Shown piece by piece: positions 1 through 64,000 of a DNA stretch of 64,000 nucleotides (within the stretch, counting starts at the first letter, position 1; each line of letters opens with the position of its first letter). Source of the DNA: Roseobacter sp. SK209-2-6 (GTDB lineage Bacteria > Pseudomonadota > Alphaproteobacteria > Rhodobacterales > Rhodobacteraceae). The position numbers were made by a program, and so were the translations under genes. The notes beneath the pieces were generated by a model. The model did not search any database, was not told where the DNA came from, and worked only from the letters and a program-made list of their open reading frames with translations. The stretch lies in contig NZ_AAYC01000002.1 in the NCBI RefSeq assembly GCF_000169455.1, forward strand, positions 372,001-436,000, in the 5' to 3' direction.

Positions 1-275
1 GCGTCACGGACCGGGCCTTTGGGCGAGCCGTAGAAGTTTCCGAACACATGAGCATGTTCCAGCATGTCATTGCTGGCAACAGCCGCTTTAAAATCTTCGA
101 CTGGCGTAAAGTGGTAGTCTTCGCCATCGACCTCACCCGTTCTGGGCTGCCGGGTGGTTGCCGAAACCGAAAAACGGATGCTGTCGTCCCAGCTCCGCAA
201 CCGCTTTGCAAGCGTGGATTTCCCTGCCCCGGAAGGTGAAGAGAGGATGATCAGAAGGCCGCGCCGGTCTGCCAT
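1..275 (-). CDS. gmk: Guanylate kinase (partial, 3' end beyond window)
   Basis: The product phosphorylates GMP to GDP with ATP in the cytoplasm, in purine nucleotide recycling. The visible 91 residues begin [10 protein letters not shown] and carry the P-loop [10 protein letters not shown] at about residues 12-21, followed by the GMP-binding stretch [12 protein letters not shown] and [10 protein letters not shown], all typical of the family. The start ATG is at 275. The gene runs off the left edge, so about half of the usual 200 residues is missing from view. It lies 16 nt downstream of yicC on the same strand, a widely conserved yicC-gmk pairing that suggests one transcript. Confidence 0.96.
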
Positions 276-291
276 GTGATGTTCCTTGGAG

Positions 292-1188
292 TTACTCAAT
301 GTTTTGTACCTGCTCACGCATTTGATCGATAAGGGTCTTAAGTTCCAGCCCAATTGCGGTGAGCTGACTATTCTGAGCCTTAGAGCACAGCGTATTGGCC
401 TCTCTGTTGAACTCTTGCATCAAGAAATCGAGTTTGCGACCAATTGCGCCGCCCTTGCGCAAGAGTTCCTCAGCAGCCACCACATGCGCTGCCAACCGAT
501 CAATCTCCTCTGTGACATCCGCTTTAACCGCCAACATGGCAAGTTCCTGCGCGATGCGTTCAGGAGCGACCCCATCGGCGTTATCCAGAACCCGGCTCAG
601 ATTTGATTTCAGGTTTTCCTCAATGAAGGGCTTGCGCGCCTCAGCGCTTTTTGCCGCTTCCTCGGTCAATCTGCGAATTTCCAAGAGTTGCCCGCTTAAG
701 ACTTTTGTCAGCGCCTGCCCTTCGGTTTCACGCATTTGAACGAATTCGGTCAAAATGTTTTCGAACTCCTTCTTGAGTTCATTTACAATTGGCTCCGGGT
801 CATCCTGACTTTGGCTTTGCTCCAGCACGCCCCGAATGGACAGCAGATCAGCGGCAGAGGTCACCGAAAGATCGATCCCCTTGGACTGTGCCAGCGCCTC
901 GGTTTCGGCAAGCGCCTCCAGCACTGAAGTCAAAAGTGGTTTGTTCAATACAACGCAGCCTGCGCCGTCATCCTGCCGCGCCAATCGCAGATTCAGACTG
1001 ACATTACCTCGTGCCAATGATTTGCCCAAACGGCTTCTAAGGTGGGTTTCAAGACCTTCCAGCCAATCTGGCACCCTCAAACGCAGATCAAGACCTTTTG
1101 CGTTTACCGACCGCAACTCCCAGCTCCAGCTATGCGTTTCAAACACGCCCTGCCCCGAAGCAAAACCAGTCATGCTGTAAATCGTCAT
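292..1188 (-). CDS. yicC: YicC family endoribonuclease
   Basis: A 298-residue protein beginning [14 protein letters not shown], the hallmark N-terminus of the YicC/YloC family. The N-terminal domain covers about residues 1-155 and the C-terminal DUF1732-like domain about 205-298, with the conserved end [20 protein letters not shown]. Enterobacterial YicC is reported to be an endoribonuclease affecting small-RNA turnover; that role is transferred by homology only. Length matches the family. The gene precedes gmk on the same strand. The upstream 250 nt (1189-1440) separates it from a divergent PAS protein and must hold both promoters. Confidence 0.93.
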
Positions 1189-1440
1189 AAACGCAGGCCT
1201 TTCCTATATAGTTTGCAGTCGCTCTCGCCTTTCCTCTATACTTCATATGTAGTGTGCAAGCGCAAAAGGATAGGTTCCTAAACCCAGGCGTTAACCAATC
1301 AGGTAAGTTTTGGTCCAAATTTGAATTATATTATGTCATGTTAACTGCAAGGTAACCATCTAAACGGTACGACAAGGGCAGTTGCCAAATTGCTCTTGAG
1401 TGCCCTAGGGGTCATCCCCTGACAGTTTAAGGAAAAGCAC

Positions 1441-2235
1441 ATGTTTTTTGGCGGTAGCAAAAACCCCGGACACGATGAGAACCAAGGCAAGGTTGTCTCC
1501 ATGAAGCATTTCCGCACCCCAGTGCCCGTTTCCGCGATGCGTCAGGCCGAGGCCTATTGGACTGCTCTGCGCCGTGGCGACGATATCCCCAACCGCTCGC
1601 AGATTGACCCACGCGGGTTGGAAAACATCTTGTCACAGACCTTCATCCTGGAACGGGTCGCACCGGGTATCGCACGTTTCCGCCTGGCAGGGCAAAAGGT
1701 CAATGAAATGGCTGGTATGGAAGTGCGTGGCATGCCTATCACCGCCTTCTTTACCCCGGATGCGCGCAAACAGATGAGTGCTGCACTGGAGCACATGTTC
1801 GAAGCCCCCGCCATCATCGAAGTTGAGATGCAGACTGAAGGCAGCCGTATCCGCACCCCACAAGAAGCCCGCATGCTACTCTTGCCGCTTCGTAGTGATC
1901 TGGGCGATGTCAGTCGCGCTCTAGGCATCTTTGTCTCCGAAGGTAACCCGGTTGGAACCTCTCAGCGTTTCTCGATCTCTTCCATCGAAATGCGCGCGGT
2001 CAATTCTGTTTCCCAGGAACCAGAATTCAAAGCACAGCCCCGTCTAGCTGAGACCACCGCTTCTGTGCCAGACACCAATGGCGATAACGCTTCTGAGAGT
2101 GAAGAGCCCTCTTTCTTGCAGGCCGCGCGTAGTCTCCTGGAAGAAAGTAAGAAGCCATTGGCAGGAACTGCGCGGGCAGATCACAAAAGCAAAAACAAAG
2201 CATCCCACCTGCGTCTTGTGGTTAGTCGTGATTAG
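1441..2235 (+). CDS. PAS_5 (DUF1457-type) domain protein
   Basis: A 264-residue cytoplasmic protein with no signal peptide or membrane segment. Residues about 30-165 fit the alphaproteobacterial PAS_5 domain: a helix with YWTALRRGDDIPNRSQIDPRG, then ILERVAPGIARFRLAG and a later LLLPLRSD strand. The C-terminal 90 residues are polar, low in complexity and probably disordered. Related proteins in Caulobacterales and Rhodobacterales are poorly characterised, some linked to polarity or regulation; no specific role can be assigned here. The ATG at 1441 follows AAGGAAAAGCAC, a good ribosome site. The gene is monocistronic with a GC-rich hairpin downstream. Confidence 0.8.
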   Translation: MFFGGSKNPGHDENQGKVVSMKHFRTPVPVSAMRQAEAYWTALRRGDDIPNRSQIDPRGLENILSQTFILERVAPGIARFRLAGQKVNEMAGMEVRGMPITAFFTPDARKQMSAALEHMFEAPAIIEVEMQTEGSRIRTPQEARMLLLPLRSDLGDVSRALGIFVSEGNPVGTSQRFSISSIEMRAVNSVSQEPEFKAQPRLAETTASVPDTNGDNASESEEPSFLQAARSLLEESKKPLAGTARADHKSKNKASHLRLVVSRD

Positions 2236-2295
2236 CGCCTACCCATTGTCGAAAATTTTACCTGAATTCTAGTCTATTTGGTCATAGCTAGATTT

Positions 2296-2323
2296 GCGCC
2301 CCGCGGAAGAATTCCCGGGGCGC
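2296..2323 (+). terminator. Terminator-like hairpin after the PAS gene
   Basis: Perfect 8-bp arms GCGCCCCG and CGGGGCGC are separated by 12 nt, 60 nt after the PAS gene stop. The following tract (TTCCCGTTTT) is only moderately U-rich, so termination efficiency is uncertain. Confidence 0.5.
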
Positions 2324-2365
2324 TTCCCGTTTTCGCGCTTGTTCTGACAAGACACCAAACTCTCT

Positions 2366-2401
2366 GACAAAAATGCCACCCAGGATTCTCCCCTGGGTGG
2401 C
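2366..2401 (-). terminator. Rho-independent terminator of the DAHP synthase gene
   Basis: Read on the minus strand, a GCCACCCAGGG / CCTGGGTGGC stem with a short loop is followed by ATTTTTG. It sits about 50 nt downstream of the DAHP synthase stop and is correctly oriented to end that transcript. Confidence 0.75.
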
Positions 2402-2449
2402 TTTCGTTTGTGCTCCCCCTGAAACCAAGGGGTAAAAGACGTGGTGTGC

Positions 2450-3826
2450 TCAGCCGACTTCGGCAGAACTCGCAATGCGCTTGCTGCGCAGCTGGGACAG
2501 TTCTTCGGCCACCAAAAAGGCGAGTTCCAGGGACTGGCTGGCATTCAGCCGTGGGTCACAGGCTGTATGATAGCGGTCGCTCAGGTTTTCATCTGTGACA
2601 GCACGCACACCACCGGTACATTCAGTCACATCTTGCCCGGTCATCTCAAAATGAACCCCACCTGGCAATGTGCCTTCAGCAGCATGTACTGCAAAGAAGT
2701 CCTGGACCTCGCGCAGCACGCTGTCAAAAGGCCGGGTCTTGTAGCCGGAGGAAGACTTGATCGTATTGCCATGCATCGGGTCGCAAACCCAGGTGACTTT
2801 GGTCCCTTCCTCTTCTACCGCCTTGATCAGACGGGGAAGATGTTCGCCCACTTTGCCCGCACCGAAACGTGCGATCAGGGTCAAGCGACCCTCCTCGTTT
2901 TCTGGGTTGAGGCGCTGCATAAGGACCTTCAGGTCTTCAGCAGTTGTTGTTGGGCCGCATTTCAGACCAATCGGGTTAAGAACACCACGGCAGAACTCAA
3001 CATGCGCGCCGTCAGGCTGACGTGTGCGATCGCCAATCCAAAGCATATGCCCCGAACCGGCCAGCCATTTGCCAGACGTGGAATCAAGTCGCGTCAGAGC
3101 TTCTTCATATTCCAGCAACAACCCTTCGTGGCTGGTGTAGAATTCAACAGTCTGCAACGTATGTGCCGCATCATTGTTGACGCCCGCTGCTTTCATGAAG
3201 TCCAGCGTATCGGTGATCCGATTGGCCATCTCGCGATAGGATTCGGCTTTTTCTTCCTCGGTAAATCCAAGGGTCCAAGCATGGACCTGATTCACATCTG
3301 CATATCCACCGGTGGAGAAAGCCCGCAACAGGTTCAGAGTCGCCGCAGCCTGAGTATAGGCCTGCAACATACGCGAAGGATCGGGAACCCGCGAACCTTT
3401 GTTAAAGGCAAGGTCATTGATGATATCACCACGATAGCTGGGCAGTTCCACCCCTTCCAAGGTTTCTGTCGGCGCGCTACGGGGCTTTGCAAACTGCCCC
3501 GCCATACGACCTACCTTAACAACTGGAACCTTGGCACCATAGGTCAGAACCATGGCCATCTGCAGCATAACCTTGAAAGTATCGCGAATTGCATCAGCGC
3601 TGAACTGCTCAAAGCTCTCAGCGCAGTCTCCGCCCTGCAACAAGAAAGCTTCACCCCGGCCGGCGGCCGCCAAGTGCTGTTTCAACCGTCGTGCTTCACC
3701 AGCAAAGACCAAAGGCGGATAGTTGGAAAGCTGGGTTTCTACAGCCTCTAGGGCCGCGGCATCGGTATAGTCGGGCATCTGCACGCGTGGTTTGCTGCGC
3801 CAGGCCGATTTTTGCCAATTACTCAT
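2450..3826 (-). CDS. 3-deoxy-7-phosphoheptulonate synthase, class II
   Basis: This enzyme condenses phosphoenolpyruvate with erythrose 4-phosphate, the first step of the shikimate pathway. The 458-residue product belongs to the class II (plant/mycobacterial-like) family: [11 protein letters not shown] holds the metal-binding Cys near residue 68, [14 protein letters not shown] lies around 225, and [18 protein letters not shown] carries a metal-ligand His region near 345. The start is the ATG at 3826, preceded by GGAGAAAAGCT; the open frame continues 15 codons upstream to 3871 but has no better ribosome site. It is transcribed divergently from the GlxA-type regulator and has its own terminator. 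No fused chorismate mutase or regulatory domain is visible. Confidence 0.95.
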
Positions 3827-4021
3827 AGCTTTTCTCCGCTTAAGAGGTCTAAGTTGTTGAACAGGAGCCACCTATACAAAACCGTGTCGCTGCTGACCAG
3901 TTTAGAATTGCCCCCTCTTGACCCGGAGGCAAAGCTGTGAGCACGGTTTTGGGAACTTTCCGCGGGGAGGACCAATTGGGTTCTCGCCCGGTGCATTCAA
4001 TCTTTGCTAAGGATGTGCCCA

Positions 4022-5020
4022 ATGCAAACGACGAGCAAGCCGACAAGAACCAATGATACTGCCGGCCAGCCCAAGAGATTTGTCTTTGTTTTGCTGAACA
4101 AATTCACCATGCTTTCGCTTGCTTCCTCGGTTGAATGCTTGCGTATTGCGAACCGTATGGCCGGGCGTGAAATCTACTCTTGGACTTTGCAGGGAGAGGC
4201 CGGTTCAACCGTAACCTGTTCTGCCGGTATTACCTTCGAAGTTGATAGCGACCTCTTGGACCTCCAACGCGACGATACGATTCTCCTGTGCTCAGGCGTT
4301 GATGTACAGGCAAGCACCACAAAGAAGGTCCTGGCCTGGCTTCGTCGCGAAGCGCGCAAAGGTCTGGTCATCGGTGGCCTCTGTACCGCCGCCTATACCA
4401 TGGCCAAGGCCGGGCTCCTTGATGGCAAGCGCGCTACAATCCACTGGGAAAACATCGACAGCTTCATCGAAGAGTTCGAAGACGTGACTCTGACCAAATC
4501 GGTTTTTGTTATCGACAATAACAGGCTTTCCACAGCGGGTGGGACCTCTTCCGTTGATTTGATGCTCAAACTGATCGCCAATGATCATGGAGAGGATCTT
4601 GCCAATTCGGTTGCGGATCAGCTGATCTACTCTTCGATCCGCACCGATCAGGATACACAGCGCCTGTCTATCCCGACCCGGATCGGGGTTCGTCACCCGA
4701 AACTCTCCTTGGTTATTCAGATGATGGAAGCCAACATAGAAGAGCCTATCAGCCCCTCTATCCTGGCACAGGACGTTGGGATGTCGACTCGTCAGTTGGA
4801 GCGCTTGTTCCGTCGCTATCTCAACCGCAGCCCCAAACGCTATTATATGGAGCTTCGCCTTCAGAAGGCGCGCAACCTTTTGATGCAAACCGATATGAGT
4901 GTAATCAACGTCGCACTCGCCTGTGGCTTTGCCTCCCCTTCGCATTTTTCAAAATGCTACCGATCGCACTACGAAACCACGCCCTATCGGGAACGCGGCA
5001 GTAAATCGAGCTCCGCCTAG
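4022..5020 (+). CDS. GlxA-type transcriptional regulator (DJ-1/PfpI + AraC HTH)
   Basis: A 332-residue regulator. The N-terminal half (about 20-190) has the class I amidotransferase-like fold with GGLCTAAYTMAKAG around the nucleophile elbow. The C-terminal half (about 228-325) is an AraC double helix-turn-helix, with MSTRQLERLFRRYLNRSPKRYY and the second helix pair ending FASPSHFSKCYRSHY. Relatives regulate genes for glycine betaine, carnitine or arginine use; the effector here is unknown. ATG 4022 is chosen because AAGGA lies 8 nt upstream; TTG 4004 and ATG 4013 are alternatives. The nearest downstream genes encode an ABC importer, but 620 nt separate them, so a regulatory link is only a guess. 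Confidence 0.88.
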   Translation: MQTTSKPTRTNDTAGQPKRFVFVLLNKFTMLSLASSVECLRIANRMAGREIYSWTLQGEAGSTVTCSAGITFEVDSDLLDLQRDDTILLCSGVDVQASTTKKVLAWLRREARKGLVIGGLCTAAYTMAKAGLLDGKRATIHWENIDSFIEEFEDVTLTKSVFVIDNNRLSTAGGTSSVDLMLKLIANDHGEDLANSVADQLIYSSIRTDQDTQRLSIPTRIGVRHPKLSLVIQMMEANIEEPISPSILAQDVGMSTRQLERLFRRYLNRSPKRYYMELRLQKARNLLMQTDMSVINVALACGFASPSHFSKCYRSHYETTPYRERGSKSSSA

Positions 5021-5643
5021 TCCGGCTTTCTGGTTTCTAGCATTCGGCTTGGCGACATCCATTTTTGGAAGCCGCCAAGCTTAACCTGTTCTAAGGGGTA
5101 ACAACCTTAGTTTCCCAAAATGCACGATGTTCCCCAAGGTGCACACTTGATTAGAACCTGACATGGGAATCAGTGCAGTATTTGTAGATTTCACCCCCCC
5201 TTCGAAACGCCGTTAGGCATCAAAGCTCCACTACAATCATTCCCTTGCTCAACATTTTTCCCAGAATCAGCCCCAGCGACTCTGAACTCAATATGTTTCT
5301 GCTCTTATGACTGAGCCGAAGGGAAACTATTTTAAGCCTCAAGCACTTGTGCGAATGCCGCCCGGATAGGACACGGGACTGAATGGTATCAAAATCAGTC
5401 AGCTGAGGCTGCAAAACCGTCAAAGACCATTTCGGAAAGGTAAAAAAACTATTGAGTTCTTCCCCTAATAGCGGAAACCATGTAGAGCATCCGCCTCATC
5501 AGGTCAGCCAATCAGGCTGGCCCAAAAAATAGAACCGAAACTGAACTAGGAAAAACTGCCCGGTGATGGAGACTTTTCTTTTACGTTCTCCTTGCCTAGG
5601 GTCCTAAGTGAACAGTTTTGTTCCAAAAATTGGGAGATATCAC
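5021..5643. other. 623-nt intergenic region with several inverted repeats
   Basis: No convincing gene is present; a 67-codon minus-strand frame at 5220-5423 lacks a ribosome site and family resemblance. Visible structure: GCTTGGCG (5047-5054) with CGCCAAGC (5073-5080), an inner CCA/TGG pair between them; CTAAGG (5091-5096) with CCTTAG (5105-5110); TGCAC (5121-5125) with GTGCA (5139-5143). The first may terminate the regulator transcript, though no U-tract follows. The others could be operators for the downstream importer operon. The binding-protein gene's ribosome site GGGAG is at the right end. Confidence 0.5.
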
Positions 5644-6837
5644 ATGAAGAATTTGCTTATGGCCACTGCGGCTATTGCGCTTACTGCTGGCACTGCATTT
5701 GCCGGTGGCCACGCAAAAGAAGTTAAGCTTGGCGTACTCTTTGGCTTTACTGGTCCTATTGAATCTCTGGCACCTGCCATGGCGCAGGGTGCTGAACTGG
5801 CGATGGAAGAAGTCACCAAATCCGGAAAACTGCTGGATAGCGCGACCGTTACCCCAGTGCGCGCCGACACCGGCTGCATCGACAACGGTCTTGCGGTAGC
5901 CAATGGCGAAAAACTGATCGCCGAAGGTGTGAACGGCATCATCGGTGGTGACTGTTCCGGCGTGACCGGCGCGATCCTTCAGAACGTTGCCATTCCCAAC
6001 GGCATGGTTATGATCTCTCCCTCCGCGACTTCTCCCGGTCTGTCCACCATGGAAGACAACGGCCTCTTCTTCCGCACTTCCCCTTCGGATGCGCGTGAAG
6101 GCCAGGTCATGGCAGAGATTCTACAAGAGCGTGGTGTGAAATCCATCGCGTTGACCTATACCAACAACGACTATGGCAAAGGCCTGGCCGATGCGATCAA
6201 GACCTCCTTTGAAGGTGTTGGCGGTAGCGTAACCATCGTCGCAGCTCACGAAGACGGCAAAGGCGACTATTCCGCAGAAGTTGCTTCCCTGGCCTCCGCT
6301 GGTGGCGACCTTTTGGTTGTTGCGGGCTATCTGGACCAAGGTGGTCTCGGCATCATCCAGTCCTCGCTCGACTCCGGTGCATTTGACACCTTTGGCCTGC
6401 CCGGTGGCATGATCGGCGACAGCCTTCCTTCCAACGTTGGCTCCGATCTTGATGGTTCCTATGGCCAGATTGCCGGTTCCGACTCCAAAGGCGCAGAAAT
6501 CTTTGCGGCTCAGGCAAAGGACCTCGGCTTTGATGGCACCTCCGCTTATGCTTCTGAATCCTATGATGCCGCTGCACTGATCATGTTGGCCATGCAGGCC
6601 GCCAACTCCAAGAACCCTGCCGACTACGGCGCGAAGATCATGGATGTTGCCAATGCACCTGGTGAGCCAATCAACCCTGGTGAACTGGGCAAGGCACTGG
6701 AAATCCTCGCCGCTGGCGGTGAGATTGACTATCAGGGAGCAACCGGCGTTGAGCTGATCGGCCCCGGTGAGAGCGCAGGCTCCTACCGCGAAATCGAAGT
6801 TCAGGAAGGCAAGAACGTAACCCTTCGCTTCCGCTGA
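5644..6837 (+). CDS. ABC transporter periplasmic binding protein, branched-chain amino acid type
   Basis: A 397-residue solute-binding protein of the Peripla_BP_6 (LivJ/LivK-like) family. A Sec signal peptide is clear: MKNLL, a hydrophobic Ala/Thr-rich core, and AFA-GG cleavage near residue 20. The mature part starts KEVKLGVLFGFTGPIESLAP and includes the conserved DNGLFFRTSPSDAREG segment near 140. It would capture a ligand in the periplasm and deliver it to the membrane complex encoded downstream. The ligand cannot be read from sequence; such systems handle branched-chain amino acids, other amino acids, amides or organic acids. ATG 5644 has GGGAG 7 nt upstream; the frame extends 12 codons further without better signals. 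Confidence 0.92.
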   Translation: MKNLLMATAAIALTAGTAFAGGHAKEVKLGVLFGFTGPIESLAPAMAQGAELAMEEVTKSGKLLDSATVTPVRADTGCIDNGLAVANGEKLIAEGVNGIIGGDCSGVTGAILQNVAIPNGMVMISPSATSPGLSTMEDNGLFFRTSPSDAREGQVMAEILQERGVKSIALTYTNNDYGKGLADAIKTSFEGVGGSVTIVAAHEDGKGDYSAEVASLASAGGDLLVVAGYLDQGGLGIIQSSLDSGAFDTFGLPGGMIGDSLPSNVGSDLDGSYGQIAGSDSKGAEIFAAQAKDLGFDGTSAYASESYDAAALIMLAMQAANSKNPADYGAKIMDVANAPGEPINPGELGKALEILAAGGEIDYQGATGVELIGPGESAGSYREIEVQEGKNVTLRFR

Positions 6838-6868
6838 TCCCTCCGGTTTGGATCTAGATATCAACGAG

Positions 6869-6890
6869 CAGCCCGGCAACGCCCGGGCTG
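6869..6890 (+). promoter_or_regulatory. Intercistronic stem-loop between binding protein and livG
   Basis: Perfect 8-bp arms CAGCCCGG and CCGGGCTG close a 6-nt loop 30 nt after the binding-protein stop, with no U-run. Stems in this position in importer operons commonly protect the upstream mRNA segment or partly attenuate read-through, making the binding protein more abundant than the membrane parts. That function is inferred from position. Confidence 0.55.
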
Positions 6891-6937
6891 TTCCAAATTT
6901 AAAGGCCGCAAAAACACGCGGCAGGGGATGAAATGAC

Positions 6938-7723
6938 ATGATCGTCGTCGAGGACTTGCATAAGCACTTCGGCGGGTTCCACGCGGTTGACGGCGCCTCG
7001 CTGGAAATCGCCAAGGGGTCCATAACCGGTTTGATTGGCCCGAATGGGGCCGGCAAAACCACATTGTTCAATGTAATTGCGGGTGTTCTGCCGCCGACGT
7101 CCGGCCGCGTCACCATGGATGGTGAGGATATCACTGGCCTGCCCCCGCATGAGCTGTTCCACAAGGGGCTGCTGCGCACCTTCCAAATCGCGCATGAATT
7201 CTCCTCAATGACCTGCCGCGAGAACCTGATGATGGTTCCGGGAGGCCAATCGGGTGAGACACTGTGGAACACCTGGTTTGGACGCAAACGCATCGCTGAT
7301 GAAGAACGCGCCCTGCGCGCCAAGGCGGATGAGGTGCTGGAGTTCCTCACGATCAGCCATATCGCCGATCTGCGTGCGGGTGAAATCTCCGGTGGGCAGA
7401 AAAAGCTGTTGGAGCTAGGCCGCACCATGATGGTGGATGCCAAAATCGTCTTTCTGGATGAGGTTGGCGCCGGTGTGAACCGCACCCTTCTTTACACCAT
7501 CGCGGACGCCATCAAACGCCTCAACGAAGAGCGCGGCTATACTTTTGTGGTCATTGAGCACGACATGGAGTTCATCGGCCGTCTTTGTGACCCCGTCATC
7601 TGCATGGCCGAAGGCAAGAAACTGGCCGAAGGCACTCTGGGTGAGATCAAAGCCAATGAGCAGGTGATCGAGGCCTATCTGGGAACAGGCCTGAAGAACA
7701 AAGATAAGCTGGAGAAAGCCTGA
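6938..7723 (+). CDS. livG: ABC transporter ATP-binding protein (LivG type)
   Basis: One of two ATPases of the importer, on the cytoplasmic side. The 261 residues contain Walker A GPNGAGKTT at 34-42, the ABC signature ISGGQKKLLELGR near 148, and Walker B IVFLDEVGAGVN near 168, followed by the switch His in VVIEHDMEF near 203. The C-terminal LivG-type extension ends ANEQVIEAYLGTGL. The residues after the Walker B glutamate read VGAGVN instead of the common PFAGVN, a substitution outside the catalytic positions. It lies 100 nt after the binding-protein gene and 90 nt before livF. Confidence 0.93.
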   Translation: MIVVEDLHKHFGGFHAVDGASLEIAKGSITGLIGPNGAGKTTLFNVIAGVLPPTSGRVTMDGEDITGLPPHELFHKGLLRTFQIAHEFSSMTCRENLMMVPGGQSGETLWNTWFGRKRIADEERALRAKADEVLEFLTISHIADLRAGEISGGQKKLLELGRTMMVDAKIVFLDEVGAGVNRTLLYTIADAIKRLNEERGYTFVVIEHDMEFIGRLCDPVICMAEGKKLAEGTLGEIKANEQVIEAYLGTGLKNKDKLEKA

Positions 7724-7740
7724 TGGGTGTGCCTGCTGAG

Positions 7741-7800
7741 TTTTGGGGTTCTGCCCCCGCCGCTGCGCGGCTCCCCCGAGGTGTTTTTCGCAAAATGAAT
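7741..7800 (+). repeat. REP-like intergenic palindromic element
   Basis: In the livG-livF gap, GGGG-TTCTG-CCCC is followed at once by GCCGC-TGC-GCGGC and then TCCCCCGAGGT and a T-rich tract. Small elements of this pattern (GGGG-loop-CCCC, GC hairpin, CCCCCGAGGTATTT) are, from memory, dispersed between genes in many Rhodobacteraceae genomes. This is the only copy I see in the window, so calling it a repeat rests on that recollection. Confidence 0.45.
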
Positions 7801-7813
7801 AAGGGAGGCGCAT

Positions 7814-8527
7814 ATGTCTGAACCCTTTCTGATTGGCGATTGCATGACAGGCGGATACGGCAAGGGGCCGGATATCCTGCACGATTGCACCATTGCCGTG
7901 AACCCAGGCGAAATCGCAGTCATCGTTGGTCCCAATGGTGCCGGTAAATCCACCGCCATGAAGGCCACTTTTGGCATGCTTAATGTGAGGTCTGGCTCCG
8001 TCCGCTTGGACGGTGAGGATATCACCACCCTTAGCCCCCAGGATCGGGTGATCAAGGGCATGGGCTTTGTGCCCCAGACCAGCAATATCTTCACTTCGAT
8101 GACGGTGGAGGAAAACCTGGAAATGGGCGCCTTTATCCGCACTGATGACATCAGCGACACCATGGAACAGGTCTATACCCTGTTCCCGATCCTGCGCGAC
8201 AAGCGCAACCAGCCGGCGGGAGAGCTCTCTGGCGGTCAGCGTCAGCAGGTGGCCGTCGGGCGCGCGCTAATGACCAAACCCAAGGTGCTGATGCTGGACG
8301 AACCCACAGCGGGTGTTTCCCCCATCGTGATGGATGAGCTGTTCGACCGTATTATCGAGGTTTCCCGCACCGGGCTGCCGATCCTGATGGTGGAACAGAA
8401 CGCAAAGCAAGCGCTTGAGATCGCGGACAAAGGCTATGTTCTGGTGCAGGGGCGCAATGCCTATACCGGCACCGGACAAGAGCTGCTGGCCGATCCCGAA
8501 GTCCGCAAATCGTTCTTGGGGGGGTGA
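7814..8527 (+). CDS. livF: ABC transporter ATP-binding protein (LivF type)
   Basis: The second importer ATPase, 237 residues. Walker A GPNGAGKST is at 39-47, the signature ELSGGQRQQVAVGR near 136, Walker B VLMLDEPTAGVSP near 158, and the final LLADPEVRKSFLGG is the usual LivF end. ATG 7814 follows a strong ribosome site, AAGGGAGG. That site is complementary to the CCTCCC tract of the candidate small RNAs described elsewhere in this window. The gene starts 90 nt after livG and is followed 3 nt later by a small secreted-protein gene, an unusual insertion in a liv operon. Confidence 0.93.
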   Translation: MSEPFLIGDCMTGGYGKGPDILHDCTIAVNPGEIAVIVGPNGAGKSTAMKATFGMLNVRSGSVRLDGEDITTLSPQDRVIKGMGFVPQTSNIFTSMTVEENLEMGAFIRTDDISDTMEQVYTLFPILRDKRNQPAGELSGGQRQQVAVGRALMTKPKVLMLDEPTAGVSPIVMDELFDRIIEVSRTGLPILMVEQNAKQALEIADKGYVLVQGRNAYTGTGQELLADPEVRKSFLGG

Positions 8528-8530
8528 AGA

Positions 8531-8941
8531 ATGTCCATACCCCGGTTAAGCCACTGCTCCGGATTGCTCGGCGCTTTAAGCACAACCGCAATCTTTGCGG
8601 TTTCCAACGAACTCCAAGCTGCTCCACTGCAGCACAGCTGCCTTTTCGACCACGTTGCAAAGGTAACCAAGGAAGGAATGCAGAGGGCTGACGTGGCTTT
8701 ACAGGTAACTGTTGCACACCGAAAGCGCAGTGGACGCGTGATCGTGGATGGTAGCGGTGACTATGAAGCCCGTGCCAAGTCTTTCGATAGCGGTGCAGTA
8801 GAGTACTACTTCAAGACAGACGTCTCGAAAGAAACAATTACTATTGGCCCGCAAGGCGATGCCCTCTGGGACATCCGGTTCAGAAATGAGGATTACATGG
8901 TTTATGTCGGAACTTGCGGCGCAGTAGAGGTGGCTTCCTGA
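8531..8941 (+). CDS. Small secreted protein of unknown function in the importer operon
   Basis: A 136-residue protein I do not recognise. The N-terminus (MSIPRLSHCSGLLGAL, then TTAIFAV) looks like a signal peptide with cleavage near LQAA-PL at about residue 31. The mature part has Cys37 and Cys130, which could form a disulfide, and beta-rich stretches such as SGRVIVDGSGDYEARAK and EYYFKTDVSKETITIG. It starts 3 nt after livF, preceded by the GGGGGGTGAAG tract, and its TGA overlaps the livH start (TGATG). The tight coupling implies co-translation with the permease genes. A role in the periplasm near the importer is inference only. Confidence 0.75.
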   Translation: MSIPRLSHCSGLLGALSTTAIFAVSNELQAAPLQHSCLFDHVAKVTKEGMQRADVALQVTVAHRKRSGRVIVDGSGDYEARAKSFDSGAVEYYFKTDVSKETITIGPQGDALWDIRFRNEDYMVYVGTCGAVEVAS

Positions 8942-9951
8942 TGGATCTTCTCAACGCCCTTGTGGCGCTAACTAACTTCGTCATGATCCCAGCCATTGCC
9001 TATGGCAGCCAGTTGGCGCTGGGGGCTCTTGGTGTGACGCTGATCTACAGCATCCTGCGGTTCTCCAACTTTGCCCATGGCGACACCATGGCATTCGGAA
9101 CCATGATGACCATTCTGGTGACTTGGCTGTTTCAATCCTGGGGCATTGGCTTTGGCGTCCTGCCAACCGCGCTTTTGGCGCTGCCTTTTGGTATTCTGGC
9201 AACCATGGCCTTGGTTTTGGTCACCGACCGGACAGTTTACCGATTTTATCGGGAGCAAAAAGCAAAGCCGGTCGTCTTTGTGATGGTCTCGCTGGGTGTA
9301 ATGTTCATGATGAACGGCCTTGTCCGTTTCATCATTGGGCCTGGCGATCAGCGGTTCTCAGATGGTGAGCGCTTCCTGATCAAGGCCCGGGCCTTCAAGA
9401 AAATGACTGGCCTCAACGAAGGTTTGGCGATCAAGACCACCCAGGGCATTACTGTTGTGACCGCGATTGTGGTTGTGGCGCTGCTGTTCTGGTTCCTGAA
9501 CAAGACCCGTACCGGTAAATCCATGCGCGCCTATTCGGATAACGAGGATCTGGCGCTGCTGTCTGGCATCAACCCGGAGCGCGTGGTGATGTACACTTGG
9601 CTGATCGTGGCCGCACTCGCGACCATCGCAGGTGTGCTTTACGGGCTTGATAAAAGCTTCAAACCCTTCACCTATTTCCAGCTGCTGCTGCCAATCTTTG
9701 CCTCTGCCATCGTAGGCGGCCTTGGCAGCCCGCAGGGTGCAATTGCCGGCGGGTTCATCATCGCTTTTTCTGAGGTGACGATCACCTATGCCTGGAAAAA
9801 AGTGCTGAATTACTCACTGCCGGAAAGCCTGGCGCCGGATGGTCTGGTTCAGCTGTTGAGCACCGACTATAAGTTCGCGGTCTCCTTCGCGATCCTGATT
9901 GTTGTCCTCCTGTTCAAGCCAACGGGCCTCTTCAAAGGGAAAGCGGTATGA
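8941..9951 (+). CDS. livH: ABC transporter permease (LivH type)
   Basis: An inner-membrane permease of 336 residues with about eight hydrophobic segments. Family features include YGSQLALGALGVTLIYSILRFSNFAHGD near the N-terminus, the cytoplasmic loop around residue 190 (TGKSMRAYSDNEDLALLSGI), and FASAIVGGLGSPQGAIAGG near 260, typical of LivH. The ATG at 8941 overlaps the preceding stop. An in-frame upstream extension to 8914 would overlap the preceding gene and is not needed. With LivM it forms the channel of the importer. Confidence 0.92.
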   Translation: MDLLNALVALTNFVMIPAIAYGSQLALGALGVTLIYSILRFSNFAHGDTMAFGTMMTILVTWLFQSWGIGFGVLPTALLALPFGILATMALVLVTDRTVYRFYREQKAKPVVFVMVSLGVMFMMNGLVRFIIGPGDQRFSDGERFLIKARAFKKMTGLNEGLAIKTTQGITVVTAIVVVALLFWFLNKTRTGKSMRAYSDNEDLALLSGINPERVVMYTWLIVAALATIAGVLYGLDKSFKPFTYFQLLLPIFASAIVGGLGSPQGAIAGGFIIAFSEVTITYAWKKVLNYSLPESLAPDGLVQLLSTDYKFAVSFAILIVVLLFKPTGLFKGKAV

Positions 9952-11270
9952 CCGACACAATGAAACACAGCCTGCTTTTTGCCGCCGTCGGCCTGCTGAT
10001 CGTGATGGAGGGCGTGACGGACTGGGGCTTTTTCTCCGGCTCCTGGAACTCCTCCCTGGTGATCCTGAACATGGGGCTGATCTCTGCCATCATGGCCTTG
10101 GGGGTGAACCTGCAATGGGGTTTTGCAGGGTTGTTCAACGTCGGCATCATGGGCTTTACGGCGCTGGGCGGATTGGCCGTTGTCCTGACTGCAACCCCAC
10201 CAACACCAGGCGCCTGGAGCGCAGGCGGCGCAGGCGTTGTGATGGCCATGGTTATGGGGGCCCTGACAGTTGTCTCTGCCGTCACCGTGACGAAGATGAT
10301 GCCAAAGGGCCGCAGCCGTGCCCTGGTGACAATTGCCATCCTCGTTGTTGGTTTTGTCATCTACCGGGCCCTGTTTGACCCGGCCATCGGCGCCATCGAA
10401 GAGATCAACCCTGCGATTGAGGGCAATATCGGCGGCTTGGACTGGCCGGTGATCCTGTCCTGGCCTGTCGGGGGCTTGCTGGCAGCGGGTGCGGCCTGGC
10501 TGATTGGTAAGACCGCATTGGGTCTGCGTTCCGATTATCTGGCGATTGCGACCCTGGGTATTGCTGAGATCATCATCGCGGTGCTCAAGAATGAGGACTG
10601 GCTGTCACGTGGGGTTAAGAACGTCGTGGGACTACCACGCCCCCTGCCCTTTGAGGTGGATCTGCAGAATGATCCGGCCTTTGTGGACCGTGCTGCCGGG
10701 CTGGGTCTGGATCCGGTTCTGGCTTCCACGCTCTATGTCAAACTGGGCTACGCGATCCTATTCGCTGTGGTTCTACTGGCCCTTCTGTGGATGGCGCAGA
10801 TGGCACTGAAAAGCCCCTGGGGCCGGATGATGCGCGCAATCCGTGACAATGAGGTTGCGGCTGAAGCTATGGGTAAGGACGTGACCCGCCGCCACCTGCA
10901 GATCTTTGTGCTGGGCTCCGCGATCTGTGGCATTGCTGGCGCAATGATGACCACCTTGGATGGGCAGCTGACACCGGGGACTTACAACCCACTGCGCTTC
11001 ACCTTCCTGATCTGGGTCATGGTCATCGTCGGTGGCTCCGGCAACAACTTTGGCTCGGTTTTGGGCGGTTTCCTGATCTGGTTCCTCTGGATTAAGGTAG
11101 AGCCGATGAGCCTGGAACTGATCAGCCTACTCACCTCAGGCATGGCCGAAGATAGTTTTCTGCGTGGTCACCTGATGGAGAATGCCGCTCACATGCGTCT
11201 CTTCACCATGGGTTTGATCCTGCTGCTGGTCCTACGCTTTAGCCCGCGCGGGTTGATCCCAGAGAAGTAG
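9948..11270 (+). CDS. livM: ABC transporter permease (LivM type)
   Basis: The second permease, 440 residues and about ten hydrophobic segments. The conserved LivM segments are present: SAIMALGVNLQWGFAGLFNVGIMGF near 50, GLRSDYLAIATLGIAEII near 190, and the loop SPWGRMMRAIRDNEVAAEAMG near 290. The last residues, LLLVLRFSPRGLIPEK, are the usual family end. The start overlaps livH by 4 nt (ATGA). It is the last gene of the importer operon, closed by a strong terminator 20 nt downstream. Confidence 0.92.
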   Translation: MTDTMKHSLLFAAVGLLIVMEGVTDWGFFSGSWNSSLVILNMGLISAIMALGVNLQWGFAGLFNVGIMGFTALGGLAVVLTATPPTPGAWSAGGAGVVMAMVMGALTVVSAVTVTKMMPKGRSRALVTIAILVVGFVIYRALFDPAIGAIEEINPAIEGNIGGLDWPVILSWPVGGLLAAGAAWLIGKTALGLRSDYLAIATLGIAEIIIAVLKNEDWLSRGVKNVVGLPRPLPFEVDLQNDPAFVDRAAGLGLDPVLASTLYVKLGYAILFAVVLLALLWMAQMALKSPWGRMMRAIRDNEVAAEAMGKDVTRRHLQIFVLGSAICGIAGAMMTTLDGQLTPGTYNPLRFTFLIWVMVIVGGSGNNFGSVLGGFLIWFLWIKVEPMSLELISLLTSGMAEDSFLRGHLMENAAHMRLFTMGLILLLVLRFSPRGLIPEK

Positions 11271-11291
11271 GGTTCACATCCTTAGAGAAAA

Positions 11292-11325
11292 GAAACGCCG
11301 CCTCACATTTGAGGCGGCGTTTTTT
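11292..11325 (+). terminator. Rho-independent terminator of the liv operon
   Basis: The stem ACGCCGCCTCA / TGAGGCGGCGT with a 4-nt loop is followed directly by TTTTTTG. It may also act on the convergent HerA-like gene, which stops at 11337. Confidence 0.88.
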
Positions 11326-11336
11326 GTTCATCCTTC

Positions 11337-12881
11337 TTAGCGGCCTTTGAATAATCCACCCAGGATCCCGCGAACGATACGTCGGCCGGTGGTGCCTTTC
11401 AGCTCTTTGATCACCGCCTCCGACATCGCTGAAGCAAAGGTGTCTTTGCGTTTGTAGCTGCGCGATGTCGAGCGGCTGACCCGGCTGCCGGAAAAGCGTC
11501 GGGCGGCGTTGAACTCCCTTGCCATTGGCTCCGGTGCCTTCTCCGCTGCTATCTCAGCTTTCTCCGCCTCCGCCGCGGCTGCCGCACTGCGTTGCGCCAG
11601 GATTTCATAGGCAGAGCGTCGATCAAGCGGTGTGTCATATTTCCCCGCCATATCAGAGGCTTTTAGGAAAGCTGCCCTTTCGGTCTTGGATAGGGGTCCC
11701 AACTGACTGCTTGGCGGGCGGATCAGGGTGCGTTCAACGATGCCGGGCACCCCTTTCTTTTGCAGCATGGAGGTTACAGCCTCCCCTACGCCGACTTCGC
11801 GAATGGCATCCTCTGTAGAAAACCGCGGGTTCTCCCGGTAGGTCTCTGCCGCAAGTCGCAGGTTTTTCCGGTCTCTTGCGGTAAAGGCACGTAGTGCATG
11901 CTGTATGCGGTTGCCAAGCTGTCCCAAGATGTCTTCGGGTACATCCGCTGGGTTCTGAGTGATGAAATAGATCCCAACCCCTTTGGAACGGATCAGCCTT
12001 GCCACCTGTTCAACCTTGTCAACCAAGGCTTTGGGGGCATCCTCAAACAGCAAATGCGCCTCATCAAAGAAAAAGACAAGCTTAGGCTTGTCCGGGTCGC
12101 CAACTTCGGGAAGTTCCTCGAACAGCTCGCTTAGCAGCCACAACAGGAACGTCGCATAGAGCTTTGGTGAGGCCATGAGTTTATCCGATGCAAGGATGTT
12201 TATCATCCCGCGTCCAATAGCGTCCTGACGCATCAGGTCTTTCAGTTCCAAGGCCGGCTCCCCAAAGAGGTCGGCCCCGCCCTGGTTCTCCAATACCAGC
12301 AAACGACGTTGGATCGCTCCGATCGAGGCGGGTGAGACATTACCATACCGCAGCGACAGCTCCCCCCGGTTTTCCCCGATCCAGACCAACAAGGACTGAA
12401 GATCCTTCAGATCCAGCAGCGCCAATCCCTGCTCATCTGCTAGTCGGAAGGCAATGTTCAAGATCCCTTCCTGTGCCTCGCTCAACTCAAGCAGCTGCGC
12501 CAGAAGGAGGGGGCCCATATCGGCGATGGTCGTGCGCACCGGGTGGCCCTGTTCCCCAAACAAATCCCAGAACGTCACAGGGCAATCGTGATAGCTATAG
12601 TCTTCAAAGCCGATTTTCTCCGCCCGGCTATGAAAGGCATCATGTAACTTGTGTGCAGCGCTGCCAGGTTTCGCGAGACCAGAGAGGTCTCCTTTGACAT
12701 CAGCCAGGATCAACGGAACTCCAGCCTGAGAGAAACTCTCTGCCAAGATTTGCAAGGTGACGGTTTTGCCGGTGCCCGTTGCACCAGCTATCAACCCATG
12801 GCGATTGGCATATTTGAAGCTGAGCTCCTGTGCCTCGCCATAACTCTCACCTCCCCCTCCGATAAAGATCTTATCTGACAT
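11337..12881 (-). CDS. yjgR: HerA/YjgR-type ATPase (DUF853)
   Basis: A 514-residue cytoplasmic P-loop ATPase of the HerA/FtsK-like superfamily. Walker A is GATGTGKT at residues 33-40, Walker B is [13 protein letters not shown] near 265, followed by sensor motif [29 protein letters not shown] split over about 310-340. The C-terminal part has an Ala/Glu-rich helix and a basic tail ([12 protein letters not shown]). The family member YjgR has no firmly established function; a nucleic-acid-related role is inferred from superfamily membership. It is monocistronic, converges on livM, and has a striking 12-bp inverted repeat 40 nt upstream of its start. Confidence 0.88.
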
Positions 12882-12920
12882 GTGTTTTCCCTGCCCTACT
12901 GTCGAACCAAGTGTTTTATC

Positions 12921-12950
12921 GCACTTTCCCCTGTTTGCAGGGGAAAGTGC
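12921..12950. promoter_or_regulatory. Perfect 12-bp inverted repeat upstream of the yjgR-like gene
   Basis: GCACTTTCCCCT and AGGGGAAAGTGC are exact reverse complements around a 6-nt spacer, 40 nt upstream of the yjgR-like ATG. Neither strand shows a following T-run, so it is not a classic terminator. It could be an operator or a 5'-leader hairpin. Confidence 0.6.
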
Positions 12951-12994
12951 AATAATTCGCCGCTTTTAAACATACATTGTTAACCTTTATATGC

Positions 12995-13087
12995 CATCAA
13001 GGTCTTGCCCGCCCTCTCCCTTCGGAGGTGTTGGCGGGCATTTCCTCCCTGTCAGACTGGCCGTGCCGCGTGCACGGCCCTTTTTTT
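12995..13087 (+). ncRNA. Candidate small RNA A (CUCCC-type, paralogous to the one at 62352)
   Basis: An intergenic transcript unit inferred from structure. The first hairpin is TGCCCGCC (13006-13013) with GGCGGGCA (13033-13040), with an inner CTCC/GGAG stem. A single-stranded tract follows, CCTCCCTGTCAGACT (13044-13058), anti-Shine-Dalgarno-like. The end is a terminator stem GGCCGTGC / GCACGGCC with a 5-nt loop and seven T (13059-13087). No gene lies upstream on this strand. The tract and terminator match candidate B (13 of 15 positions in the tract, same stem start GGCCG). The 5' end is approximate, placed after a TTATAT-like hexamer. Comparison with AbcR/ar15, ar14 and CcsR families is warranted. 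Confidence 0.6.
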
Positions 13088-13257
13088 GCAACTATGGTCC
13101 TAGTTTCTGGTTAACTTGCGCGTGTTGCGCGCAAGGGTCGGAAAAATCCAAATTCAGCGCGTTTTTTTCTCTTTGCTTATTGACCAATAAGCGAACCCCT
13201 CGTAACGTCCTATCCAATAACTAAGTCGGCCAGTCCGACGGGGAGAGACCACACAGA

Positions 13258-13284
13258 AAAGGGAACCCTTGGGTTTCCTTTTTT
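13258..13284 (+). terminator. Second orphan terminator upstream of the ialB-like gene
   Basis: AAGGGAACCC and GGGTTTCCTT pair (one G-U) around a 2-nt loop, followed by TTTTTTG. It has no gene upstream on the plus strand and lies 145 nt before the IalB-like start, so it either ends a third small transcript or attenuates the IalB-like mRNA leader. Confidence 0.6.
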
Positions 13285-13429
13285 GCTTTTCCTGTCGCAG
13301 TCCACCCGCGTCACCCATAGGGTATGCATCCCGTGTACATTTCCCCGCTTATCGCCCGATATTGAACTGACACCTTTTGAATTGCGTGATAAATCCACTG
13401 CAAACAACCCAGAGACAAATGAGGCATTC

Positions 13430-14062
13430 ATGATTAAGTCCCTGACACCAATGACATTGGCAGCCTTGATTGCTATTGGCTCCGCCGTTTCCGCGCAAGA
13501 AAGCACAGCAACCGCAGATGGCGCTGAGGAAACAACACAGGCAGGAGAATCGACTACTGATCAACTGCTGGACCTTGGACAGCCCGTAGACGACGGTACC
13601 ATTCAACTTGGGCAACGCTACAGCAAAGAAACCCATGGAGATTGGGACCTGGCCTGCGTGAAGGTAGAAGCGGACAATGACCCTTGCTCGCTCTTGCAGA
13701 TCATGCGTGACCCGCAAGGTAACCCAATGGCAGAGATTTCGCTGTTCCGGATTGATCAACAAGGAGGCCAGGCTGTCGCCGGTGCAACCGTGATCGTTCC
13801 TTTGGAAACTCTGATTGCAACAGGCGTAACCATTTCTGTCGATGGTGCCCCAGGCAAACGCTACAACCTTTCCCACTGCAGCCCTCTCGGCTGTTTTGCG
13901 CAGATCGGTTTGACGGAGGCTGATGTTAACGCCTTTAAACAAGGCAAAAGCGCTGTACTGTCCCTGCGCCCGGCGCTCGCACCGGACAACGAAGTCGAGT
14001 TGAGCTTTTCGCTTTCTGGCTTCACCGCAGGCTACAATGTCGTGGATGTTGTAAAACAATAA
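13430..14062 (+). CDS. Invasion-associated locus B (IalB)-like periplasmic protein
   Basis: A 210-residue exported protein. A signal peptide runs from MIKSLTPMTLAALIA to about VSA-QE at residue 22, followed by an acidic, Thr-rich low-complexity segment (23-60). The IalB domain begins near 65 (YSKETHGDWDLACVKVEA) and shows the Cys pairs DPCSLLQIMRD and HCSPLGCFAQIGL. IalB proteins are found across alphaproteobacteria; one is linked to erythrocyte invasion in Bartonella, but free-living relatives have no assigned role. ATG 13430 has GAGG 5-8 nt upstream; an in-frame start at 13283 would overlap the terminator and is rejected. Confidence 0.88.
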   Translation: MIKSLTPMTLAALIAIGSAVSAQESTATADGAEETTQAGESTTDQLLDLGQPVDDGTIQLGQRYSKETHGDWDLACVKVEADNDPCSLLQIMRDPQGNPMAEISLFRIDQQGGQAVAGATVIVPLETLIATGVTISVDGAPGKRYNLSHCSPLGCFAQIGLTEADVNAFKQGKSAVLSLRPALAPDNEVELSFSLSGFTAGYNVVDVVKQ

Positions 14063-14070
14063 GAAATCCT

Positions 14071-14103
14071 CGCCGCAAAACCCAGCTATTAGGTTTTGCG
14101 GCG
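14071..14103 (+). terminator. Terminator of the ialB-like gene
   Basis: Twelve-bp perfect arms CGCCGCAAAACC and GGTTTTGCGGCG flank a 9-nt loop just after the stop, followed by ACGGTTTTT. Confidence 0.85.
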
Positions 14104-14232
14104 ACGGTTTTTGCGTTGCCGCCTATCGGCAGGCAAAGTTGAAGAACCTATGTTCACCTAGCCTAGGTTTTCTAGCCCTCTTTAGCCCGGACCTACCCCT
14201 TGTTTCGTGCTGTCGATGTCGGGGGCTTCCGA

Positions 14233-15138
14233 TCATTGCGCGCTCTGAGCCTCACCGTCTTGGTTTAGCCAATCCCAGCATTCCTGCCAGAGGGCCTGGC
14301 GCCCCGGACGAAAGGCGCCTTCATGTCCTATACGCCTAACGCCAAAGGCACTGGGCTCCCGGATAACCAGGGAGCGGTCTGCCTTTGGGTATGCCTGTAA
14401 CAAATCCCAACCAGATCGTTCGGTTGCGATTGGATCATCAGTAAAGACCCAAGAGCGGATGGGCGCTGTGACATCAGAATAGTACTGTGGGTCCAGAAAA
14501 CTCCCATAGTCACGCTCAAAGTAAGAGCGTTTACAGCTCCAGCGGCGCCAGGTCCGGAACAATTTTGGTGGCAGAGCCTCCCCTTGCCATCCGCCGCCTG
14601 GCCTAAGGTAGCCCCAACGCATCAATGAATACTGCCCAAGCCCCCACCAAAAGTAGAGCTCAAGCGGCCAGTTTCGTAAATGATGGCCACCAAAATACCC
14701 CGTTCCTACAGAGAGGAATGCATGCCGTCTGATAAGGTTTTGGTTTTTCATCAGCCCAACAAAATGGCCGCCAACACTATGTGCAATATGGAAAATCGGC
14801 AGTGACGTAGCCCTATCATGCAGAAAATCAAGCGCTGCGGGCATGTCGTAGTGTCCCCAGTCGGGATAATCGATGCCTGAGTTCCGCAGATCCGGAACGG
14901 CAGATTTTCCAATGCCACGATAGTCGTAGGTTAGGACGAGAGCACCACGCGCTGCCAGAAAATCCGCCAGGGCGTGATAGAAAAACTTAGGAAATCCGGT
15001 TCCCGCTGAAATCAGAACCGCAGACGTTGGATCCGCCGCAGCGGTCAGATCTCCGGTAAGGAGCCAGCCATCTTCTGTTTTTATCTCAACAGACTTGCGC
15101 TGAAATTGAGTGTCTTGTTCCTGTTGAACATCCTTCAT
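14233..15138 (-). CDS. Alpha/beta hydrolase family protein
   Basis: A 301-residue cytoplasmic alpha/beta hydrolase. The oxyanion-side strand is AVLISAGTGFPKFFYHALADFL near 40-60, followed by VLTYDYRGIGKS near 70. The nucleophile elbow AHSVGGH holds the catalytic Ser near residue 120; the acid is probably in WVFTDDPIA near 235 and the His in RRIGHEGAF near 270. The family (related to PIRSF037442-type hydrolases) has no defined substrate. The start ATG overlaps the MarR gene stop by 4 nt, so the two form an operon, and the regulator probably controls it in response to a small ligand. Confidence 0.85.
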   Translation of the reverse strand: MKDVQQEQDTQFQRKSVEIKTEDGWLLTGDLTAAADPTSAVLISAGTGFPKFFYHALADFLAARGALVLTYDYRGIGKSAVPDLRNSGIDYPDWGHYDMPAALDFLHDRATSLPIFHIAHSVGGHFVGLMKNQNLIRRHAFLSVGTGYFGGHHLRNWPLELYFWWGLGQYSLMRWGYLRPGGGWQGEALPPKLFRTWRRWSCKRSYFERDYGSFLDPQYYSDVTAPIRSWVFTDDPIATERSGWDLLQAYPKADRSLVIREPSAFGVRRIGHEGAFRPGRQALWQECWDWLNQDGEAQSAQ

Positions 15139-15587
15139 TCTTCCCCCTCCGGAGCAGCGATGATCGCCTCAGCGTTTCTTGTGACATGGTCCAAAAACTG
15201 TTGGATAGTCGCCCTCTCCGCCTCATTGAAAGGCGCCAGTAGGGCTTCGTTGAAATGGCGGGTTTCCTGCTTCCCTTTTTGCAGAAGCTCTATGCCCTTT
15301 GGCAGAAGCCGCACTCGATTGACGCGTCGATCTTCGGTACTGGCCTCCCTGGTAACGAGATCCAGGGCCACCATTCTGTCCACCAAGCCTGTCAAACCTG
15401 ATTTCCCCATCGACAGCCGTTTAGCGATTTCTGAAATCGGCATCCCATCATCTTTGTCGAGAACAAAGAGGACCGCAAACTGTGCTGTTGTCAGCCCTGC
15501 CATGGATCTCGTCCGGTTGTCAGCCGCCCGAAACAACGCTGCATGGGCGGTTTGCAGTAAGTGAAATACTCGTACTTTCCGTGTCAT
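15135..15587 (-). CDS. MarR family transcriptional regulator
   Basis: A 150-residue winged-helix repressor-type protein. The DNA-binding region spans about 30-100: TTAQFAVLFVLDKDDGMPISEIAKRL, recognition helix SMGKSGLTGLVDRMVALDLV, and the wing TREASTEDRRVNRVRLLPKG, where the DxR signature is intact. The N- and C-terminal helices would form the dimer. It is the first gene of a two-gene operon with the alpha/beta hydrolase. The 220-nt region to the divergent glycosyltransferase-like gene should carry its operator, but I could not pick out a clear palindrome. Confidence 0.9.
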   Translation of the reverse strand: MTRKVRVFHLLQTAHAALFRAADNRTRSMAGLTTAQFAVLFVLDKDDGMPISEIAKRLSMGKSGLTGLVDRMVALDLVTREASTEDRRVNRVRLLPKGIELLQKGKQETRHFNEALLAPFNEAERATIQQFLDHVTRNAEAIIAAPEGEE

Positions 15588-15809
15588 TCGACCACACCCC
15601 CTTTAATACGTATGCGAACCTTTTTCCAACAGAGCAAGAAAAACCGCACCTTGATGACGCCAAGTCATCCCATACCACTGTGCCCCCTCAGCCTTTGCCG
15701 TCCTCTTGAATGGTTCACCAGCGGATTGACATTCGATCCTCCAAACGGCAATTTTCAATGAAGTTTTCTTGGCCGCACAACGCGCCCTGAGCACATAGCG
15801 GACCCTTTT

Positions 15810-16589
15810 ATGAAGCTTCTCTTCCTGACCAGGTTTTCCTTCTTTGGCGTTTCAGGATGGCGCTCTGAGGCTAGCACCGATTTAGAAAAACTCTTGGACC
15901 CAGAGAGACTGGAAAGCCGGTTTAACCTCTTTGAGAAAATCGCAGCACGTTCGTTGGCAATGCAGAGCGATCTCGACTTTGATTGGATCCTTCTTAGTGC
16001 GAAAGCCATGCAGAAGGCCGATAAAGATAGGCTGAGAGCGATTGTCAAAAGCACGCCCGGCCCCGGTATTCGCAAGGTTCTGTTCCGCGAGCACATGCCA
16101 GCAGGCAAAGCCTTTCTTCAGGCTATTTGGCGCAATTACCAAAAGACAGATCTCATCAGTACGGTGGTCATCGATGATGATGACGCGCTGCACTCAAATT
16201 TTGTAGCAGAGTGTAAATCCGCTTGCAGCCAGTCCTGGGCCGAGAAGTCACCGGATGCGGACCACGTTCTAACCAGTTTCCCCAAAGGGATTAGCCTGAA
16301 CCTCAGAGAAGGTGGGTGCGAGTTCTACGAAAGACATGTGCCCTTTACCAACCTAGGCCTGTCCATGACTGCGCCTGCCAATAGCCGCCACAATCTTTTT
16401 GCAATGAGTCACAAACGTGCGGGTAAGCGACGCCCATCCCGGATTGTTGAAACTGAGCACCCCATTTACTTGCGGACCGTCCATCAATCCAATGACTCTC
16501 AGGCAATGCTGGGAAAAGATCCCAAACCCGTCGCAGAAAGCTTGGTTCGGCAGCACTTCCCTGGAATTAACTTTAAAAACTTGACCTAA
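15810..16589 (+). CDS. Rhamnosyltransferase-like glycosyltransferase
   Basis: A 259-residue protein resembling the putative rhamnosyltransferase family (PF11316-like). It begins MKLLFLTRFSFFGVSGWR, followed by a long helix ERLESRFNLFEKIAARSL and DFDWILLSAKAM. The likely nucleotide-sugar and metal site is STVVIDDDDALHSNF near residue 122-130, in the place of a GT-A DxD motif. A signal peptide is absent, so the protein should act in the cytoplasm on a polysaccharide or glycolipid precursor. The acceptor and donor are unknown. It stands alone, with divergent marR upstream and convergent nrdJ downstream. Confidence 0.72.
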   Translation: MKLLFLTRFSFFGVSGWRSEASTDLEKLLDPERLESRFNLFEKIAARSLAMQSDLDFDWILLSAKAMQKADKDRLRAIVKSTPGPGIRKVLFREHMPAGKAFLQAIWRNYQKTDLISTVVIDDDDALHSNFVAECKSACSQSWAEKSPDADHVLTSFPKGISLNLREGGCEFYERHVPFTNLGLSMTAPANSRHNLFAMSHKRAGKRRPSRIVETEHPIYLRTVHQSNDSQAMLGKDPKPVAESLVRQHFPGINFKNLT

Positions 16590-16631
16590 GTGATTGGTTC
16601 TTAACAAGACCTATAGAGATCCACTCAGAGG

Positions 16632-16664
16632 AAAAAGGCTCCTCCTTTTTCCAAAGGAGGAGCC
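16632..16664 (-). terminator. Terminator downstream of nrdJ (distal hairpin)
   Basis: Twelve-bp perfect arms GGCTCCTCCTTT and AAAGGAGGAGCC close a 4-nt loop. On the minus strand the stem is followed by TTTTTCC, so it is oriented to stop nrdJ transcription; on the plus strand it could also act weakly for the convergent gene. Confidence 0.75.
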
Positions 16665-16763
16665 AGTGACACCGATCAGGCTCTTTATTCACTGCCCAAA
16701 GACCATCATGCCTGGGCCTTCTCGGCGTTTGGAAAAGGCGCACCTTCTCCAGACCTCGTAAAT

Positions 16764-16791
16764 GATCTTCCCGCCAAAAGGCGGGAAGATC
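16764..16791 (-). terminator. Hairpin immediately after nrdJ
   Basis: GATCTTCCCGCC and GGCGGGAAGATC are exact 12-bp arms around a 4-nt loop, 12 nt after the nrdJ stop. No strong U-tract follows on either strand, so it may stabilise the mRNA end, with the distal hairpin providing termination. Confidence 0.55.
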
Positions 16792-16802
16792 CCCCCCTTA
16801 GA

Positions 16803-19800
16803 TCAACTACATCCTGAAGTGCCGCCGCAGGTATTGCATTTCATGCAAGTCCCGTTGCGCACCAGAGTGTAGTTGCCACATTCACCGCAGGCCTCTCCCT
16901 CGTAGCCTTGCATTTTTGCTTTTGTTCGCGCATCCATGCCGACCGCTGGAGCTGGATTCGCAGAAACTTCTGGAACCAGAGATTGCAGTTCTGCGACCGC
17001 ATCGCCACCGCTGCGTACGTCATCAGCCTGCCCGCCCTTGAGCACCACAAAATCCTGAGGCAAGCGTTTGCGCAGATATCCGGTGGAGGAAATCTGGCGC
17101 AAGACCTCAAGGGATCGCGTTGCAGCGCTTTCACTAATCTCGGTCAGGTTCGACACACCCTCTTCTTCGCCTCGGCCGATATCATCAAAGGCTGGACCTT
17201 CGGGCTTCACATGAGCAAGATCGGTCCGGTCCAGGTAGCTGACGGCCAATTCGCGGAACACATAGTCCAGAATGGATGTCGCGTTCTTAATGGAGTCATT
17301 GCCCTGAACCATGCCCGCAGGTTCAAACTTGGTAAAGGTGAAGGCGTCGACAAATTCCTCCAGCGGGACGCCATATTGCAGGCCAACAGAGACGGCGATA
17401 GCAAAATTGTTCATCATCGCCCGGAAGCCAGCGCCTTCCTTATGCATATCGATGAAAATCTCGCCCAGATTTCCGTTCTCATATTCGCCGGTGCGAAGAT
17501 AAACCTTATGCCCGCCAACCACAGCTTTCTGGGTATAGCCCTTACGCCGTTGCGGCATTTTTGTACGGTGAGATTTGTAGACCTCTTTCACCAGGACCTT
17601 TTCGATCACCTTCTCCGCCAAAACAGCAGCTTTTTCCTGCGGCGTTCCGGTTTCCAGGGTCTCTGCAGCCTCATCATCATCCTCGACCAGCGCAGCGGCC
17701 AAAGGCTGGCTCAGCTTGGAACCGTCCCGATAAAGCGCGTTGGCTTTGACACCCAGCGACCAGCTCAGCTCATAAGCACGTTGGCAATCCTCGATGCTGG
17801 CGTCATTGGGCATATTGATGGTCTTGGAGATCGCGCCGGAGATAAAGCTCTGAGCTGCAGCCATCATGCGAATGTGGCTCTCAACGCTAAGATAACGCTT
17901 CCCTTTTTTCCCGCAAGGATTAGCGCAGTCAAAGATTGCGTAGTGCTCCTCCTTTAGATGCGGCGCCCCTTCCAGGGTCATCGTCCCACAGACGTGATCA
18001 TTGGCTGCATCAATATCTGCGCGGTTGAAACCGAGATGGCGGAGCAGATCGAATGTCGGATCATTCAGTTTCTTAGCAGGGATGCCCAGCACGCCAGTGC
18101 AGAAATCCTCACCCAAGGTCCATTGATTGAAAACAAAACGGATATCAAAGGCGCTTTCCAGGGCGCGGTCGATTTTGCTCAGCTCATTGGGGCCAAATCC
18201 ATGTCCGGTGAGAGAAGTATGATTGATCCCCGGCGCATTGCCGATGGTGCCATGCCCAACAGCATAAGAGACGATCTCTTCGATCTCGGCAGAGCTATAT
18301 CCCAGCCCTTCCAAAGCGGCTGGAACAGAGCGGTTGATGATCTTGAAATAGCCTCCGCCCGCAAGTTTCTTGAATTTCACCAGTGCGAAATCCGGTTCAA
18401 TCCCTGTGGTGTCGCAATCCATCACCAGGCCAATGGTGCCGGTTGGTGCAATCACTGTTGTCTGGGCGTTGCGATATCCGTGTTTTTCCCCCAGGGCCAG
18501 TGCCTCATCCCAGGCGCCAAGCGCGAGGTCGGTCAGACGCGCATCTGGGCAGCCCCGGATGTCCAGCGGTACCGGAGGAACCGAAAGCCCCTCATATCCG
18601 GTGGCCTTACCCAGCGCTGCATTGCGGTGGTTACGGATCACCTTCAGCATATGCTCAGAGTTATTCGCATAGCCTGCAAAAGAACCCAGTTCAGATGCCA
18701 TCTCTGCTGAGGTGGCATAGGCAACGCCTGTCATCAGCGCCGTGAGAGAGCCACATAGTGCGCGCCCCTCCTCGCTGTCATAGCTGAAGCCCATGTTCAT
18801 CAAGAGGCCGCCGATATTGGCGTAGCCCAGCCCCAATGTCCGATAGTCATGGCTGCGCTGCGCGATGGCTTTTGACGGGAACTGAGCCATGGTGACAGAG
18901 ATTTCCAGCGTCACTGTCCACAGACGGCAGGCATGCATGAAATCTTCCGCCTGGAAGTTTCCAGCCTTGAGGAAGGTCAGCAAGTTCAGCGAAGCCAGGT
19001 TACAGGCGGTGTCATCCAGGAACATATATTCTGAACAAGGGTTTGAACCGCGGATTTCACCATCATTCAGGCAAGTATGCCATTCGTTCACGGTGTCATG
19101 AAACTGGATGCCAGGATCGGCGCAGGCCCAAGCAGCATGGCCGACTTTTTCCCAAAGTTCCCGCGCTTTTACTGTCTTGGCCACTTCACCGTTGGTCCGG
19201 TTAATCAGCTCCCAATCCGCATCCTTCTCGACCGCATGCAAAAAGGCATTGGTCACACGGATGGAGTTATTGGAGTTCTGCCCCGAAACAGAGCTATAGG
19301 CCTCTGAATCCCAATCTGTGTCATAGGTGGGGAACTCAATACTGTCATAACCCTGCTTGGCGTAGTCCAGAACACGTTTGATGTAGGTTTCCGGGATCGA
19401 CAGCTTCTTTGCTTCGCGAACCGCTTTCTTGAGGGCTGGGTTGCTGTTCGGCTCATAGGCGTCGGTGGCCTCACCATCCCAGCTGCGGATGGCTTCAAAG
19501 ATGCCATTCAACATCTTCTCATGCATCTTGGAACCGGCCACGATAGAGGCAACTTTTTGCTCCTCGAGAACCTTCCACTGGATAAAGTCCTCAATATCCG
19601 GGTGGTCCGCGTCGACAATTACCATTTTAGCTGCGCGTCGGGTGGTGCCGCCTGATTTGATTGCGCCGGCAGCACGATCCCCGATCTTCAAGAAGCCCAT
19701 CAGCCCAGAGGACTTACCCCCACCAGAAAGTGGTTCCCCTTCGCCCCGAAGGTGGCTGAAATTGGTGCCAGTTCCTGAACCATATTTGAACAGGCGCGCT

Positions 19801-20441
19801 TCCCGCACCCAGAGATCCATGATGCCGCCATCATTGACCAGATCATCAGAGACAGACTGAATGAAACAGGCGTGCGGCTGCGGATGTTCATAGGAGCTTT
19901 TGGATTTTGTCAGCTTGCCGGTTTCAAAATCGACATAATGATGACCCTGAGCAGGTCCATCGATACCATAGGCCCAGTGCAGGCCGGTGTTGAACCATTG
20001 GGGGCTATTAGGCGCTGCGCGTTGGCTGGCAAGCATATAGCGCATTTCATCATAGTAGGATCGCGCATCTTCCTCGCTGGAGAAGTAGCCACCCTTCCAG
20101 CCCCAATAGGCCCATGCGCCAGCCAAGCGGTCAAATACTTGCTTAGAGGAACTCTCTGATCCCGTCGGCACGTCTTTTCCGGCAGGTACTGAACGCCAAA
20201 GGAATTCCGGGACATCTTTTTCGGCCACTTTCTTCAAGCTCTGTGGGACGCCAGCCTTGCGGAAATACTTTTGGGCAATCACATCGCAAGCAACCTGTGT
20301 CCAGTTTGCTGGCACTTCGATGTTTTCCAGCCGAAAGACGATGGTTCCGTCCGGATTTCGGATCTCGGACGTCGCAGAGACGAAATCCATGGAAGAATAG
20401 GCGTCCTGCCCCGCCTTGGTAAACTTGCGCTCGATCTTCAT
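16803..20441 (-). CDS. nrdJ: Adenosylcobalamin-dependent ribonucleoside-diphosphate reductase (class II)
   Basis: This enzyme makes deoxyribonucleotides with a B12-generated radical and needs no oxygen. The 1212-residue length matches the large alphaproteobacterial NrdJ form. Seen motifs include [14 protein letters not shown] near 130, [12 protein letters not shown] and [17 protein letters not shown] (substrate loops), [10 protein letters not shown] with an active-site Cys, and [27 protein letters not shown]. The C-terminus has a Cys-rich end, [21 protein letters not shown], serving as redox shuttle or metal site. ATG 20441 follows AAGGGGCAGCAC; the frame extends 27 codons upstream without support. 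The promoter region carries NrdR-like boxes and no cobalamin riboswitch is recognisable. Confidence 0.96.
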
Positions 20442-20624
20442 GTGCTGCCCCTTTGTTGGCCCTGTCCCACCACATTTGTGCGGATGCCGCTGTGCGCCAT
20501 CCTTTGCCTTCTTCAAAAACACGCAATCGGGCTCACGCCTCGTTTATGGGCGTGCAACAGAGACCTTCGCCGGTCATTTCATCGAATTGTTTGTGCTTTC
20601 CTTTAGTCGTGGCGCCGCCAAATC

Positions 20625-20671
20625 CCACTAGATTTAGTATCACCACTAAAGGCACCCACAATTTGACGTAT
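20625..20671 (-). promoter_or_regulatory. Tandem NrdR-like boxes upstream of nrdJ
   Basis: On the minus strand ATACTAAATCTAGTGG (20625-20640) matches 12 of 16 positions of the NrdR consensus ACACTATATATAGTGT. A second, weaker box ATACGTCAAATTGTGG (20656-20671, 9 of 16) begins exactly 31 nt away, the three-turn spacing typical for paired NrdR boxes, and shares ATAC and GTGG ends with the first. Box 2 overlaps the proposed -10 hexamer, fitting repression. Confidence 0.65.
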
Positions 20672-20689
20672 TCGAGCCTAGGGGGTCAA
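20661..20689 (-). promoter_or_regulatory. Proposed nrdJ promoter
   Basis: On the minus strand a -35 TTGACC (20684-20689) and -10 TCAAAT (20661-20666) are separated by 17 nt. The transcript would start near 20654, giving a leader of about 210 nt before the nrdJ ATG. Confidence 0.55.
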
Positions 20690-21049
20690 CGGTAAATTTA
20701 CCAACTGCTAACCATCTTTTCTGTTGACCCTTCAAACTTACATTCGGCAAAAGAGTTGCCCGATGATTCATCCACAAGCGCCAGAAGGCATGCCCGATTT
20801 GAGAGACCATTTCGGGATTCACGAAAAACCATGGCAGCCTCAAGGGTTTGTGCAGCGTTCCTAGGTGAACGCTCCTTCTACCCATGTCTTTGTAGGCAGC
20901 CTTCCCCAGATCAAAAAGTTCAGCTTCCGCGCCCCTGACTTCTCAAACTTTTCCAAACATCGCTTGTCGATTTTTTTTGCCGGAGTCTCATATGGAGATT
21001 TAAAAAAAATTCCCGAGTTAACATTCTGCAACAAAACAGCGTCAGAAGG

Positions 21050-21065
21050 TTAATTCAGTCTTAAC
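21050..21065. promoter_or_regulatory. CtrA-type binding motif
   Basis: TTAA-TTCAGTC-TTAAC fits the full CtrA consensus TTAA-N7-TTAAC. It lies 600 nt upstream of nrdJ and close to the 3' end of a convergently placed glycosyltransferase gene, with no obvious target gene next to it. Confidence 0.4.
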
Positions 21066-21185
21066 AAAGCTTCGTACACTTCGAATTCCTTACTGTCGCA
21101 ATAGTTTTTGATTCTTTCTGGTCTGTCTCTGATGAACCTAGAGGCTGCTAAATCCGCAGCTCGGAACAGAGCACCTAGAGGTTGA

Positions 21186-22649
21186 CTAACCCAGCAAAAC
21201 TCGCTTCTTCAGCGTTTGCATTGAGGCTTGGGTTAAAGGGAGGTCTGAAATGGCTTGATACAGACGCACTCGGCAAACGGGGGAAAGTTGTCTCCAAATC
21301 CGTTTTGGGATGTGACAGTGCCCTTCAGCCTTCCAGCGCCATGCATTGTAGTCCGAACTGCGGTTTCCGAGCTTCATGATGTATTCAGGAGGATCAGAAA
21401 TTCTTCCTTTTGCAGCCTCTAACACCCGTTCAGTCACCGCCTCATAGGAGAAATCATGCAAAATTCTCTGTCGAACCGATTTTAGATCATTCGGATACTC
21501 ACCGCCGTTCAAAAACTTGGAGATGCTTTCCACCACCTCTTCCATTGTGGCTTGGCGAAGAGCATCCGTCGGGCTGACACCTGGCGCCGCATCCTTGTTA
21601 AGGGCAAAGGCAGGCAAACCAGCCATAACGGCTTCTGGAAAGGCTGTGCCTCCATCTAACGGGAAACTATCCACATAACAGGAAGCGTGTTCAAATTGCT
21701 CTTTCAGGACCTCAAAGGGTTGCACGCCCATCAGGTGCAACCGGTCAGGGAATTTTTCCTGAACGGGTTTCCACCAATCTTCCTTGGCGCTGGGTCCTAT
21801 CAGCACAACATCATTGCTGATTTTCGGCAGTAGCTTTTCTAGGAACCTCGGAAAGCTAAGGTCGCCATTGGGCAAAAACTTCCCTCCCCCACCGATGGAG
21901 AGGATCGGCCCATCTCGCGAACCCGCCTTTTCAGGAACGGAGTGTTCGCGAGGCACAACGGGAATACCCATGAACTGTTGCGCCTTGGCTTTCCGGCGTT
22001 GGGCTGTTGTTTTCCATCCTGTTGCACAGATCTCCAAAACGGCATCGCAGGCACCAGGACCATAGGAAAAGACATGATCCGCGTGATTGACAAAAAGAAC
22101 CCTCACGCCCTCTTCTTGCAACGCCCGCGCTGCCAAAGCGGCCCCCAAATCATCCGGGTGATTATGGAGCAATACAACTTCGGCTTGACAGCAGCGCGAA
22201 TAGATTTGCTGAGCCCGCCGAGACGCGGAGCCTGCCAAAACTTCGGTCTGGGTCAATTCCGGCGGCAGTTTTGCCATGGCTTCTTTTGGGGAGCGCTGTG
22301 TCAGAAGCGCTGTTTGTGGAATACCGCTCTTGGCCAGCCCTGCTGCAAGCGTTCGAAACAGGCGGGTGTGACCTCCTGCCGGATAAACCCGTGTCAGAAC
22401 ATGAACCCAGCCCCGATGTGGGGAGTTTTTCCTCACCGGCTTCCTGGTCAGTTCATCTTGCCATCTTTTAAAGAGTTCAGCTTCGAGAGAATCATCACTG
22501 AAGAATCCCGAAATATTGTCCCAATGCAGCCTTCCATAGAGACGTCCCAAAACCAGGGCTTGCTTTAGGCTGGCAGCGGCAAGGGTTTCGGCGCGCAAAA
22601 AATCTGAGAGCGCATTTAGCTCTTTTTCACATTGGCTCAACTCTTCCAT
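21186..22649 (-). CDS. Glycosyltransferase-like protein (GT-B type)
   Basis: A 487-residue cytoplasmic protein that looks like a GT-B glycosyltransferase. After an N-terminal helical region (1-90), the first Rossmann-like half has VHVLTRVYPAGGHTRLFRTLAAGL near 90-110, and EVVLLHNHPDDLGAALAARAL near 160. The second half begins PILSIGGGGKFLPNGDLSF near 245 and contains the donor-binding signature CYVDSFPLDGGTAFPEAVMAGLPAF split across 325-350. Donor and acceptor are unknown. It is the last gene of a minus-strand run whose upstream neighbours end within 2 nt, so it shares their transcript and probably attaches the aminosugar made by this cluster. Confidence 0.75.
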   Translation of the reverse strand: MEELSQCEKELNALSDFLRAETLAAASLKQALVLGRLYGRLHWDNISGFFSDDSLEAELFKRWQDELTRKPVRKNSPHRGWVHVLTRVYPAGGHTRLFRTLAAGLAKSGIPQTALLTQRSPKEAMAKLPPELTQTEVLAGSASRRAQQIYSRCCQAEVVLLHNHPDDLGAALAARALQEEGVRVLFVNHADHVFSYGPGACDAVLEICATGWKTTAQRRKAKAQQFMGIPVVPREHSVPEKAGSRDGPILSIGGGGKFLPNGDLSFPRFLEKLLPKISNDVVLIGPSAKEDWWKPVQEKFPDRLHLMGVQPFEVLKEQFEHASCYVDSFPLDGGTAFPEAVMAGLPAFALNKDAAPGVSPTDALRQATMEEVVESISKFLNGGEYPNDLKSVRQRILHDFSYEAVTERVLEAAKGRISDPPEYIMKLGNRSSDYNAWRWKAEGHCHIPKRIWRQLSPVCRVRLYQAISDLPLTQASMQTLKKRVLLG

Positions 22650-22651
22650 CT

Positions 22652-23593
22652 TCAGCGGATCTCCAGGTGGAATTGCTGGTAAAGCGTCGAACGCGCGCCA
22701 AACATTTCTTTTTGCTGGACCAATCCTTCATTGAGACTGCGGCCCTGATCCGTGGTCGAGATCCCAAAATCAAACCACATGCGATCAGAATAGACCGTCT
22801 CGACCAGGTGTTTCACGATCGCATCTACGCCGCCCACCGCGCGCCCTTGGTCTGAAGATGCAATGTACTGCACGTGCACACAGGGTCCACAATCAAAAAT
22901 CACCAGAGCGGAGACCATCTGTGCGCCTTCAAAGGCTCCAAACAGCTTGATGTTTTGTGGAAAAGCCTCTGCAAGGCGCCCGATCTCATCAAGGCTATGC
23001 ACTGGGGCAACCCCGTGACGGCGATCAAGTACCGCAGTCAAAAGGTTCCAGCATTCCGCCCAATCTTGGCTTTCCAGAATCTGAATGCCAGCTTTCCGGG
23101 CTTTGCGCAGCCCATCTTTTTTGCCGCTGCCGAAAGGGAACCTGTCCGGCAGGAATATCGCAGAGGAAAGATCGGTACGCTGACACTGCGCCCCAAAACG
23201 GGATAAAGCGTAGAGGTCTTCTTCGGCCAGTTGGCTGTGGTAGATATGTGGAACGGGCTTATAGATCAGCGTGTCAAAGCCCTCGTTTTTGAGATAACCC
23301 ATCAAGGCCTCAAAGAGCTCAAGCATCCGTGACGCCCCCATGCGGCTACCGGTCACAAAGCCACCGTAGGTCAGCCCGCCGTGGCTATGGAGCTGCCTGT
23401 CACGGCGGTTTGCCGGTAAAAGCGCCAGAAGCTTGCCACCGACCCAAACCATAAGGGAATGATCCTCAAAACGGTCTGCATGATAATCCATAAAGGCCCG
23501 CTGAAAGAGGAAGGTCCCGTTCTTGGATGTTTTGACGAATTGATCCCAATTCTCGGCCTGTTCGGGAGAATAGCGGAGGATTTCCAGGCTCAT
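22652..23593 (-). CDS. FemAB/GNAT-like acyltransferase
   Basis: A 313-residue protein resembling the GNAT-fold FemAB or BioF2-like group. It opens MSLEILRYSPEQAENWDQFV and NGTFLFQRAFMDYHADRF, typical of this group, followed by SLMVWVGGKLLALLPANRRD and the Gly-rich HSHGGLTYGGF near 70. The second half (180-313) shows a GNAT-like core with ECWNLLTAVLDRRHG and QMVSALVIFDCGPCVHVQYIASSDQGR. Such proteins transfer an aminoacyl or acyl group, often to a sugar amine in polysaccharides. Its start overlaps the beta-propeller gene stop by 4 nt, implying co-expression. The transferred group is unknown. Confidence 0.75.
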   Translation of the reverse strand: MSLEILRYSPEQAENWDQFVKTSKNGTFLFQRAFMDYHADRFEDHSLMVWVGGKLLALLPANRRDRQLHSHGGLTYGGFVTGSRMGASRMLELFEALMGYLKNEGFDTLIYKPVPHIYHSQLAEEDLYALSRFGAQCQRTDLSSAIFLPDRFPFGSGKKDGLRKARKAGIQILESQDWAECWNLLTAVLDRRHGVAPVHSLDEIGRLAEAFPQNIKLFGAFEGAQMVSALVIFDCGPCVHVQYIASSDQGRAVGGVDAIVKHLVETVYSDRMWFDFGISTTDQGRSLNEGLVQQKEMFGARSTLYQQFHLEIR

Positions 23594-24519
23594 GCAGCGG
23601 CCTCCAGCACCGCAACTCCAACCCCGGTTTCCCCCATGTTGTTGCCATTGTAGAAGAGATAGCTCTCTCCCTGTTTCGTATCGATACGGGCAGGATAACA
23701 GGTCATTTCACCATCCCAATCCCCAACAGCACCACGGGGCAGCTCTTCCTCTTTGGTTCTGAGCCAATCTATCCCGTCAGGTGAAGTTGCACGGTAACAG
23801 GCGTATTGCTTTGACAAGGTGTCGGATGTGACGCGCATCTCAAAGGACCCATCACTCAGTTGGTTCGCACGCGGGCGGCCAATTCTGTACTCCTCGCCCT
23901 CTACATCCAAGGTTGGAGTTGCGGTTTCCATATCAAAATGCACCCCGTCTTTGCTGAACAATGTCCAACAATTATATTGCGGGAAGGTTTTATCGCCTAT
24001 GTCTTGCCAACGCTGACCACAGGAAATCCAGGCTCGGTATCCGCCTTCCACCTTTGCAATGCTGTGCAGGGCATTGATAAAGAGCGCCTGAGGTGCGCGG
24101 TCCAGGACTGGTGTCACTAGCGCGCGCACAAAGCTGTTGCCACCATCCCGGCTGATTGCAAGGCCGGTAAAGGCAAGGAATTTTGCTTTTTGTACCAGCT
24201 GGAAGCCCACATAGTACATGCGGATTTCACCCTCGGAATGCCGAATAACATCCCCCAGGATAACCCCATTGTCATCAAACATGCCTGGTTCGCCCAGATC
24301 CAATACCGGTGTTGAGCTGGTGCCAAGCACCTGTAGCGGATCTGACCTGCAAACATCGACCCAGCCAATGCGGCTGATCCCGGAATCATCTCGCATCCCT
24401 CCATAGATGCGAATTACGTCATCGCTGATCTGAAAGGGTACAGGGGTCATAAAACTATGTCGCGCCCAAGTCGTTGTACCATCAGGGCAGTAGACCCGTC
24501 CTAGTTTTTTCCAAGCCAT
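23590..24519 (-). CDS. Beta-propeller glycosidase-fold protein (GH43/GH130-like)
   Basis: A 309-residue protein that appears to be a five-bladed propeller like those of the GH43/GH130/GH32 clan. It has repeated blades with Trp and Asp/Gly turns: RIYGGMRDDSGISRIGWVDV, GMFDDNGVILGDVIR (an acidic pair typical of the propeller active site), YYVGFQLVQKAKFLAFTGLAIS, and near the end DGEMTCYPARI with LFYNGNNMGETGVGV. No signal peptide is present, so action would be cytoplasmic. Proteins of this kind occur in surface-polysaccharide clusters without known activity. It lies 4 nt downstream of the acetyltransferase gene and overlaps the acyltransferase gene. Confidence 0.7.
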   Translation of the reverse strand: MAWKKLGRVYCPDGTTTWARHSFMTPVPFQISDDVIRIYGGMRDDSGISRIGWVDVCRSDPLQVLGTSSTPVLDLGEPGMFDDNGVILGDVIRHSEGEIRMYYVGFQLVQKAKFLAFTGLAISRDGGNSFVRALVTPVLDRAPQALFINALHSIAKVEGGYRAWISCGQRWQDIGDKTFPQYNCWTLFSKDGVHFDMETATPTLDVEGEEYRIGRPRANQLSDGSFEMRVTSDTLSKQYACYRATSPDGIDWLRTKEEELPRGAVGDWDGEMTCYPARIDTKQGESYLFYNGNNMGETGVGVAVLEAAA

Positions 24520-24523
24520 GGTC

Positions 24524-25204
24524 TTAGGCCTTTACCTTGAAATAGCGATAGGCTGAGACCTTGGACGGCTCGGCATAGTGGCCAGACAGAATTTGGCCCG
24601 GATCTGGGTAGTTCTTATTCACAACCGCCCCCAGGGCCACAAAACTGTCAGCCCCAACAGTTACATTGTCCGCAAAACTGGCATTGACGCCAACAAAGGA
24701 CCTTCGGCCGATGTCGCAATAGCCGGAAATGACCACGTGACTGGAGATAAAGGCAAAATCACCTATTTTGGTTTGATGACCAACGTGGTTCCCGCTCCAG
24801 AGGACCACCCCATCACCGATGCTGACACCATGCTGCACTACGTTGTTTTCAAAAATAAAAACATTCTCTCCCAGCTTGGCCGTGCGCCAGACAAAAGCAT
24901 GTGGGCTGACAAAATTTGCAAGCCGGAACCCCTTCCCCTTTGCCAGAGCGACCAGCTTTTCACGGACCTGGTTCAGTTTTGTTGATGTCACCGCGACATG
25001 GGCTTCAATTTCATCTGGTGCAAAGGTTGCCTCTGCCTCTTCTAGGGAAACAACCGGCAGGCCAAACTTTTCCTCTTCCTGCAGGAATTCTTGCTCAACC
25101 GCAAAGCCCACAACTTCATAATCACTGTCATGCGTGAAGTATTCATAAGCGATATCCGCGAATTCCCCAGCGCCGATCAGCAACAGCTTTTTCGTTTTTG
25201 TCAT
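24524..25204 (-). CDS. PglD/NeuD-type sugar acetyltransferase
   Basis: A 226-residue protein with an N-terminal PglD-like Rossmann domain (MTKTKKLLLIGAGEFADIAYEYF) and a C-terminal left-handed beta-helix built of hexapeptide repeats (about 95-205), including GENVFIFENNVVQHGVSIGD and VGVNASFADNVTVGADSF. PglD-type enzymes use acetyl-CoA to N-acetylate a nucleotide-linked amino sugar; His in VQHGVSIG or NHVGHQTK is the likely base. In this cluster the 4-amino- or 3-amino-6-deoxy sugar produced by the divergent isomerase/aminotransferase pair is a plausible substrate. It is the first gene of the four-gene minus-strand run. Confidence 0.82.
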   Translation of the reverse strand: MTKTKKLLLIGAGEFADIAYEYFTHDSDYEVVGFAVEQEFLQEEEKFGLPVVSLEEAEATFAPDEIEAHVAVTSTKLNQVREKLVALAKGKGFRLANFVSPHAFVWRTAKLGENVFIFENNVVQHGVSIGDGVVLWSGNHVGHQTKIGDFAFISSHVVISGYCDIGRRSFVGVNASFADNVTVGADSFVALGAVVNKNYPDPGQILSGHYAEPSKVSAYRYFKVKA

Positions 25205-25423
25205 GGCGGAAACCCTGCTCTTTCTCGTGTTTCATCCAATTTGGATGAGATGTCTCAGGCAAATCCGGCAGCTGCCCGCCACCCTTAGGACCCATACCCG
25301 AATTCGATTGATCGGAACCTACAATATGCTAGACAACTTCGCCAAGGGACAAACCTATGACCCGGCGATAGATCTCTGGTTCTGTCAGGCTTGATCCTGC
25401 CACATGAATAACGGAGACCGGCA

Positions 25424-25837
25424 TTGCCCCTTTCAGATTGCCAGTTCATCGACCTGCCCAAAATTGAGGATGCTCGCGGCAACCTCACCTTTATTGAAGG
25501 CATGAACCATATCCCTTTTGATATCAAACGGGTCTATTATCTTTATGATGTTCCCGGCGGTTCCGACCGCGGCGCCCATGCGCACAAGGGACTTCATCAG
25601 TTTATGATCGCCATGTCAGGCAGCTTTGATGTTGTTCTGGATGATGGTTCTAACAAGAAACGCTTTCATCTCAATCGCTCTTACATGGGCATCTATATCT
25701 GCCCGATGATGTGGCGCTATCTGGACAACTTCTCCTCTGGCGCAGTCTGTATGGTCCTTGCCTCTTCTCCTTATGAAGAGAGCGACTACATCCGGGATTA
25801 TGACGAATTCCTAACCGCTGAAAAGGCGCTGGGCTGA
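25424..25837 (+). CDS. fdtA: dTDP-4-oxo-6-deoxyglucose 3,4-ketoisomerase (FdtA/QdtA-like cupin)
   Basis: A 137-residue single-domain cupin. The family signature is clear: KIEDARGNLTFIEGMNHIPF, then IKRVYYLYDVPGGSDRGAHAHK with the catalytic His pair, and MMWRYLDNFSSGAVCMVLAS. FdtA/QdtA move the keto group of dTDP-4-keto-6-deoxyglucose from C4 to C3, ready for 3-amination. FdtA and QdtA differ in product stereochemistry, which I cannot decide. The start is an uncommon TTG at 25424, chosen because ACGGAGA lies 7-8 nt upstream and because family members begin at this point; no in-frame ATG precedes the conserved region. Its TGA overlaps the aminotransferase start. Confidence 0.85.
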   Translation: MPLSDCQFIDLPKIEDARGNLTFIEGMNHIPFDIKRVYYLYDVPGGSDRGAHAHKGLHQFMIAMSGSFDVVLDDGSNKKRFHLNRSYMGIYICPMMWRYLDNFSSGAVCMVLASSPYEESDYIRDYDEFLTAEKALG

Positions 25838-26931
25838 TGGTCCCATTTCTGGATCTAAAAGCCGCCTATGATGAACTTGCTGCCCAGGCGGAACCCGCGA
25901 TGCTGCGGGCGCTGCGATCCGGTTGGTACATCTTGGGCCCAGAGGTTGAAGGATTCGAGCATGCCTTTGCAGAGTTTTGTGGCGCAAATCATGCGATTGG
26001 CGTGGCAAATGGCTTAGATGCCTTGCGCCTTTCACTCATGGCTCTCGAGATCGGCCCCGGGGATGAGGTTCTAGTCCCGTCCAACACCTATGTCGCGACC
26101 TGGTTGGCTGTAAGTCAATGTGGTGCGACCCCGATCCCAGTAGAACCGGACCCTGCCACCCACAACATCACAGCTGAGGGTATTCGCACGGCAGTGACCC
26201 CAAACGCAAAGGCGGTTATTCCCGTCCACCTTTACGGACAACCCGTTCAAATCAAACAGATTGTCGAAACGTCCAAGGAACTTGGACTTTATGTCATTGA
26301 AGATGCCGCCCAGGCCCATGGCGCCCGCTTTGAGGAGGAAAAGATTGGCGGTCACGGGGATCTGATTTGCTGGAGCTTTTACCCCGGGAAAAACCTTGGT
26401 GCACTTGGGGACGGCGGTGGCATCACCACCAATGACGCAGCCCTCGCAGAGCGGATTGGCATGCTGCGCAACTACGGTTCCCGTGAAAAGTACAAGAATG
26501 ACTATGCAGGGCTAAACAGTCGCCTGGATCCCGTTCAGGCCGCCTTCCTCGCCGAGAAACTCGCGTTTCTCAACAATTGGAACGCAAGACGGAAGCGCAT
26601 CGCTGAATACTATCTCGAGTCCTTTCAGGATCTGGACATCACCCTTCCGGAAAACCTGCCTGGCGCAGAATCGTCCTGGCATCTTTTTGTGATCCGTCAC
26701 AAAGATCGCGACGGGCTTTCAGCCAGGCTGAGCGAGAAAGGAGTACAAACTTTGGTTCACTACCCAATCCCCCCGCACCAGCAGACTGCCTATGCAGGGC
26801 TTGGGATTGCTCGCGATAGTCTCCCAATCGCAAACCAGCTCGCTTCGGAGGTTTTAAGCCTGCCAATCGGCCCCCACCTACAAGAGGACCAAGTCGAAAA
26901 AGTGATCAAAGCGGTGCAGTCGTCGGTCTAG
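25837..26931 (+). CDS. fdtB: Sugar 3-aminotransferase, DegT/DnrJ/EryC1 family (FdtB/QdtB-like)
   Basis: A 364-residue PLP enzyme of the DegT/StrS family. It starts with VPFLDLKAAYDEL, has GVANGLDALRLSLMAL near 50, VLVPSNTYVATWLAVSQCGA near 80, VIEDAAQAHGA near 155 with the PLP-ring Asp, and the PLP Lys in CWSFYPGKNLGALGDGG near 185. The C-terminal half has DYAGLNSRLDPVQAAFL. Next to an FdtA-like isomerase, it should transaminate dTDP-3-keto-6-deoxyhexose to the 3-amino sugar (Fuc3N or Qui3N). The start overlaps the preceding gene (TGATG). No dTDP-glucose synthase or 4,6-dehydratase genes lie nearby, so the precursor must come from elsewhere. Confidence 0.88.
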   Translation: MVPFLDLKAAYDELAAQAEPAMLRALRSGWYILGPEVEGFEHAFAEFCGANHAIGVANGLDALRLSLMALEIGPGDEVLVPSNTYVATWLAVSQCGATPIPVEPDPATHNITAEGIRTAVTPNAKAVIPVHLYGQPVQIKQIVETSKELGLYVIEDAAQAHGARFEEEKIGGHGDLICWSFYPGKNLGALGDGGGITTNDAALAERIGMLRNYGSREKYKNDYAGLNSRLDPVQAAFLAEKLAFLNNWNARRKRIAEYYLESFQDLDITLPENLPGAESSWHLFVIRHKDRDGLSARLSEKGVQTLVHYPIPPHQQTAYAGLGIARDSLPIANQLASEVLSLPIGPHLQEDQVEKVIKAVQSSV

Positions 26932-26994
26932 GTCTATTGGTCAGTGGCAGGTCATCAGATCCTGGCATTTTCCGCTAAGCTGTTCGATACAAAC

Positions 26995-27033
26995 AAAAAA
27001 GGGTTTTGCTCAGAAGAGCAAAACCCTTTTTTA
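26995..27033. terminator. Bidirectional terminator between fdtB and tRNA-Pro
   Basis: AAAAAAGGGTTTTGCTC and GAGCAAAACCCTTTTTT pair over 17 bp with a 4-nt loop. U-runs follow on both strands, so it can serve the aminotransferase gene and, from the other side, the tRNA. Confidence 0.9.
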
Positions 27034-27054
27034 TGCCTTCCTAAAGGAAGGTAA

Positions 27055-27131
27055 TGGTCGGGGCGGCGAGATTCGAACTCACGACCCCCTGTACCCAAAA
27101 CAGGTGCGCTACCAGACTGCGCCACGCCCCG
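27055..27131 (-). tRNA. tRNA-Pro (anticodon TGG)
   Basis: Read on the minus strand, CGGGGCG pairs with CGCCCCG as acceptor stem. The anticodon stem CCTGT/ACAGG closes the loop TTTGGGT with anticodon TGG, and the T-arm contains GTTCGAATC. The discriminator A is followed by an encoded CCA (27055-27057). The gene is 77 nt with CCA. No integrated element is attached to it. Confidence 0.97.
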
Positions 27132-27175
27132 GACCGTGCGCCGTTCCTAACCTCACTGAACTGATTTGAAAACCC

Positions 27176-27676
27176 CTAACAGGGCCAAATTGGCGAATGT
27201 TTTGAAAAAATTTCATGGCGGATCTGAGAACCTGGCGAAATGCCATAACGGGCGGCGAGACCACCGTTAATTTCGAGCACTGAGTAGATGGAATCACCAC
27301 CATGAATCGGTGTAAGATCACCTGGTACAGCATTTTCATGAACGGAAACCACGACCCCTTGTTGGTCCACAAAAATCATGTCCAAAGGAATCAGAGTGTT
27401 CTTCATCCAGAAGGTCGCGGACTGGGGTTTGGGAAAAACAAAGAGCATACCACGCCCGCGCGGCAAGTGCTCGCGGTGCATCAGCCCCAGGCTGCGCTCT
27501 TTCTCATCATCTGCAATTTCGATGGTAAAGCTGACACGGCCCCAATCGCCGCGCAGGTCAACCCGTTGCGCCTTGCATTCCTCTGCGCTGGCCTCACCTG
27601 CGAGAGAAAGAGTGCTACAGATTGTCAATGAAACCAGCGCGGTCAGGGATTTCTTTGACCACGCTGTCCAATTCAT
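27176..27676 (-). CDS. DUF192 family exported protein
   Basis: A 166-residue protein with a signal peptide (MNWTAWSKKSLTALV to about ASA-EE at residue 32) and a DUF192 domain over about 40-155. Conserved segments are KERSLGLMHREHLPRGRGMLFVF, ATFWMKNTLIPLDMIFVD and the end VLEINGGLAARYGISPG. The family is widespread, small and periplasmic with no proven activity. Its ATG overlaps the stop of the upstream double cold-shock gene (TAATG), so both are translated from one mRNA, a pairing seen in other Rhodobacterales as far as I recall. Confidence 0.9.
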   Translation of the reverse strand: MNWTAWSKKSLTALVSLTICSTLSLAGEASAEECKAQRVDLRGDWGRVSFTIEIADDEKERSLGLMHREHLPRGRGMLFVFPKPQSATFWMKNTLIPLDMIFVDQQGVVVSVHENAVPGDLTPIHGGDSIYSVLEINGGLAARYGISPGSQIRHEIFSKHSPIWPC

Positions 27677-28212
27677 TAATCGTCGCCCTCGTAGAGCGCG
27701 GCTTCCCAGGCCTGGACCTCAGCGGCCATTTGCCCTCTCTTCCCGTCGATGACCCTCATCGCCAGGGCTTCACCCGGCTGCAGATCCGCCAGACCTGATT
27801 GGCGCAAAACTTCAACATGCAGGAAAACATCTGCGTCCCGGCCAAAGACATTGGCAAACCCAAAACCCTTACCCTTGTTGAACCACTTGACCCGCGCAGG
27901 TTGCAGGGGGTGAGATTGAATCTCGGCAGGGTCGAGTTCGGCAAAATCGCTCAGTACTGGCGTCTCATCGCGCTCAGGCGGGAGAATCGAGAGAATCTCG
28001 ACCGCTTGAACACCGCGATCAGTGTTATGGGTCACCACTTCGATACGGGTACCATCCGCAACGGAACTCTGTCCAAAATTCCGCAGGACGTTGACATGCA
28101 ACAAAATATCGGGCCCTCCGCTATCGGAGACAACAAAACCGTACCCCTTTGCAGGGTCAAACCATTTCACCAGGCCTTGGATTTGTTGCAAGCTGCTCAG
28201 GTCTTCTGCCAC
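27676..28212 (-). CDS. Double cold-shock-domain protein
   Basis: A 178-residue protein with two cold-shock domains. The first (about 12-75) has GLVKWFDPAKGYGFVVSD with the RNP1-like aromatic cluster, then DILLHVNVLRNFG. The second (about 107-168) has ARVKWFNKGKGFGFANVF and DVFLHVEVLRQSG. The linker of about 30 residues is acidic and Pro-rich. Each domain binds single-stranded nucleic acid, so a duplicated protein may bridge two sites or bind longer stretches; function in cold or stationary phase is inferred from family. It is the first gene of a two-gene operon with the DUF192 gene. Confidence 0.9.
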   Translation of the reverse strand: MAEDLSSLQQIQGLVKWFDPAKGYGFVVSDSGGPDILLHVNVLRNFGQSSVADGTRIEVVTHNTDRGVQAVEILSILPPERDETPVLSDFAELDPAEIQSHPLQPARVKWFNKGKGFGFANVFGRDADVFLHVEVLRQSGLADLQPGEALAMRVIDGKRGQMAAEVQAWEAALYEGDD

Positions 28213-28331
28213 TTATTTTATCCACCGCGACTTTTCGAATTTTCAATAACGTGATGCGCGATTCTGCACTCCGAGTTCAAGAGAAAAACCGTCCCATTTG
28301 TTAGGAATGTGCTATTTTTGACCTTAGGAGT

Positions 28332-28937
28332 TTAAGGATTTAGTCGCATTACACCCCAAGGTGAATCAAGACCCTCACGTCGCCAGACAAATCGGTCATG
28401 AAGTCGAAAGGCTCCATCTGCCCAAAATTCGATCTCACTTGGCAAGATCCTGTACCCCCCCCAGAAAGGTGGCCGTTTAGGGTTTGGCCCTTTGGTTGCA
28501 GTGATTTTGGCCACCTCAGCCATAAGGGCAGCGCGACTTTCCAGTGGTTGCGACTGGTTCGATGCCCAGGCCCCCAGCCTGCTTTTCAGAGAGCGCGAGG
28601 CATAATACTCATCCGCCTGCTCTCCTTCTTCACGTTCAATGATGCCGCGCACCCGCAATTGGCGACGAAGAGATTTCCAATGCATGACAAATGCAGCCTT
28701 GCCGGCGTGGTCCAATTCCTGGGCCTTGGCGCTGCCGTAGTTTGTATAAAATACAAATCCGTGCGCATCGATCTCTTTCAGCAGAACCATCCGCGCATTG
28801 GGTAATCCGCTGGCATCTACAGTGGATAGAGCAATGGCGTTGGGATCATTGACCTCATTTGCCTCCGCCTCTTTCAACCAGTCACGCGCTATCATCAGCG
28901 GATCTTCGCCTGCAAAAATTCCGGACCGCTCGCTCAT
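28332..28937 (-). CDS. pdxH: Pyridoxamine 5'-phosphate oxidase
   Basis: This FMN enzyme oxidises pyridoxamine or pyridoxine 5'-phosphate to pyridoxal 5'-phosphate. The 201-residue product has the family landmarks [20 protein letters not shown] near 50, [16 protein letters not shown] near 85 (FMN contacts), and the C-terminal signature [20 protein letters not shown]. Length is normal. The ATG at 28937 is preferred over the one at 28943 because GCAGGAG then sits 6 nt upstream; with the earlier ATG it would abut the start. It is divergent from fabI with 149 nt between them. Confidence 0.95.
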
Positions 28938-29086
28938 ATTCATCTCCTGCCAGCACTTGCGCGAACACTATGCAGCGAAAAGAGGAACAGCAAGACCCAT
29001 CCCTTGCTATCGCTCTCTCCCCTTGAAGACTGCGCCCTGCCAGTTTAAACACCGCATATTTCGAGGATCACAGGCGGAGAACCTGA

Positions 29087-29890
29087 ATGTCAAATCAACT
29101 GATGGCCGGCAAACGCGGTCTGATCATGGGCTTGGCCAATGACAAATCGATTGCCTGGGGCATCGCCAAGGCCTGCGCCGACGCGGGCGCCGAGTTGGCC
29201 TTCTCATATCAGGGCGAAGCCCTTAAAAAACGCGTGGCCCCTCTTGCTGCGCAGTTGGGCAGTGACATCGTCCTGCCCTGCGACGTCTCCGATGAAAGCT
29301 CCATTGACGATGTCTTTGCAGCGCTGGAAGAGAAATGGGGCAAGCTCGACTTTATCGTACATGCGATCGGGTTCTCGGATAAAAACGAGCTGCGCGGTCG
29401 CTATGTCGACACCAGCCGTTCCAACTTTCAGATGACCATGGATATTTCGGTCTACTCCTTCACTGCCGTTGCAAAGCGTGCAGAGAAAATGATGGGAGAA
29501 GGCGGCTCCATGCTGACCCTCACCTATTACGGTGCCGAACAGGTCATGCCACATTATAATGTGATGGGTGTAGCCAAAGCCGCTCTGGAGGCTTCAGTCA
29601 AATATCTGGCGGAAGATCTGGGCAAGGATGGCATCCGGGTGAATGCAATTTCCGCTGGGCCGATCAAAACTCTCGCAGCCAGTGGCATTGGTGATTTCCG
29701 CTACATCATGAAGTGGAACGAATACAATTCACCGCTGCGCCGTAATGTGACCACCGAAGATGTCGGTAAATCAGCGCTCTATCTGCTCTCCGACCTTGGG
29801 TCTGGCGTAACCGGCGAGAACCTGCATGTGGATGCGGGTTATCACGTGGTTGGCATGAAAGCGGTCGACGCGCCTGATATCACAAAGTAA
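29087..29890 (+). CDS. fabI: Enoyl-[acyl-carrier-protein] reductase (NADH)
   Basis: FabI carries out the last reduction of each fatty acid elongation round. The 267-residue short-chain dehydrogenase-type protein has GLIMGLANDKSIAWGIAKAC, the FabI form of the nucleotide-binding loop, at about 11-30. The catalytic Tyr and Lys lie in YYGAEQVMPHYNVMGVAKAA near 147-165, with YxxxxxxK spacing as in FabI. AISAGPIKTLAASGI near 192 is the substrate-binding loop. ATG 29087 follows GGCGGAGAACCTGA. It is the target of triclosan and isoniazid-type inhibitors in other species. Three stem-loops follow before gpt. Confidence 0.95.
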   Translation: MSNQLMAGKRGLIMGLANDKSIAWGIAKACADAGAELAFSYQGEALKKRVAPLAAQLGSDIVLPCDVSDESSIDDVFAALEEKWGKLDFIVHAIGFSDKNELRGRYVDTSRSNFQMTMDISVYSFTAVAKRAEKMMGEGGSMLTLTYYGAEQVMPHYNVMGVAKAALEASVKYLAEDLGKDGIRVNAISAGPIKTLAASGIGDFRYIMKWNEYNSPLRRNVTTEDVGKSALYLLSDLGSGVTGENLHVDAGYHVVGMKAVDAPDITK

Positions 29891-29898
29891 CACCTTCA

Positions 29899-30006
29899 GT
29901 CCGTCTGCCTCATATCTGACTGCGGGCGGACGACCTGGTCCTTTAAACGAAGGACCACATTCGAAAAGAGAGATAGTGACTGCGAGGGTGCGCCCTTTTG
30001 TGTCAC
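29899..30006 (+). promoter_or_regulatory. Three consecutive stem-loops between fabI and gpt
   Basis: Stem 1 GTCCGTC (29899-29905) with GGCGGAC (29925-29931); stem 2 perfect TGGTCCTT / AAGGACCA (29936-29957); stem 3 GTGAC / GTCAC (29976-30006) enclosing AGGG-TGCG-CCCT. None has a long U-tract. They may be a fabI terminator region plus a gpt leader; I cannot match them to a known riboswitch from memory. Confidence 0.45.
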
Positions 30007-30024
30007 TTAGCCTGGAGCCAAAAG

Positions 30025-30543
30025 ATGACCGACCGTCTGCCCCATGAAAAAGGTTTCCACATCAGCTGGGACCAAATCCACCGTGACAGCCGCGCTCTTG
30101 CCTGGCGCCTGGACGGAAAAGGGCCTGATGATGGCGCCTGGAAAGCGGTAGTGGCAATCACCCGCGGTGGTATGGCCCCGGCGATGATCGTCAGCCGCGA
30201 ACTCGATATTCGTACTGTCGATACCATCAGTGTAAAATCCTACTATGCCGGCGGCGGCAAACAGGATCAGCAGCGCGAAGCGCAGGTGCTGAAAGGCCCT
30301 GACGCCAAACTGATGGGCGACGGTGAAGGCATTCTGATCATTGACGACCTGGTGGACAGCGGCAAAACCCTGGAACTGGTGCGCGAGATGTATCCAAAGG
30401 CGCATTTTGCCACAGTCTATGCCAAACCGGCCGGAGAGCCGATGGTCGACACTTTCATCACCGGTGTCAGCCAGGACACCTGGATCTTCTTCCCCTGGGA
30501 TATGGCTCTTCAATATGTCGAACCCTATCGCGGCACCGACTAA
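30025..30543 (+). CDS. gpt: Xanthine phosphoribosyltransferase
   Basis: A 172-residue purine salvage enzyme that joins xanthine or guanine to PRPP. Characteristic segments are [17 protein letters not shown] near the N-terminus, [17 protein letters not shown] near 45-60, and the PRPP-binding motif [16 protein letters not shown] near 108-122. The end [17 protein letters not shown] is typical of the Gpt group (hydrophobic purine site). ATG 30025 has GGAG 8 nt upstream; a longer frame from 29998 would start inside the third leader hairpin. The neighbouring stem-loops may regulate it. Confidence 0.93.
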
Positions 30544-30708
30544 GAAGAGCTCCACTCGTGTACATGAAAATTGGCGTGCCTCCCGAGGCGCGCTTTTTTG
30601 TTTGTCCGGCTCCTGTTAAAATAAATGCCCAATTGATTTAGATAGTTAGTGGCCCTACCAATAGTTCGATTCAAATGGCAAGATAGCCCAAACTAAGCAG
30701 GATGCGCG

Positions 30709-31893
30709 ATGCCCAGATCTAGAACCACTGCAACGTTCTCTTCTCCTATCGTCGCATCACGCAGCTGGATTGAGGGCCTGACCTTCCCCAAAGACCGCCC
30801 GCTTTTGAACCTTAGCCAGGCGGCCCCCGCTGATCCCCCACCACTCCCCCTTCGTCAGGCCATGGCGGATGCGGCACTGAATGAGACCGAGGCCCACCTC
30901 TATGGTGCAGTTCTGGGGCGTGATAATCTGCGGCGGGCGATGGCTGAGCAGATGACACAGCATTACAGTGCCCAAATCAGACAAGAACAGATTGGCATCA
31001 CCTCTGGCTGCAACCAGGCCTTTGCGGCCGCGATTGCTTCCCTTTGCAGCGAAGGGGATGAGGTTATCCTGCCGGTCCCTTGGTATTTTAACCACAAAAT
31101 GTGGCTTGACCTGTCCGGGGTAAAGACCGTTCCGCTTGAGGTCGATGACCGGATGTACCCCTCCATCGACGCGGCCGCCGCCTTGATCACCGGTCGCACC
31201 AAAGCAATTGCGCTCGTCTCTCCAAACAATCCGACAGGTGCGGAGTATCCGGCGGAGCTACTGGAGGGTTTTGCTGAACTGTGCAAAGCGCATGGGCTGA
31301 CGCTCATTCTGGATGAAACCTATCGGGACTTCGATAGTCGCACGACACCACCCCATAACCTGTTTCAGGATCCTGACTGGGATCAGTGGCTGATCCACCT
31401 CTATTCCTTTTCCAAAGCCTACCGCTTAACCGGGCATCGCATAGGAGCTCTCGCCTGCTCAACTTCACGATTGTTCGAAATAGAGAAGTTTTTGGATACA
31501 GTTACCATCTGCCCGTCGCAATTGGGTCAGATTGGGGCGCTTTGGGGGATCGAAAATCTTCAGGATTGGCTTGCGGGTGAGCGGACTGAAATCCTTGCAC
31601 GGAAACAGGCAATCCAAGAAGGCTTCCCCCAGTTGGAGGAATACGGTTGGAAGCTTTTGGAATGTGGCGCCTATTTTGCCTATGTGGAGCATCCATTTGA
31701 CAGCTCGTCAGACAGCATTGCCAAAGATCTGGTCAGTCAGGCCTCGGTTTTGATGCTTCCAGGAACCATGTTTATGCCTGCAGATCATCCCGATGGGCAC
31801 CGTCAGTTCAGGATCGCCTTTGCAAATGTAGATCCTGTCGGCATCGCAGAGCTGTTCAACCGGCTCGCTGCCTTTTCCAAATCCTACAAATAG
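30709..31893 (+). CDS. PLP-dependent class I/II aminotransferase
   Basis: A 394-residue fold-type I aminotransferase. It contains LYGAVLGRDNLRRAMAEQM near 65, GITSGCNQAFAAAI near 98, VSPNNPTGAEYPAEL near 175, LILDETYRDFDSR near 205, and the PLP-binding Lys in LYSFSKAYRLTGHRIG near 232. The substrate cannot be named from sequence; aspartate/aromatic or alanine-type reactions are possible. ATG 30709 is preceded by only a weak site (GATGCGCG). The gene is isolated, with 165 nt to gpt and 283 nt to ppiD. Confidence 0.88.
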   Translation: MPRSRTTATFSSPIVASRSWIEGLTFPKDRPLLNLSQAAPADPPPLPLRQAMADAALNETEAHLYGAVLGRDNLRRAMAEQMTQHYSAQIRQEQIGITSGCNQAFAAAIASLCSEGDEVILPVPWYFNHKMWLDLSGVKTVPLEVDDRMYPSIDAAAALITGRTKAIALVSPNNPTGAEYPAELLEGFAELCKAHGLTLILDETYRDFDSRTTPPHNLFQDPDWDQWLIHLYSFSKAYRLTGHRIGALACSTSRLFEIEKFLDTVTICPSQLGQIGALWGIENLQDWLAGERTEILARKQAIQEGFPQLEEYGWKLLECGAYFAYVEHPFDSSSDSIAKDLVSQASVLMLPGTMFMPADHPDGHRQFRIAFANVDPVGIAELFNRLAAFSKSYK

Positions 31894-32176
31894 CCTCTCC
31901 CTTTCCCCAATCCATCAGGGGCCAGACCTCGTAGAGAAACTGTTCGAAGGCGGTTCTTCACCTAGCACCTCTGTTTTCACAGCCAAAGCAGCTTCGTCAT
32001 CTGGTTTCGGCTGAGCAATGCCGTATTTGAGGCGGTGAATCCTGACTTCGGCACAAGCAGAAGCTTGCCCCCCTTTCGGCGGCATCGTATTGATGTGGCG
32101 AAAATCATTTCCGCCTGAGAGCGTGCAAACTCAACCGGCACGAAACATTCTGGCGACTGACAGTAAAGAGGGCATC

Positions 32177-34018
32177 ATGGCCGCAGGCATGAAACAACTT
32201 TCCAAGACCTTTGTTTGGATTCTGATGGGGATGCTGATTGTCGGCCTCGCTGGATTTGGCGCAGTGAACTTTTCCGGCTCTGTCAGCTCTGTTGCTCTAG
32301 TTGGCGACGAAGAAGTTTCTGTAGAGGAGTATTTCCGCGAATTGCAGCGTGAACAGCGCAGCCTGCAACAGCAAACTGGTCAAGTGGTAACCCTGGCCCA
32401 GATGACTGCCTTTGGCCTGGATCGCGCTGTACTTGGTCGCCTGATTTCCCTTGCAGCACTGGACAATGAGGTAAACTCACTGGGTATCTCGATCGGGGAT
32501 GAGAACCTCCTGGATGAGCTAACCCAGATCCCAAGCTTCCAGGGCCCAAGCGGCAATTTTGACCGCGAAGCCTATCGCTTTGCTTTGCAAAACGCCAATT
32601 TGACAGAGGCCGAGTTCGAAGCAGACCTTCGTAAGGAAGCTGCGCGTACTTTGGTTCAGGGGGCAATCATCTCCAATGCTGAAATGCCCTCCACACTGGC
32701 TGACACCCTGACAAAATACATCGGTGCCCGCCGCAGCTTCTCCTATGTACTGCTGGAGCCAGCGCAGTTCTCTCTCATTCAGATCGTTCCAGATGATGCT
32801 GAACTCAAATCCTTTTATGAAGCAAACCCAGAGGCCTTTAGACTGCCGGAAACCAAGCAGATCACCTATGCACGTCTGAGCCCGGATATGATTCTGGACG
32901 GTATAGAGGTGGACGCTGAAGCCCTGAAAGCTCTCTATGAGGAGCGCAAAGATCAGTATCAAGTTCCTGAACGTCGACTGGTGGAACGGCTTGTTTTCTC
33001 TGATCAGGCTGCAGCGGACCGCGCCACTGCGGATCTGCAAGCCGGCACCGTCACCTTTGAAGAACTGGTAGGTAATCGTGGGCTGGACCTTCAGGATATC
33101 GATATGGGCGATGTCACCAAGGAAGATCTGGGTGCCGCGGCTGAAGGCGTGTTTGCGGCTGCGGTTGGCTCTGTTTCCAGCCCTTTGCCTTCGGATCTGG
33201 GCCCAGCAATTTTCCGCATCAATGGTCAGCTTGATGCCCGGATCACCAGCTTTGAAGCAGCAGAGGCCGAGCTGCGTCAGGAACTGGCTGCAGATCGCGC
33301 ACGCCGCGTGATCGAACAACAGGCCGAAAGCATCGACGACATTCTGGCCGGTGGCGCCACCCTGGAAGAGTTGAAAGACGAAGCGGATATGGAAGTTGCC
33401 ACCCTCGGCTGGACTGGCATCCCCGGCGATGGCATCGCTGCATATGAAGGGTTCCGGACCGCAGCTGATGCGGTAACTCTCGAAGATTTCCCAGCCGTAG
33501 AATTCCTGGGCGATGGCAGCATTTTTGCTCTGCGCCTTGACGAGGTCCTGCCTGAACGTCCCGAACCCTTTGACGCCGCAAAAGAAAAAGTTCTGGCGGC
33601 CTGGGATGCAGATCGCCAGGCCAAGGCAATCACCGCGCGCGCCGGCGAAATCCTGACTGCAACCAAGAACGCTGGGGCATTCCCCGACGATCTGGAGGTT
33701 GCAACCGAAGAAGGCCTGACCCGTACCGCCTATCTCGACAGAACACCGGCTGATATGATGAACCAGATCTTCACCATGACACCTGGCGAAGTGAAAATCA
33801 TCACAGGCGAAGACAGCACTGTTGTAGTTTCGCTTTCAGAGATCCTCCCGGCAGAAGAAGGCGAAGAAATGGCCCTGATGCGAGAGGCCTTCACCGCTCA
33901 GCTGGATCAGGCTCTGTCCAATGCTCTGTTCCAGGCCTATGTCTCGGATGCACAGCTTCGTGCTGCGCCGCGTCTCGATCAGCAGGCCCTCAACGCCGTC
34001 CAGGCCAACTTCCAGTAA
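32177..34018 (+). CDS. ppiD: Peptidyl-prolyl isomerase PpiD-like (SurA-N, parvulin)
   Basis: A 613-residue inner-membrane-anchored periplasmic chaperone. It begins MAAGMKQLSKTFVWILMG with one transmembrane segment at about 10-32, followed by a SurA/PpiD N-terminal helical domain (VGDEEVSVEEYFRELQREQ onward), then the parvulin-like domain near 250-370 (QYQVPERRLVERLVFSDQAAADRA and EELVGNRGLDLQDIDMG), and a long helical C-terminus. It would assist folding of outer-membrane and secreted proteins. ATG 32177 has GAGGG 5 nt upstream; the frame extends 29 codons further without support. trpE follows after only 14 nt, so both share a transcript. Confidence 0.9.
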   Translation: MAAGMKQLSKTFVWILMGMLIVGLAGFGAVNFSGSVSSVALVGDEEVSVEEYFRELQREQRSLQQQTGQVVTLAQMTAFGLDRAVLGRLISLAALDNEVNSLGISIGDENLLDELTQIPSFQGPSGNFDREAYRFALQNANLTEAEFEADLRKEAARTLVQGAIISNAEMPSTLADTLTKYIGARRSFSYVLLEPAQFSLIQIVPDDAELKSFYEANPEAFRLPETKQITYARLSPDMILDGIEVDAEALKALYEERKDQYQVPERRLVERLVFSDQAAADRATADLQAGTVTFEELVGNRGLDLQDIDMGDVTKEDLGAAAEGVFAAAVGSVSSPLPSDLGPAIFRINGQLDARITSFEAAEAELRQELAADRARRVIEQQAESIDDILAGGATLEELKDEADMEVATLGWTGIPGDGIAAYEGFRTAADAVTLEDFPAVEFLGDGSIFALRLDEVLPERPEPFDAAKEKVLAAWDADRQAKAITARAGEILTATKNAGAFPDDLEVATEEGLTRTAYLDRTPADMMNQIFTMTPGEVKIITGEDSTVVVSLSEILPAEEGEEMALMREAFTAQLDQALSNALFQAYVSDAQLRAAPRLDQQALNAVQANFQ

Positions 34019-34032
34019 AGTCAGGGAAACTC

Positions 34033-35544
34033 ATGGCTTTGACCCCAGATTTCGACGCATTCGCCAAGGCCTATGAGGCTGGCGAAAATCAGGTTGTCTA
34101 TACGCGACTTGCGGCGGACCTCGATACCCCTGTGTCCCTGATGCTAAAGCTGACAGGCGCACAAAAAGATGCCTTCATGCTAGAGTCGGTGACCGGCGGC
34201 GAGGTCCGTGGTCGCTACTCGATCATCGGCATGAAGCCGGATCTGGTCTGGCGCTGCAGAGGGGAAACCTCTGAGTTGAACCGGGAGGCGCGCTTTGATG
34301 CGGATGCCTTTACCCCTCAGGATGGGAACCCGCTGAACAATCTGCGCGCGCTTCTTGCCGAAAGCAAAATCGAACTTCCCGATGACATGCCGCAGGCTGC
34401 AGCGGGGCTCTTTGGCTATCTTGGATATGACATGGTGCGCCATGTGGAGCATCTGCCCAATGTAAACCCCGACCCCATGGGGCTGCCTGATGCATTGATG
34501 CTGCGGCCTTCGGTGATTGCGGTTCTGGATGGCGTCAAAGGTGAGGTCACGGTTGTGTCCCCAGCCTGGACCAGCGATGGACAGAATGCACGCGCCGCCT
34601 ATGCACAAGCCGCTGAGCGGGTCATGGATGCCGTACGCGACCTAGAGCGAGCAATGCCATCCGAAAGCCGCGATCTTGGGGACGCACGCGAAATCGCACC
34701 ACCAGTCTCAAACTTTACCAAAGACGGCTATATGGCCGCGGTGGATAAGGCCAAAGAGTACATCGAGGCAGGCGACATTTTTCAGGTGGTTCCCGCACAG
34801 CGTTGGACGCAGGAATTCCCCCTGCCCCCCTTTGCGCTCTATCGTTCACTGCGCCGAACCAACCCGTCTCCCTTTATGTTCTACTTCAACTTTGGGGGCT
34901 TTCAGGTCATCGGCGCCAGCCCCGAAATCCTGGTACGTGTCTTTGGCAATGAAGTCACCATTAGGCCCATCGCAGGCACTCGCCCACGGGGCGCAACCCC
35001 GGAAGAAGACAAGGCAAACGAAGAAAGCCTGCTTGCGGATAAGAAGGAACTGGCAGAGCATCTGATGCTACTGGACCTGGGGCGCAATGACACTGGTCGC
35101 GTTGCCAAAATCGGAACGGTCCACCCCACTGAAAAATTCATCATCGAGCGCTATAGCCATGTGATGCACATTGTCTCCAATGTCGTCGGTGAACTGGACG
35201 AGGGCAAAGATGCTCTGGATGCCTTTTTTGCAGGGATGCCTGCAGGTACGGTCTCTGGAGCACCCAAAGTGCGCGCGATGGAGATCATTGATGAGCTAGA
35301 GCCAGAAAAACGCGGGATCTATGGCGGCGGTGTCGGCTATTTCTCTGCGGGTGGCGACATGGATATGTGCATCGCGCTACGTACCGCGATTGTCAAAGAT
35401 CAAACACTCTATGTTCAAGCCGGTGGCGGTGTTGTCTATGACAGCGACCCAGAAGCCGAGTATATGGAAACTGTGCACAAATCCAATGCCATCCGGCGTG
35501 CCGCCGCAGACGCTGCGCGCTTTACCGGCAGTGGCAACCGCTAG
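34033..35544 (+). CDS. trpE: Anthranilate synthase component I
   Basis: TrpE turns chorismate into anthranilate, using ammonia from TrpG. The 503-residue product has an N-terminal domain with LLESVTGGEVRGRYSIIG near 50 (Trp feedback-binding ESxxG type), and a chorismate-binding domain with IFQVVPAQRW near 250, GASPEILVRV near 295, RPIAGTRPRG near 315, and the end motif YVQAGGGVVYDSDPEAEY. Length is normal and TrpG is not fused. It follows ppiD by 14 nt and ends at a strong terminator, and it is separated from trpG by the minus-strand YibQ-like gene. No leader peptide or attenuator is seen ahead of it. Confidence 0.96.
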   Translation: MALTPDFDAFAKAYEAGENQVVYTRLAADLDTPVSLMLKLTGAQKDAFMLESVTGGEVRGRYSIIGMKPDLVWRCRGETSELNREARFDADAFTPQDGNPLNNLRALLAESKIELPDDMPQAAAGLFGYLGYDMVRHVEHLPNVNPDPMGLPDALMLRPSVIAVLDGVKGEVTVVSPAWTSDGQNARAAYAQAAERVMDAVRDLERAMPSESRDLGDAREIAPPVSNFTKDGYMAAVDKAKEYIEAGDIFQVVPAQRWTQEFPLPPFALYRSLRRTNPSPFMFYFNFGGFQVIGASPEILVRVFGNEVTIRPIAGTRPRGATPEEDKANEESLLADKKELAEHLMLLDLGRNDTGRVAKIGTVHPTEKFIIERYSHVMHIVSNVVGELDEGKDALDAFFAGMPAGTVSGAPKVRAMEIIDELEPEKRGIYGGGVGYFSAGGDMDMCIALRTAIVKDQTLYVQAGGGVVYDSDPEAEYMETVHKSNAIRRAAADAARFTGSGNR

Positions 35545-35567
35545 AAATAACTGTCTGAAAAATCAAT

Positions 35568-35601
35568 AAGAAAGGGGCTTTGACGATAAAGCCCCTTTTT
35601 T
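35568..35601 (+). terminator. Terminator after trpE
   Basis: GAAAGGGGCTTT pairs with AAAGCCCCTTTTTT across the short loop GACGAT, with a run of T following. The convergent YibQ-like gene stops 33 nt away. Confidence 0.88.
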
Positions 35602-35633
35602 GTTTATTGGTTTTTACGCGTCACCGCCACGAT

Positions 35634-37277
35634 CTACTGACCCTGTTCGCCGCTCATCTTAGCTTTTAGGCCTGCGGAAACCGGTGCCAAATTCACCTGA
35701 GCTGCGCGATCCTGCAATCCCCAGAGCAACAGCGCGGAAACCGTGTCGGGCTGCAAACGACCCAACATGATTACGGCACCTTCTTGGCGAGCGCGAAAGG
35801 CGGCCTGATCCAGAAACCGGCGAATGGCACGGGGATTCTGGCCCGCCCCGTCAAAGTCGCGAAACACAACACCGGCGGGCATACCATCACGCAAGGCGAG
35901 TTTCTGCACGGTGTTGAGGCCATTGTTCTGGGTGACCATTCCGTAACCGGTGTCCTGCAACAGCAGTGACATTTGATCGGCCAATGCTCGGTTGCCCTGG
36001 AATCCGGTTTTCACCCCTTCCAGCACAGCAACGGCTTTGGGTAAGGCATTTTGCCAGACCGCAAATGACGTCTCTGCGTCCTGGGGCGCTGCATCCTGTG
36101 GCAAATCAGCCAAGATCAAAACTTCAAAGCCAGCAGCGCGCCAACGCTCCATCTTTTCCTGTGCTGCCGGATCTGCCGGATCGATCGCAAAGGAAAGTGG
36201 ATAGGGGAACTCTGCCAGGGCTTCAGCGCCAAAACCGTTTTCGTCATCGATCAGGATGATCGACATGACGGGCCGGTCCCCTTCCAGCGAGAACTCCGCT
36301 GCGTTTGCCTCAAACGGGGGCAATTCCTCCGCTTGGTCCCCGCCCAGTATAGAGCTTGCTGGCCCTTCATCGTCACGTTCCGTAAGCGGGACTACCTTGG
36401 TCCCGATCCGGGAGGTGACGATGGGTTCCTCTGTTGCTGGTTGATCCGCGCTAGGGTCCCCCTCTCCGGCACCTTCGGTTTCACCCGCAACTGCAAGATC
36501 CGCGTCACTTGTTTCCTCAGGCCCCGCCGCTGCCTCTTCGCCTTCCAGTGCAACATTTGGCAGCGAAGGTGGCGATGCCTCCCCGATAGAGAGTTGAGGC
36601 AGGGCCGTTTCTTCTGGTGCTTGACCAATCGCAGGCCCATCGGTCGTCGTCACGAGTTGCGCACCAGGAACAGCAGCGCTGCCAGCCTCATTGCGGCTCA
36701 CTCCTTCGGCTTCAGCCTCATCAGTCGTTTGGAGCAGTGCCTGCTCACGCTCTGCGCCCACTTCACCAGCAGACGGCTTCGCCTCCGGCACTGTCTCAAC
36801 AGGCAGGGCAGCACTCTCGGTGGAAACAACCGGCGTGTTTTCCAGGCTAGGCGTCGATGGGTTCTCAACAGGGGTCTGAACGGCTGAGGGCGCGGCCTGT
36901 TCTGAAGCCTGTGCAGCGATTTCGTCAACTGCAGTTGTATCTCCGGTGACGATATCACCGGCTGAGCCCACAATTGGACGGTCAGTAGGATCCGTATCAC
37001 TTTCCAAGATCTGACTAAGGTTGTCGCCAGTCTCACCTTCGCCACTGCTATCAGGGCTCGTCGGCGGGACATCTGCGAGATCTGGATCGCGACGCTGGCT
37101 TTCCACTGCAGGGCTTTCCTGAGTGTCATCTGTCCCTACAGTCGCTTCACCTACGTGCTTTGGCAGGTGACTATCCACCTCCACGCCATTGGGAAGCGGG
37201 GCTGACAGCGACCACATCGCCGCAACTGCAACCGATGTTAATGCCCCAATACTGACACCACCGAGAAACCCTCTCAT
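35634..37277 (-). CDS. Divergent polysaccharide deacetylase (YibQ-like) with long acidic linker
   Basis: A 547-residue exported or membrane-anchored protein. The N-terminus (MRGFLGGVSIGALTSVAVAAMW) is a signal anchor. Residues of about 30-330 are a low-complexity Ala/Pro/Glu/Thr/Ser stretch, strongly acidic, without recognisable domains. The C-terminal 213 residues match the YibQ/divergent polysaccharide deacetylase family: VMSIILIDDENGFGAEALAEFPYP, FEVLILADLPQD and the later VVFRDFDGAGQNPRAIRRFL. Catalytic metal ligands of true deacetylases are not evident. ATG 37277 is chosen with GAGAGG upstream; TTG 37295 is the alternative. Divergent from trpG. A cell-wall role is inferred. Confidence 0.82.
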   Translation of the reverse strand: MRGFLGGVSIGALTSVAVAAMWSLSAPLPNGVEVDSHLPKHVGEATVGTDDTQESPAVESQRRDPDLADVPPTSPDSSGEGETGDNLSQILESDTDPTDRPIVGSAGDIVTGDTTAVDEIAAQASEQAAPSAVQTPVENPSTPSLENTPVVSTESAALPVETVPEAKPSAGEVGAEREQALLQTTDEAEAEGVSRNEAGSAAVPGAQLVTTTDGPAIGQAPEETALPQLSIGEASPPSLPNVALEGEEAAAGPEETSDADLAVAGETEGAGEGDPSADQPATEEPIVTSRIGTKVVPLTERDDEGPASSILGGDQAEELPPFEANAAEFSLEGDRPVMSIILIDDENGFGAEALAEFPYPLSFAIDPADPAAQEKMERWRAAGFEVLILADLPQDAAPQDAETSFAVWQNALPKAVAVLEGVKTGFQGNRALADQMSLLLQDTGYGMVTQNNGLNTVQKLALRDGMPAGVVFRDFDGAGQNPRAIRRFLDQAAFRARQEGAVIMLGRLQPDTVSALLLWGLQDRAAQVNLAPVSAGLKAKMSGEQGQ

Positions 37278-37504
37278 TCCTGTCTTGCCTCTCAATACTT
37301 AGTCCGACCCTTATTGCAGGCCGCTTGGTTTTCCAGCTCTTGGCCGAGATGGCCCTTCTTGCTACAGGCCTCGCGGATTATCGTGCTTTTGGCGAACAAA
37401 AAGACCGCCGCACTTGACGCTGCCGCACAAGCCTGAGCATGTATGTCGCGACCACTATACTGCGGCGCGGCCCTCGCCCGCCACCCTTAAAAGAGCCTGC
37501 CAAG

Positions 37505-38086
37505 ATGCTGCTGCTAATCGACAACTACGACTCCTTTACCTACAATCTCGTGCATTATCTGGGCGAGCTGGGTGCAGAGATGCAAGTGCATCGAAATGAC
37601 GCCCTGAACGTCCAGGAGGCTATGGCCCTCAAGCCTTCGGGCATCCTGCTCAGCCCGGGCCCCTGTGATCCGGATCAGGCCGGCATTTGCCTGGCTTTGA
37701 CAGAAGCCGCAGCCGAAACCGCAACGCCCTTGCTGGGGGTTTGCCTGGGGCATCAGACTATCGGCCAGAGTTTTGGCGGCAAGGTCACCCGCTGTCATGA
37801 GATTGTTCATGGCAAAATGGGCATGATGCACCATAGCGACAAAGGCTTGTTTGCAGGTCTACCCAGCCCGTTTGAGGCCACGCGGTATCATTCATTGATC
37901 GTAGAACGCGAAACCCTGCCTGATTGCCTGGAAATCACCGCAGAGCTGGAAGACGGCACCATCATGGGCCTGCAACATAAGGAACTACCCATCCATGGGG
38001 TTCAGTTCCATCCGGAATCGATTGCATCCGAACACGGTCATGCGCTCCTGAAGAATTTCCTCGACATCATGAAGGTGGCCGCATGA
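37505..38086 (+). CDS. trpG: Anthranilate synthase component II (glutamine amidotransferase)
   Basis: TrpG releases ammonia from glutamine for TrpE. The 193-residue class I amidotransferase has the start [33 protein letters not shown] near 57, the catalytic Cys in [11 protein letters not shown] near 82, and the His/Glu pair in [14 protein letters not shown] near 172. ATG 37505 is supported by family alignment; the frame is open further upstream to 37439. It overlaps trpD by 4 nt and opens the trpG-trpD-ung-trpC-moaC-moeA run. Confidence 0.96.
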
Positions 38087-39105
38087 GTGACCAGATCAAA
38101 CCGCTCATAAATGCCGCTGCGGAAGGCCCCCTGACTCGCGGTGAAGCGGAACAGGCCTTTACCCTGCTCTTTGAAGGAGAAGCGACACCTAGTCAGATAG
38201 GTGGGTTGTTGATGGCTCTGCGCACCCGTGGTGAGACGGTTGACGAATATGCCGCGGCGGCCTCTGTCATGCGGGCCAAATGCAATCCTGTAAAAGCTCC
38301 GGCTGGCGCGATGGATATCGTCGGCACTGGCGGTGACGGCAAGCACACGCTTAACATTTCCACAGCCACCGCCTTTGTCACGGCGGGCGCGGGTGTGGTT
38401 GTGGCTAAACATGGCAACCGCAATCTGTCCTCACGTTCCGGCACAGCGGATGTACAGTCCCAGATGGGTATCAACGTCATGGTCACGCCCGACGTGGTAG
38501 AACGCGCGATCGCCAGCTGTGGCATTGCCTTTATGATGGCGCCGATGCATCACCCTGCAACCGCCCATGTGATGCCAACGCGACAAGAGTTGGGGACAAG
38601 AACGATCTTCAACATCCTGGGACCATTGACCAATCCCGCAGGCGTAAAACGTCAGCTGACCGGCGCCTTCACCAAGGATCTGATCCGCCCAATGGCGGAA
38701 ACTCTGGGGCAACTTGGCGCTGAGCGCGCCTGGCTGGTGCACGGGTCTGACGGCACCGATGAGATTACCATCACCGGGATAAGCTGGGTATCTTCACTAG
38801 AAGAAGATGGCTCCATCCGTGATTTTGAACTCCACCCGGAAGAGGCGGGCCTTCCAACCCACCCCTTTGAAGATATCGTCGGCGGCAGCCCGGAGGACAA
38901 CGCAAGTGCCTTCCGCGCACTTTTGGCAGGTGAAACATCAGCCTATCGAGACGCGGTCCTGTTGAATGCAGCCTCTGCTCTTCTGGTCGCCGACAAAGCG
39001 GCGGATCTGAAACAAGGCGTTGAAATGGCCCGCGAAAGTATTGATAGCGGTAAAGCGCTGGCGAAACTCGAAGCACTGGCAAAGATCACTACGGCAGCAG
39101 CCTGA
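38083..39105 (+). CDS. trpD: Anthranilate phosphoribosyltransferase
   Basis: TrpD joins anthranilate to PRPP. The 340-residue product has the PRPP loop [19 protein letters not shown] near 82-100, [16 protein letters not shown] near 108-123, and the anthranilate channel residues [21 protein letters not shown] near 150-170, followed by [11 protein letters not shown] near 175. The end is the usual Ala-rich helix. Starts overlap trpG (ATGA) and its stop overlaps the uracil-DNA glycosylase gene (TGATG), so translation is coupled along the operon. Confidence 0.96.
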
Positions 39106-39755
39106 TGACCCATAGTGAAATTCCTGCCGCTTGGCAGGACCTTTCCTTCTTCCAACACACCTGGCCGGAGATCGAGGCAATCCTGGCAGCAGAGACCCGT
39201 GTCATCCTTCCGCCAACCGATCAGCGCTTCGCGGCGCTGGAAATGACCAAGCCAGAAGACACCCGCGTCGTGATCCTGGGACAGGACCCATACCCAACCC
39301 CAGGTCACGCCCATGGTTTGGCTTTTTCAGTTGAGCCCCAGGTCACTCCCCTGCCCCGATCTCTTTCCAATATTTTCAAAGAGATGGAGGCCGATATCGG
39401 CCACTACCCGGCGTCGGGTGATCTGCGCAGCTGGGCAAAGCAAGGTGTCCTCTTGCTGAACACATCCCTGTCGGTGCCTGCAGGTGAGGCAAACGCGCAT
39501 AAAGAGCTAGGCTGGCATTTCCTGGCAGAAGAGATCCTTGCGCGCAGTTCACAGCTTGCCACCGCCTATGTTCTTTGGGGAAAACAGGCGCAAAGGCTTG
39601 AAAAAAACATTCATTCAGGCGATCACCTGATCCTGAAAACCGCGCATCCCTCGCCACTGTCTGCAAGGCGTGGCTTCTTCGGGTCGCGCCCCTTTTCACA
39701 AATCAACGATTGGCTCACCAGTAGGGGAGAGCCCGCAATCGACTGGACCAAATAG
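39105..39755 (+). CDS. ung: Uracil-DNA glycosylase (family 1)
   Basis: This repair enzyme cuts uracil from DNA. The 216-residue protein carries the full family 1 set: [22 protein letters not shown] near 58-78 with the water-activating Asp, [22 protein letters not shown] near 115, and the leucine-loop [13 protein letters not shown] near 183 with the catalytic His. It starts on the trpD stop codon and ends 14 nt before trpC, an unusual insertion of a DNA repair gene inside the trp operon. No function in Trp metabolism is expected; co-transcription is the likely reason for its place. Confidence 0.94.
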
Positions 39756-39769
39756 CCGGAGGTTTTGAT

Positions 39770-40582
39770 ATGGCTGAAAACGTGCTGGACAAGATCAAGG
39801 CCTATAAGCTCGAAGAAGTGGCCGCCGACAAACGGGCCAAACCCCTGTCCGAAATCGAGGCCGAAGCCCGCGAAGCCAGCCCTGTGCGTGGTTTTGCAGA
39901 GGCTCTGACCAATGCGGCGCGCGACGGCTATGGGCTGATCGCTGAAATCAAAAAGGCGAGCCCTTCCAAAGGCTTGATCCGTGAAGATTTTCACCCCGGC
40001 GCATTGGCCAAGGCCTATGAACAGGGCGGCGCCAGCTGTCTATCGGTTTTGACCGATACGCCAAGCTTTCAAGGCGCCAAGGAATTCTTGGTTGAAGCAC
40101 GTGAAGCCTGCACCTTGCCAGCATTGCGCAAGGATTTCATGTATGACACTTACCAGGTGGCTGAAGCCCGCGCCCTTGGAGCAGACTGTATTTTGATCAT
40201 CATGGCCTCCGTCTCTGATGCTCAGGCCGCGGAACTGGAGGCCTCTGCCTTTGAATGGGGCATGGATGTGCTGCTGGAAGTGCATGATGCAGCTGAGTTG
40301 GAACGGGCCTGCGCATTGAAATCGCCCCTAATGGGGATCAACAACCGCAACCTCAAGACCTTCGAAACCACTCTGGACACCACCCGGGAACTCTCCCGCT
40401 TGGTGCCTGCTGGTCGCATGATTGTCTGTGAAAGCGGATTGTTTAGCCCCGCTGATCTGGCGGATATGGCCCGCTATGGTGCACGGACCTTCCTCATTGG
40501 TGAATCCCTCATGCGTCAAGATGATGTTGCAGGCGCCACCCGGCAGCTGCTCGCCAATCCCCTAACCCCAGGAGCGCAATGA
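39770..40582 (+). CDS. trpC: Indole-3-glycerol-phosphate synthase
   Basis: TrpC closes the indole ring from CdRP. The 270-residue TIM barrel has [22 protein letters not shown] near 57-78, [16 protein letters not shown] near 92, [21 protein letters not shown] near 113, [18 protein letters not shown] near 185, and the end [14 protein letters not shown] near 218 and [12 protein letters not shown] near 243. The N-terminal helix starts [17 protein letters not shown]. The stop overlaps the moaC start. TrpA, TrpB and TrpF are not in the window. Confidence 0.96.
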
Positions 40583-41052
40583 TGGCTCTCACGCATTTTG
40601 ACACCAAGGGCGACGCGCATATGGTGGATGTCTCGGACAAGGCTGTGACCTCCCGTATCGCCACTGCAGAGGGCCATATCACGATGGCCCAAGAGACCTA
40701 TGATATCATCGCTCAAGGTAAAGCGAAGAAGGGCGATGTGCTGAGTGTCGCACGTTTGGCGGGGATCATGGGTGCGAAAAAGACGCCGGATCTTATTCCC
40801 CTCTGCCATCCTTTGCCCGTAACCAAAGTCGCCGTTGAGCTGACATTGGACCCGGATCTTCCTGGCGTGCGCATCGAGGGTACAGTCAAAACTACCGGGC
40901 AAACCGGTGTCGAAATGGAAGCCCTGACCGCGGTCTCCACTGCGGCACTCACCGTTTATGATATGGCTAAGGCCGTAGACAAGGCTATGCAGATTGGCGG
41001 CATCCGCGTCACTCTTAAAGATGGTGGAAAATCAGGTAGGTACGAGGCGTAA
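40582..41052 (+). CDS. moaC: Cyclic pyranopterin monophosphate synthase
   Basis: MoaC acts with MoaA in molybdenum cofactor synthesis. The 156-residue protein begins [20 protein letters not shown] and includes [20 protein letters not shown] near 64, [25 protein letters not shown] near 105-130, and [18 protein letters not shown] at the end; His, Glu and Lys catalytic residues are in these segments. Two ATGs (40579 and 40582) are possible; the second has GGAG 7 nt upstream and is preferred. It overlaps the trpC stop and ends at the nucleotide before moeA. Confidence 0.95.
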
Positions 41053-42225
41053 ATGATCCCAGTCAGTGAAGCACGTGAAACTCTTCTGCGGCTGGTTTCG
41101 GTCCTGGAGGTTGAAGAAGTTCCACTGGCTGAGGCCGCCGGGCGATGCCTCGCACTGGACCTGAAAGCCAAACGCGATCAACCACCCTTCTCTGCTTCAG
41201 CGATGGACGGCTACGCCGTCAAGGCAGCGGAAGTCGAACGCCACGCCATGTTCCAAGTGATCGGCGAAGCGGCTGCCGGCCATGCCTTTGAAGGCAAGCT
41301 CGGTGCGGGGCAAGCTGTCCGGATCTTCACCGGCGCGCCTGTGCCTGAAGGAGCCGATTTTGTCGTCATCCAAGAGGATGTGACCCGCAAGGACAACCTG
41401 ATCACCATCACAGAAACGCCTGGCACTTCGAGTAATATCCGTCCTCGTGGTGGTGATTTTCTGGACGGTCAAACCGTAACCGCACCACGTGCGCTTTCCT
41501 CTTCGGATGTGGCTTTGTTGGCTGCGATGAACATTCCCAAAGTTCCCGTGCGCCGACGGCCAGAGATTGCTCTGATTTCTACCGGAGATGAACTGGTCAT
41601 GCCGGGCGGCGCCCCCGGCCCGGATCAGATCATTGCTTCCAATACCTTTGGCTTAAAAGCCATGTTCGAAGCGGCAGGTGCCAAGGCGCGTATTCTGCCA
41701 ATAGCGAAGGACAATGCCCCCGCCCTGCGGACCGCTTTCTCCCTCGCACAAGGTGCTGACCTGGTGGTGACAATTGGTGGCGCCTCGGTTGGTGATCATG
41801 ACTTGGTGGCACCTGTAGCCTCAGAATTGGGAATGGAACGCGCCTTCTACAAAGTGGCCATGCGTCCCGGCAAACCCCTTATGGCTGGGCGTTTGAACGG
41901 TATGGCCATGGTCGGGCTCCCTGGAAATCCTGTCTCTGCCATGGTCTGTGGGCAGATTTTCCTCATACCGATGATCCAATGCATGCTCGGCCTAGAGACC
42001 GAGAGTGACGCTTTGGCTTTGGCACCGCTGAGCCAGCCCCTGGCCGAAAATGGACCAAGAGAACACTATATGCGTGCCAAGATTGAGAATGGCGAAATCT
42101 TTGCGCACAACAATCAAGACAGCTCTCTCCTGTCGGTTCTTGCCCAATCCAACGCGCTCTTGGTTCGTCCGCCGCATGATTCTGCGCGCGAGGTTGGCGA
42201 GATGGTACCCTATGTCCCGATTTAG
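41053..42225 (+). CDS. moeA: Molybdopterin molybdotransferase
   Basis: MoeA inserts molybdate into adenylated molybdopterin. The 390-residue product shows AMDGYAVKAAEV near 55, VRIFTGAPVPEGADFVVIQED near 95-115, EIALISTGDELVMPGG near 175, GGASVGDHDLVAP near 238 and PLMAGRLNGMAMVGLPGNPVSA near 280-300. The C-terminal barrel domain ends near VGEMVPYVPI. It follows moaC directly (stop TAA then ATG), so translation is likely coupled. The transcript probably ends before the lexA promoter, but no terminator stem is clear. Confidence 0.95.
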   Translation: MIPVSEARETLLRLVSVLEVEEVPLAEAAGRCLALDLKAKRDQPPFSASAMDGYAVKAAEVERHAMFQVIGEAAAGHAFEGKLGAGQAVRIFTGAPVPEGADFVVIQEDVTRKDNLITITETPGTSSNIRPRGGDFLDGQTVTAPRALSSSDVALLAAMNIPKVPVRRRPEIALISTGDELVMPGGAPGPDQIIASNTFGLKAMFEAAGAKARILPIAKDNAPALRTAFSLAQGADLVVTIGGASVGDHDLVAPVASELGMERAFYKVAMRPGKPLMAGRLNGMAMVGLPGNPVSAMVCGQIFLIPMIQCMLGLETESDALALAPLSQPLAENGPREHYMRAKIENGEIFAHNNQDSSLLSVLAQSNALLVRPPHDSAREVGEMVPYVPI

Positions 42226-42324
42226 TATTCCGATCCAGATCCCTTCGCAGGGCAGGACTGTCAGCAGCAACGTACCGTAAACACAGCAAGCCACCGCAAA
42301 AGCGAGAACATTCCAGTTGACTCG

Positions 42325-42353
42325 TTGACACAAAACAGGAACATGAGTAGAAC
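42325..42353 (+). promoter_or_regulatory. lexA promoter with overlapping SOS box
   Basis: TTGACA (42325-42330) and TAGAAC (42348-42353) are spaced by 17 nt. The SOS box GAAC-ATGAGTA-GAAC (42339-42353) is an exact GAAC-N7-GAAC alphaproteobacterial LexA site and covers the -10 hexamer, which explains autorepression. The lexA start is 33 nt downstream. Confidence 0.82.
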
Positions 42354-42385
42354 AAAGCGAAAAGCAACAAGGCGGAGGGGCAATT

Positions 42386-43108
42386 ATGCTGACCAAGAAG
42401 CAGTTGGATTTGCTGGAGTTCATTCATAGACGCCTCAAGGCGGATGGTGTTCCGCCCAGTTTTGATGAAATGAAAATCGCTCTGGATCTGCGATCAAAAT
42501 CCGGAATTCACCGCCTGATCACCGCCCTGGAAGAACGTGGGTTCATCCGTCGTTTGGCACATCGGGCTCGTGCCATTGAAATTCTGCGACTGCCCGAAAG
42601 CCTGGGGGGATCAGCGGATTCTGCAACGTCCCATGGCTTCAAACCCGAAGTTCTGAATGGCGGTCGCGCTTCAGCGCCTGCCGCCGCGCCCTCAGCCTCC
42701 GTGACTACAGCATCAACACCTGCAGTTCTTGAACTACCAGTTATGGGTCGCATTGCTGCTGGTGTTCCCATCGAAGCAATCAACCAGGTCTCTCATCAGA
42801 TAGCAATTCCACAGGCTATGCTCTCCTCCGCTGGGCACCACTACGCGCTGGAAGTTCGTGGTGATTCAATGATCGACGCTGGCATCAATGACGGTGACAT
42901 CGTTGTTATTCGGGAAACCGATACCGCGGATGATGGCGACATCGTTGTCGCGCTAGTTCAGAACGAAGAAGCCACCCTCAAACGTATTTTCAGGCGCGAT
43001 GGCGCCATCGCTCTCGAAGCTGAGAACCCGGCCTATGAAACAAGAACCTACCCCGAGGATCAAGTTCAGATCCAAGGTCGACTGGTTGGCCTGATCCGGA
43101 GTTACTAG
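42386..43108 (+). CDS. lexA: LexA repressor
   Basis: LexA represses SOS genes and self-cleaves when RecA is activated. The 240-residue protein has an N-terminal winged helix ([20 protein letters not shown], then [20 protein letters not shown]), a linker rich in Ala/Ser (80-120), the Ala-Gly cleavage site in [12 protein letters not shown] near 132, the catalytic Ser in [17 protein letters not shown] near 168, and the catalytic Lys in [13 protein letters not shown] near 205. It has its own promoter with an SOS box, and follows moeA by 160 nt. comEC converges from the other side, ending 92 nt after lexA. Confidence 0.96.
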
Positions 43109-43200
43109 GCAAGGGCACTCTGCAACTGGGCTCTTTTGGAAACGACCAGGTCCCCAGTTTTCCTGCAGATTGAACGAGGCGGGGATTCCATATCCCCTCT

Positions 43201-45216
43201 CTATTTCCAGTTGCTCCAGATGCGTTCTCCGGTCACGTCCCGAGCCGTAAGAAACTTCCCATCCACTCCCATCTGGACGCTGCCATGTAGTGACAATTCA
43301 TCCGGGGTAAAAACACGGCATCCGCCCGAGGCTTTCAACGCTGTATTTGAAACAAAAATGTCGCCTGCGTTGCATGTCTGAACCTCTTTCGTCGCCCTCT
43401 TGCCCTGGAAGTGAACAATCTCCCCCTTTTGCAGGTTAAAGCGAACAATCCCAGGCAAAGCTGCTGGCCCCTTCGCCCTTTGGGCCGCTTGAAATTGGGT
43501 GGCGTCATCCCCGTCCCTGCGCAACCAGTTGGATGCGGCAAAACTTTGGGTTTCAGATCGCGAGAGAGAGCGCCCTTCTTCTTGAAGCACACCAACTAAT
43601 CCCCCAGTCGGCGAAATAAGCAGCAATGGGCGTTGATCTATCGCCCAGACCACAAGTGCCACCCCCACCGGGATCCCCCCAAGCCATCGTGCCTTTCCCC
43701 GCCAGAGAAAGACAAACAATGCGCCAAAGCTCATGACCGGAAGCACATATGGGTTCGCCGCCTGAACTGAGCTCTGCGAATTTGGAAGCGTGGCAACAAA
43801 TTCCCCGACTGCAAGGATCCAGGACAATCCCATTTCAACAAACCTCAGCGCGATCCATTCCAGTCCCAAAGGCAGCAGGCACAGGGCCAGAACCGTCGCA
43901 GGGATGACCACAATCCCCATAACCGGAACCGCCAGGAGATTTGCAAGCAAACCGTAGTGCGATAGGAGGTTAAAATGCGCAGCCCCAAAGGGCGCTGTCG
44001 CAGCCCCAGCAACAAAGGATGATATGAGCAATGCGACCGGCGGTCGAAGAACCGGTGGCATCTCAAAAGCGGGTGCCTCACGAAGCCATGAAAAAGTGAC
44101 AACCAACGCTGTTGTTGCAGCAAAACTCATCTGAAACCCCGCGCTCAGCAAGCTTTCCGGCCGAATTACCAAGATCAAGATCGCAGCTATCGCAACGGAC
44201 CGCAGAGAGAGCGCACGGCGGTTCAACAAAATCGCCAAGAAGAACACCGCGACCATAACAAAAGCCCTTTGCGAGGCCACACTCCCGCCGGACAAAAACA
44301 GGTAGAAGACTGCCGCACAGAGGCCACAAGCAGCAGCAATCTTCTTTGCCTCATAGCGCAGTGCAAAGGCAGGCCAGAGCGCAAAAACAAAGCGGAAAAG
44401 GGAAAAAACGAATCCCGAGAGTAGGCCCATATGTAGCCCCGAAATGGCCAACAAATGCGCCAGGTTGCTTTCACGCAATAGCCTAAGTGTACGCTGCGAC
44501 ACCGCACTGCGATCACCCGTGGTAATAGCTGCTGAGACCGCCCCCGGCTCCCCTGGAAGCCGGTTGCGCAATCCTTCGGACAGGCGCCATCGCAGGCTCT
44601 GCATCCAATTTGCCGGTGTCGGCTTCATCACCATGATTGGAGCGGCGCTATAGCCAACCGCTCCCAGCCTGAGGAACCAAGCGTGACGGCGAAAATCAAA
44701 GCCAAAAGGTTCAACCGGTCCCTGTGGTGGCATCAGATGCGCTGTCGCGGCTAGACGCACGCCGGGCGCTAGATGCCATCGATCTGCTTGGATAGAGATC
44801 CTGACGCGCTCAGGTGTTCTCTCCCGGTCGACACCTGGCAGAAAAACCTCTTCCAGAACCAGACGCAAACGATCGCTGCCAGACCGATCGATGGAGACAA
44901 GTCGCCCCTCTACAGGACCATAGTAGCGCCCCTCCAGAACAGGCGCAGCGACCCAATAACTCCGCAAAGCGCTGCAGCAAAACCCGAGGAGAATCAATGC
45001 AACTGCAAGCGGAAGAAGCCGCCAAACCGCATCCCCTTTTGCCAGAAAAACAAGGGGCAAGATCAGAAGTCCAAGCCCAATGGCCAGGATTTGTGAAGGA
45101 TCAGACTTTGACGAGAAGAAGAGGCCAATACCCAACGCCAGACAAATTGGAACCCAGGGCAGCAGATGACCGCGCTGCCTTTGCAATGCCTGGTCGATGA
45201 TCTGTAGCGCCAGCAT
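43201..45216 (-). CDS. comEC: ComEC/Rec2-type competence protein
   Basis: A 671-residue polytopic membrane protein for passage of single-stranded DNA in natural transformation. The N-terminal DUF4131-like part is at about 20-190, the Competence domain about 220-490 (SNLAHLLAISGLHMGLLSGFVF, LSGGSVASQRAFVMV), and the C-terminal part (FNLQKGEIVHFQGKRA) resembles the shortened periplasmic end of alphaproteobacterial forms; no metallo-beta-lactamase HxHxDH is seen. ATG 45216 follows GGAGCAAGC; the open frame extends to 45348 but would overlap divergent gltX. Function in uptake or other DNA traffic in this organism is inferred. Confidence 0.88.
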   Translation of the reverse strand: MLALQIIDQALQRQRGHLLPWVPICLALGIGLFFSSKSDPSQILAIGLGLLILPLVFLAKGDAVWRLLPLAVALILLGFCCSALRSYWVAAPVLEGRYYGPVEGRLVSIDRSGSDRLRLVLEEVFLPGVDRERTPERVRISIQADRWHLAPGVRLAATAHLMPPQGPVEPFGFDFRRHAWFLRLGAVGYSAAPIMVMKPTPANWMQSLRWRLSEGLRNRLPGEPGAVSAAITTGDRSAVSQRTLRLLRESNLAHLLAISGLHMGLLSGFVFSLFRFVFALWPAFALRYEAKKIAAACGLCAAVFYLFLSGGSVASQRAFVMVAVFFLAILLNRRALSLRSVAIAAILILVIRPESLLSAGFQMSFAATTALVVTFSWLREAPAFEMPPVLRPPVALLISSFVAGAATAPFGAAHFNLLSHYGLLANLLAVPVMGIVVIPATVLALCLLPLGLEWIALRFVEMGLSWILAVGEFVATLPNSQSSVQAANPYVLPVMSFGALFVFLWRGKARWLGGIPVGVALVVWAIDQRPLLLISPTGGLVGVLQEEGRSLSRSETQSFAASNWLRRDGDDATQFQAAQRAKGPAALPGIVRFNLQKGEIVHFQGKRATKEVQTCNAGDIFVSNTALKASGGCRVFTPDELSLHGSVQMGVDGKFLTARDVTGERIWSNWK

Positions 45217-45294
45217 GCTTGCTCCAAGCCTCCGGGCTAGGTAGACAGACGGAAAATCTACATCAATCTTGGTTTCCAAAAGGTAAATCACCGC

Positions 45295-46696
45295 ATGTCC
45301 AAACCGGTCGTCACCCGCTTCGCACCCTCTCCTACAGGGTTTCTTCACATCGGCGGTGCCCGAACAGCTCTTTTTAACTGGCTTTTTGCACGGGGCCGCG
45401 GTGGAAAATTCTTACTGAGGATCGAAGACACTGATCGCGCGCGCTCAACACCAGAGGCGACCGAGGCAATCCTGAAGGGTCTGGCCTGGCTTGGCCTGGA
45501 TCATGATGGCGAAGTTGTAAGTCAGTTTGAGGGTGCCGCGCGTCATCGAGAAGTCGCAGAGCAGCTTCTGGAAGCTGGCAAGGCGTATAAGTGCTTTGCC
45601 ACTCAGGACGAAATCGCCGCCTTCCGTGACGCCGCAAAATCTGAAGGAAAATCAACACTTTACCGCTCACCTTGGCGGGATTCCGCCCCCGAAGATCATC
45701 CAGATGCACCATACGCCATTCGCATCAAAGCCCCCCAGGAAGGCGAGACTGTCATCCGCGATCAGGTTCAGGGAGACGTCACCATCAAGAATAGCCAGCT
45801 GGATGACATGATCCTTCTGCGTTCTGACGGAACCCCTGTCTACATGCTGGCGGTGGTTGTGGATGACCACGACATGGGGGTGACTCATGTGATCCGCGGT
45901 GACGATCATCTCAACAATGCCGCCCGGCAAATGATGATCTATGACGCCATGGGGTGGGACGTACCTATTTGGGCACATATCCCGCTGATCCATGGGCCCG
46001 ACGGCAAGAAATTGTCGAAACGTCACGGAGCCCTAGGTGCGCAAGAGTACCAGGCCATGGGCTACAGTGCCGCAGGCATGCGCAATTACCTGGCGCGGCT
46101 CGGTTGGAGCCACGGGGATGATGAGTTCTTTAGTGATGAACAGGCGCAGGAATGGTTTGGTCTCGATGGGATCGGCAAAAGCCCTGCCCGATTTGACACT
46201 AAGAAGTTGGAAAACCTCTCTGGTCAGCATATAGCGGTTGGCGACGATGCTGCATTGCGGCACGAAATTCAGGCCTATCTCGAATCCGCAGGTCAAGCCC
46301 CATTGGATGACGTTCAGTCAGCAAATCTTGAACGTGCGATGTATTGCCTCAAGGATCGTGCACGAACATTCCCGGACCTGCTTGAAAAAGCACATTTTAT
46401 CCTAACAAGCCGCCCCATAGAGCCCGATGCGAAAGCTGCTAAGAGCTCTGGCTAATGTATCCGACGGTATACTGAGTGAATTGACGCCGCAGCTGCAAAA
46501 TGCTAGCTGGTCTCGTGATGATCTTGAAGCGCTTCTCAATGACTTTGCAGAGGCCCAAGACACAAAGTTCGGTAAGTTGGCCGCCCCGTTGCGGGCTTTG
46601 CTTGCTGGCCGAGCGGTAACACCATCGGTGTTTGACATGATGCTGATACTGGGCCGTGATGAAACACTGGCCCGGCTTCAGGAGGCGACAGGCTGA
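45295..46696 (+). pseudogene. gltX: Glutamyl-tRNA synthetase, frameshifted near the C-terminus
   Basis: This class I synthetase charges tRNA-Glu. The first frame (45295-46455) encodes the catalytic half intact: [20 protein letters not shown] with the HIGH-type motif, [14 protein letters not shown], and [10 protein letters not shown] as KMSKS-type motif. It stops abruptly after DAKAAKSSG. The C-terminal anticodon-binding end resumes in the +1 frame from 46445 ([17 protein letters not shown] to the stop at 46694). One extra base at about 46441-46445 (AAGAGCT) explains it; joined, the protein would be about 466 residues, normal for the family. It is either a sequence error or a real lesion; Rhodobacterales usually carry a second gltX, which could make loss tolerable. 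Confidence 0.85.
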
Positions 46697-46826
46697 ACAA
46701 GTCCTTAACCGGTCAGTAAGCCTGTTCGGATACTAACGCACCAGCGCGGTACGCGCGCGGGTGCAACCTGCACTTTGGGCCGCGAAATACATGGCCTGAA
46801 TGTGCCTGTTACAGGAAGGGACATCT

Positions 46827-48122
46827 ATGACCGAGACACAGAAGACAGCCAAGCTCAGCCTGAATGGCCAGGATTACGAGCTTCCCATTTTCTCGCCGAC
46901 GGCCGGACCTGATGTTCTGGATATCCGCAAACTCTATGCACAGGCCGGTGTCTTTACCTATGACCCTGGTTTCACCTCAACCGCGAGCTGCGACAGCACC
47001 ATCACCTTTATCGATGGCGGCAAAGGAGAATTGCTGCACCGGGGCTACCCCATCGATCAGCTGGCCAGCAAATCCCACTACCTAGAAGTCTGCTATCTGC
47101 TCCTCTACGGTGAGCTTCCCTCAGCTACTCAGCTGGAAGATTTCGAAGCCCGTGTTACGCGCCACACAATGGTGCATGAGCAGATGCACAACTTCTTCCG
47201 TGGCTTCCGTCGCGACGCACACCCAATGGCAACACTTGTCGGTGTTGTCGGTGCGATGTCGGCTTTCTATCACGATTCCACCGATATTTCGGACCCTTGG
47301 CAGCGTGAGGTCGCCTCGGTCCGTTTGATCGCCAAGCTGCCAACCATTGCGGCGATGGCCTATAAGTACTCTATCGGCCAGCCTTTTGTTTACCCCCGCA
47401 ATGATCTCGATTATGCGGCGAACTTCCTGCATATGTGTTTCTCTGTGCCCGCGGAGGAATATCACGTAAACCCGATCCTCAGCCGCGCGATGGACCGGAT
47501 CTTTACGCTGCATGCGGATCATGAACAAAACGCCTCTACTTCGACGGTGCGTCTGGCGTCTTCTTCGGGTGCAAACCCATTTGCCTGCATCGCAGCTGGC
47601 ATTGCCTGTCTTTGGGGCCCTGCCCATGGTGGCGCCAACCAGGCCTGCCTGGAGATGCTCAAGGAAATCGGCACTGTTGATCGCATTCCGGAGTTCATCG
47701 AACGCGCCAAAGATAAGAGCGACCCCTTCCGTTTGATGGGTTTTGGCCATCGGGTCTATAAGAACACCGACCCTAGGGCGACCGTTCTGAAGCAATCCGC
47801 GGATGAGGTTCTGGAACTCCTGGGTGTTGAAAACAACCCTCTGCTGCAGGTCGCCAAAGAGCTGGAGCAAACGGCGCTGAACGACCCCTACTTCAAAGAG
47901 AAGAAGCTCTTCCCAAATGTGGATTTCTACTCGGGGATCATTCTGGAAGCGATGGGCTTCCCCACGTCGATGTTCACGCCCATCTTCGCGCTATCGCGCA
48001 CCGTTGGCTGGATTTCGCAGTGGAAAGAAATGATCGCCGATCCGCAAAACAAAATCGGCCGTCCTCGTCAGCTGTACCTTGGGCAGACAGATCGCGACTA
48101 TGTGGATATCGAGAATCGCTAA
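46827..48122 (+). CDS. gltA: Citrate synthase (type II)
   Basis: This enzyme condenses acetyl-CoA and oxaloacetate, opening the TCA cycle. The 431-residue type II form has an N-terminal domain ([20 protein letters not shown]), [27 protein letters not shown] near 55-82, the His in [16 protein letters not shown] near 268, [14 protein letters not shown] near 308, and the Asp in [16 protein letters not shown] near 365. ATG 46827 has AGGAAGGG upstream at a suitable distance; the open frame from 46800 lacks support. A terminator follows. The 130 nt between gltX and gltA probably hold a separate promoter. Confidence 0.96.
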
Positions 48123-48149
48123 GACCTATTAGGTTTTGCGAGATTTATT

Positions 48150-48182
48150 CAAACCTCAGCGCCCCGGCGCTGAGGTTTTTTC
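48150..48182 (+). terminator. Terminator of gltA
   Basis: AACCTCAGCGCC and GGCGCTGAGGTT form a strong stem around a 2-4 nt loop, followed by TTTTTTC. Confidence 0.88.
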
Positions 48183-48386
48183 ATTCGCTTCAAGCAACCA
48201 TCTCAGCGCCGGAAGCTCGATTGTTGCTGGAAGGAGAACAGTTAACCTTACACTAAGGTGCATTATGGACCCTTAAAACAATTTTAGATAAAGTTTCCTC
48301 AGCAGTCGGCCTATTTTTTCTATGTCCTTTTCCCAGTTTCCACCCGGCTTCCGAAAAACCTATTGATTCAGAAGTGAGGCATTTCT

Positions 48387-49355
48387 TTGCTTTTTTTAAC
48401 ACTCATGAGTTTGGGCTTGGCGGCAGGCTTCCTTGCCCTTGGGGACAGCGGATCCGACGACGGTAACGATGGACATAGCCAGGAAGGTACCGCCGGAGAC
48501 GACACGATTGTTGGCGGCAATGGCGATGACCTTCTCGCGGGCGGAAACGGTAACGATCTCCTTGGAGGGCTCGATGGGAGCGACAACCTAACTGGTGGCA
48601 CCGGCAACGACACCGAATATGGCCACGGCGGTGATGATCTGCTGCAGGGCGAAGATGGATCTGATCTTCTGTATGGTGAAGAGGGTGACGATACCCTTCT
48701 TGGCGGAACCGGATTGGATGTTTTGTTGGGTGGCGCGGGGGATGATCAGCTCGCCGGAAATCAGCAACAAGATTACCTCCAGGGCGATTCCGGGCAAGAT
48801 ACTCTGCTTGGCGGATTTGGAGGTGACGCCTTGCATGGTGGCGCCGGTGCTGACAGCGTGGAGGGTGGTTCTGGTGATGACTTGGTCAACGGCGGCGCCA
48901 TTATCTTCAACAGTCCCGTGACCGGGGAAGATGCCATCGACGATTTCCGCGATGGCCACGATCCACGAAGCATTGGCGACAGATACACCGTTATCTTTGA
49001 TGACAAGACCGCTGATACTGTAAATGGCGGTGAGGGCAATGATACATTGATTGGTGGTGCTGATGACACCCTGACAGGTGGTGAGGGCCAGGATGAGTTT
49101 GTGGCTGGCGACTGGCTGAGCTCAGATGAATTCGCCACCGTTGCCGATTTTGATGTCGACGAAGACATGATCGTCTATCGCTACAACCAGCTTGGAACGC
49201 CGCCTGAAATGGCTGCAACGACAACGACAAACTCTGACGGAACAACCGACGTCCGACTATACGCCGATGGCGAAGAAGTCCTGTTTCTCGCAAACGCGGG
49301 CGATAACTTCTCTATTGCGACACATGTTCGCGCTGTCGCCTCTCCGATGCGCTAG
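48387..49355 (+). CDS. Small RTX calcium-binding repeat protein
   Basis: A 322-residue acidic protein with hemolysin-type nonapeptide repeats. The N-terminal LFLTLMSLGLAAGFLALGD is a hydrophobic segment that may be a signal anchor, unusual for type I secreted RTX proteins. About a dozen GGxGxDxL-type repeats span residues 35-170 (GGNGDDLLAGGNGNDLLGG and others), with a second group near 215-240, then a globular end FATVADFDVDEDMIVYRYNQ. It would bind Ca2+ outside the cell. The start is a TTG at 48387 with GAGG 7 nt upstream; ATG 48405 is possible but has no ribosome site. No secretion genes are adjacent. Confidence 0.85.
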   Translation: MLFLTLMSLGLAAGFLALGDSGSDDGNDGHSQEGTAGDDTIVGGNGDDLLAGGNGNDLLGGLDGSDNLTGGTGNDTEYGHGGDDLLQGEDGSDLLYGEEGDDTLLGGTGLDVLLGGAGDDQLAGNQQQDYLQGDSGQDTLLGGFGGDALHGGAGADSVEGGSGDDLVNGGAIIFNSPVTGEDAIDDFRDGHDPRSIGDRYTVIFDDKTADTVNGGEGNDTLIGGADDTLTGGEGQDEFVAGDWLSSDEFATVADFDVDEDMIVYRYNQLGTPPEMAATTTTNSDGTTDVRLYADGEEVLFLANAGDNFSIATHVRAVASPMR

Positions 49356-49381
49356 ATTCTTGCCCTAGGTCACAACTGAAG

Positions 49382-49417
49382 ACAGCCCCCAAACCTGCTT
49401 GGTTTAGGGGCTGTTTT
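49382..49417 (+). terminator. Terminator of the RTX gene
   Basis: ACAGCCCCCAAACC and GGTTTAGGGGCTGT form a 14-bp stem with one mismatch around TGCTT, followed by TTTTGTC. The enoyl-CoA hydratase gene converges 33 nt away. Confidence 0.85.
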
Positions 49418-49449
49418 GTCAAAAAACGGCGTTGATTCGGCGCGTAGGC

Positions 49450-50226
49450 TCAACGGCCTTCAAACTTGGCGGGGCGTTTTTCCAGAAAGGCCGTCACACC
49501 TTCGAGGAAGTCCCGGCTCTTACCGCATTGCCCTTGCAGATGTGCCTCTTCCGAGAGCTGCTCTGGCAGGCTATTGCCGTTGCTATGACGAATGGCGGTT
49601 TTGATCGCACCAAAGGCCTTGGTTGGTCCTTCGGCCAGGTATTTTGCGCGCGCGCGCCAATGCGCATCAAACTCTTCGTCTGGAATTGCTTCCCAGATCA
49701 TTCCCCAGTCACTGGCCTGCTTGGCAGAGATCTTATCCGCAAAAAGTGCGGCCCCCATAGCTTTGGCCAGACCCATCTGACGCGGCAGGAACCAGGTTCC
49801 ACCCGCATCAGGCATCAGGCCAATCTTGGCGAAGGCCTGCAGAAAATAGGCGCTTTCTTTGGCGATGACCACATCAGCCGCCAGGGCCATATTGGCCCCT
49901 GCCCCCGCGACAGGCCCGTTGACAACCGACATTGTGGGCACTGGGCAATTGTAAATGGCCTCCAGCATCGGGCTGTATTCATCGCGCAGCGTACGTTCCA
50001 GATCCAGATCACCTGTTCCCGATGCATCGCTCAGATCTTGACCCGAACAAAAAGCATCACCGGAACCTGTCAGAACAACCGCGCGGGCCTCGCTAGCAGC
50101 ACGGCGCATTGCATGGGTGATCTCTGCCCGCATCTGACTGGTCAGAGCATTCATCTTGGAGGGCCGGTTCAAGGTGACAACTGCCAGGCCGTTTTCCAGC
50201 GAATAGAGTATATCTTTGTATTCCAT
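49450..50226 (-). CDS. Enoyl-CoA hydratase/isomerase family protein
   Basis: A 258-residue crotonase-fold protein. It has NGLAVVTLNRPSKMNALTSQM near the N-terminus, AVVLTGSGDAFCSGQDLSDA near 55-72 (first oxyanion-hole strand), NGPVAGAGANMALAADVVIA near 102-120 (second oxyanion site), and FAKIGLMPDAGGTWFLPRQMG near 132-152. The pattern fits PaaG/PaaF-type hydratases acting on aromatic or fatty acyl-CoA; the Asp in LMPDAGGTW suggests the isomerase-like (PaaG) type. ATG 50226 follows GAGGCATTG; the longer frame to 50322 would overlap ccmH. It is just downstream of ccmH, 92 nt away, with no link to cytochrome assembly evident. Confidence 0.88.
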   Translation of the reverse strand: MEYKDILYSLENGLAVVTLNRPSKMNALTSQMRAEITHAMRRAASEARAVVLTGSGDAFCSGQDLSDASGTGDLDLERTLRDEYSPMLEAIYNCPVPTMSVVNGPVAGAGANMALAADVVIAKESAYFLQAFAKIGLMPDAGGTWFLPRQMGLAKAMGAALFADKISAKQASDWGMIWEAIPDEEFDAHWRARAKYLAEGPTKAFGAIKTAIRHSNGNSLPEQLSEEAHLQGQCGKSRDFLEGVTAFLEKRPAKFEGR

Positions 50227-50318
50227 CAATGCCTCATGGATTTGCGGGTTGTGACAAGCACATCCTGTTGTCGCAGATGTTGACGCAAAGAACTGTGATG
50301 TAAAACCCAGACCCGGCG

Positions 50319-50807
50319 TCACCGGTCCAGAATTTCTTTCAATCGCTTCTGCTCATCCTCGCTAAGCTCAGTCTCTGGCGTCTCGCTGGCCCGTTTTCGT
50401 CCCCGCAGAAAAACCCCGGCCGTGAGTAAGGACATCAGGAGCATGATCGGGCCGGCGGCCCAAAGCAACCAATTGGCCCCTGTTGTGGTTGGCTTTAACA
50501 GAACATATTCGCCATAGCGGTCCACAACAAAGTCGATCACTGCATCATTGCTATCGCCTGCAACTAACCGTTCGCGCACGAGAATACGAAGATCGCGCGC
50601 GAGCTCGGCATTGGATTCATCGATGTTCTCATTGCGGCAGACGAGGCAGCGCAGGTCCTGCGACAATAGACGAGCGCGCTCTTCCAGCTGAGGGTCCTCA
50701 AGGATTTCATCCGGTTCCACACCGTAGCTAGGTCCAGGTGCCATCAGAGTAGCCGCCAGAAGTGCGACGTACAAAAGGCTGCGGTTTGGTGTTTTGCCAG
50801 TGTTCAT
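50319..50807 (-). CDS. ccmH: Cytochrome c-type biogenesis protein CcmH
   Basis: CcmH reduces the haem-binding CxxC of apocytochrome c in the periplasm. The 162-residue product has a signal segment (MNTGKTPNRSLLYVALLAATL), the redox motif LRCLVCRNENIDES near 53-66, ARDLRILVRERLVAGDSNDA near 72, and a C-terminal membrane span (NWLLWAAGPIMLLMSLLTAGVFL) with a charged tail. The start overlaps the ccmF stop by 4 nt (ATGA), so they form an operon. The usual ccmG gene does not lie between them. Confidence 0.93.
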   Translation of the reverse strand: MNTGKTPNRSLLYVALLAATLMAPGPSYGVEPDEILEDPQLEERARLLSQDLRCLVCRNENIDESNAELARDLRILVRERLVAGDSNDAVIDFVVDRYGEYVLLKPTTTGANWLLWAAGPIMLLMSLLTAGVFLRGRKRASETPETELSEDEQKRLKEILDR

Positions 50808-52762
50808 TCTGCAGCCACCTTTGTACCGGCCAGTTTCTTGCGCGCTCCGGCTGCGACACGGAACCTGCGGTCGCTAAGGCTCAGCAAACCACCTAGGGAC
50901 ATCAAGAGACAGCCGCCCCAAATCCAGTTCGCAAGGGGTTTGACATAGGTCCGAACGGTCCAGCCGCCATCTGCTTGCCGATCCCCAATCACCACATAAA
51001 GGTCACGCAGGAAACGATAATCGATTGCGGCCTCAGTAGTGGGCATACGAGCCACTGGGTAGTCGCGCTTTTCAGGATAAAGAACCGTCTCTAGCCTGCC
51101 GTCTTTGCGAATGGTGACCGTCGCCACGGTGCTAAAGTAATTGGGCCCTCTTTCGCGCGCAACTTTATCCAGGGTCAGTTCAAAAGCACCAACACTGAAA
51201 GGCTCACCAATCGCAGTGACGCGAATATCCTCCTGCTCCCAGGCGGTTAGCCCGGCAATCGCAAAGACAGTGACACCAAATCCGGCATGGGCAACGGCCT
51301 TGCCCCAATCCGCCCTAGGCAGACGTGCAAGGCGCGGCAAACTACCGGTCCGGCTCCAAAGGTCAACCAGGGCGCCAAACACCATCCAGGCGCCAAGGAA
51401 AAGGCCAATTGGGCCAAGCGCGCTGCGTCCAGTCTGCATGGCCCAGGTCAGAGTCGCGAGTGCGAGGGCAAGCCCGAGCGCAAATCGCAGTTTCCACAGA
51501 GTGGCTGAAAGACGCCCCCGTTTCCAAGGCAGCATCGCCCCAACAGGAAGGATGGCCCCCAGGACAACCATGAAGGGGATGAAGGCCGAATTGAAGAAAG
51601 GCGGTCCAACAGAGAGTTTCCGCCCAAAGGCCATTTCCGCAACAATCGGCCAAAGGGTGCCGAAGAAGACCACAAAACAGCCAACGGCCAGCAGAATGTT
51701 ATTGGCGACCAAGGCGCCTTCGCGGCTGACAACGCCAAAGACGCCACGCGCCTGCATCTCCTGGGCGCGCATCGCAAACAGTGTCAGCGCGCCGCCAGTA
51801 AAGAAGGCCAGGATCAGGAGGATAAATACCCCACGCTCGGCGTCATTGGCAAAGGCATGCACCGAGGTCAAAAGCCCGGACCGGACAATGAAGGTACCGA
51901 TGAGAGAGAATCCAAAGGCCAAAATCGCAAGGAGGATCGTCCAGCTTTTCAGGGCCTCACGCTTTTCCACCACGATAGCAGAGTGAAGCAGAGCTGCAGA
52001 TAGAAGCCAGGGCATAAAAGAGGCATTCTCGACCGGATCCCAGAACCAAAAGCCGCCCCAACCCAACTCATAGTAAGCCCACCATGAGCCAAGCGCGATG
52101 CCGATGGTCAAGAAGATCCAGGCCGCCAAGGTCCAAGGGCGCACCCAGCGAGCCCAGGCAGCATCAATTCGGCCTTCGATCAAGGCGGCCACCGCAAAGG
52201 AGAAGGCCATCGAGAGTCCGACATAACCGAGATATAGGAAGGGCGGATGAAAGGCCAATCCGGGATCCTGCAACAGCGGGTTCAGGTCCTGGCCGTCAAA
52301 AGGGGGTTGAACCAGCCGCAAGAATGGATTGGAAGTGAAGAGAATAAAGGCAAAAAATGCCACTGCAATGGCGGATTGTACGGCCAGAACGCGGGCCTTC
52401 AAGGTCTGTGGCAAACCCTCGCCGAAAACAGAGGCCAAGGCGCCGAAGAGGGTAACGATAAGAACCCAGAGCAGCATCGAACCCTCATGGTTCCCCCAGG
52501 TCCCTGAGATCTTATAGAGGAGCGGCTTTGCCGAATGACTGTTCAAAGTCACGACGCGCAAGGAGAAATCAGAACTCACAAAGGCCCAGACCAGAGCGCC
52601 AAAAGCAAAAGCAGTAAAGAAGAACTGCGCCTGGGCTGCTGGTTCAGCAATGGCCATCCAACCTGGCCATCGCTTATGGGCCCCAACCAGCGGGACAATC
52701 ATCTGCACAATAGCGACCATAAAGGCCAGAATGAGGGCGAAGTGACCGAGCTCTGTAATCAT
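50804..52762 (-). CDS. ccmF: Cytochrome c-type biogenesis protein CcmF
   Basis: CcmF is the haem lyase component that attaches haem to apocytochrome c. The 652-residue polytopic protein has about 14 membrane spans. The WWD haem-handling domain is clear: YYELGWGGFWFWDPVENASF near 240-260. HAF and His-containing loops (SVHAFANDAERG near 310; KISGTWGNHEGSMLLWV near 85) are family features. ATG 52762 starts MITELGHFAL; the open frame extends 12 codons further. It follows the GTA holin gene with 69 nt between and continues directly into ccmH. Confidence 0.94.
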   Translation of the reverse strand: MITELGHFALILAFMVAIVQMIVPLVGAHKRWPGWMAIAEPAAQAQFFFTAFAFGALVWAFVSSDFSLRVVTLNSHSAKPLLYKISGTWGNHEGSMLLWVLIVTLFGALASVFGEGLPQTLKARVLAVQSAIAVAFFAFILFTSNPFLRLVQPPFDGQDLNPLLQDPGLAFHPPFLYLGYVGLSMAFSFAVAALIEGRIDAAWARWVRPWTLAAWIFLTIGIALGSWWAYYELGWGGFWFWDPVENASFMPWLLSAALLHSAIVVEKREALKSWTILLAILAFGFSLIGTFIVRSGLLTSVHAFANDAERGVFILLILAFFTGGALTLFAMRAQEMQARGVFGVVSREGALVANNILLAVGCFVVFFGTLWPIVAEMAFGRKLSVGPPFFNSAFIPFMVVLGAILPVGAMLPWKRGRLSATLWKLRFALGLALALATLTWAMQTGRSALGPIGLFLGAWMVFGALVDLWSRTGSLPRLARLPRADWGKAVAHAGFGVTVFAIAGLTAWEQEDIRVTAIGEPFSVGAFELTLDKVARERGPNYFSTVATVTIRKDGRLETVLYPEKRDYPVARMPTTEAAIDYRFLRDLYVVIGDRQADGGWTVRTYVKPLANWIWGGCLLMSLGGLLSLSDRRFRVAAGARKKLAGTKVAAE

Positions 52763-52831
52763 GCCTTTGTCTATAGGCCTTCGACCTGCGAAGGCCAATG
52801 GTAAAGCCTGCGTTTTGGGGCCGCAGTTGCT

Positions 52832-53410
52832 TCACTTTTCTTCTGGGCTGGCCTGTTTTTGGCGCCAATCCGAGAGGGCGCGGTTCTCTTCCTGGCGTAA
52901 AACCGCAAGTGTAAGCTCCGCATCTTGATCCGTGGTTTCTTCGCGTGGATTCTCCTGATCGAACAAGGCTCTACGAGCGTTGCGGTGGGACAACACACCC
53001 TGTGCCTGACGAGCAATCTGCCTTTGAAATTCCTGATACTTCACCTGGTGACGGGCGCCAAAATAAAATGAAACAATGCCTCCAAGCAGCCACCAAAGCT
53101 GTTCAGGGACCAAAGCTAGCGCCAGCATACGCTCTGCAAACCACTCAGGCTCCATCATGGCAGAGGCAAAAAGGCCGCAGGTCCCAAGCGCAAGCATTGG
53201 CCGTGGCAGTCTGTTGATGGCATCCATTGCCCGATCAAAAAAACCACGCCTCTCGGGCCTGAATTCGGCTGCAAACTGTATGAGCGCTGCATTCCGACTT
53301 TGATGCGCCCGCTCTGCCCCTGCCTCACTGTTCTCCTTGAAAACCTCTACGGTTTCTTTCAGAAGATTCCTGCGGTCACCAAAGAGGGCCGCAATCAGAT
53401 CAGAGATCAT
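52832..53410 (-). CDS. GTA holin family protein (3-TM holin type)
   Basis: A 192-residue protein matching the GTA-type holin family. It begins MISDLIAALFGDRRNLLKETV, has a helical amphipathic part, then hydrophobic segments (PRPMLALGTCGLFASAMM near 78, LALVPEQLWWLLGGIVSFYFGARHQ near 100-125) and a charged C-terminus with QASPEEK. Holins let the muramidase reach the cell wall during release of GTA particles. Its start overlaps the muramidase stop (ATGA), so they are co-translated. GTA structural genes are elsewhere, as is known for Rhodobacter lysis genes. A codon-3 start is chosen over 53416 because of the overlap. Confidence 0.85.
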   Translation of the reverse strand: MISDLIAALFGDRRNLLKETVEVFKENSEAGAERAHQSRNAALIQFAAEFRPERRGFFDRAMDAINRLPRPMLALGTCGLFASAMMEPEWFAERMLALALVPEQLWWLLGGIVSFYFGARHQVKYQEFQRQIARQAQGVLSHRNARRALFDQENPREETTDQDAELTLAVLRQEENRALSDWRQKQASPEEK

Positions 53411-54018
53411 CCCCATTTCGACACCCGTTGTTGAAATTCTTCAGGGCTCAGCCGGTAACCGGGAGAGATGAACTCCTCTGCGCGTTTTATCCACCCGCCC
53501 TTGCCACCATTTCGGCTGCGGGCATATTTTCGGCTGGCAGGCCGTCGATCTGCAAGACGGAAGTAATAGGTCCTACGCGCAATCCCATAGGCATCCCGCA
53601 ACGCGATCCCGTCCACCCTGGAAGCGGAACGCGCCGCTGCAAAGCTCTGCGGCCCCAGGATGCCATCCACAATGATGTCATATCCCATCTTGCGCAAAAG
53701 GGTCTGGAGGATCCGTACCGCATTGCCACCTGCATTCACATACATATCGAAAACCGACGGCTGGATCTCTTTTGGAAGTTGCGCAATCCCCGGTTTGTCA
53801 AAATAGTAAATGATAAAGATCTCAACAGCTTGATCGGCAGAGAGATTCATCAGGTCTTGCCGGTTGATTTTGGTATCATTGTTTAAATCTAGGCCAAGAC
53901 GGCGGAGTGTCTTTAGTGTGACCCCATAATTAGTGACCCCACCTGGATCATCTGGGTCATCCACAAACCCACCTTCTCTACCTACGATTTCCCTGGCAAT
54001 CTCACCAATACTGCGCAT
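53407..54018 (-). CDS. GTA holin-associated N-acetylmuramidase (GH108)
   Basis: A 203-residue endolysin of glycoside hydrolase family 108. The catalytic Glu lies in IVGREGGFVDDPDDPGGVTN near residues 11-30, followed by YGVTLKTLRRLGLDLN, and the C-terminal peptidoglycan-binding-like domain has TLLRKMGYDIIVDGILGPQSFAAA near 110-133. The end is PGYRLSPEEFQQRVSKWG. It hydrolyses peptidoglycan for GTA release. ATG 54018 follows GGAGGTTCGACC, an excellent ribosome site; the frame runs 16 codons further upstream. It sits between ccmE and ccmF on the same strand but after the ccmE terminator. Confidence 0.88.
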   Translation of the reverse strand: MRSIGEIAREIVGREGGFVDDPDDPGGVTNYGVTLKTLRRLGLDLNNDTKINRQDLMNLSADQAVEIFIIYYFDKPGIAQLPKEIQPSVFDMYVNAGGNAVRILQTLLRKMGYDIIVDGILGPQSFAAARSASRVDGIALRDAYGIARRTYYFRLADRRPASRKYARSRNGGKGGWIKRAEEFISPGYRLSPEEFQQRVSKWG

Positions 54019-54133
54019 GGTCGAACCTCCTGCAAGCTCCGGAAGAGGATCTGCGGGAAGCAACAAAACTCTGGCAACTCAGCGCGCAGTGCTGGGGCAA
54101 CACCAAAAAAATCGCAGCTACGCCCGAGGTATC

Positions 54134-54168
54134 AAAAACAAAACCCTCCTGAAGCGAGGCTCCAGGAG
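54134..54168 (-). terminator. Terminator of ccmE
   Basis: On the minus strand CCCTCCTG and CAGGAGGG enclose an 11-nt loop, followed by TTTTGTTTTT. It lies 30 nt after the ccmE stop, separating ccmE from the downstream GTA lysis genes. Confidence 0.78.
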
Positions 54169-54197
54169 GGCAGTCGAAAACCAACAGGTTTCTTAGT

Positions 54198-54644
54198 TCA
54201 GCTTTCTTCGGGCTCCTGATAGACGCCTTGCTCTTTCAACGCGTCTACAACCTCTTTGGGCATATAGGTCTCATCATGTTTGGCCAGGATCTCACTGGCT
54301 TCAAACACTCCATCAACCAAACGACCGGTTCCCACCATGCCTTGGTTCTCCTCAAAGAGATCCGGCAGAACACCGGCGTAGGTGACCGAAACACTGGCAC
54401 CTCCATCGGTTACGGAAAACCGCACTTTTTCCCCCTGCCCGCGCACCAGACTGCCCTCTTCAACCAGACCACCAATGCGGAAAACTTCGCTTGCGGGTGG
54501 TGGGGCTTCGGCAACCTGGCTAGGGGAGCGGAAATAGTTGATCCCATCGCGCATGGCGTAGCCGATCAAGGCGGTGGCCACCACAAGGGCCACAGTCGCC
54601 AGAGCAATGACCTGTATACGGCGTTGTTTTTTCAAGTTTTTCAT
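54198..54644 (-). CDS. ccmE: Cytochrome c haem chaperone CcmE
   Basis: CcmE carries haem in the periplasm and passes it to CcmF. The 148-residue protein has one N-terminal membrane anchor (about 11-30; RIQVIALATVALVVATALIGYAM), a beta-barrel domain with FRIGGLVEEGSLVRG, VRFSVTDGGASVSVTYAGVLPDLF, and GTGRLVDGVFEASEILAKHDETYMP where the haem-binding His is in the HxxxY motif near 126. It lies between argC and the GTA lysis genes on the same strand, with its own terminator. Confidence 0.93.
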   Translation of the reverse strand: MKNLKKQRRIQVIALATVALVVATALIGYAMRDGINYFRSPSQVAEAPPPASEVFRIGGLVEEGSLVRGQGEKVRFSVTDGGASVSVTYAGVLPDLFEENQGMVGTGRLVDGVFEASEILAKHDETYMPKEVVDALKEQGVYQEPEES

Positions 54645-54685
54645 CTCTCAAGCCTCCTTAGGCCTTGGTAGAGATCATCAAAAGA

Positions 54686-55714
54686 TCAAGGGAAGAGCGG
54701 CGCCATCATCAGGCCCGCCGTTTCCTCTTCACCTAACATCAGGTTAGCGTTCTGCAAGGCCTGGCCGCTGCTACCTTTTGTCAGGTTATCAAGAGCGGCA
54801 ATCACGATTGCACGCCCTTCGATCCGATCCTGGGCTACCCCGACATGGCAGAAGTTCGAGCCACGCACGTGGTGGGTGCTTGGTGCCTCGCCAAAGGGAA
54901 GTACTTCCAGGAAAGGTTCCGCAGCATAGGCCGTGGCCAGCGCTTGATGGATCGCCTGCGCATCGCCCTTGACATAGACCGTGGCCAGAATCCCGCGATT
55001 GGCAGGGACCAGATGTGGGGTGAACTGGACTTTGACCGGGCGTCCCGCGAGCGCTGAGAATTCCTGATCAAACTCACCAAGGTGACGGTGAGTGCCACCA
55101 ACGGCATAGGCGTTATAGCCTTCGCTCAGCTCCGCATGCAGCAGGTTCTCCTTCAGGGCCCGCCCGGCGCCGGAAACCGCACATTTCAGATCGAGGATGA
55201 TGTCGTCCAGGTCAATCAACCCGCCAGAGATCAGGGGACGCAGAGCAAACTGGCCGGTGGCAGCGTTGCAGCCGGTTCCCGCAACTAGGTGCGCGGATTT
55301 GATTTCTTCGCGGTAGAACTCGCTCAGACCATAAACCGCTTCTTTCTGTATCTCGACCGCCGAATGCGGGTTGCCATACCACTTTTCGTATTCTGCCGGG
55401 TCCCGCAGGCGGAAATCGGCAGAAAGATCGACAATTTTCAGATCACTCGGCAGAGCAGAGATAACCTCTTGGCTGGTTTTATGCGGCAGTGCACAGAAGC
55501 AGAGGTCAATTTCTGAAAAGTCGATTTCACCAATCTTACAAAGCGTTGGGAGTTTCATGTGACGCAGATGCGGGAACACCTGCGCCATTTCCATCCCCGC
55601 CTTACGCTCTGCGGCGAGAGCTTTGATTTCGATATTTGGGTGACCTGCGATCAGCCGGATCAGTTCTGCACCAGTATAGCCACTGGCACCAAGGATAGCC
55701 ACTTTATGGGTCAT
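54686..55714 (-). CDS. argC: N-acetyl-gamma-glutamyl-phosphate reductase
   Basis: ArgC reduces N-acetylglutamyl phosphate in arginine synthesis. The 342-residue product has [19 protein letters not shown] (nucleotide-binding) at about 8-28, [16 protein letters not shown] near 72, [13 protein letters not shown] near 92, the active-site Cys in [16 protein letters not shown] near 148, and the end [18 protein letters not shown]. The start [15 protein letters not shown] agrees with the family. It runs into ccmE, 41 nt downstream, and is separated from murI by 138 nt. Confidence 0.95.
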
Positions 55715-55852
55715 CTGAGACCTCGTCGTTCGATGTGAATGTCACGCCGCGCAGGGGTTGCACGGGTTCTAAGGGGAATGAGCAAGGTCGGTCTTTGCGC
55801 TAGAACACATAAAGAGCACAAGTCCGCGCCCTGCCCCGATGCCATCTAAAGC

Positions 55853-56662
55853 TCAGGCGGCCTCAAAATTGATTTCTCGTCGGAGAAACTGTGTCGCACG
55901 ATTGCTGACCTTGGCTGGATCACCAGTGGTGAAATATCCACCTGTGCCGCTGCCCAGCATCTGTGGATGCCGTTCCAGGTAATCCGCAAGGCTGTCGGCC
56001 ACCAAAGCACCCTGGCTGAACACTTTGACACCTTCACCCAGAGCGGCCTGAAAGTCCTGCTCCATCAGAGGGTAATGGGTACAGCCAAGAATAGCTGCCT
56101 GGGGTTCGGGCATTTTGCGTTTCAGCGCATCGACATGGCTACGGACCAGGGCTTCTGCCAGAATCAGGTCGCCATCTTCGATCGCATCCACTACGCCGCC
56201 ACAGGCCTGGGCCTCGACATCGACGCCAATGGCCCGAAAAGCGAGTTCACGTTGAAAGGCGCGGCTGGATACCGTCGCTGGTGTGGCAAAAAGTGCCACA
56301 TGCTTCACTTCAACTTCGCGCGGTGGGCTATTGTCGCCCCATTGCCGTTCAGTGAGGGCTTCGATCAGAGGGACAAAGACCCCAAGCACCCGTTTGCCTT
56401 CGGGCAGGCCTTCTTCTTGCATGCGCCGCAACGCCGCCGCAGAGGCGGTATTGCAGGCCAGGATCACCAAATCGCAGCCCTTGGACCACATTTCCGCAAC
56501 GGCCTTTTTTGTGAGCTGGTAGATATCTTCTGCATCTCGCACCCCATAGGGCGCGCGGGCACTATCCGCGTAATACAGAAAATCCACATCCGGGAGACGG
56601 GATTGTGCCGCATTCAGGACGGTCAATCCGCCCAAGCCAGAATCAAAGATACCTACAGCCAT
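55853..56662 (-). CDS. murI: Glutamate racemase
   Basis: MurI makes D-glutamate for peptidoglycan. The 269-residue product starts [18 protein letters not shown], has [12 protein letters not shown] near 33, the first catalytic Cys in [15 protein letters not shown] near 70, [18 protein letters not shown] near 122, and the second catalytic Cys in [15 protein letters not shown] near 190. ATG 56662 is preferred to upstream starts because the frame would otherwise run through the previous gene. It lies 10 nt downstream of the acyltransferase gene on the same strand. Confidence 0.93.
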
Positions 56663-56672
56663 GATCTCACTT

Positions 56673-57551
56673 TCAGGCGCGATGTTTCTCCTCGAACTCA
56701 AACCCATAAGCACAGGATTTGAGTGGTACTGGTGACAGCTCATACGTGGCTTTTCGCAGGAAATCCATCACTGCTTTGGTATCTTTCATCAAGGGCGCAA
56801 GCATTTCACGGTCAATTGGCTCCCCGATGGCAACTTTCACCTGTGTATCCACCCGTTTCCTGAATTCATTGATCAAAAGCCCCATCCGCAAATTGCTATG
56901 CAGATGACTGGCGATTTGAAACATTCGTGACGTATGACCCTCAAAGAAAACCGGCACCACTGTCGCATTGGATTTGGCAATCATTCGGGCGGTAAAGCCG
57001 CGCCAGCCCGGGTCCATCGGGTGAGAGAAGGGTCGCAACCCGGTTGAAACGGTTCCGCCTGGGAAGACCCCGACGGCACCACCCTGCCCCAAGTAATTCA
57101 GCGCCAGCCGACGGGTGGTTAGATTGGTCTGCTGAGCCTCCCGTGTGGCATCAAATGACACGGGCAAAATCACCTGCTCCAAATCCTTGGCTCGGCGGAA
57201 AATCTGATGAGCCAGAATACGGAATTCCCCACGGGTCTGCGCCAGTAATTGCCCCATCATCAGCCCATCCAGAATCCCGTAGGGGTGGTTCGCGATCACA
57301 ATGACGGGCCCTTTTGGCGGAATGCTTTTCAGGTTGCCCCCAGTCACCTCCAGGGACAGGCCAAAACGCCTGGCCATAACGGTCCAGAAACAAGCACCCT
57401 CGGCGACCTCCCTCTCATAGCCCGCCGCACGCTCGATCAGTCCCAATCGCCCGGTGCTATTTTCCAAGAGCCTGATCAGCGCCCTACCAGCTGGATTGGA
57501 AGCAGAATGGGCATATGAGATTTCACGCGCGATGTGATTGCCCTTCACCAC
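56673..57551 (-). CDS. PlsC-like lysophospholipid acyltransferase
   Basis: A 292-residue acyltransferase of the PlsC superfamily. The acceptor-binding site is [20 protein letters not shown] near 82-100, in which His and Asp are separated by five residues (HX5D, against the usual HX4D); a subset of alphaproteobacterial acyltransferases shows the same form. The second motif is [13 protein letters not shown] near 155, and [19 protein letters not shown] near 195 is the third. Candidate roles are phosphatidic acid or ornithine-lipid acylation; the substrate cannot be told apart. It heads the murI-containing minus-strand run, with 11 nt to murI. Confidence 0.85.
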
Positions 57552-57738
57552 TATGATTCCCCCGCTTCTTTACGATCCTTTTTCTACCCAATCAGTTAGG
57601 CGCCAGTTCAAGTAGACCTGCTAAATTACCAAAGTGACAGCAAAATGACATAGCAACGCCCTATCATTGGCTCCAAGGGAGTTTTGGAACAATGGCCAAT
57701 AAGCCCGCGCCAAAAAGGCCGAACAATTACCCGGCATA

Positions 57739-57766
57739 AGAGAAGAAACTGCCCCGTTCAGGGCAG
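57739..57766 (-). terminator. Terminator of the indolepyruvate oxidoreductase gene
   Basis: On the minus strand CTGCCC and GGGCAG enclose a 6-nt loop, then TTTCTTCTCTT follows. It is 44 nt past the stop codon at 57810. Confidence 0.65.
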
Positions 57767-57809
57767 CTCTTCTTTCACGGGACCAGATAGAGGGCAATCA
57801 AGGCAGGCT

Positions 57810-60800
57810 CTATTCCGCAGCGTCCTTGAGCACTTCTGGCTCCTGGCGAAGTGCGAGCAAAAGCTCTTCACGGCGCTTGGCCGCATTTGCTTCACTCGCC
57901 AGTTTGACGGGACCAAAGCCACGGATCTGCAAAGGCAGCTCCGCCAAAGCGACCAAAGCGTCAAGATTGGCCTTATTCACCTTTGGCAGCCACTCCTTCA
58001 TGTCGCGCTCATACTGCTTGATAAGAGCGCGCTCCATCTTGCGCTCTGCTGTATAGCCGAACAGATCAAGAGGTGTGCCACGCAGGGGTTTTAACTTGCT
58101 CAACAGACGCAGCCATCGCTCCATCCCTGGGCCAAATTTACGCTTCTGCGGTCGTCCATTGACGCGTTTGCCACCCAAGATCGGTGGCGCCAGATTGAAG
58201 GAGATTTTCAGATCCCCCTCAAACTCCGCCTCGGCCTGATCACGACTCTTCAACAAAAGGCGCGCGACCTCATATTCATCCTTATAGGCCAGTAGCTTAT
58301 GATAACCTTTTGCAACTGCTTCTTTGATCCGCTCGCCTTGTGCCTGATCTAACAAGCGATCATATCGCTTGGCGAGCCTAGGCCCCTGAAACGCCACCAG
58401 CTGGGACCGGCGAAAAGCGATTTCTTCTTCCAGTGTCTTTGGAAGCTCTACAACATTCGCAGGTTTGGAAATCTTTGCCGCAGCTTCAGGTTCCACAACG
58501 GCCCAGCGGCCGATCTCAAAGGCACGCAGGTTCCGCTCGACTGCCGCACCGTTCAGACTGATCGCCTCACAAATTGCATCATAGCCCACCGGGATCAGAC
58601 CACGCTGCCAGGCAGCACCAAAGACCATCATGTTGGAGAAAATGGAATCTCCCATGGTCGCACGCGCCAGATCCGAAGCATCGAACAGGTCCAACTGCCC
58701 CTGAAGACGTGCTTCAAGTGCAAGTTGCAACCGATCTGAGGGGAGTTGGAAATTGGTGTCACGGGTGAAATCGCCGGTGATAATCTCATGGCTATTGACG
58801 ACTGCACCCGTTTTCCCACTCTGCATCAGGCCTATGGTTTTGGCCCCCGCACTGACAACCAGATCCCCGCCAATCAGCGCATGGGCCTCCCCAGTGGCAA
58901 CCCGAATGGCGCTGATATCTTCTGGCTTATTGGCCAAGCGGCAATGGATATGAACCGCACCACCTTTTTGCGCCAGACCTGCCATCTCCATCATGCCAGC
59001 GCCCAATCCGTCGATTTGCGCGGCCTGGGCTAAGACCGCACCGATGGTGACGACGCCGGTGCCGCCGACGCCCGTGATCACCACATTATGGGTTCCGTCA
59101 ATCTTTGGCAGCTGCGGTAACGGCAGATCCGGGAGTTTGAGTTCGGCTGTCGCTTCCTTGCGGATCTTGCCGCCCTCGATTGTCAAGAACGAGGGGCAAA
59201 ACCCGTTGACACAAGAGAAATCCTTGTTGCAGGAGCTTTGATCAATGGCACGTTTGCGCCCAAGCTCCGTCTCCTTTGGAACAATGGAAACACAGTTGGA
59301 TTGAACCCCGCAATCGCCACATCCCTCACAGACATCAGAGTTGATAAAGACTCTCATATCCGGGTCTGGGAACTCACCTTTTTTACGGCGACGACGTTTC
59401 TCAGCAGCACAGGTTTGAATATAGATGATCGCGGAGACCCCCTCGACCTGTTCCATATTCCGCTGCACGTCCATCAACTCAGCGCGCTCATGCAGGGGAA
59501 CGCCCGCGGGAAAGTGCTTGGGCTCGACCTCCTCTTTGTCATCATAGACAACAGCCAGGGTTTTCACCCCCATCGCTTTTAGCTCATGGGCAATCTGATA
59601 CGCGGTCAGCCCCCCCTCAGCTTGCTGCCCCCCGGTCATGGCAACCGCGTCATTGAACAGGATCTTATAGGTGATATTGGTCCCTTCAGCGAGGGCCGCC
59701 CGGATCGCCTGAACACCGGAGTGGTTGTAGGTTCCATCTCCAAGATTTTGAAAAACATGGTTTCTTTTGGAAAACGGCGCCTCACCGATCCAGTTCGCTC
59801 CCTCACCTCCCATATGGGTGAAACCCAGGGTTTCCCGGTCCATCCATTGAACCATGAAGTGGCAGCCGATCCCTGCATAGGCGCGGCTACCTTCGGGTAG
59901 TTTGGTGGAGGAATTATGAGGGCAGCCAGAACAGAAGTAAGGCAGGCGCGAAGCAATTTCTTCGGCATTATCTGCGCGCCTTGCCTCTGCCAAAGCAGAA
60001 AGTCCTGCATTGATCGCTTCAGTATCGCGTCCTTCTTCGATCAGGATCTCGCCCAGTTTCTCCGCAATCATGATGGGATCCAGGGCAAACTTTGTTGGAA
60101 AAAGCTCCTCACGGTGTACAGTTCCCGCGCCACCCTTGTACCAACCATAGACCCGCCGACCGCGGCGATCATCAAAGATTGCTTCCTTGATTTGAATCTC
60201 GATTAGCTTGCGTTTTTCCTCAACGACGACAATCAAATCAAGGCCTTCGGCCCAGTCATTGAAGCCCTTCATATCCATCGGCCAGACCTGTCCCACCTTA
60301 TAGGTAGTGATTCCCAGCCGCTCAGCCATGGCCTCATCAATGTTCAGCAGGGAAAGCGCATGGGTCAGATCCAGCCAGTTCTTCCCAGCAGCCACAAAAC
60401 CGATTTTGGCACCCGGTTTTCCCCAAACACGCTTGTCCATTTTGTTGGCATGGCTAAAGGCTTCGGCAGCAAAGCGCTTGTAGTCGATGATACGGTCTTC
60501 CTGGCGGAACCTGTCGTCGTTCAGGCGCAGGTTTAGACCGTCGGTTGGCATGTCAAACTCAGGCGTGAACAGTTGAATGCGATCAGGATCCCCATCCACA
60601 ACAGAGGTGACCTCAATCGTGTCCTTCATGGTTTTCAAACCAACCCAAAGACCAGAAAACCGCGACAAGGCATAACCATAGATGCCGTAGTCCAGAATTT
60701 CTTGAACACCGGCCGGGCTGACGATCGGCAAATAACAGTCCAACAAGGACCATTCTGATTGGTGCAAAACAGTTGAACTTTCGCCCGTGTGGTCATCGCC

Positions 60801-61232
60801 CATGGCAACCAGGACACCACCATGTGTGGAAGAGCCCGCCATATTGGCATGGCGCAGCGCATCACCGGAACGATCAACCCCCGGGCCTTTGCCGTACCAC
60901 AGGCCAAACACCCCGTCATACTTGCCTTCACCGCGCGCCTCAGCTTGCTGCGCGCCCCAGAGGGCAGTGACAGCCAGATCCTCGTTCAGACCGTACTGAA
61001 AGGTGACATCAGCCGCTGAAAGCTGCGCTTGTGCGCGCTGCATTTGCATATCTACAGCACCTAGCGGAGAACCACGATAGCCTGTCACCAACCCCGCAGT
61101 ATTCAAACCCGCAGCAATATCACGGTGCTTTTGCATCAGCATCAGGCGTACCAAAGCCTGCGTGCCATTCAGCATGATTGGTGACTTCTCGAGGTCGTAT
61201 TTATCGTTCAGGGAAATCTTCTGCTTGCTCAT
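57810..61232 (-). CDS. Indolepyruvate ferredoxin oxidoreductase (fused alpha/beta form)
   Basis: This TPP- and iron-sulfur-dependent enzyme oxidatively decarboxylates aryl pyruvates to acyl-CoA. The 1140-residue chain fuses the parts: N-terminal pyrimidine-binding region (NGTQALVRLMLMQKHRD, then AGLVTGYRGSPLGAVDMQM), a TPP domain with MGGEGANWIGEAPFSKRNHVF and FNDAVAMTGGQQAEGGLTAY near 500-545, a 4Fe-4S site CEGCGDCGVQSNC and Cys CNKDFSCVNGFCPSF near 640-690, and the gamma domain VVITGVGGTGVVTIGAVLAQA near 735. The C-terminal 250 residues match DUF6537-like tails. ATG 61232 has GGGAGGACC. Divergent from the LysR gene. Confidence 0.92.
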   Translation of the reverse strand: MSKQKISLNDKYDLEKSPIMLNGTQALVRLMLMQKHRDIAAGLNTAGLVTGYRGSPLGAVDMQMQRAQAQLSAADVTFQYGLNEDLAVTALWGAQQAEARGEGKYDGVFGLWYGKGPGVDRSGDALRHANMAGSSTHGGVLVAMGDDHTGESSTVLHQSEWSLLDCYLPIVSPAGVQEILDYGIYGYALSRFSGLWVGLKTMKDTIEVTSVVDGDPDRIQLFTPEFDMPTDGLNLRLNDDRFRQEDRIIDYKRFAAEAFSHANKMDKRVWGKPGAKIGFVAAGKNWLDLTHALSLLNIDEAMAERLGITTYKVGQVWPMDMKGFNDWAEGLDLIVVVEEKRKLIEIQIKEAIFDDRRGRRVYGWYKGGAGTVHREELFPTKFALDPIMIAEKLGEILIEEGRDTEAINAGLSALAEARRADNAEEIASRLPYFCSGCPHNSSTKLPEGSRAYAGIGCHFMVQWMDRETLGFTHMGGEGANWIGEAPFSKRNHVFQNLGDGTYNHSGVQAIRAALAEGTNITYKILFNDAVAMTGGQQAEGGLTAYQIAHELKAMGVKTLAVVYDDKEEVEPKHFPAGVPLHERAELMDVQRNMEQVEGVSAIIYIQTCAAEKRRRRKKGEFPDPDMRVFINSDVCEGCGDCGVQSNCVSIVPKETELGRKRAIDQSSCNKDFSCVNGFCPSFLTIEGGKIRKEATAELKLPDLPLPQLPKIDGTHNVVITGVGGTGVVTIGAVLAQAAQIDGLGAGMMEMAGLAQKGGAVHIHCRLANKPEDISAIRVATGEAHALIGGDLVVSAGAKTIGLMQSGKTGAVVNSHEIITGDFTRDTNFQLPSDRLQLALEARLQGQLDLFDASDLARATMGDSIFSNMMVFGAAWQRGLIPVGYDAICEAISLNGAAVERNLRAFEIGRWAVVEPEAAAKISKPANVVELPKTLEEEIAFRRSQLVAFQGPRLAKRYDRLLDQAQGERIKEAVAKGYHKLLAYKDEYEVARLLLKSRDQAEAEFEGDLKISFNLAPPILGGKRVNGRPQKRKFGPGMERWLRLLSKLKPLRGTPLDLFGYTAERKMERALIKQYERDMKEWLPKVNKANLDALVALAELPLQIRGFGPVKLASEANAAKRREELLLALRQEPEVLKDAAE

Positions 61233-61278
61233 CCGGTCCTCCCAACCTCAATTAGCTTGCAATGCTTGCTGTAATATT

Positions 61279-61297
61279 AGGTCATAATTACTGACCT
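61279..61297. promoter_or_regulatory. Palindromic operator candidate between IOR and lysR genes
   Basis: AGGTCA-TAATTAC-TGACCT is a perfect 6-bp inverted repeat with a 7-nt AT-rich spacer, extended by TTA/TTAA flanks. It lies 47 nt upstream of the indolepyruvate oxidoreductase start and about 100 nt upstream of the LysR gene, so it could control either or both. Confidence 0.6.
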
Positions 61298-61399
61298 TAA
61301 CAATCATTTTTTTGAAGTTTTCCCTCGCGCCGTCGCGTAAAACTGATACAAATCCAAGATTTCATATAGGCTGCAACTGACTGATCGAAAGTGACGGAA

Positions 61400-62305
61400 A
61401 TGGACTGGGACAAGCTAAGAATATTTCACGCGGTAGCTGATGCGGGCAGTTTGACCCACGCCGGGGATAAGCTGAACTTGTCGCAATCTGCAGTCAGTCG
61501 GCAAATCCGCGCACTGGAAGAAAGCCTGAACGCGACCCTATTTCACCGTCACGCCCGTGGGCTGATTCTGACTGAACAAGGGGAGCTGCTTTTTGACGCG
61601 ACAAAATCCATGTCCGCCCGGCTGGAGGCTGCCTCTGCCCGTATCCGCGACAGCGAAGAAGAGGTCTTTGGCGAGCTTCGCGTTACCACCACGGTTGGCT
61701 TTGGAACGCTTTGGTTGGCGCCGCGCCTGACCAAGCTCTACGAGCAATATCCGAATCTCAAAGTGGACCTCATGCTGGAAGAGCGTGTTTTGGACCTTCC
61801 GATGCGCGAAGCAGATGTTGCAATCCGGATGAAAGAGCCGAGCCAGGCGGATCTGGTCCGCAAACGCCTGATGACGGTTCAGATGCGCCTCTATGCCTCA
61901 CGCAAATACCTGGATGAACACGGCACCCCCGCCACTGTGGATGACATCGATAAGCACCGCCTGATTTGTCAAAACCAACGCTCTGCCCAGGTTGGGTCCG
62001 CCTCTGTTCTGGTAAAAAGCCTACTGACACGAAACCCAGCCTCTCTACTGACAGTGAACAACTACTTTGGCGTGCTGCAGGGGGTCCTGCATGATTTGGG
62101 CATTGGTATTCTACCGGACTATGTAACCGAAGAATTTCCGGAGTTGGTCGAGGTCCTTCACAGCGACGAAAACAGCGGTGTACCGGTTTATCTGGCCTAC
62201 CCAGAAGAACTTCGCCATTCGCAACGGGTTTCCGCGTTCCGTGACTTTGTCCAAACAGAGATCATGGCCCACCGCAAGCACATGAAAGAGCTAGGAAAAC
62301 TATAG
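61400..62305 (+). CDS. LysR family regulator, LsrB/VtlR-like
   Basis: A 301-residue LysR-type activator. The N-terminal helix-turn-helix is MDWDKLRIFHAVADAGSLTHAG and QSAVSRQIRALEESLNATLF, followed by HRHARGLILTEQGELLF, all strongly similar to the LsrB/VtlR group of Rhizobiales. The effector domain (about 90-295) contains LRVTTTVGFGTLWLAPRL and DLPMREADVAIRMKEPSQADLVR. In Rhizobiales LsrB/VtlR sits next to and activates AbcR small RNAs. Here a candidate small RNA lies 50 nt downstream behind a T-N11-A palindrome. ATG 61400 (MDWDK) is preferred over GTG 61391 because family proteins begin there. Divergent from indolepyruvate oxidoreductase. Confidence 0.85.
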   Translation: MDWDKLRIFHAVADAGSLTHAGDKLNLSQSAVSRQIRALEESLNATLFHRHARGLILTEQGELLFDATKSMSARLEAASARIRDSEEEVFGELRVTTTVGFGTLWLAPRLTKLYEQYPNLKVDLMLEERVLDLPMREADVAIRMKEPSQADLVRKRLMTVQMRLYASRKYLDEHGTPATVDDIDKHRLICQNQRSAQVGSASVLVKSLLTRNPASLLTVNNYFGVLQGVLHDLGIGILPDYVTEEFPELVEVLHSDENSGVPVYLAYPEELRHSQRVSAFRDFVQTEIMAHRKHMKELGKL

Positions 62306-62317
62306 GATTTCCATAGC

Positions 62318-62334
62318 TATGCACACAATGCATA
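62318..62334 (+). promoter_or_regulatory. T-N11-A palindrome (LysR-type site) ahead of small RNA B
   Basis: TATGCA-CACAA-TGCATA is a perfect 6-bp inverted repeat that contains TGCACACAATGCA, a T-N11-A LysR motif. It starts 13 nt after the LysR gene and 35 nt before the proposed RNA. The position fits activation of a promoter lacking a good -35 hexamer. Confidence 0.6.
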
Positions 62335-62351
62335 TCGGGAATGATCTTATC

Positions 62352-62478
62352 AAAGGGTTAAAACCCTTGAAGGGGCGAATGGCTGACCCTAAATGGAGCT
62401 TATGAAGACGGTGGCTAGCGCCACACTTCATACCTCCCTGTTGGACTTCGGCCGAGCTTAGTGCTCGGCCTTTTTTTT
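62352..62478 (+). ncRNA. Candidate small RNA B (AbcR-like, CUCCC-type)
   Basis: An intergenic RNA inferred from structure and context. First hairpin AAGGGTT / AACCCTT (62353-62368); second hairpin ATGAAG...CTTCAT (62402-62431) enclosing GTGGC-TAGC-GCCAC; then single-stranded CCTCCCTGTTGGACT (62433-62447), anti-Shine-Dalgarno-like; then terminator GGCCGAGC / GCTCGGCC with 5-nt loop and eight T (62450-62478). It lies just downstream of an LsrB/VtlR-like LysR gene, the position of AbcR RNAs in Rhizobiales. The tract and terminator match candidate A at 12995. The 5' end is approximate. Confidence 0.68.
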
Positions 62479-62865
62479 GCAGCAGATTACATAGTCTATC
62501 TCTATCGCGCAGGGAAGCTCTTCACTCGAGTTATTTGCCTAAGACCTTTTTACCAGATGCCATATTGATTGTCTGGCTCAGCGCAGAACACAAGGATAAG
62601 CCACATTCTGGGTTCGTACAGAGGCTTTAAAGCTCCCCCTGCCTAGAGATCAGGCAGTTCTCTACTCCTTTTGCCCCTTCTGAGGTCACTTTCGAAGGAC
62701 CGACGTTGAGAGTTTTAATCAAGCGCCATTCTGGTCGCGAAGCGGGATACACACAGTTGCGAACCATTCTGGATCGTTTTGGCACCTTAGAATCCCCCTT
62801 TCCCAATAGACACGCTTGCTCTAAAAGCCGCGACAGTAGCAGCCATGGGGGGCCAAAACAGCGCC

Positions 62866-64000
62866 ATGCAAGAACCAGCCATCACACCCGAACTGATCGC
62901 AAACCACGGTTTGAAGCCCGAGGAATACGAGATGATCCTGGAGATCATCGGACGCGAACCCAGCTTCACCGAACTTGGCATCTTCTCGGCCATGTGGAAT
63001 GAGCACTGCTCATACAAGTCTTCCAAGAAATGGCTGCGCACTCTTCCAACCGAAGGTCCACAGGTTATCTGCGGCCCCGGTGAAAACGCTGGCATCGTCG
63101 ACATTGGTGACGGTGATGCCGTGGTTTTCAAAATGGAAAGCCACAACCACCCCTCCTACATCGAACCCTATCAAGGTGCCGCCACCGGTGTTGGCGGCAT
63201 TTTGCGTGATGTCTTCACCATGGGCGCACGCCCGATTGCCTCGATGAACTCCCTGTCTTTTGGCGAAACCGCCCACCCCAAGACCCGCCAGCTGGTCAAT
63301 GGTGTGGTTGAAGGTATCGGCGGCTATGGCAACTGTTTTGGTGTGCCCTGCGCCGGCGGTGAGGTTCGCTTCCATCCGGCCTATAATGGCAACTGCCTGG
63401 TCAATGCCTTTGCAGCCGGTCTGGCTAAGACCGACGGTATTTTCTATTCCGCCGCTTCTGGCGTTGGCATGCCGGTTGTTTACCTGGGTGCAAAAACCGG
63501 TCGTGACGGTGTCGGCGGCGCCACCATGGCTTCCGCAGAATTCGACGACACCATCGAAGAAAAGCGCCCTACCGTTCAGGTTGGCGACCCCTTCACCGAA
63601 AAACGCCTGATGGAAGCCACGCTGGAGCTGATGCAGACCGGCGCGGTGATTTCGATCCAGGACATGGGTGCGGCTGGCCTCACCTGCTCAGCGGTGGAAA
63701 TGGGCGACAAGGGCGGCCTTGGCGTGCGCCTGGATCTGGAGAACGTACCCCAGCGCGAAGAGAATATGACAGCCTATGAAATGATGCTGTCGGAATCTCA
63801 GGAACGCATGCTGATGGTGCTAAAGCCAGAGCTTGAGGCCGAAGCCCGCGCAGTATTCGAGAAATGGGACCTCGATTTTGCCATCGTTGGCGAAACCATC
63901 GCAGAAGACCGCTTCCTGATCATGCACAACGGTGAAGTGAAGGCTGATCTGGTTTTGTCCAAACTCTCCTCCACCGCCCCGGAATATGACCGCCCTTGGG
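62866..64000 (+). CDS. purL: Phosphoribosylformylglycinamidine synthase subunit PurL (partial, runs off window)
   Basis: PurL converts FGAR to FGAM in purine synthesis. The visible 378 residues start [20 protein letters not shown] and include [20 protein letters not shown] near 35, [23 protein letters not shown] near 85-107, [12 protein letters not shown] near 112, [19 protein letters not shown] near 138, and [19 protein letters not shown] near 230. This is the small (long-subunit-independent) form that works with PurS and PurQ. ATG 62866 is chosen because related proteins begin MQEPxIT; ATG 62845 is in frame but lacks a ribosome site. About half of the expected protein lies past the window end. 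Confidence 0.94.

Follow-up and report, generated by a model that had tools for sequence, protein, structure and literature searches.

The segment downstream of the LysR gene in the window, meaning the whole 64,000-nt stretch of DNA that was analysed, is very probably a SorY-type small RNA gene with its own promoter, and from sequence comparison the adjoining LsrB/VtlR-type LysR regulator most likely activates it. This kind of RNA is already known; the link to the regulator, the near-universal conservation of the pair and the shared regulon appear to be new. In the literature covered, which did not include the founding SorY and SorX papers, we found nothing relevant on SorY together with LysR, LsrB, VtlR or AbcR, and neither a LysR linkage nor the palindrome described below was mentioned for SorY; the founding papers may mention the LysR neighbour. 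The regulator gene occupies 61400-62305 on the plus strand (alternative GTG start at 61391) and encodes the Pfam domains HTH_1 and LysR_substrate. Its open reading frame ends at 62305, as a sequence-only reading of this DNA had placed it. That reading had also called the protein LsrB-type, which agrees with 9hh1_A being the nearest solved chain (E 2.7e-74, compared to 5.9e-29 for the runner-up); sequence comparison thus supports an LsrB/VtlR-type regulator closest to A. tumefaciens LsrB. At class level, 133 of 240 genomes gave a single LsrB match at E<=1e-60 and 107 gave none, that is, at most one per genome.

The regulator and the RNA were found together throughout the 148 genomes drawn at order level, every one of which is listed under the same family. 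The LysR orthologue was present in 148/148, and a SorY-type RNA was located on the same strand no more than 2.6 kb downstream of the LysR gene, again in 148/148. An exact 14-mer, CCTCCCTGTTGGAC, was found 100-338 nt past the LysR stop codon in 138 of these loci. The remaining ten comprised G109, with a one-mismatch core at 103 nt, two loci with exact cores at 843 and 1348 nt, and seven with a match to our model R1 on the same strand, 0.9-2.5 kb downstream.

The RNA itself covers 62401-62478 on the plus strand. Its start was placed near 62401 by alignment to SorY of R. sphaeroides, whose 5' end was mapped at 1,632,642 (PMC6238624), giving a predicted transcript of about 78 nt and not the roughly 120 nt that had been proposed from the letters. 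Folding of 62401-62478 gave -33.8 kcal/mol with a z-score of -4.9, and none of 200 shuffled sequences was equally stable. Two main hairpins were seen where three had been described, since the AAGGGTTAAAACCCTT hairpin belongs to the promoter DNA, where it overlaps the -35 element. The 5' hairpin (62401-62432, plus strand) is variable in sequence and kept in structure, and it is followed by the core ACCUCCCUGUUGGACU (62432-62447, plus strand), a mostly single-stranded anti-Shine-Dalgarno stretch. The CCTCCC tract that the sequence-only reading had pointed out lies in this mostly open core at 62433-62438. The strong terminator of the same reading was recovered by a terminator scan at 62450-62478 on the plus strand, as a hairpin at 62450-62470 and a U run to 62478. 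The core was unpaired in the centroid fold, the minimum-energy fold placed a 2-bp CC/GG mini-stem within it, and its mean unpaired probability had a median of 0.69 across 138 relatives.

A comparison of the stems across lsrB loci, which had been proposed as a check, showed that the closing stem of the 5' hairpin was kept in 136/138 loci compared to 26% in shuffles. Individual positions of this hairpin were occupied by several pair types in the per-sequence folds, a count biased towards pairing, as every sequence was scored on its own fold. Applied to the MAFFT alignment A1, RNAalifold returned two pairs and no covariation; because the 5' hairpins resist alignment by sequence, it was replaced by per-sequence folding and shuffles. 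The A and U that flank the 14-mer were invariant in 46 RNAs drawn from the 138 loci with an exact core. The RNAs of alignment A1 were chosen for an exact core, which by itself makes the 14-mer invariant among them.

Two Rfam families describe RNAs of this kind. The SorX model RF02784 matched 62386-62476 with 49.8 bits against a cut-off of 46.6 (E 4.2e-9). The SorY model RF02651, run at a relaxed threshold, matched 62405-62478 with 54.8 bits, below its cut-off of 111. Since only 1 of 394 family genomes passed the RF02651 cut-off while 362 of the 394 had a match at E<=1e-4, this cut-off recognises near-identical copies only. The sole pass was in genome G094 (C4:1632645-1632727, 115 bits), next to the published 5' end of SorY, and a second R1 match of the same genome at C4:2598257-2598301 fits the published SorX cut site at 2,598,224 (PMC6238624). 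The two matching coordinates point to G094 being R. sphaeroides 2.4.1 or a very near relative. The LysR match of G094 ends at 1632473 and its SorY match begins 172 nt later, which makes the same LysR gene the upstream neighbour of SorY there; the window is arranged alike. Judged by locus and core, and not by the RF02651 match, the RNA of the window is orthologous to SorY. Published work reports that SorY has its own promoter with a mapped start (PMC6238624) and that it co-precipitates with Hfq.

Two models of our own were used beside Rfam. R1 was built from Rhodobacterales RNAs and has mostly sequence content, a consequence of the unalignable 5' hairpins; it scored the window RNA at E 4.4e-14, by construction, and some of its matches, for example L221, look terminator-only. 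R2 was built from 28 non-Rhodobacterales RNAs downstream of lsrB, and it found the window RNA (E 5.2e-7) together with all 28 other Rhodobacterales loci given.

The genome of the window contained three clear members of the family. One copy, at C26:307859, scored 88.7 bits with RF02784 and follows a gene for an OmpR-type response regulator (Pfam), and it is likely the true sorX; the window RNA does not lie in the 3' UTR of ompR-1. The other two are in the window, the RNA at 62401-62478 and a more distant member at 13021-13087 on the plus strand, with the core UUUCCUCCCUGUCAGACU (R1 E 8.6e-5; R2 E 4.5e-6; RF02784 41.1 bits, below cut-off). The latter is located between a HerA-type ATPase gene on the minus strand and an IalB-family gene (Pfam), and the 250 nt before its core contained neither the palindrome nor a promoter of the same type. 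A pair of adjoining SorX/SorY-type matches about 70 nt apart was also observed in another genome (G001:C3:381883-382115).

Upstream of the window RNA, the palindrome TATGCA-N5-TGCATA (T-N11-A; also ATGC-N7-GCAT) was confirmed at 62318-62334 and is our proposed LsrB recognition site. It scored 8/8 in 93 and 7/8 in 43 of 138 loci, compared to 1.4% and 12.7% in shuffles, and its centre was at -74 to -76 from the putative start in 125/137. A promoter, CTTGAA (62366-62371) N17 CTAAAT (62389-62394), spans 62366-62394 on the plus strand in a conserved register: TTG-N19..21-TA at a fitting distance was present in 138/138 loci, with N20 in 126, compared to 12.9% in shuffles. Anchored at the putative start, the promoter consensus was CTTGAW-N17-CTAWWT, and the upstream consensus was GCYATGCR-N5-GCATAGCGG-N2-WTGC. 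A generic sigma-70 scan returned no promoter, and the element differs from TTGACA/TATAAT. It resembles both the house-keeping and the RpoH elements of Alphaproteobacteria as quoted in PMC8844928.

In the nine loci where the RNA was displaced from the LysR gene, the palindrome (six exact, three with one mismatch) and the promoter preceded the RNA in 9/9; both stayed with the RNA and thus belong to its promoter. The same observation bears on the idea that the hairpins are simply the 3' end of the LysR mRNA. No terminator was found in the window between the LysR stop codon and the RNA, so that LysR transcripts may end at the RNA's terminator. However, a 3' end would not account for a conserved promoter and palindrome that stay with an RNA 0.8-2.5 kb away, or for the start of its own that was mapped for SorY (PMC6238624), and in R. 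sphaeroides a GC-rich hairpin could be seen by eye between the LysR stop codon and the SorY promoter. We consider a bare mRNA end extremely improbable.

One half of the palindrome is shared with a sequence that resembles the LsrB/VtlR box. The published box is GCAT-N3-TG-N3-T (PMC7486931, PMC8844928), and at 62330-62342 on the plus strand the window has GCAT-N3-GG-N3-T, which agrees at every fixed position but one (T to G). Across 125 loci, G9 and T13 were present in 125/125 and the complete GCAT in 100/125, and position 8, the published T, was G in 90/125 and T in 6/125. Relative to the putative start the box would occupy -71 to -59, compared to -61 to -49 in PMC8844928, that is, 10 nt further upstream.

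The changed base is one of the points in favour of a different arrangement, in which the RNA is SorY, the LysR protein represses it from the palindrome or another LysR-type protein occupies that site, and RpoH factors provide the main input. LysR proteins are capable of repression, and the control of SorY is known through RpoHI and RpoHII (PMC5036791, PMC8307010), the available text of these papers naming no LysR protein as its regulator. In contrast, a site centred at -75 leaves the -35 and -10 elements accessible, as an activator site does; in the Rhizobiales, AbcR and small-protein genes are activated by LsrB/VtlR (PMC8844928, PMC7486931, PMC12595884), and the box precedes the same partners here. 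Repression or a different binder is on balance rather unlikely.

The second of these partners emerged when 20 genomes were scanned with the pattern ATGC-N7-GCAT-N2-C-N-G-N3-TG, position 8 being left free. The exact box gave 68 sites in 19 of the 20 genomes, one to seven in each, and the reversed-pattern control gave none in 20/20. Fifteen of the 68 were SorY promoters, and 17 preceded a DUF1127 gene, one per genome in 17/20, with the gene start 102-158 nt from the start of the site. These second sites were picked partly by mutual likeness, and 17/20 counts genomes with at least one such site and not all sites. DUF1127 was confirmed by Pfam in 17/17 of the downstream proteins; Pfam was used in place of a regular expression that missed true members. 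There was no exact box at a DUF1127 gene in 3/20 genomes and none at SorY in 5/20. The other 36 sites were at neither SorY nor DUF1127; of 13 that were inspected none had a DUF1127 gene, and some look coding. A search with one mismatch allowed gave 19-70 sites per genome compared to 1-7 in the control and was excluded from the counts.

In the window's own genome, a box at C8:2350-2374 (L383) lies 122 nt upstream of a DUF1127 gene. A further exact box in this genome, at C18:97588-97612 (L401), has a possible 58-residue open reading frame at 104 nt with no Pfam match. In G094 a DUF1127 gene lies behind C4:692789. In Agrobacterium and Ensifer, the published box was found before 3 of 12 DUF1127 genes. 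VtlR was reported to activate abcR1 and atu1667 directly in A. tumefaciens (PMC7486931), and in B. melitensis AbcR2 and three DUF1127 genes were placed under VtlR (PMC12595884). That this pair of partners recurs in the Rhodobacterales under an almost identical box is the best evidence we have, by sequence and by analogy, and suggests the window LysR as a candidate binder. That LsrB drives an anti-Shine-Dalgarno small RNA is something we infer with good support, because AbcR and DUF1127 make up the known VtlR regulon.

In the scheme that we propose, for which we infer the exact start, binding by the window LysR, activation over repression and the target class, the LysR protein would bind the ATGC-N7-GCAT palindrome, whose centre lies some 75 nt ahead of the start. 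A further half-site, GCAT-N3-GG-N3-TG, would extend towards the -35 element, the arrangement expected of a LysR activator. Transcription, by RNA polymerase carrying either an RpoH-type or a house-keeping sigma factor, would begin at about 62401 and yield an RNA whose mostly single-stranded 16-nt core has the 5' hairpin on one side and the terminator hairpin on the other. The core would pair with the Shine-Dalgarno regions of mRNAs and so silence uptake transporters, and a small DUF1127 protein encoded at another place in the genome would be under the control of the same LysR. SorY was reported to limit malate import and SorX to affect spermidine uptake in R. sphaeroides (PMC8307010, PMC5036791). 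As to targets in the window, the sequence-only reading had singled out AGGGAGG at 7802-7808 as the livF ribosome site, and it does precede the start codon of livF by 5 nt. As a target livF is a weak candidate, since GGGAGG was kept in 7/11 livF starts of the same genus (own included) and is simply a good ribosome site; this comparison was made within the genus, starts outside it not being comparable, and G711, in which the gene is cut off, was left out.

The RNA had been described as AbcR-like and the whole as the Rhodobacterales version of the LsrB-AbcR circuit. The type of the regulator and the palindrome as a promoter element of the RNA held, the box and the DUF1127 partner mirror the Rhizobiales regulon, and the RNA was not of the αr15/AbcR kind by the sequence tests made. 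The Rfam scan proposed at the time listed no ar15 (RF02345) match to the window up to E 10. Across 22 Rhizobiales loci the best R2 match was at E 0.2 and the best R1 match at E 0.0095, and the window RNA was therefore rejected as αr15/AbcR on sequence. The AbcR motifs M1 (CUCCCA, in hairpin 1) and M2 (GUUCCC, between the hairpins), described in PMC5461406, are both absent from 62401-62478, and there is a single RNA copy beside the window LysR, whereas two in tandem were seen at 7 of the 9 Rhizobiales loci that were scanned. A search with RF02345 across 230 genomes of the class gave no matches, but the controls also gave none and the search was uninformative. It could still be argued that the RNA is a true member of the αr15/AbcR family that diverged in the Rhodobacterales. 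It has the position behind lsrB that ar15 had in 9/9 Rhizobiales loci scanned directly, it shares the layout of hairpin, single-stranded anti-Shine-Dalgarno stretch and terminator, and 12 of 13 R1 matches up to E 10 in the 22 Rhizobiales loci were on the sense strand behind lsrB. Set against the missing matches, the missing motifs and the single copy, true membership seems very unlikely.

Outside the family, 67 further alphaproteobacterial loci were compared. The exact palindrome was found within 420 nt after lsrB in 32 of them (shuffles 0.2%), and in the next 420 nt in 1/67. A related RNA, marked by a block with no more than three changes from GAAGCCTCCCTGTT, was present behind lsrB in 42/67 (shuffles 1.9%; next 420 nt, 3/67), and block and palindrome occurred together in 29/67. 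R1 gave 27 matches at E<0.1 in 25 of the loci outside the family, 27/27 of them behind lsrB on its strand. Rfam returned matches below threshold in eight class-wide loci, chiefly SorX, SorY and suhB, and no match over any cut-off in 20 class-wide loci; a literature search with the letters CCUCCCUGUU returned no papers. The hexamer CTCCCA (CUCCCA in the RNA, equal to the AbcR motif M1) was observed just before the CCUCCCUGUU stretch in 36 of 42 class-wide RNAs (L170-L236, downstream of lsrB). Locus L209 had three R1 matches, 188, 486 and 721 nt after lsrB, and repeat copies were also seen in L193, a tandem expansion that recalls AbcR1/2.

A common origin for these loci can be entertained with about even chances. 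The unit of LsrB, palindrome and anti-Shine-Dalgarno small RNA, with its DUF1127 regulon, would be ancestral to most Alphaproteobacteria, and SorY, the ACGUCUCCCAGACGUGAAGCCUCCCUGUU RNAs behind trxB-lsrB and the rhizobial AbcR would be descendants or replacements of one small RNA at one locus. There would then be one circuit, to which a redox-cysteine input was added later in rhizobia.

The regulators themselves differ in this respect. C144 and C273 of LsrB were discussed as a redox pair (PMC11975290), and 9hh1 has Cys at 144, 236, 244 and 273, matching the LsrB of that paper. Residues 144/273 were C/C in 77/77 proteins of the rhizobial set and V/A in 30/30 Rhodobacterales, so that rhizobial LsrB carries the redox cysteines and the Rhodobacterales LysR lacks both; therefore, the sensed signal must differ from that of rhizobial LsrB. 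In the 67 other alphaproteobacterial loci, C144 was present in 7 and C273 in 1, and the pair is thus a marker of the rhizobial branch and not of the orthologue group. The redox switch attributed to the cysteines of LsrB cannot serve the whole group as its input. The gene context differs as well: by a motif scan, trxB was upstream of lsrB in 79/80 loci of the rhizobial set and 25/27 other loci of the class, compared to 0/30 in the Rhodobacterales.

SorY, studied for photooxidative stress and malate import, and AbcR, studied for nutrient uptake in symbionts and pathogens, have hitherto been treated apart. The locus evidence suggests that one regulator, at a shared genomic position, probably governs both. 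SorY thereby gains a new candidate activator and a candidate binding site, and a two-part regulon of small RNA and DUF1127 is predicted across the Rhodobacterales. The class-wide RNA, which was without an Rfam match over cut-off in 20 loci, can now be named and tested.

Compared to known systems, the window RNA is closest to SorY of R. sphaeroides (RF02651), with which it shares the locus, the ACCUCCCUGUUGGACU core, the two-hairpin layout and the promoter register, and from which it differs in the sequence of the 5' hairpin. SorX (RF02784), which is processed from the ompR-1 3' UTR, has the same core; in contrast, a promoter and a palindrome of its own set the window RNA apart, and neither was found within 250 nt upstream of the genome's sorX copy. 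The suhB/MmgR model (RF00519), of the same clan as αr15, gave a weak match of 20 bits around the core of the window RNA, below its cut-off of 41. Compared to AbcR, the window has one RNA with one anti-Shine-Dalgarno motif and a changed base in the box, and homology of the RNAs was not established by the sequence tests. What the window shares with AbcR1/AbcR2 of the Rhizobiales (αr15, RF02345) is an orthologous regulator, an adjoining small RNA, an upstream LTTR box, the predicted anti-Shine-Dalgarno mode and the predicted co-regulation with DUF1127.
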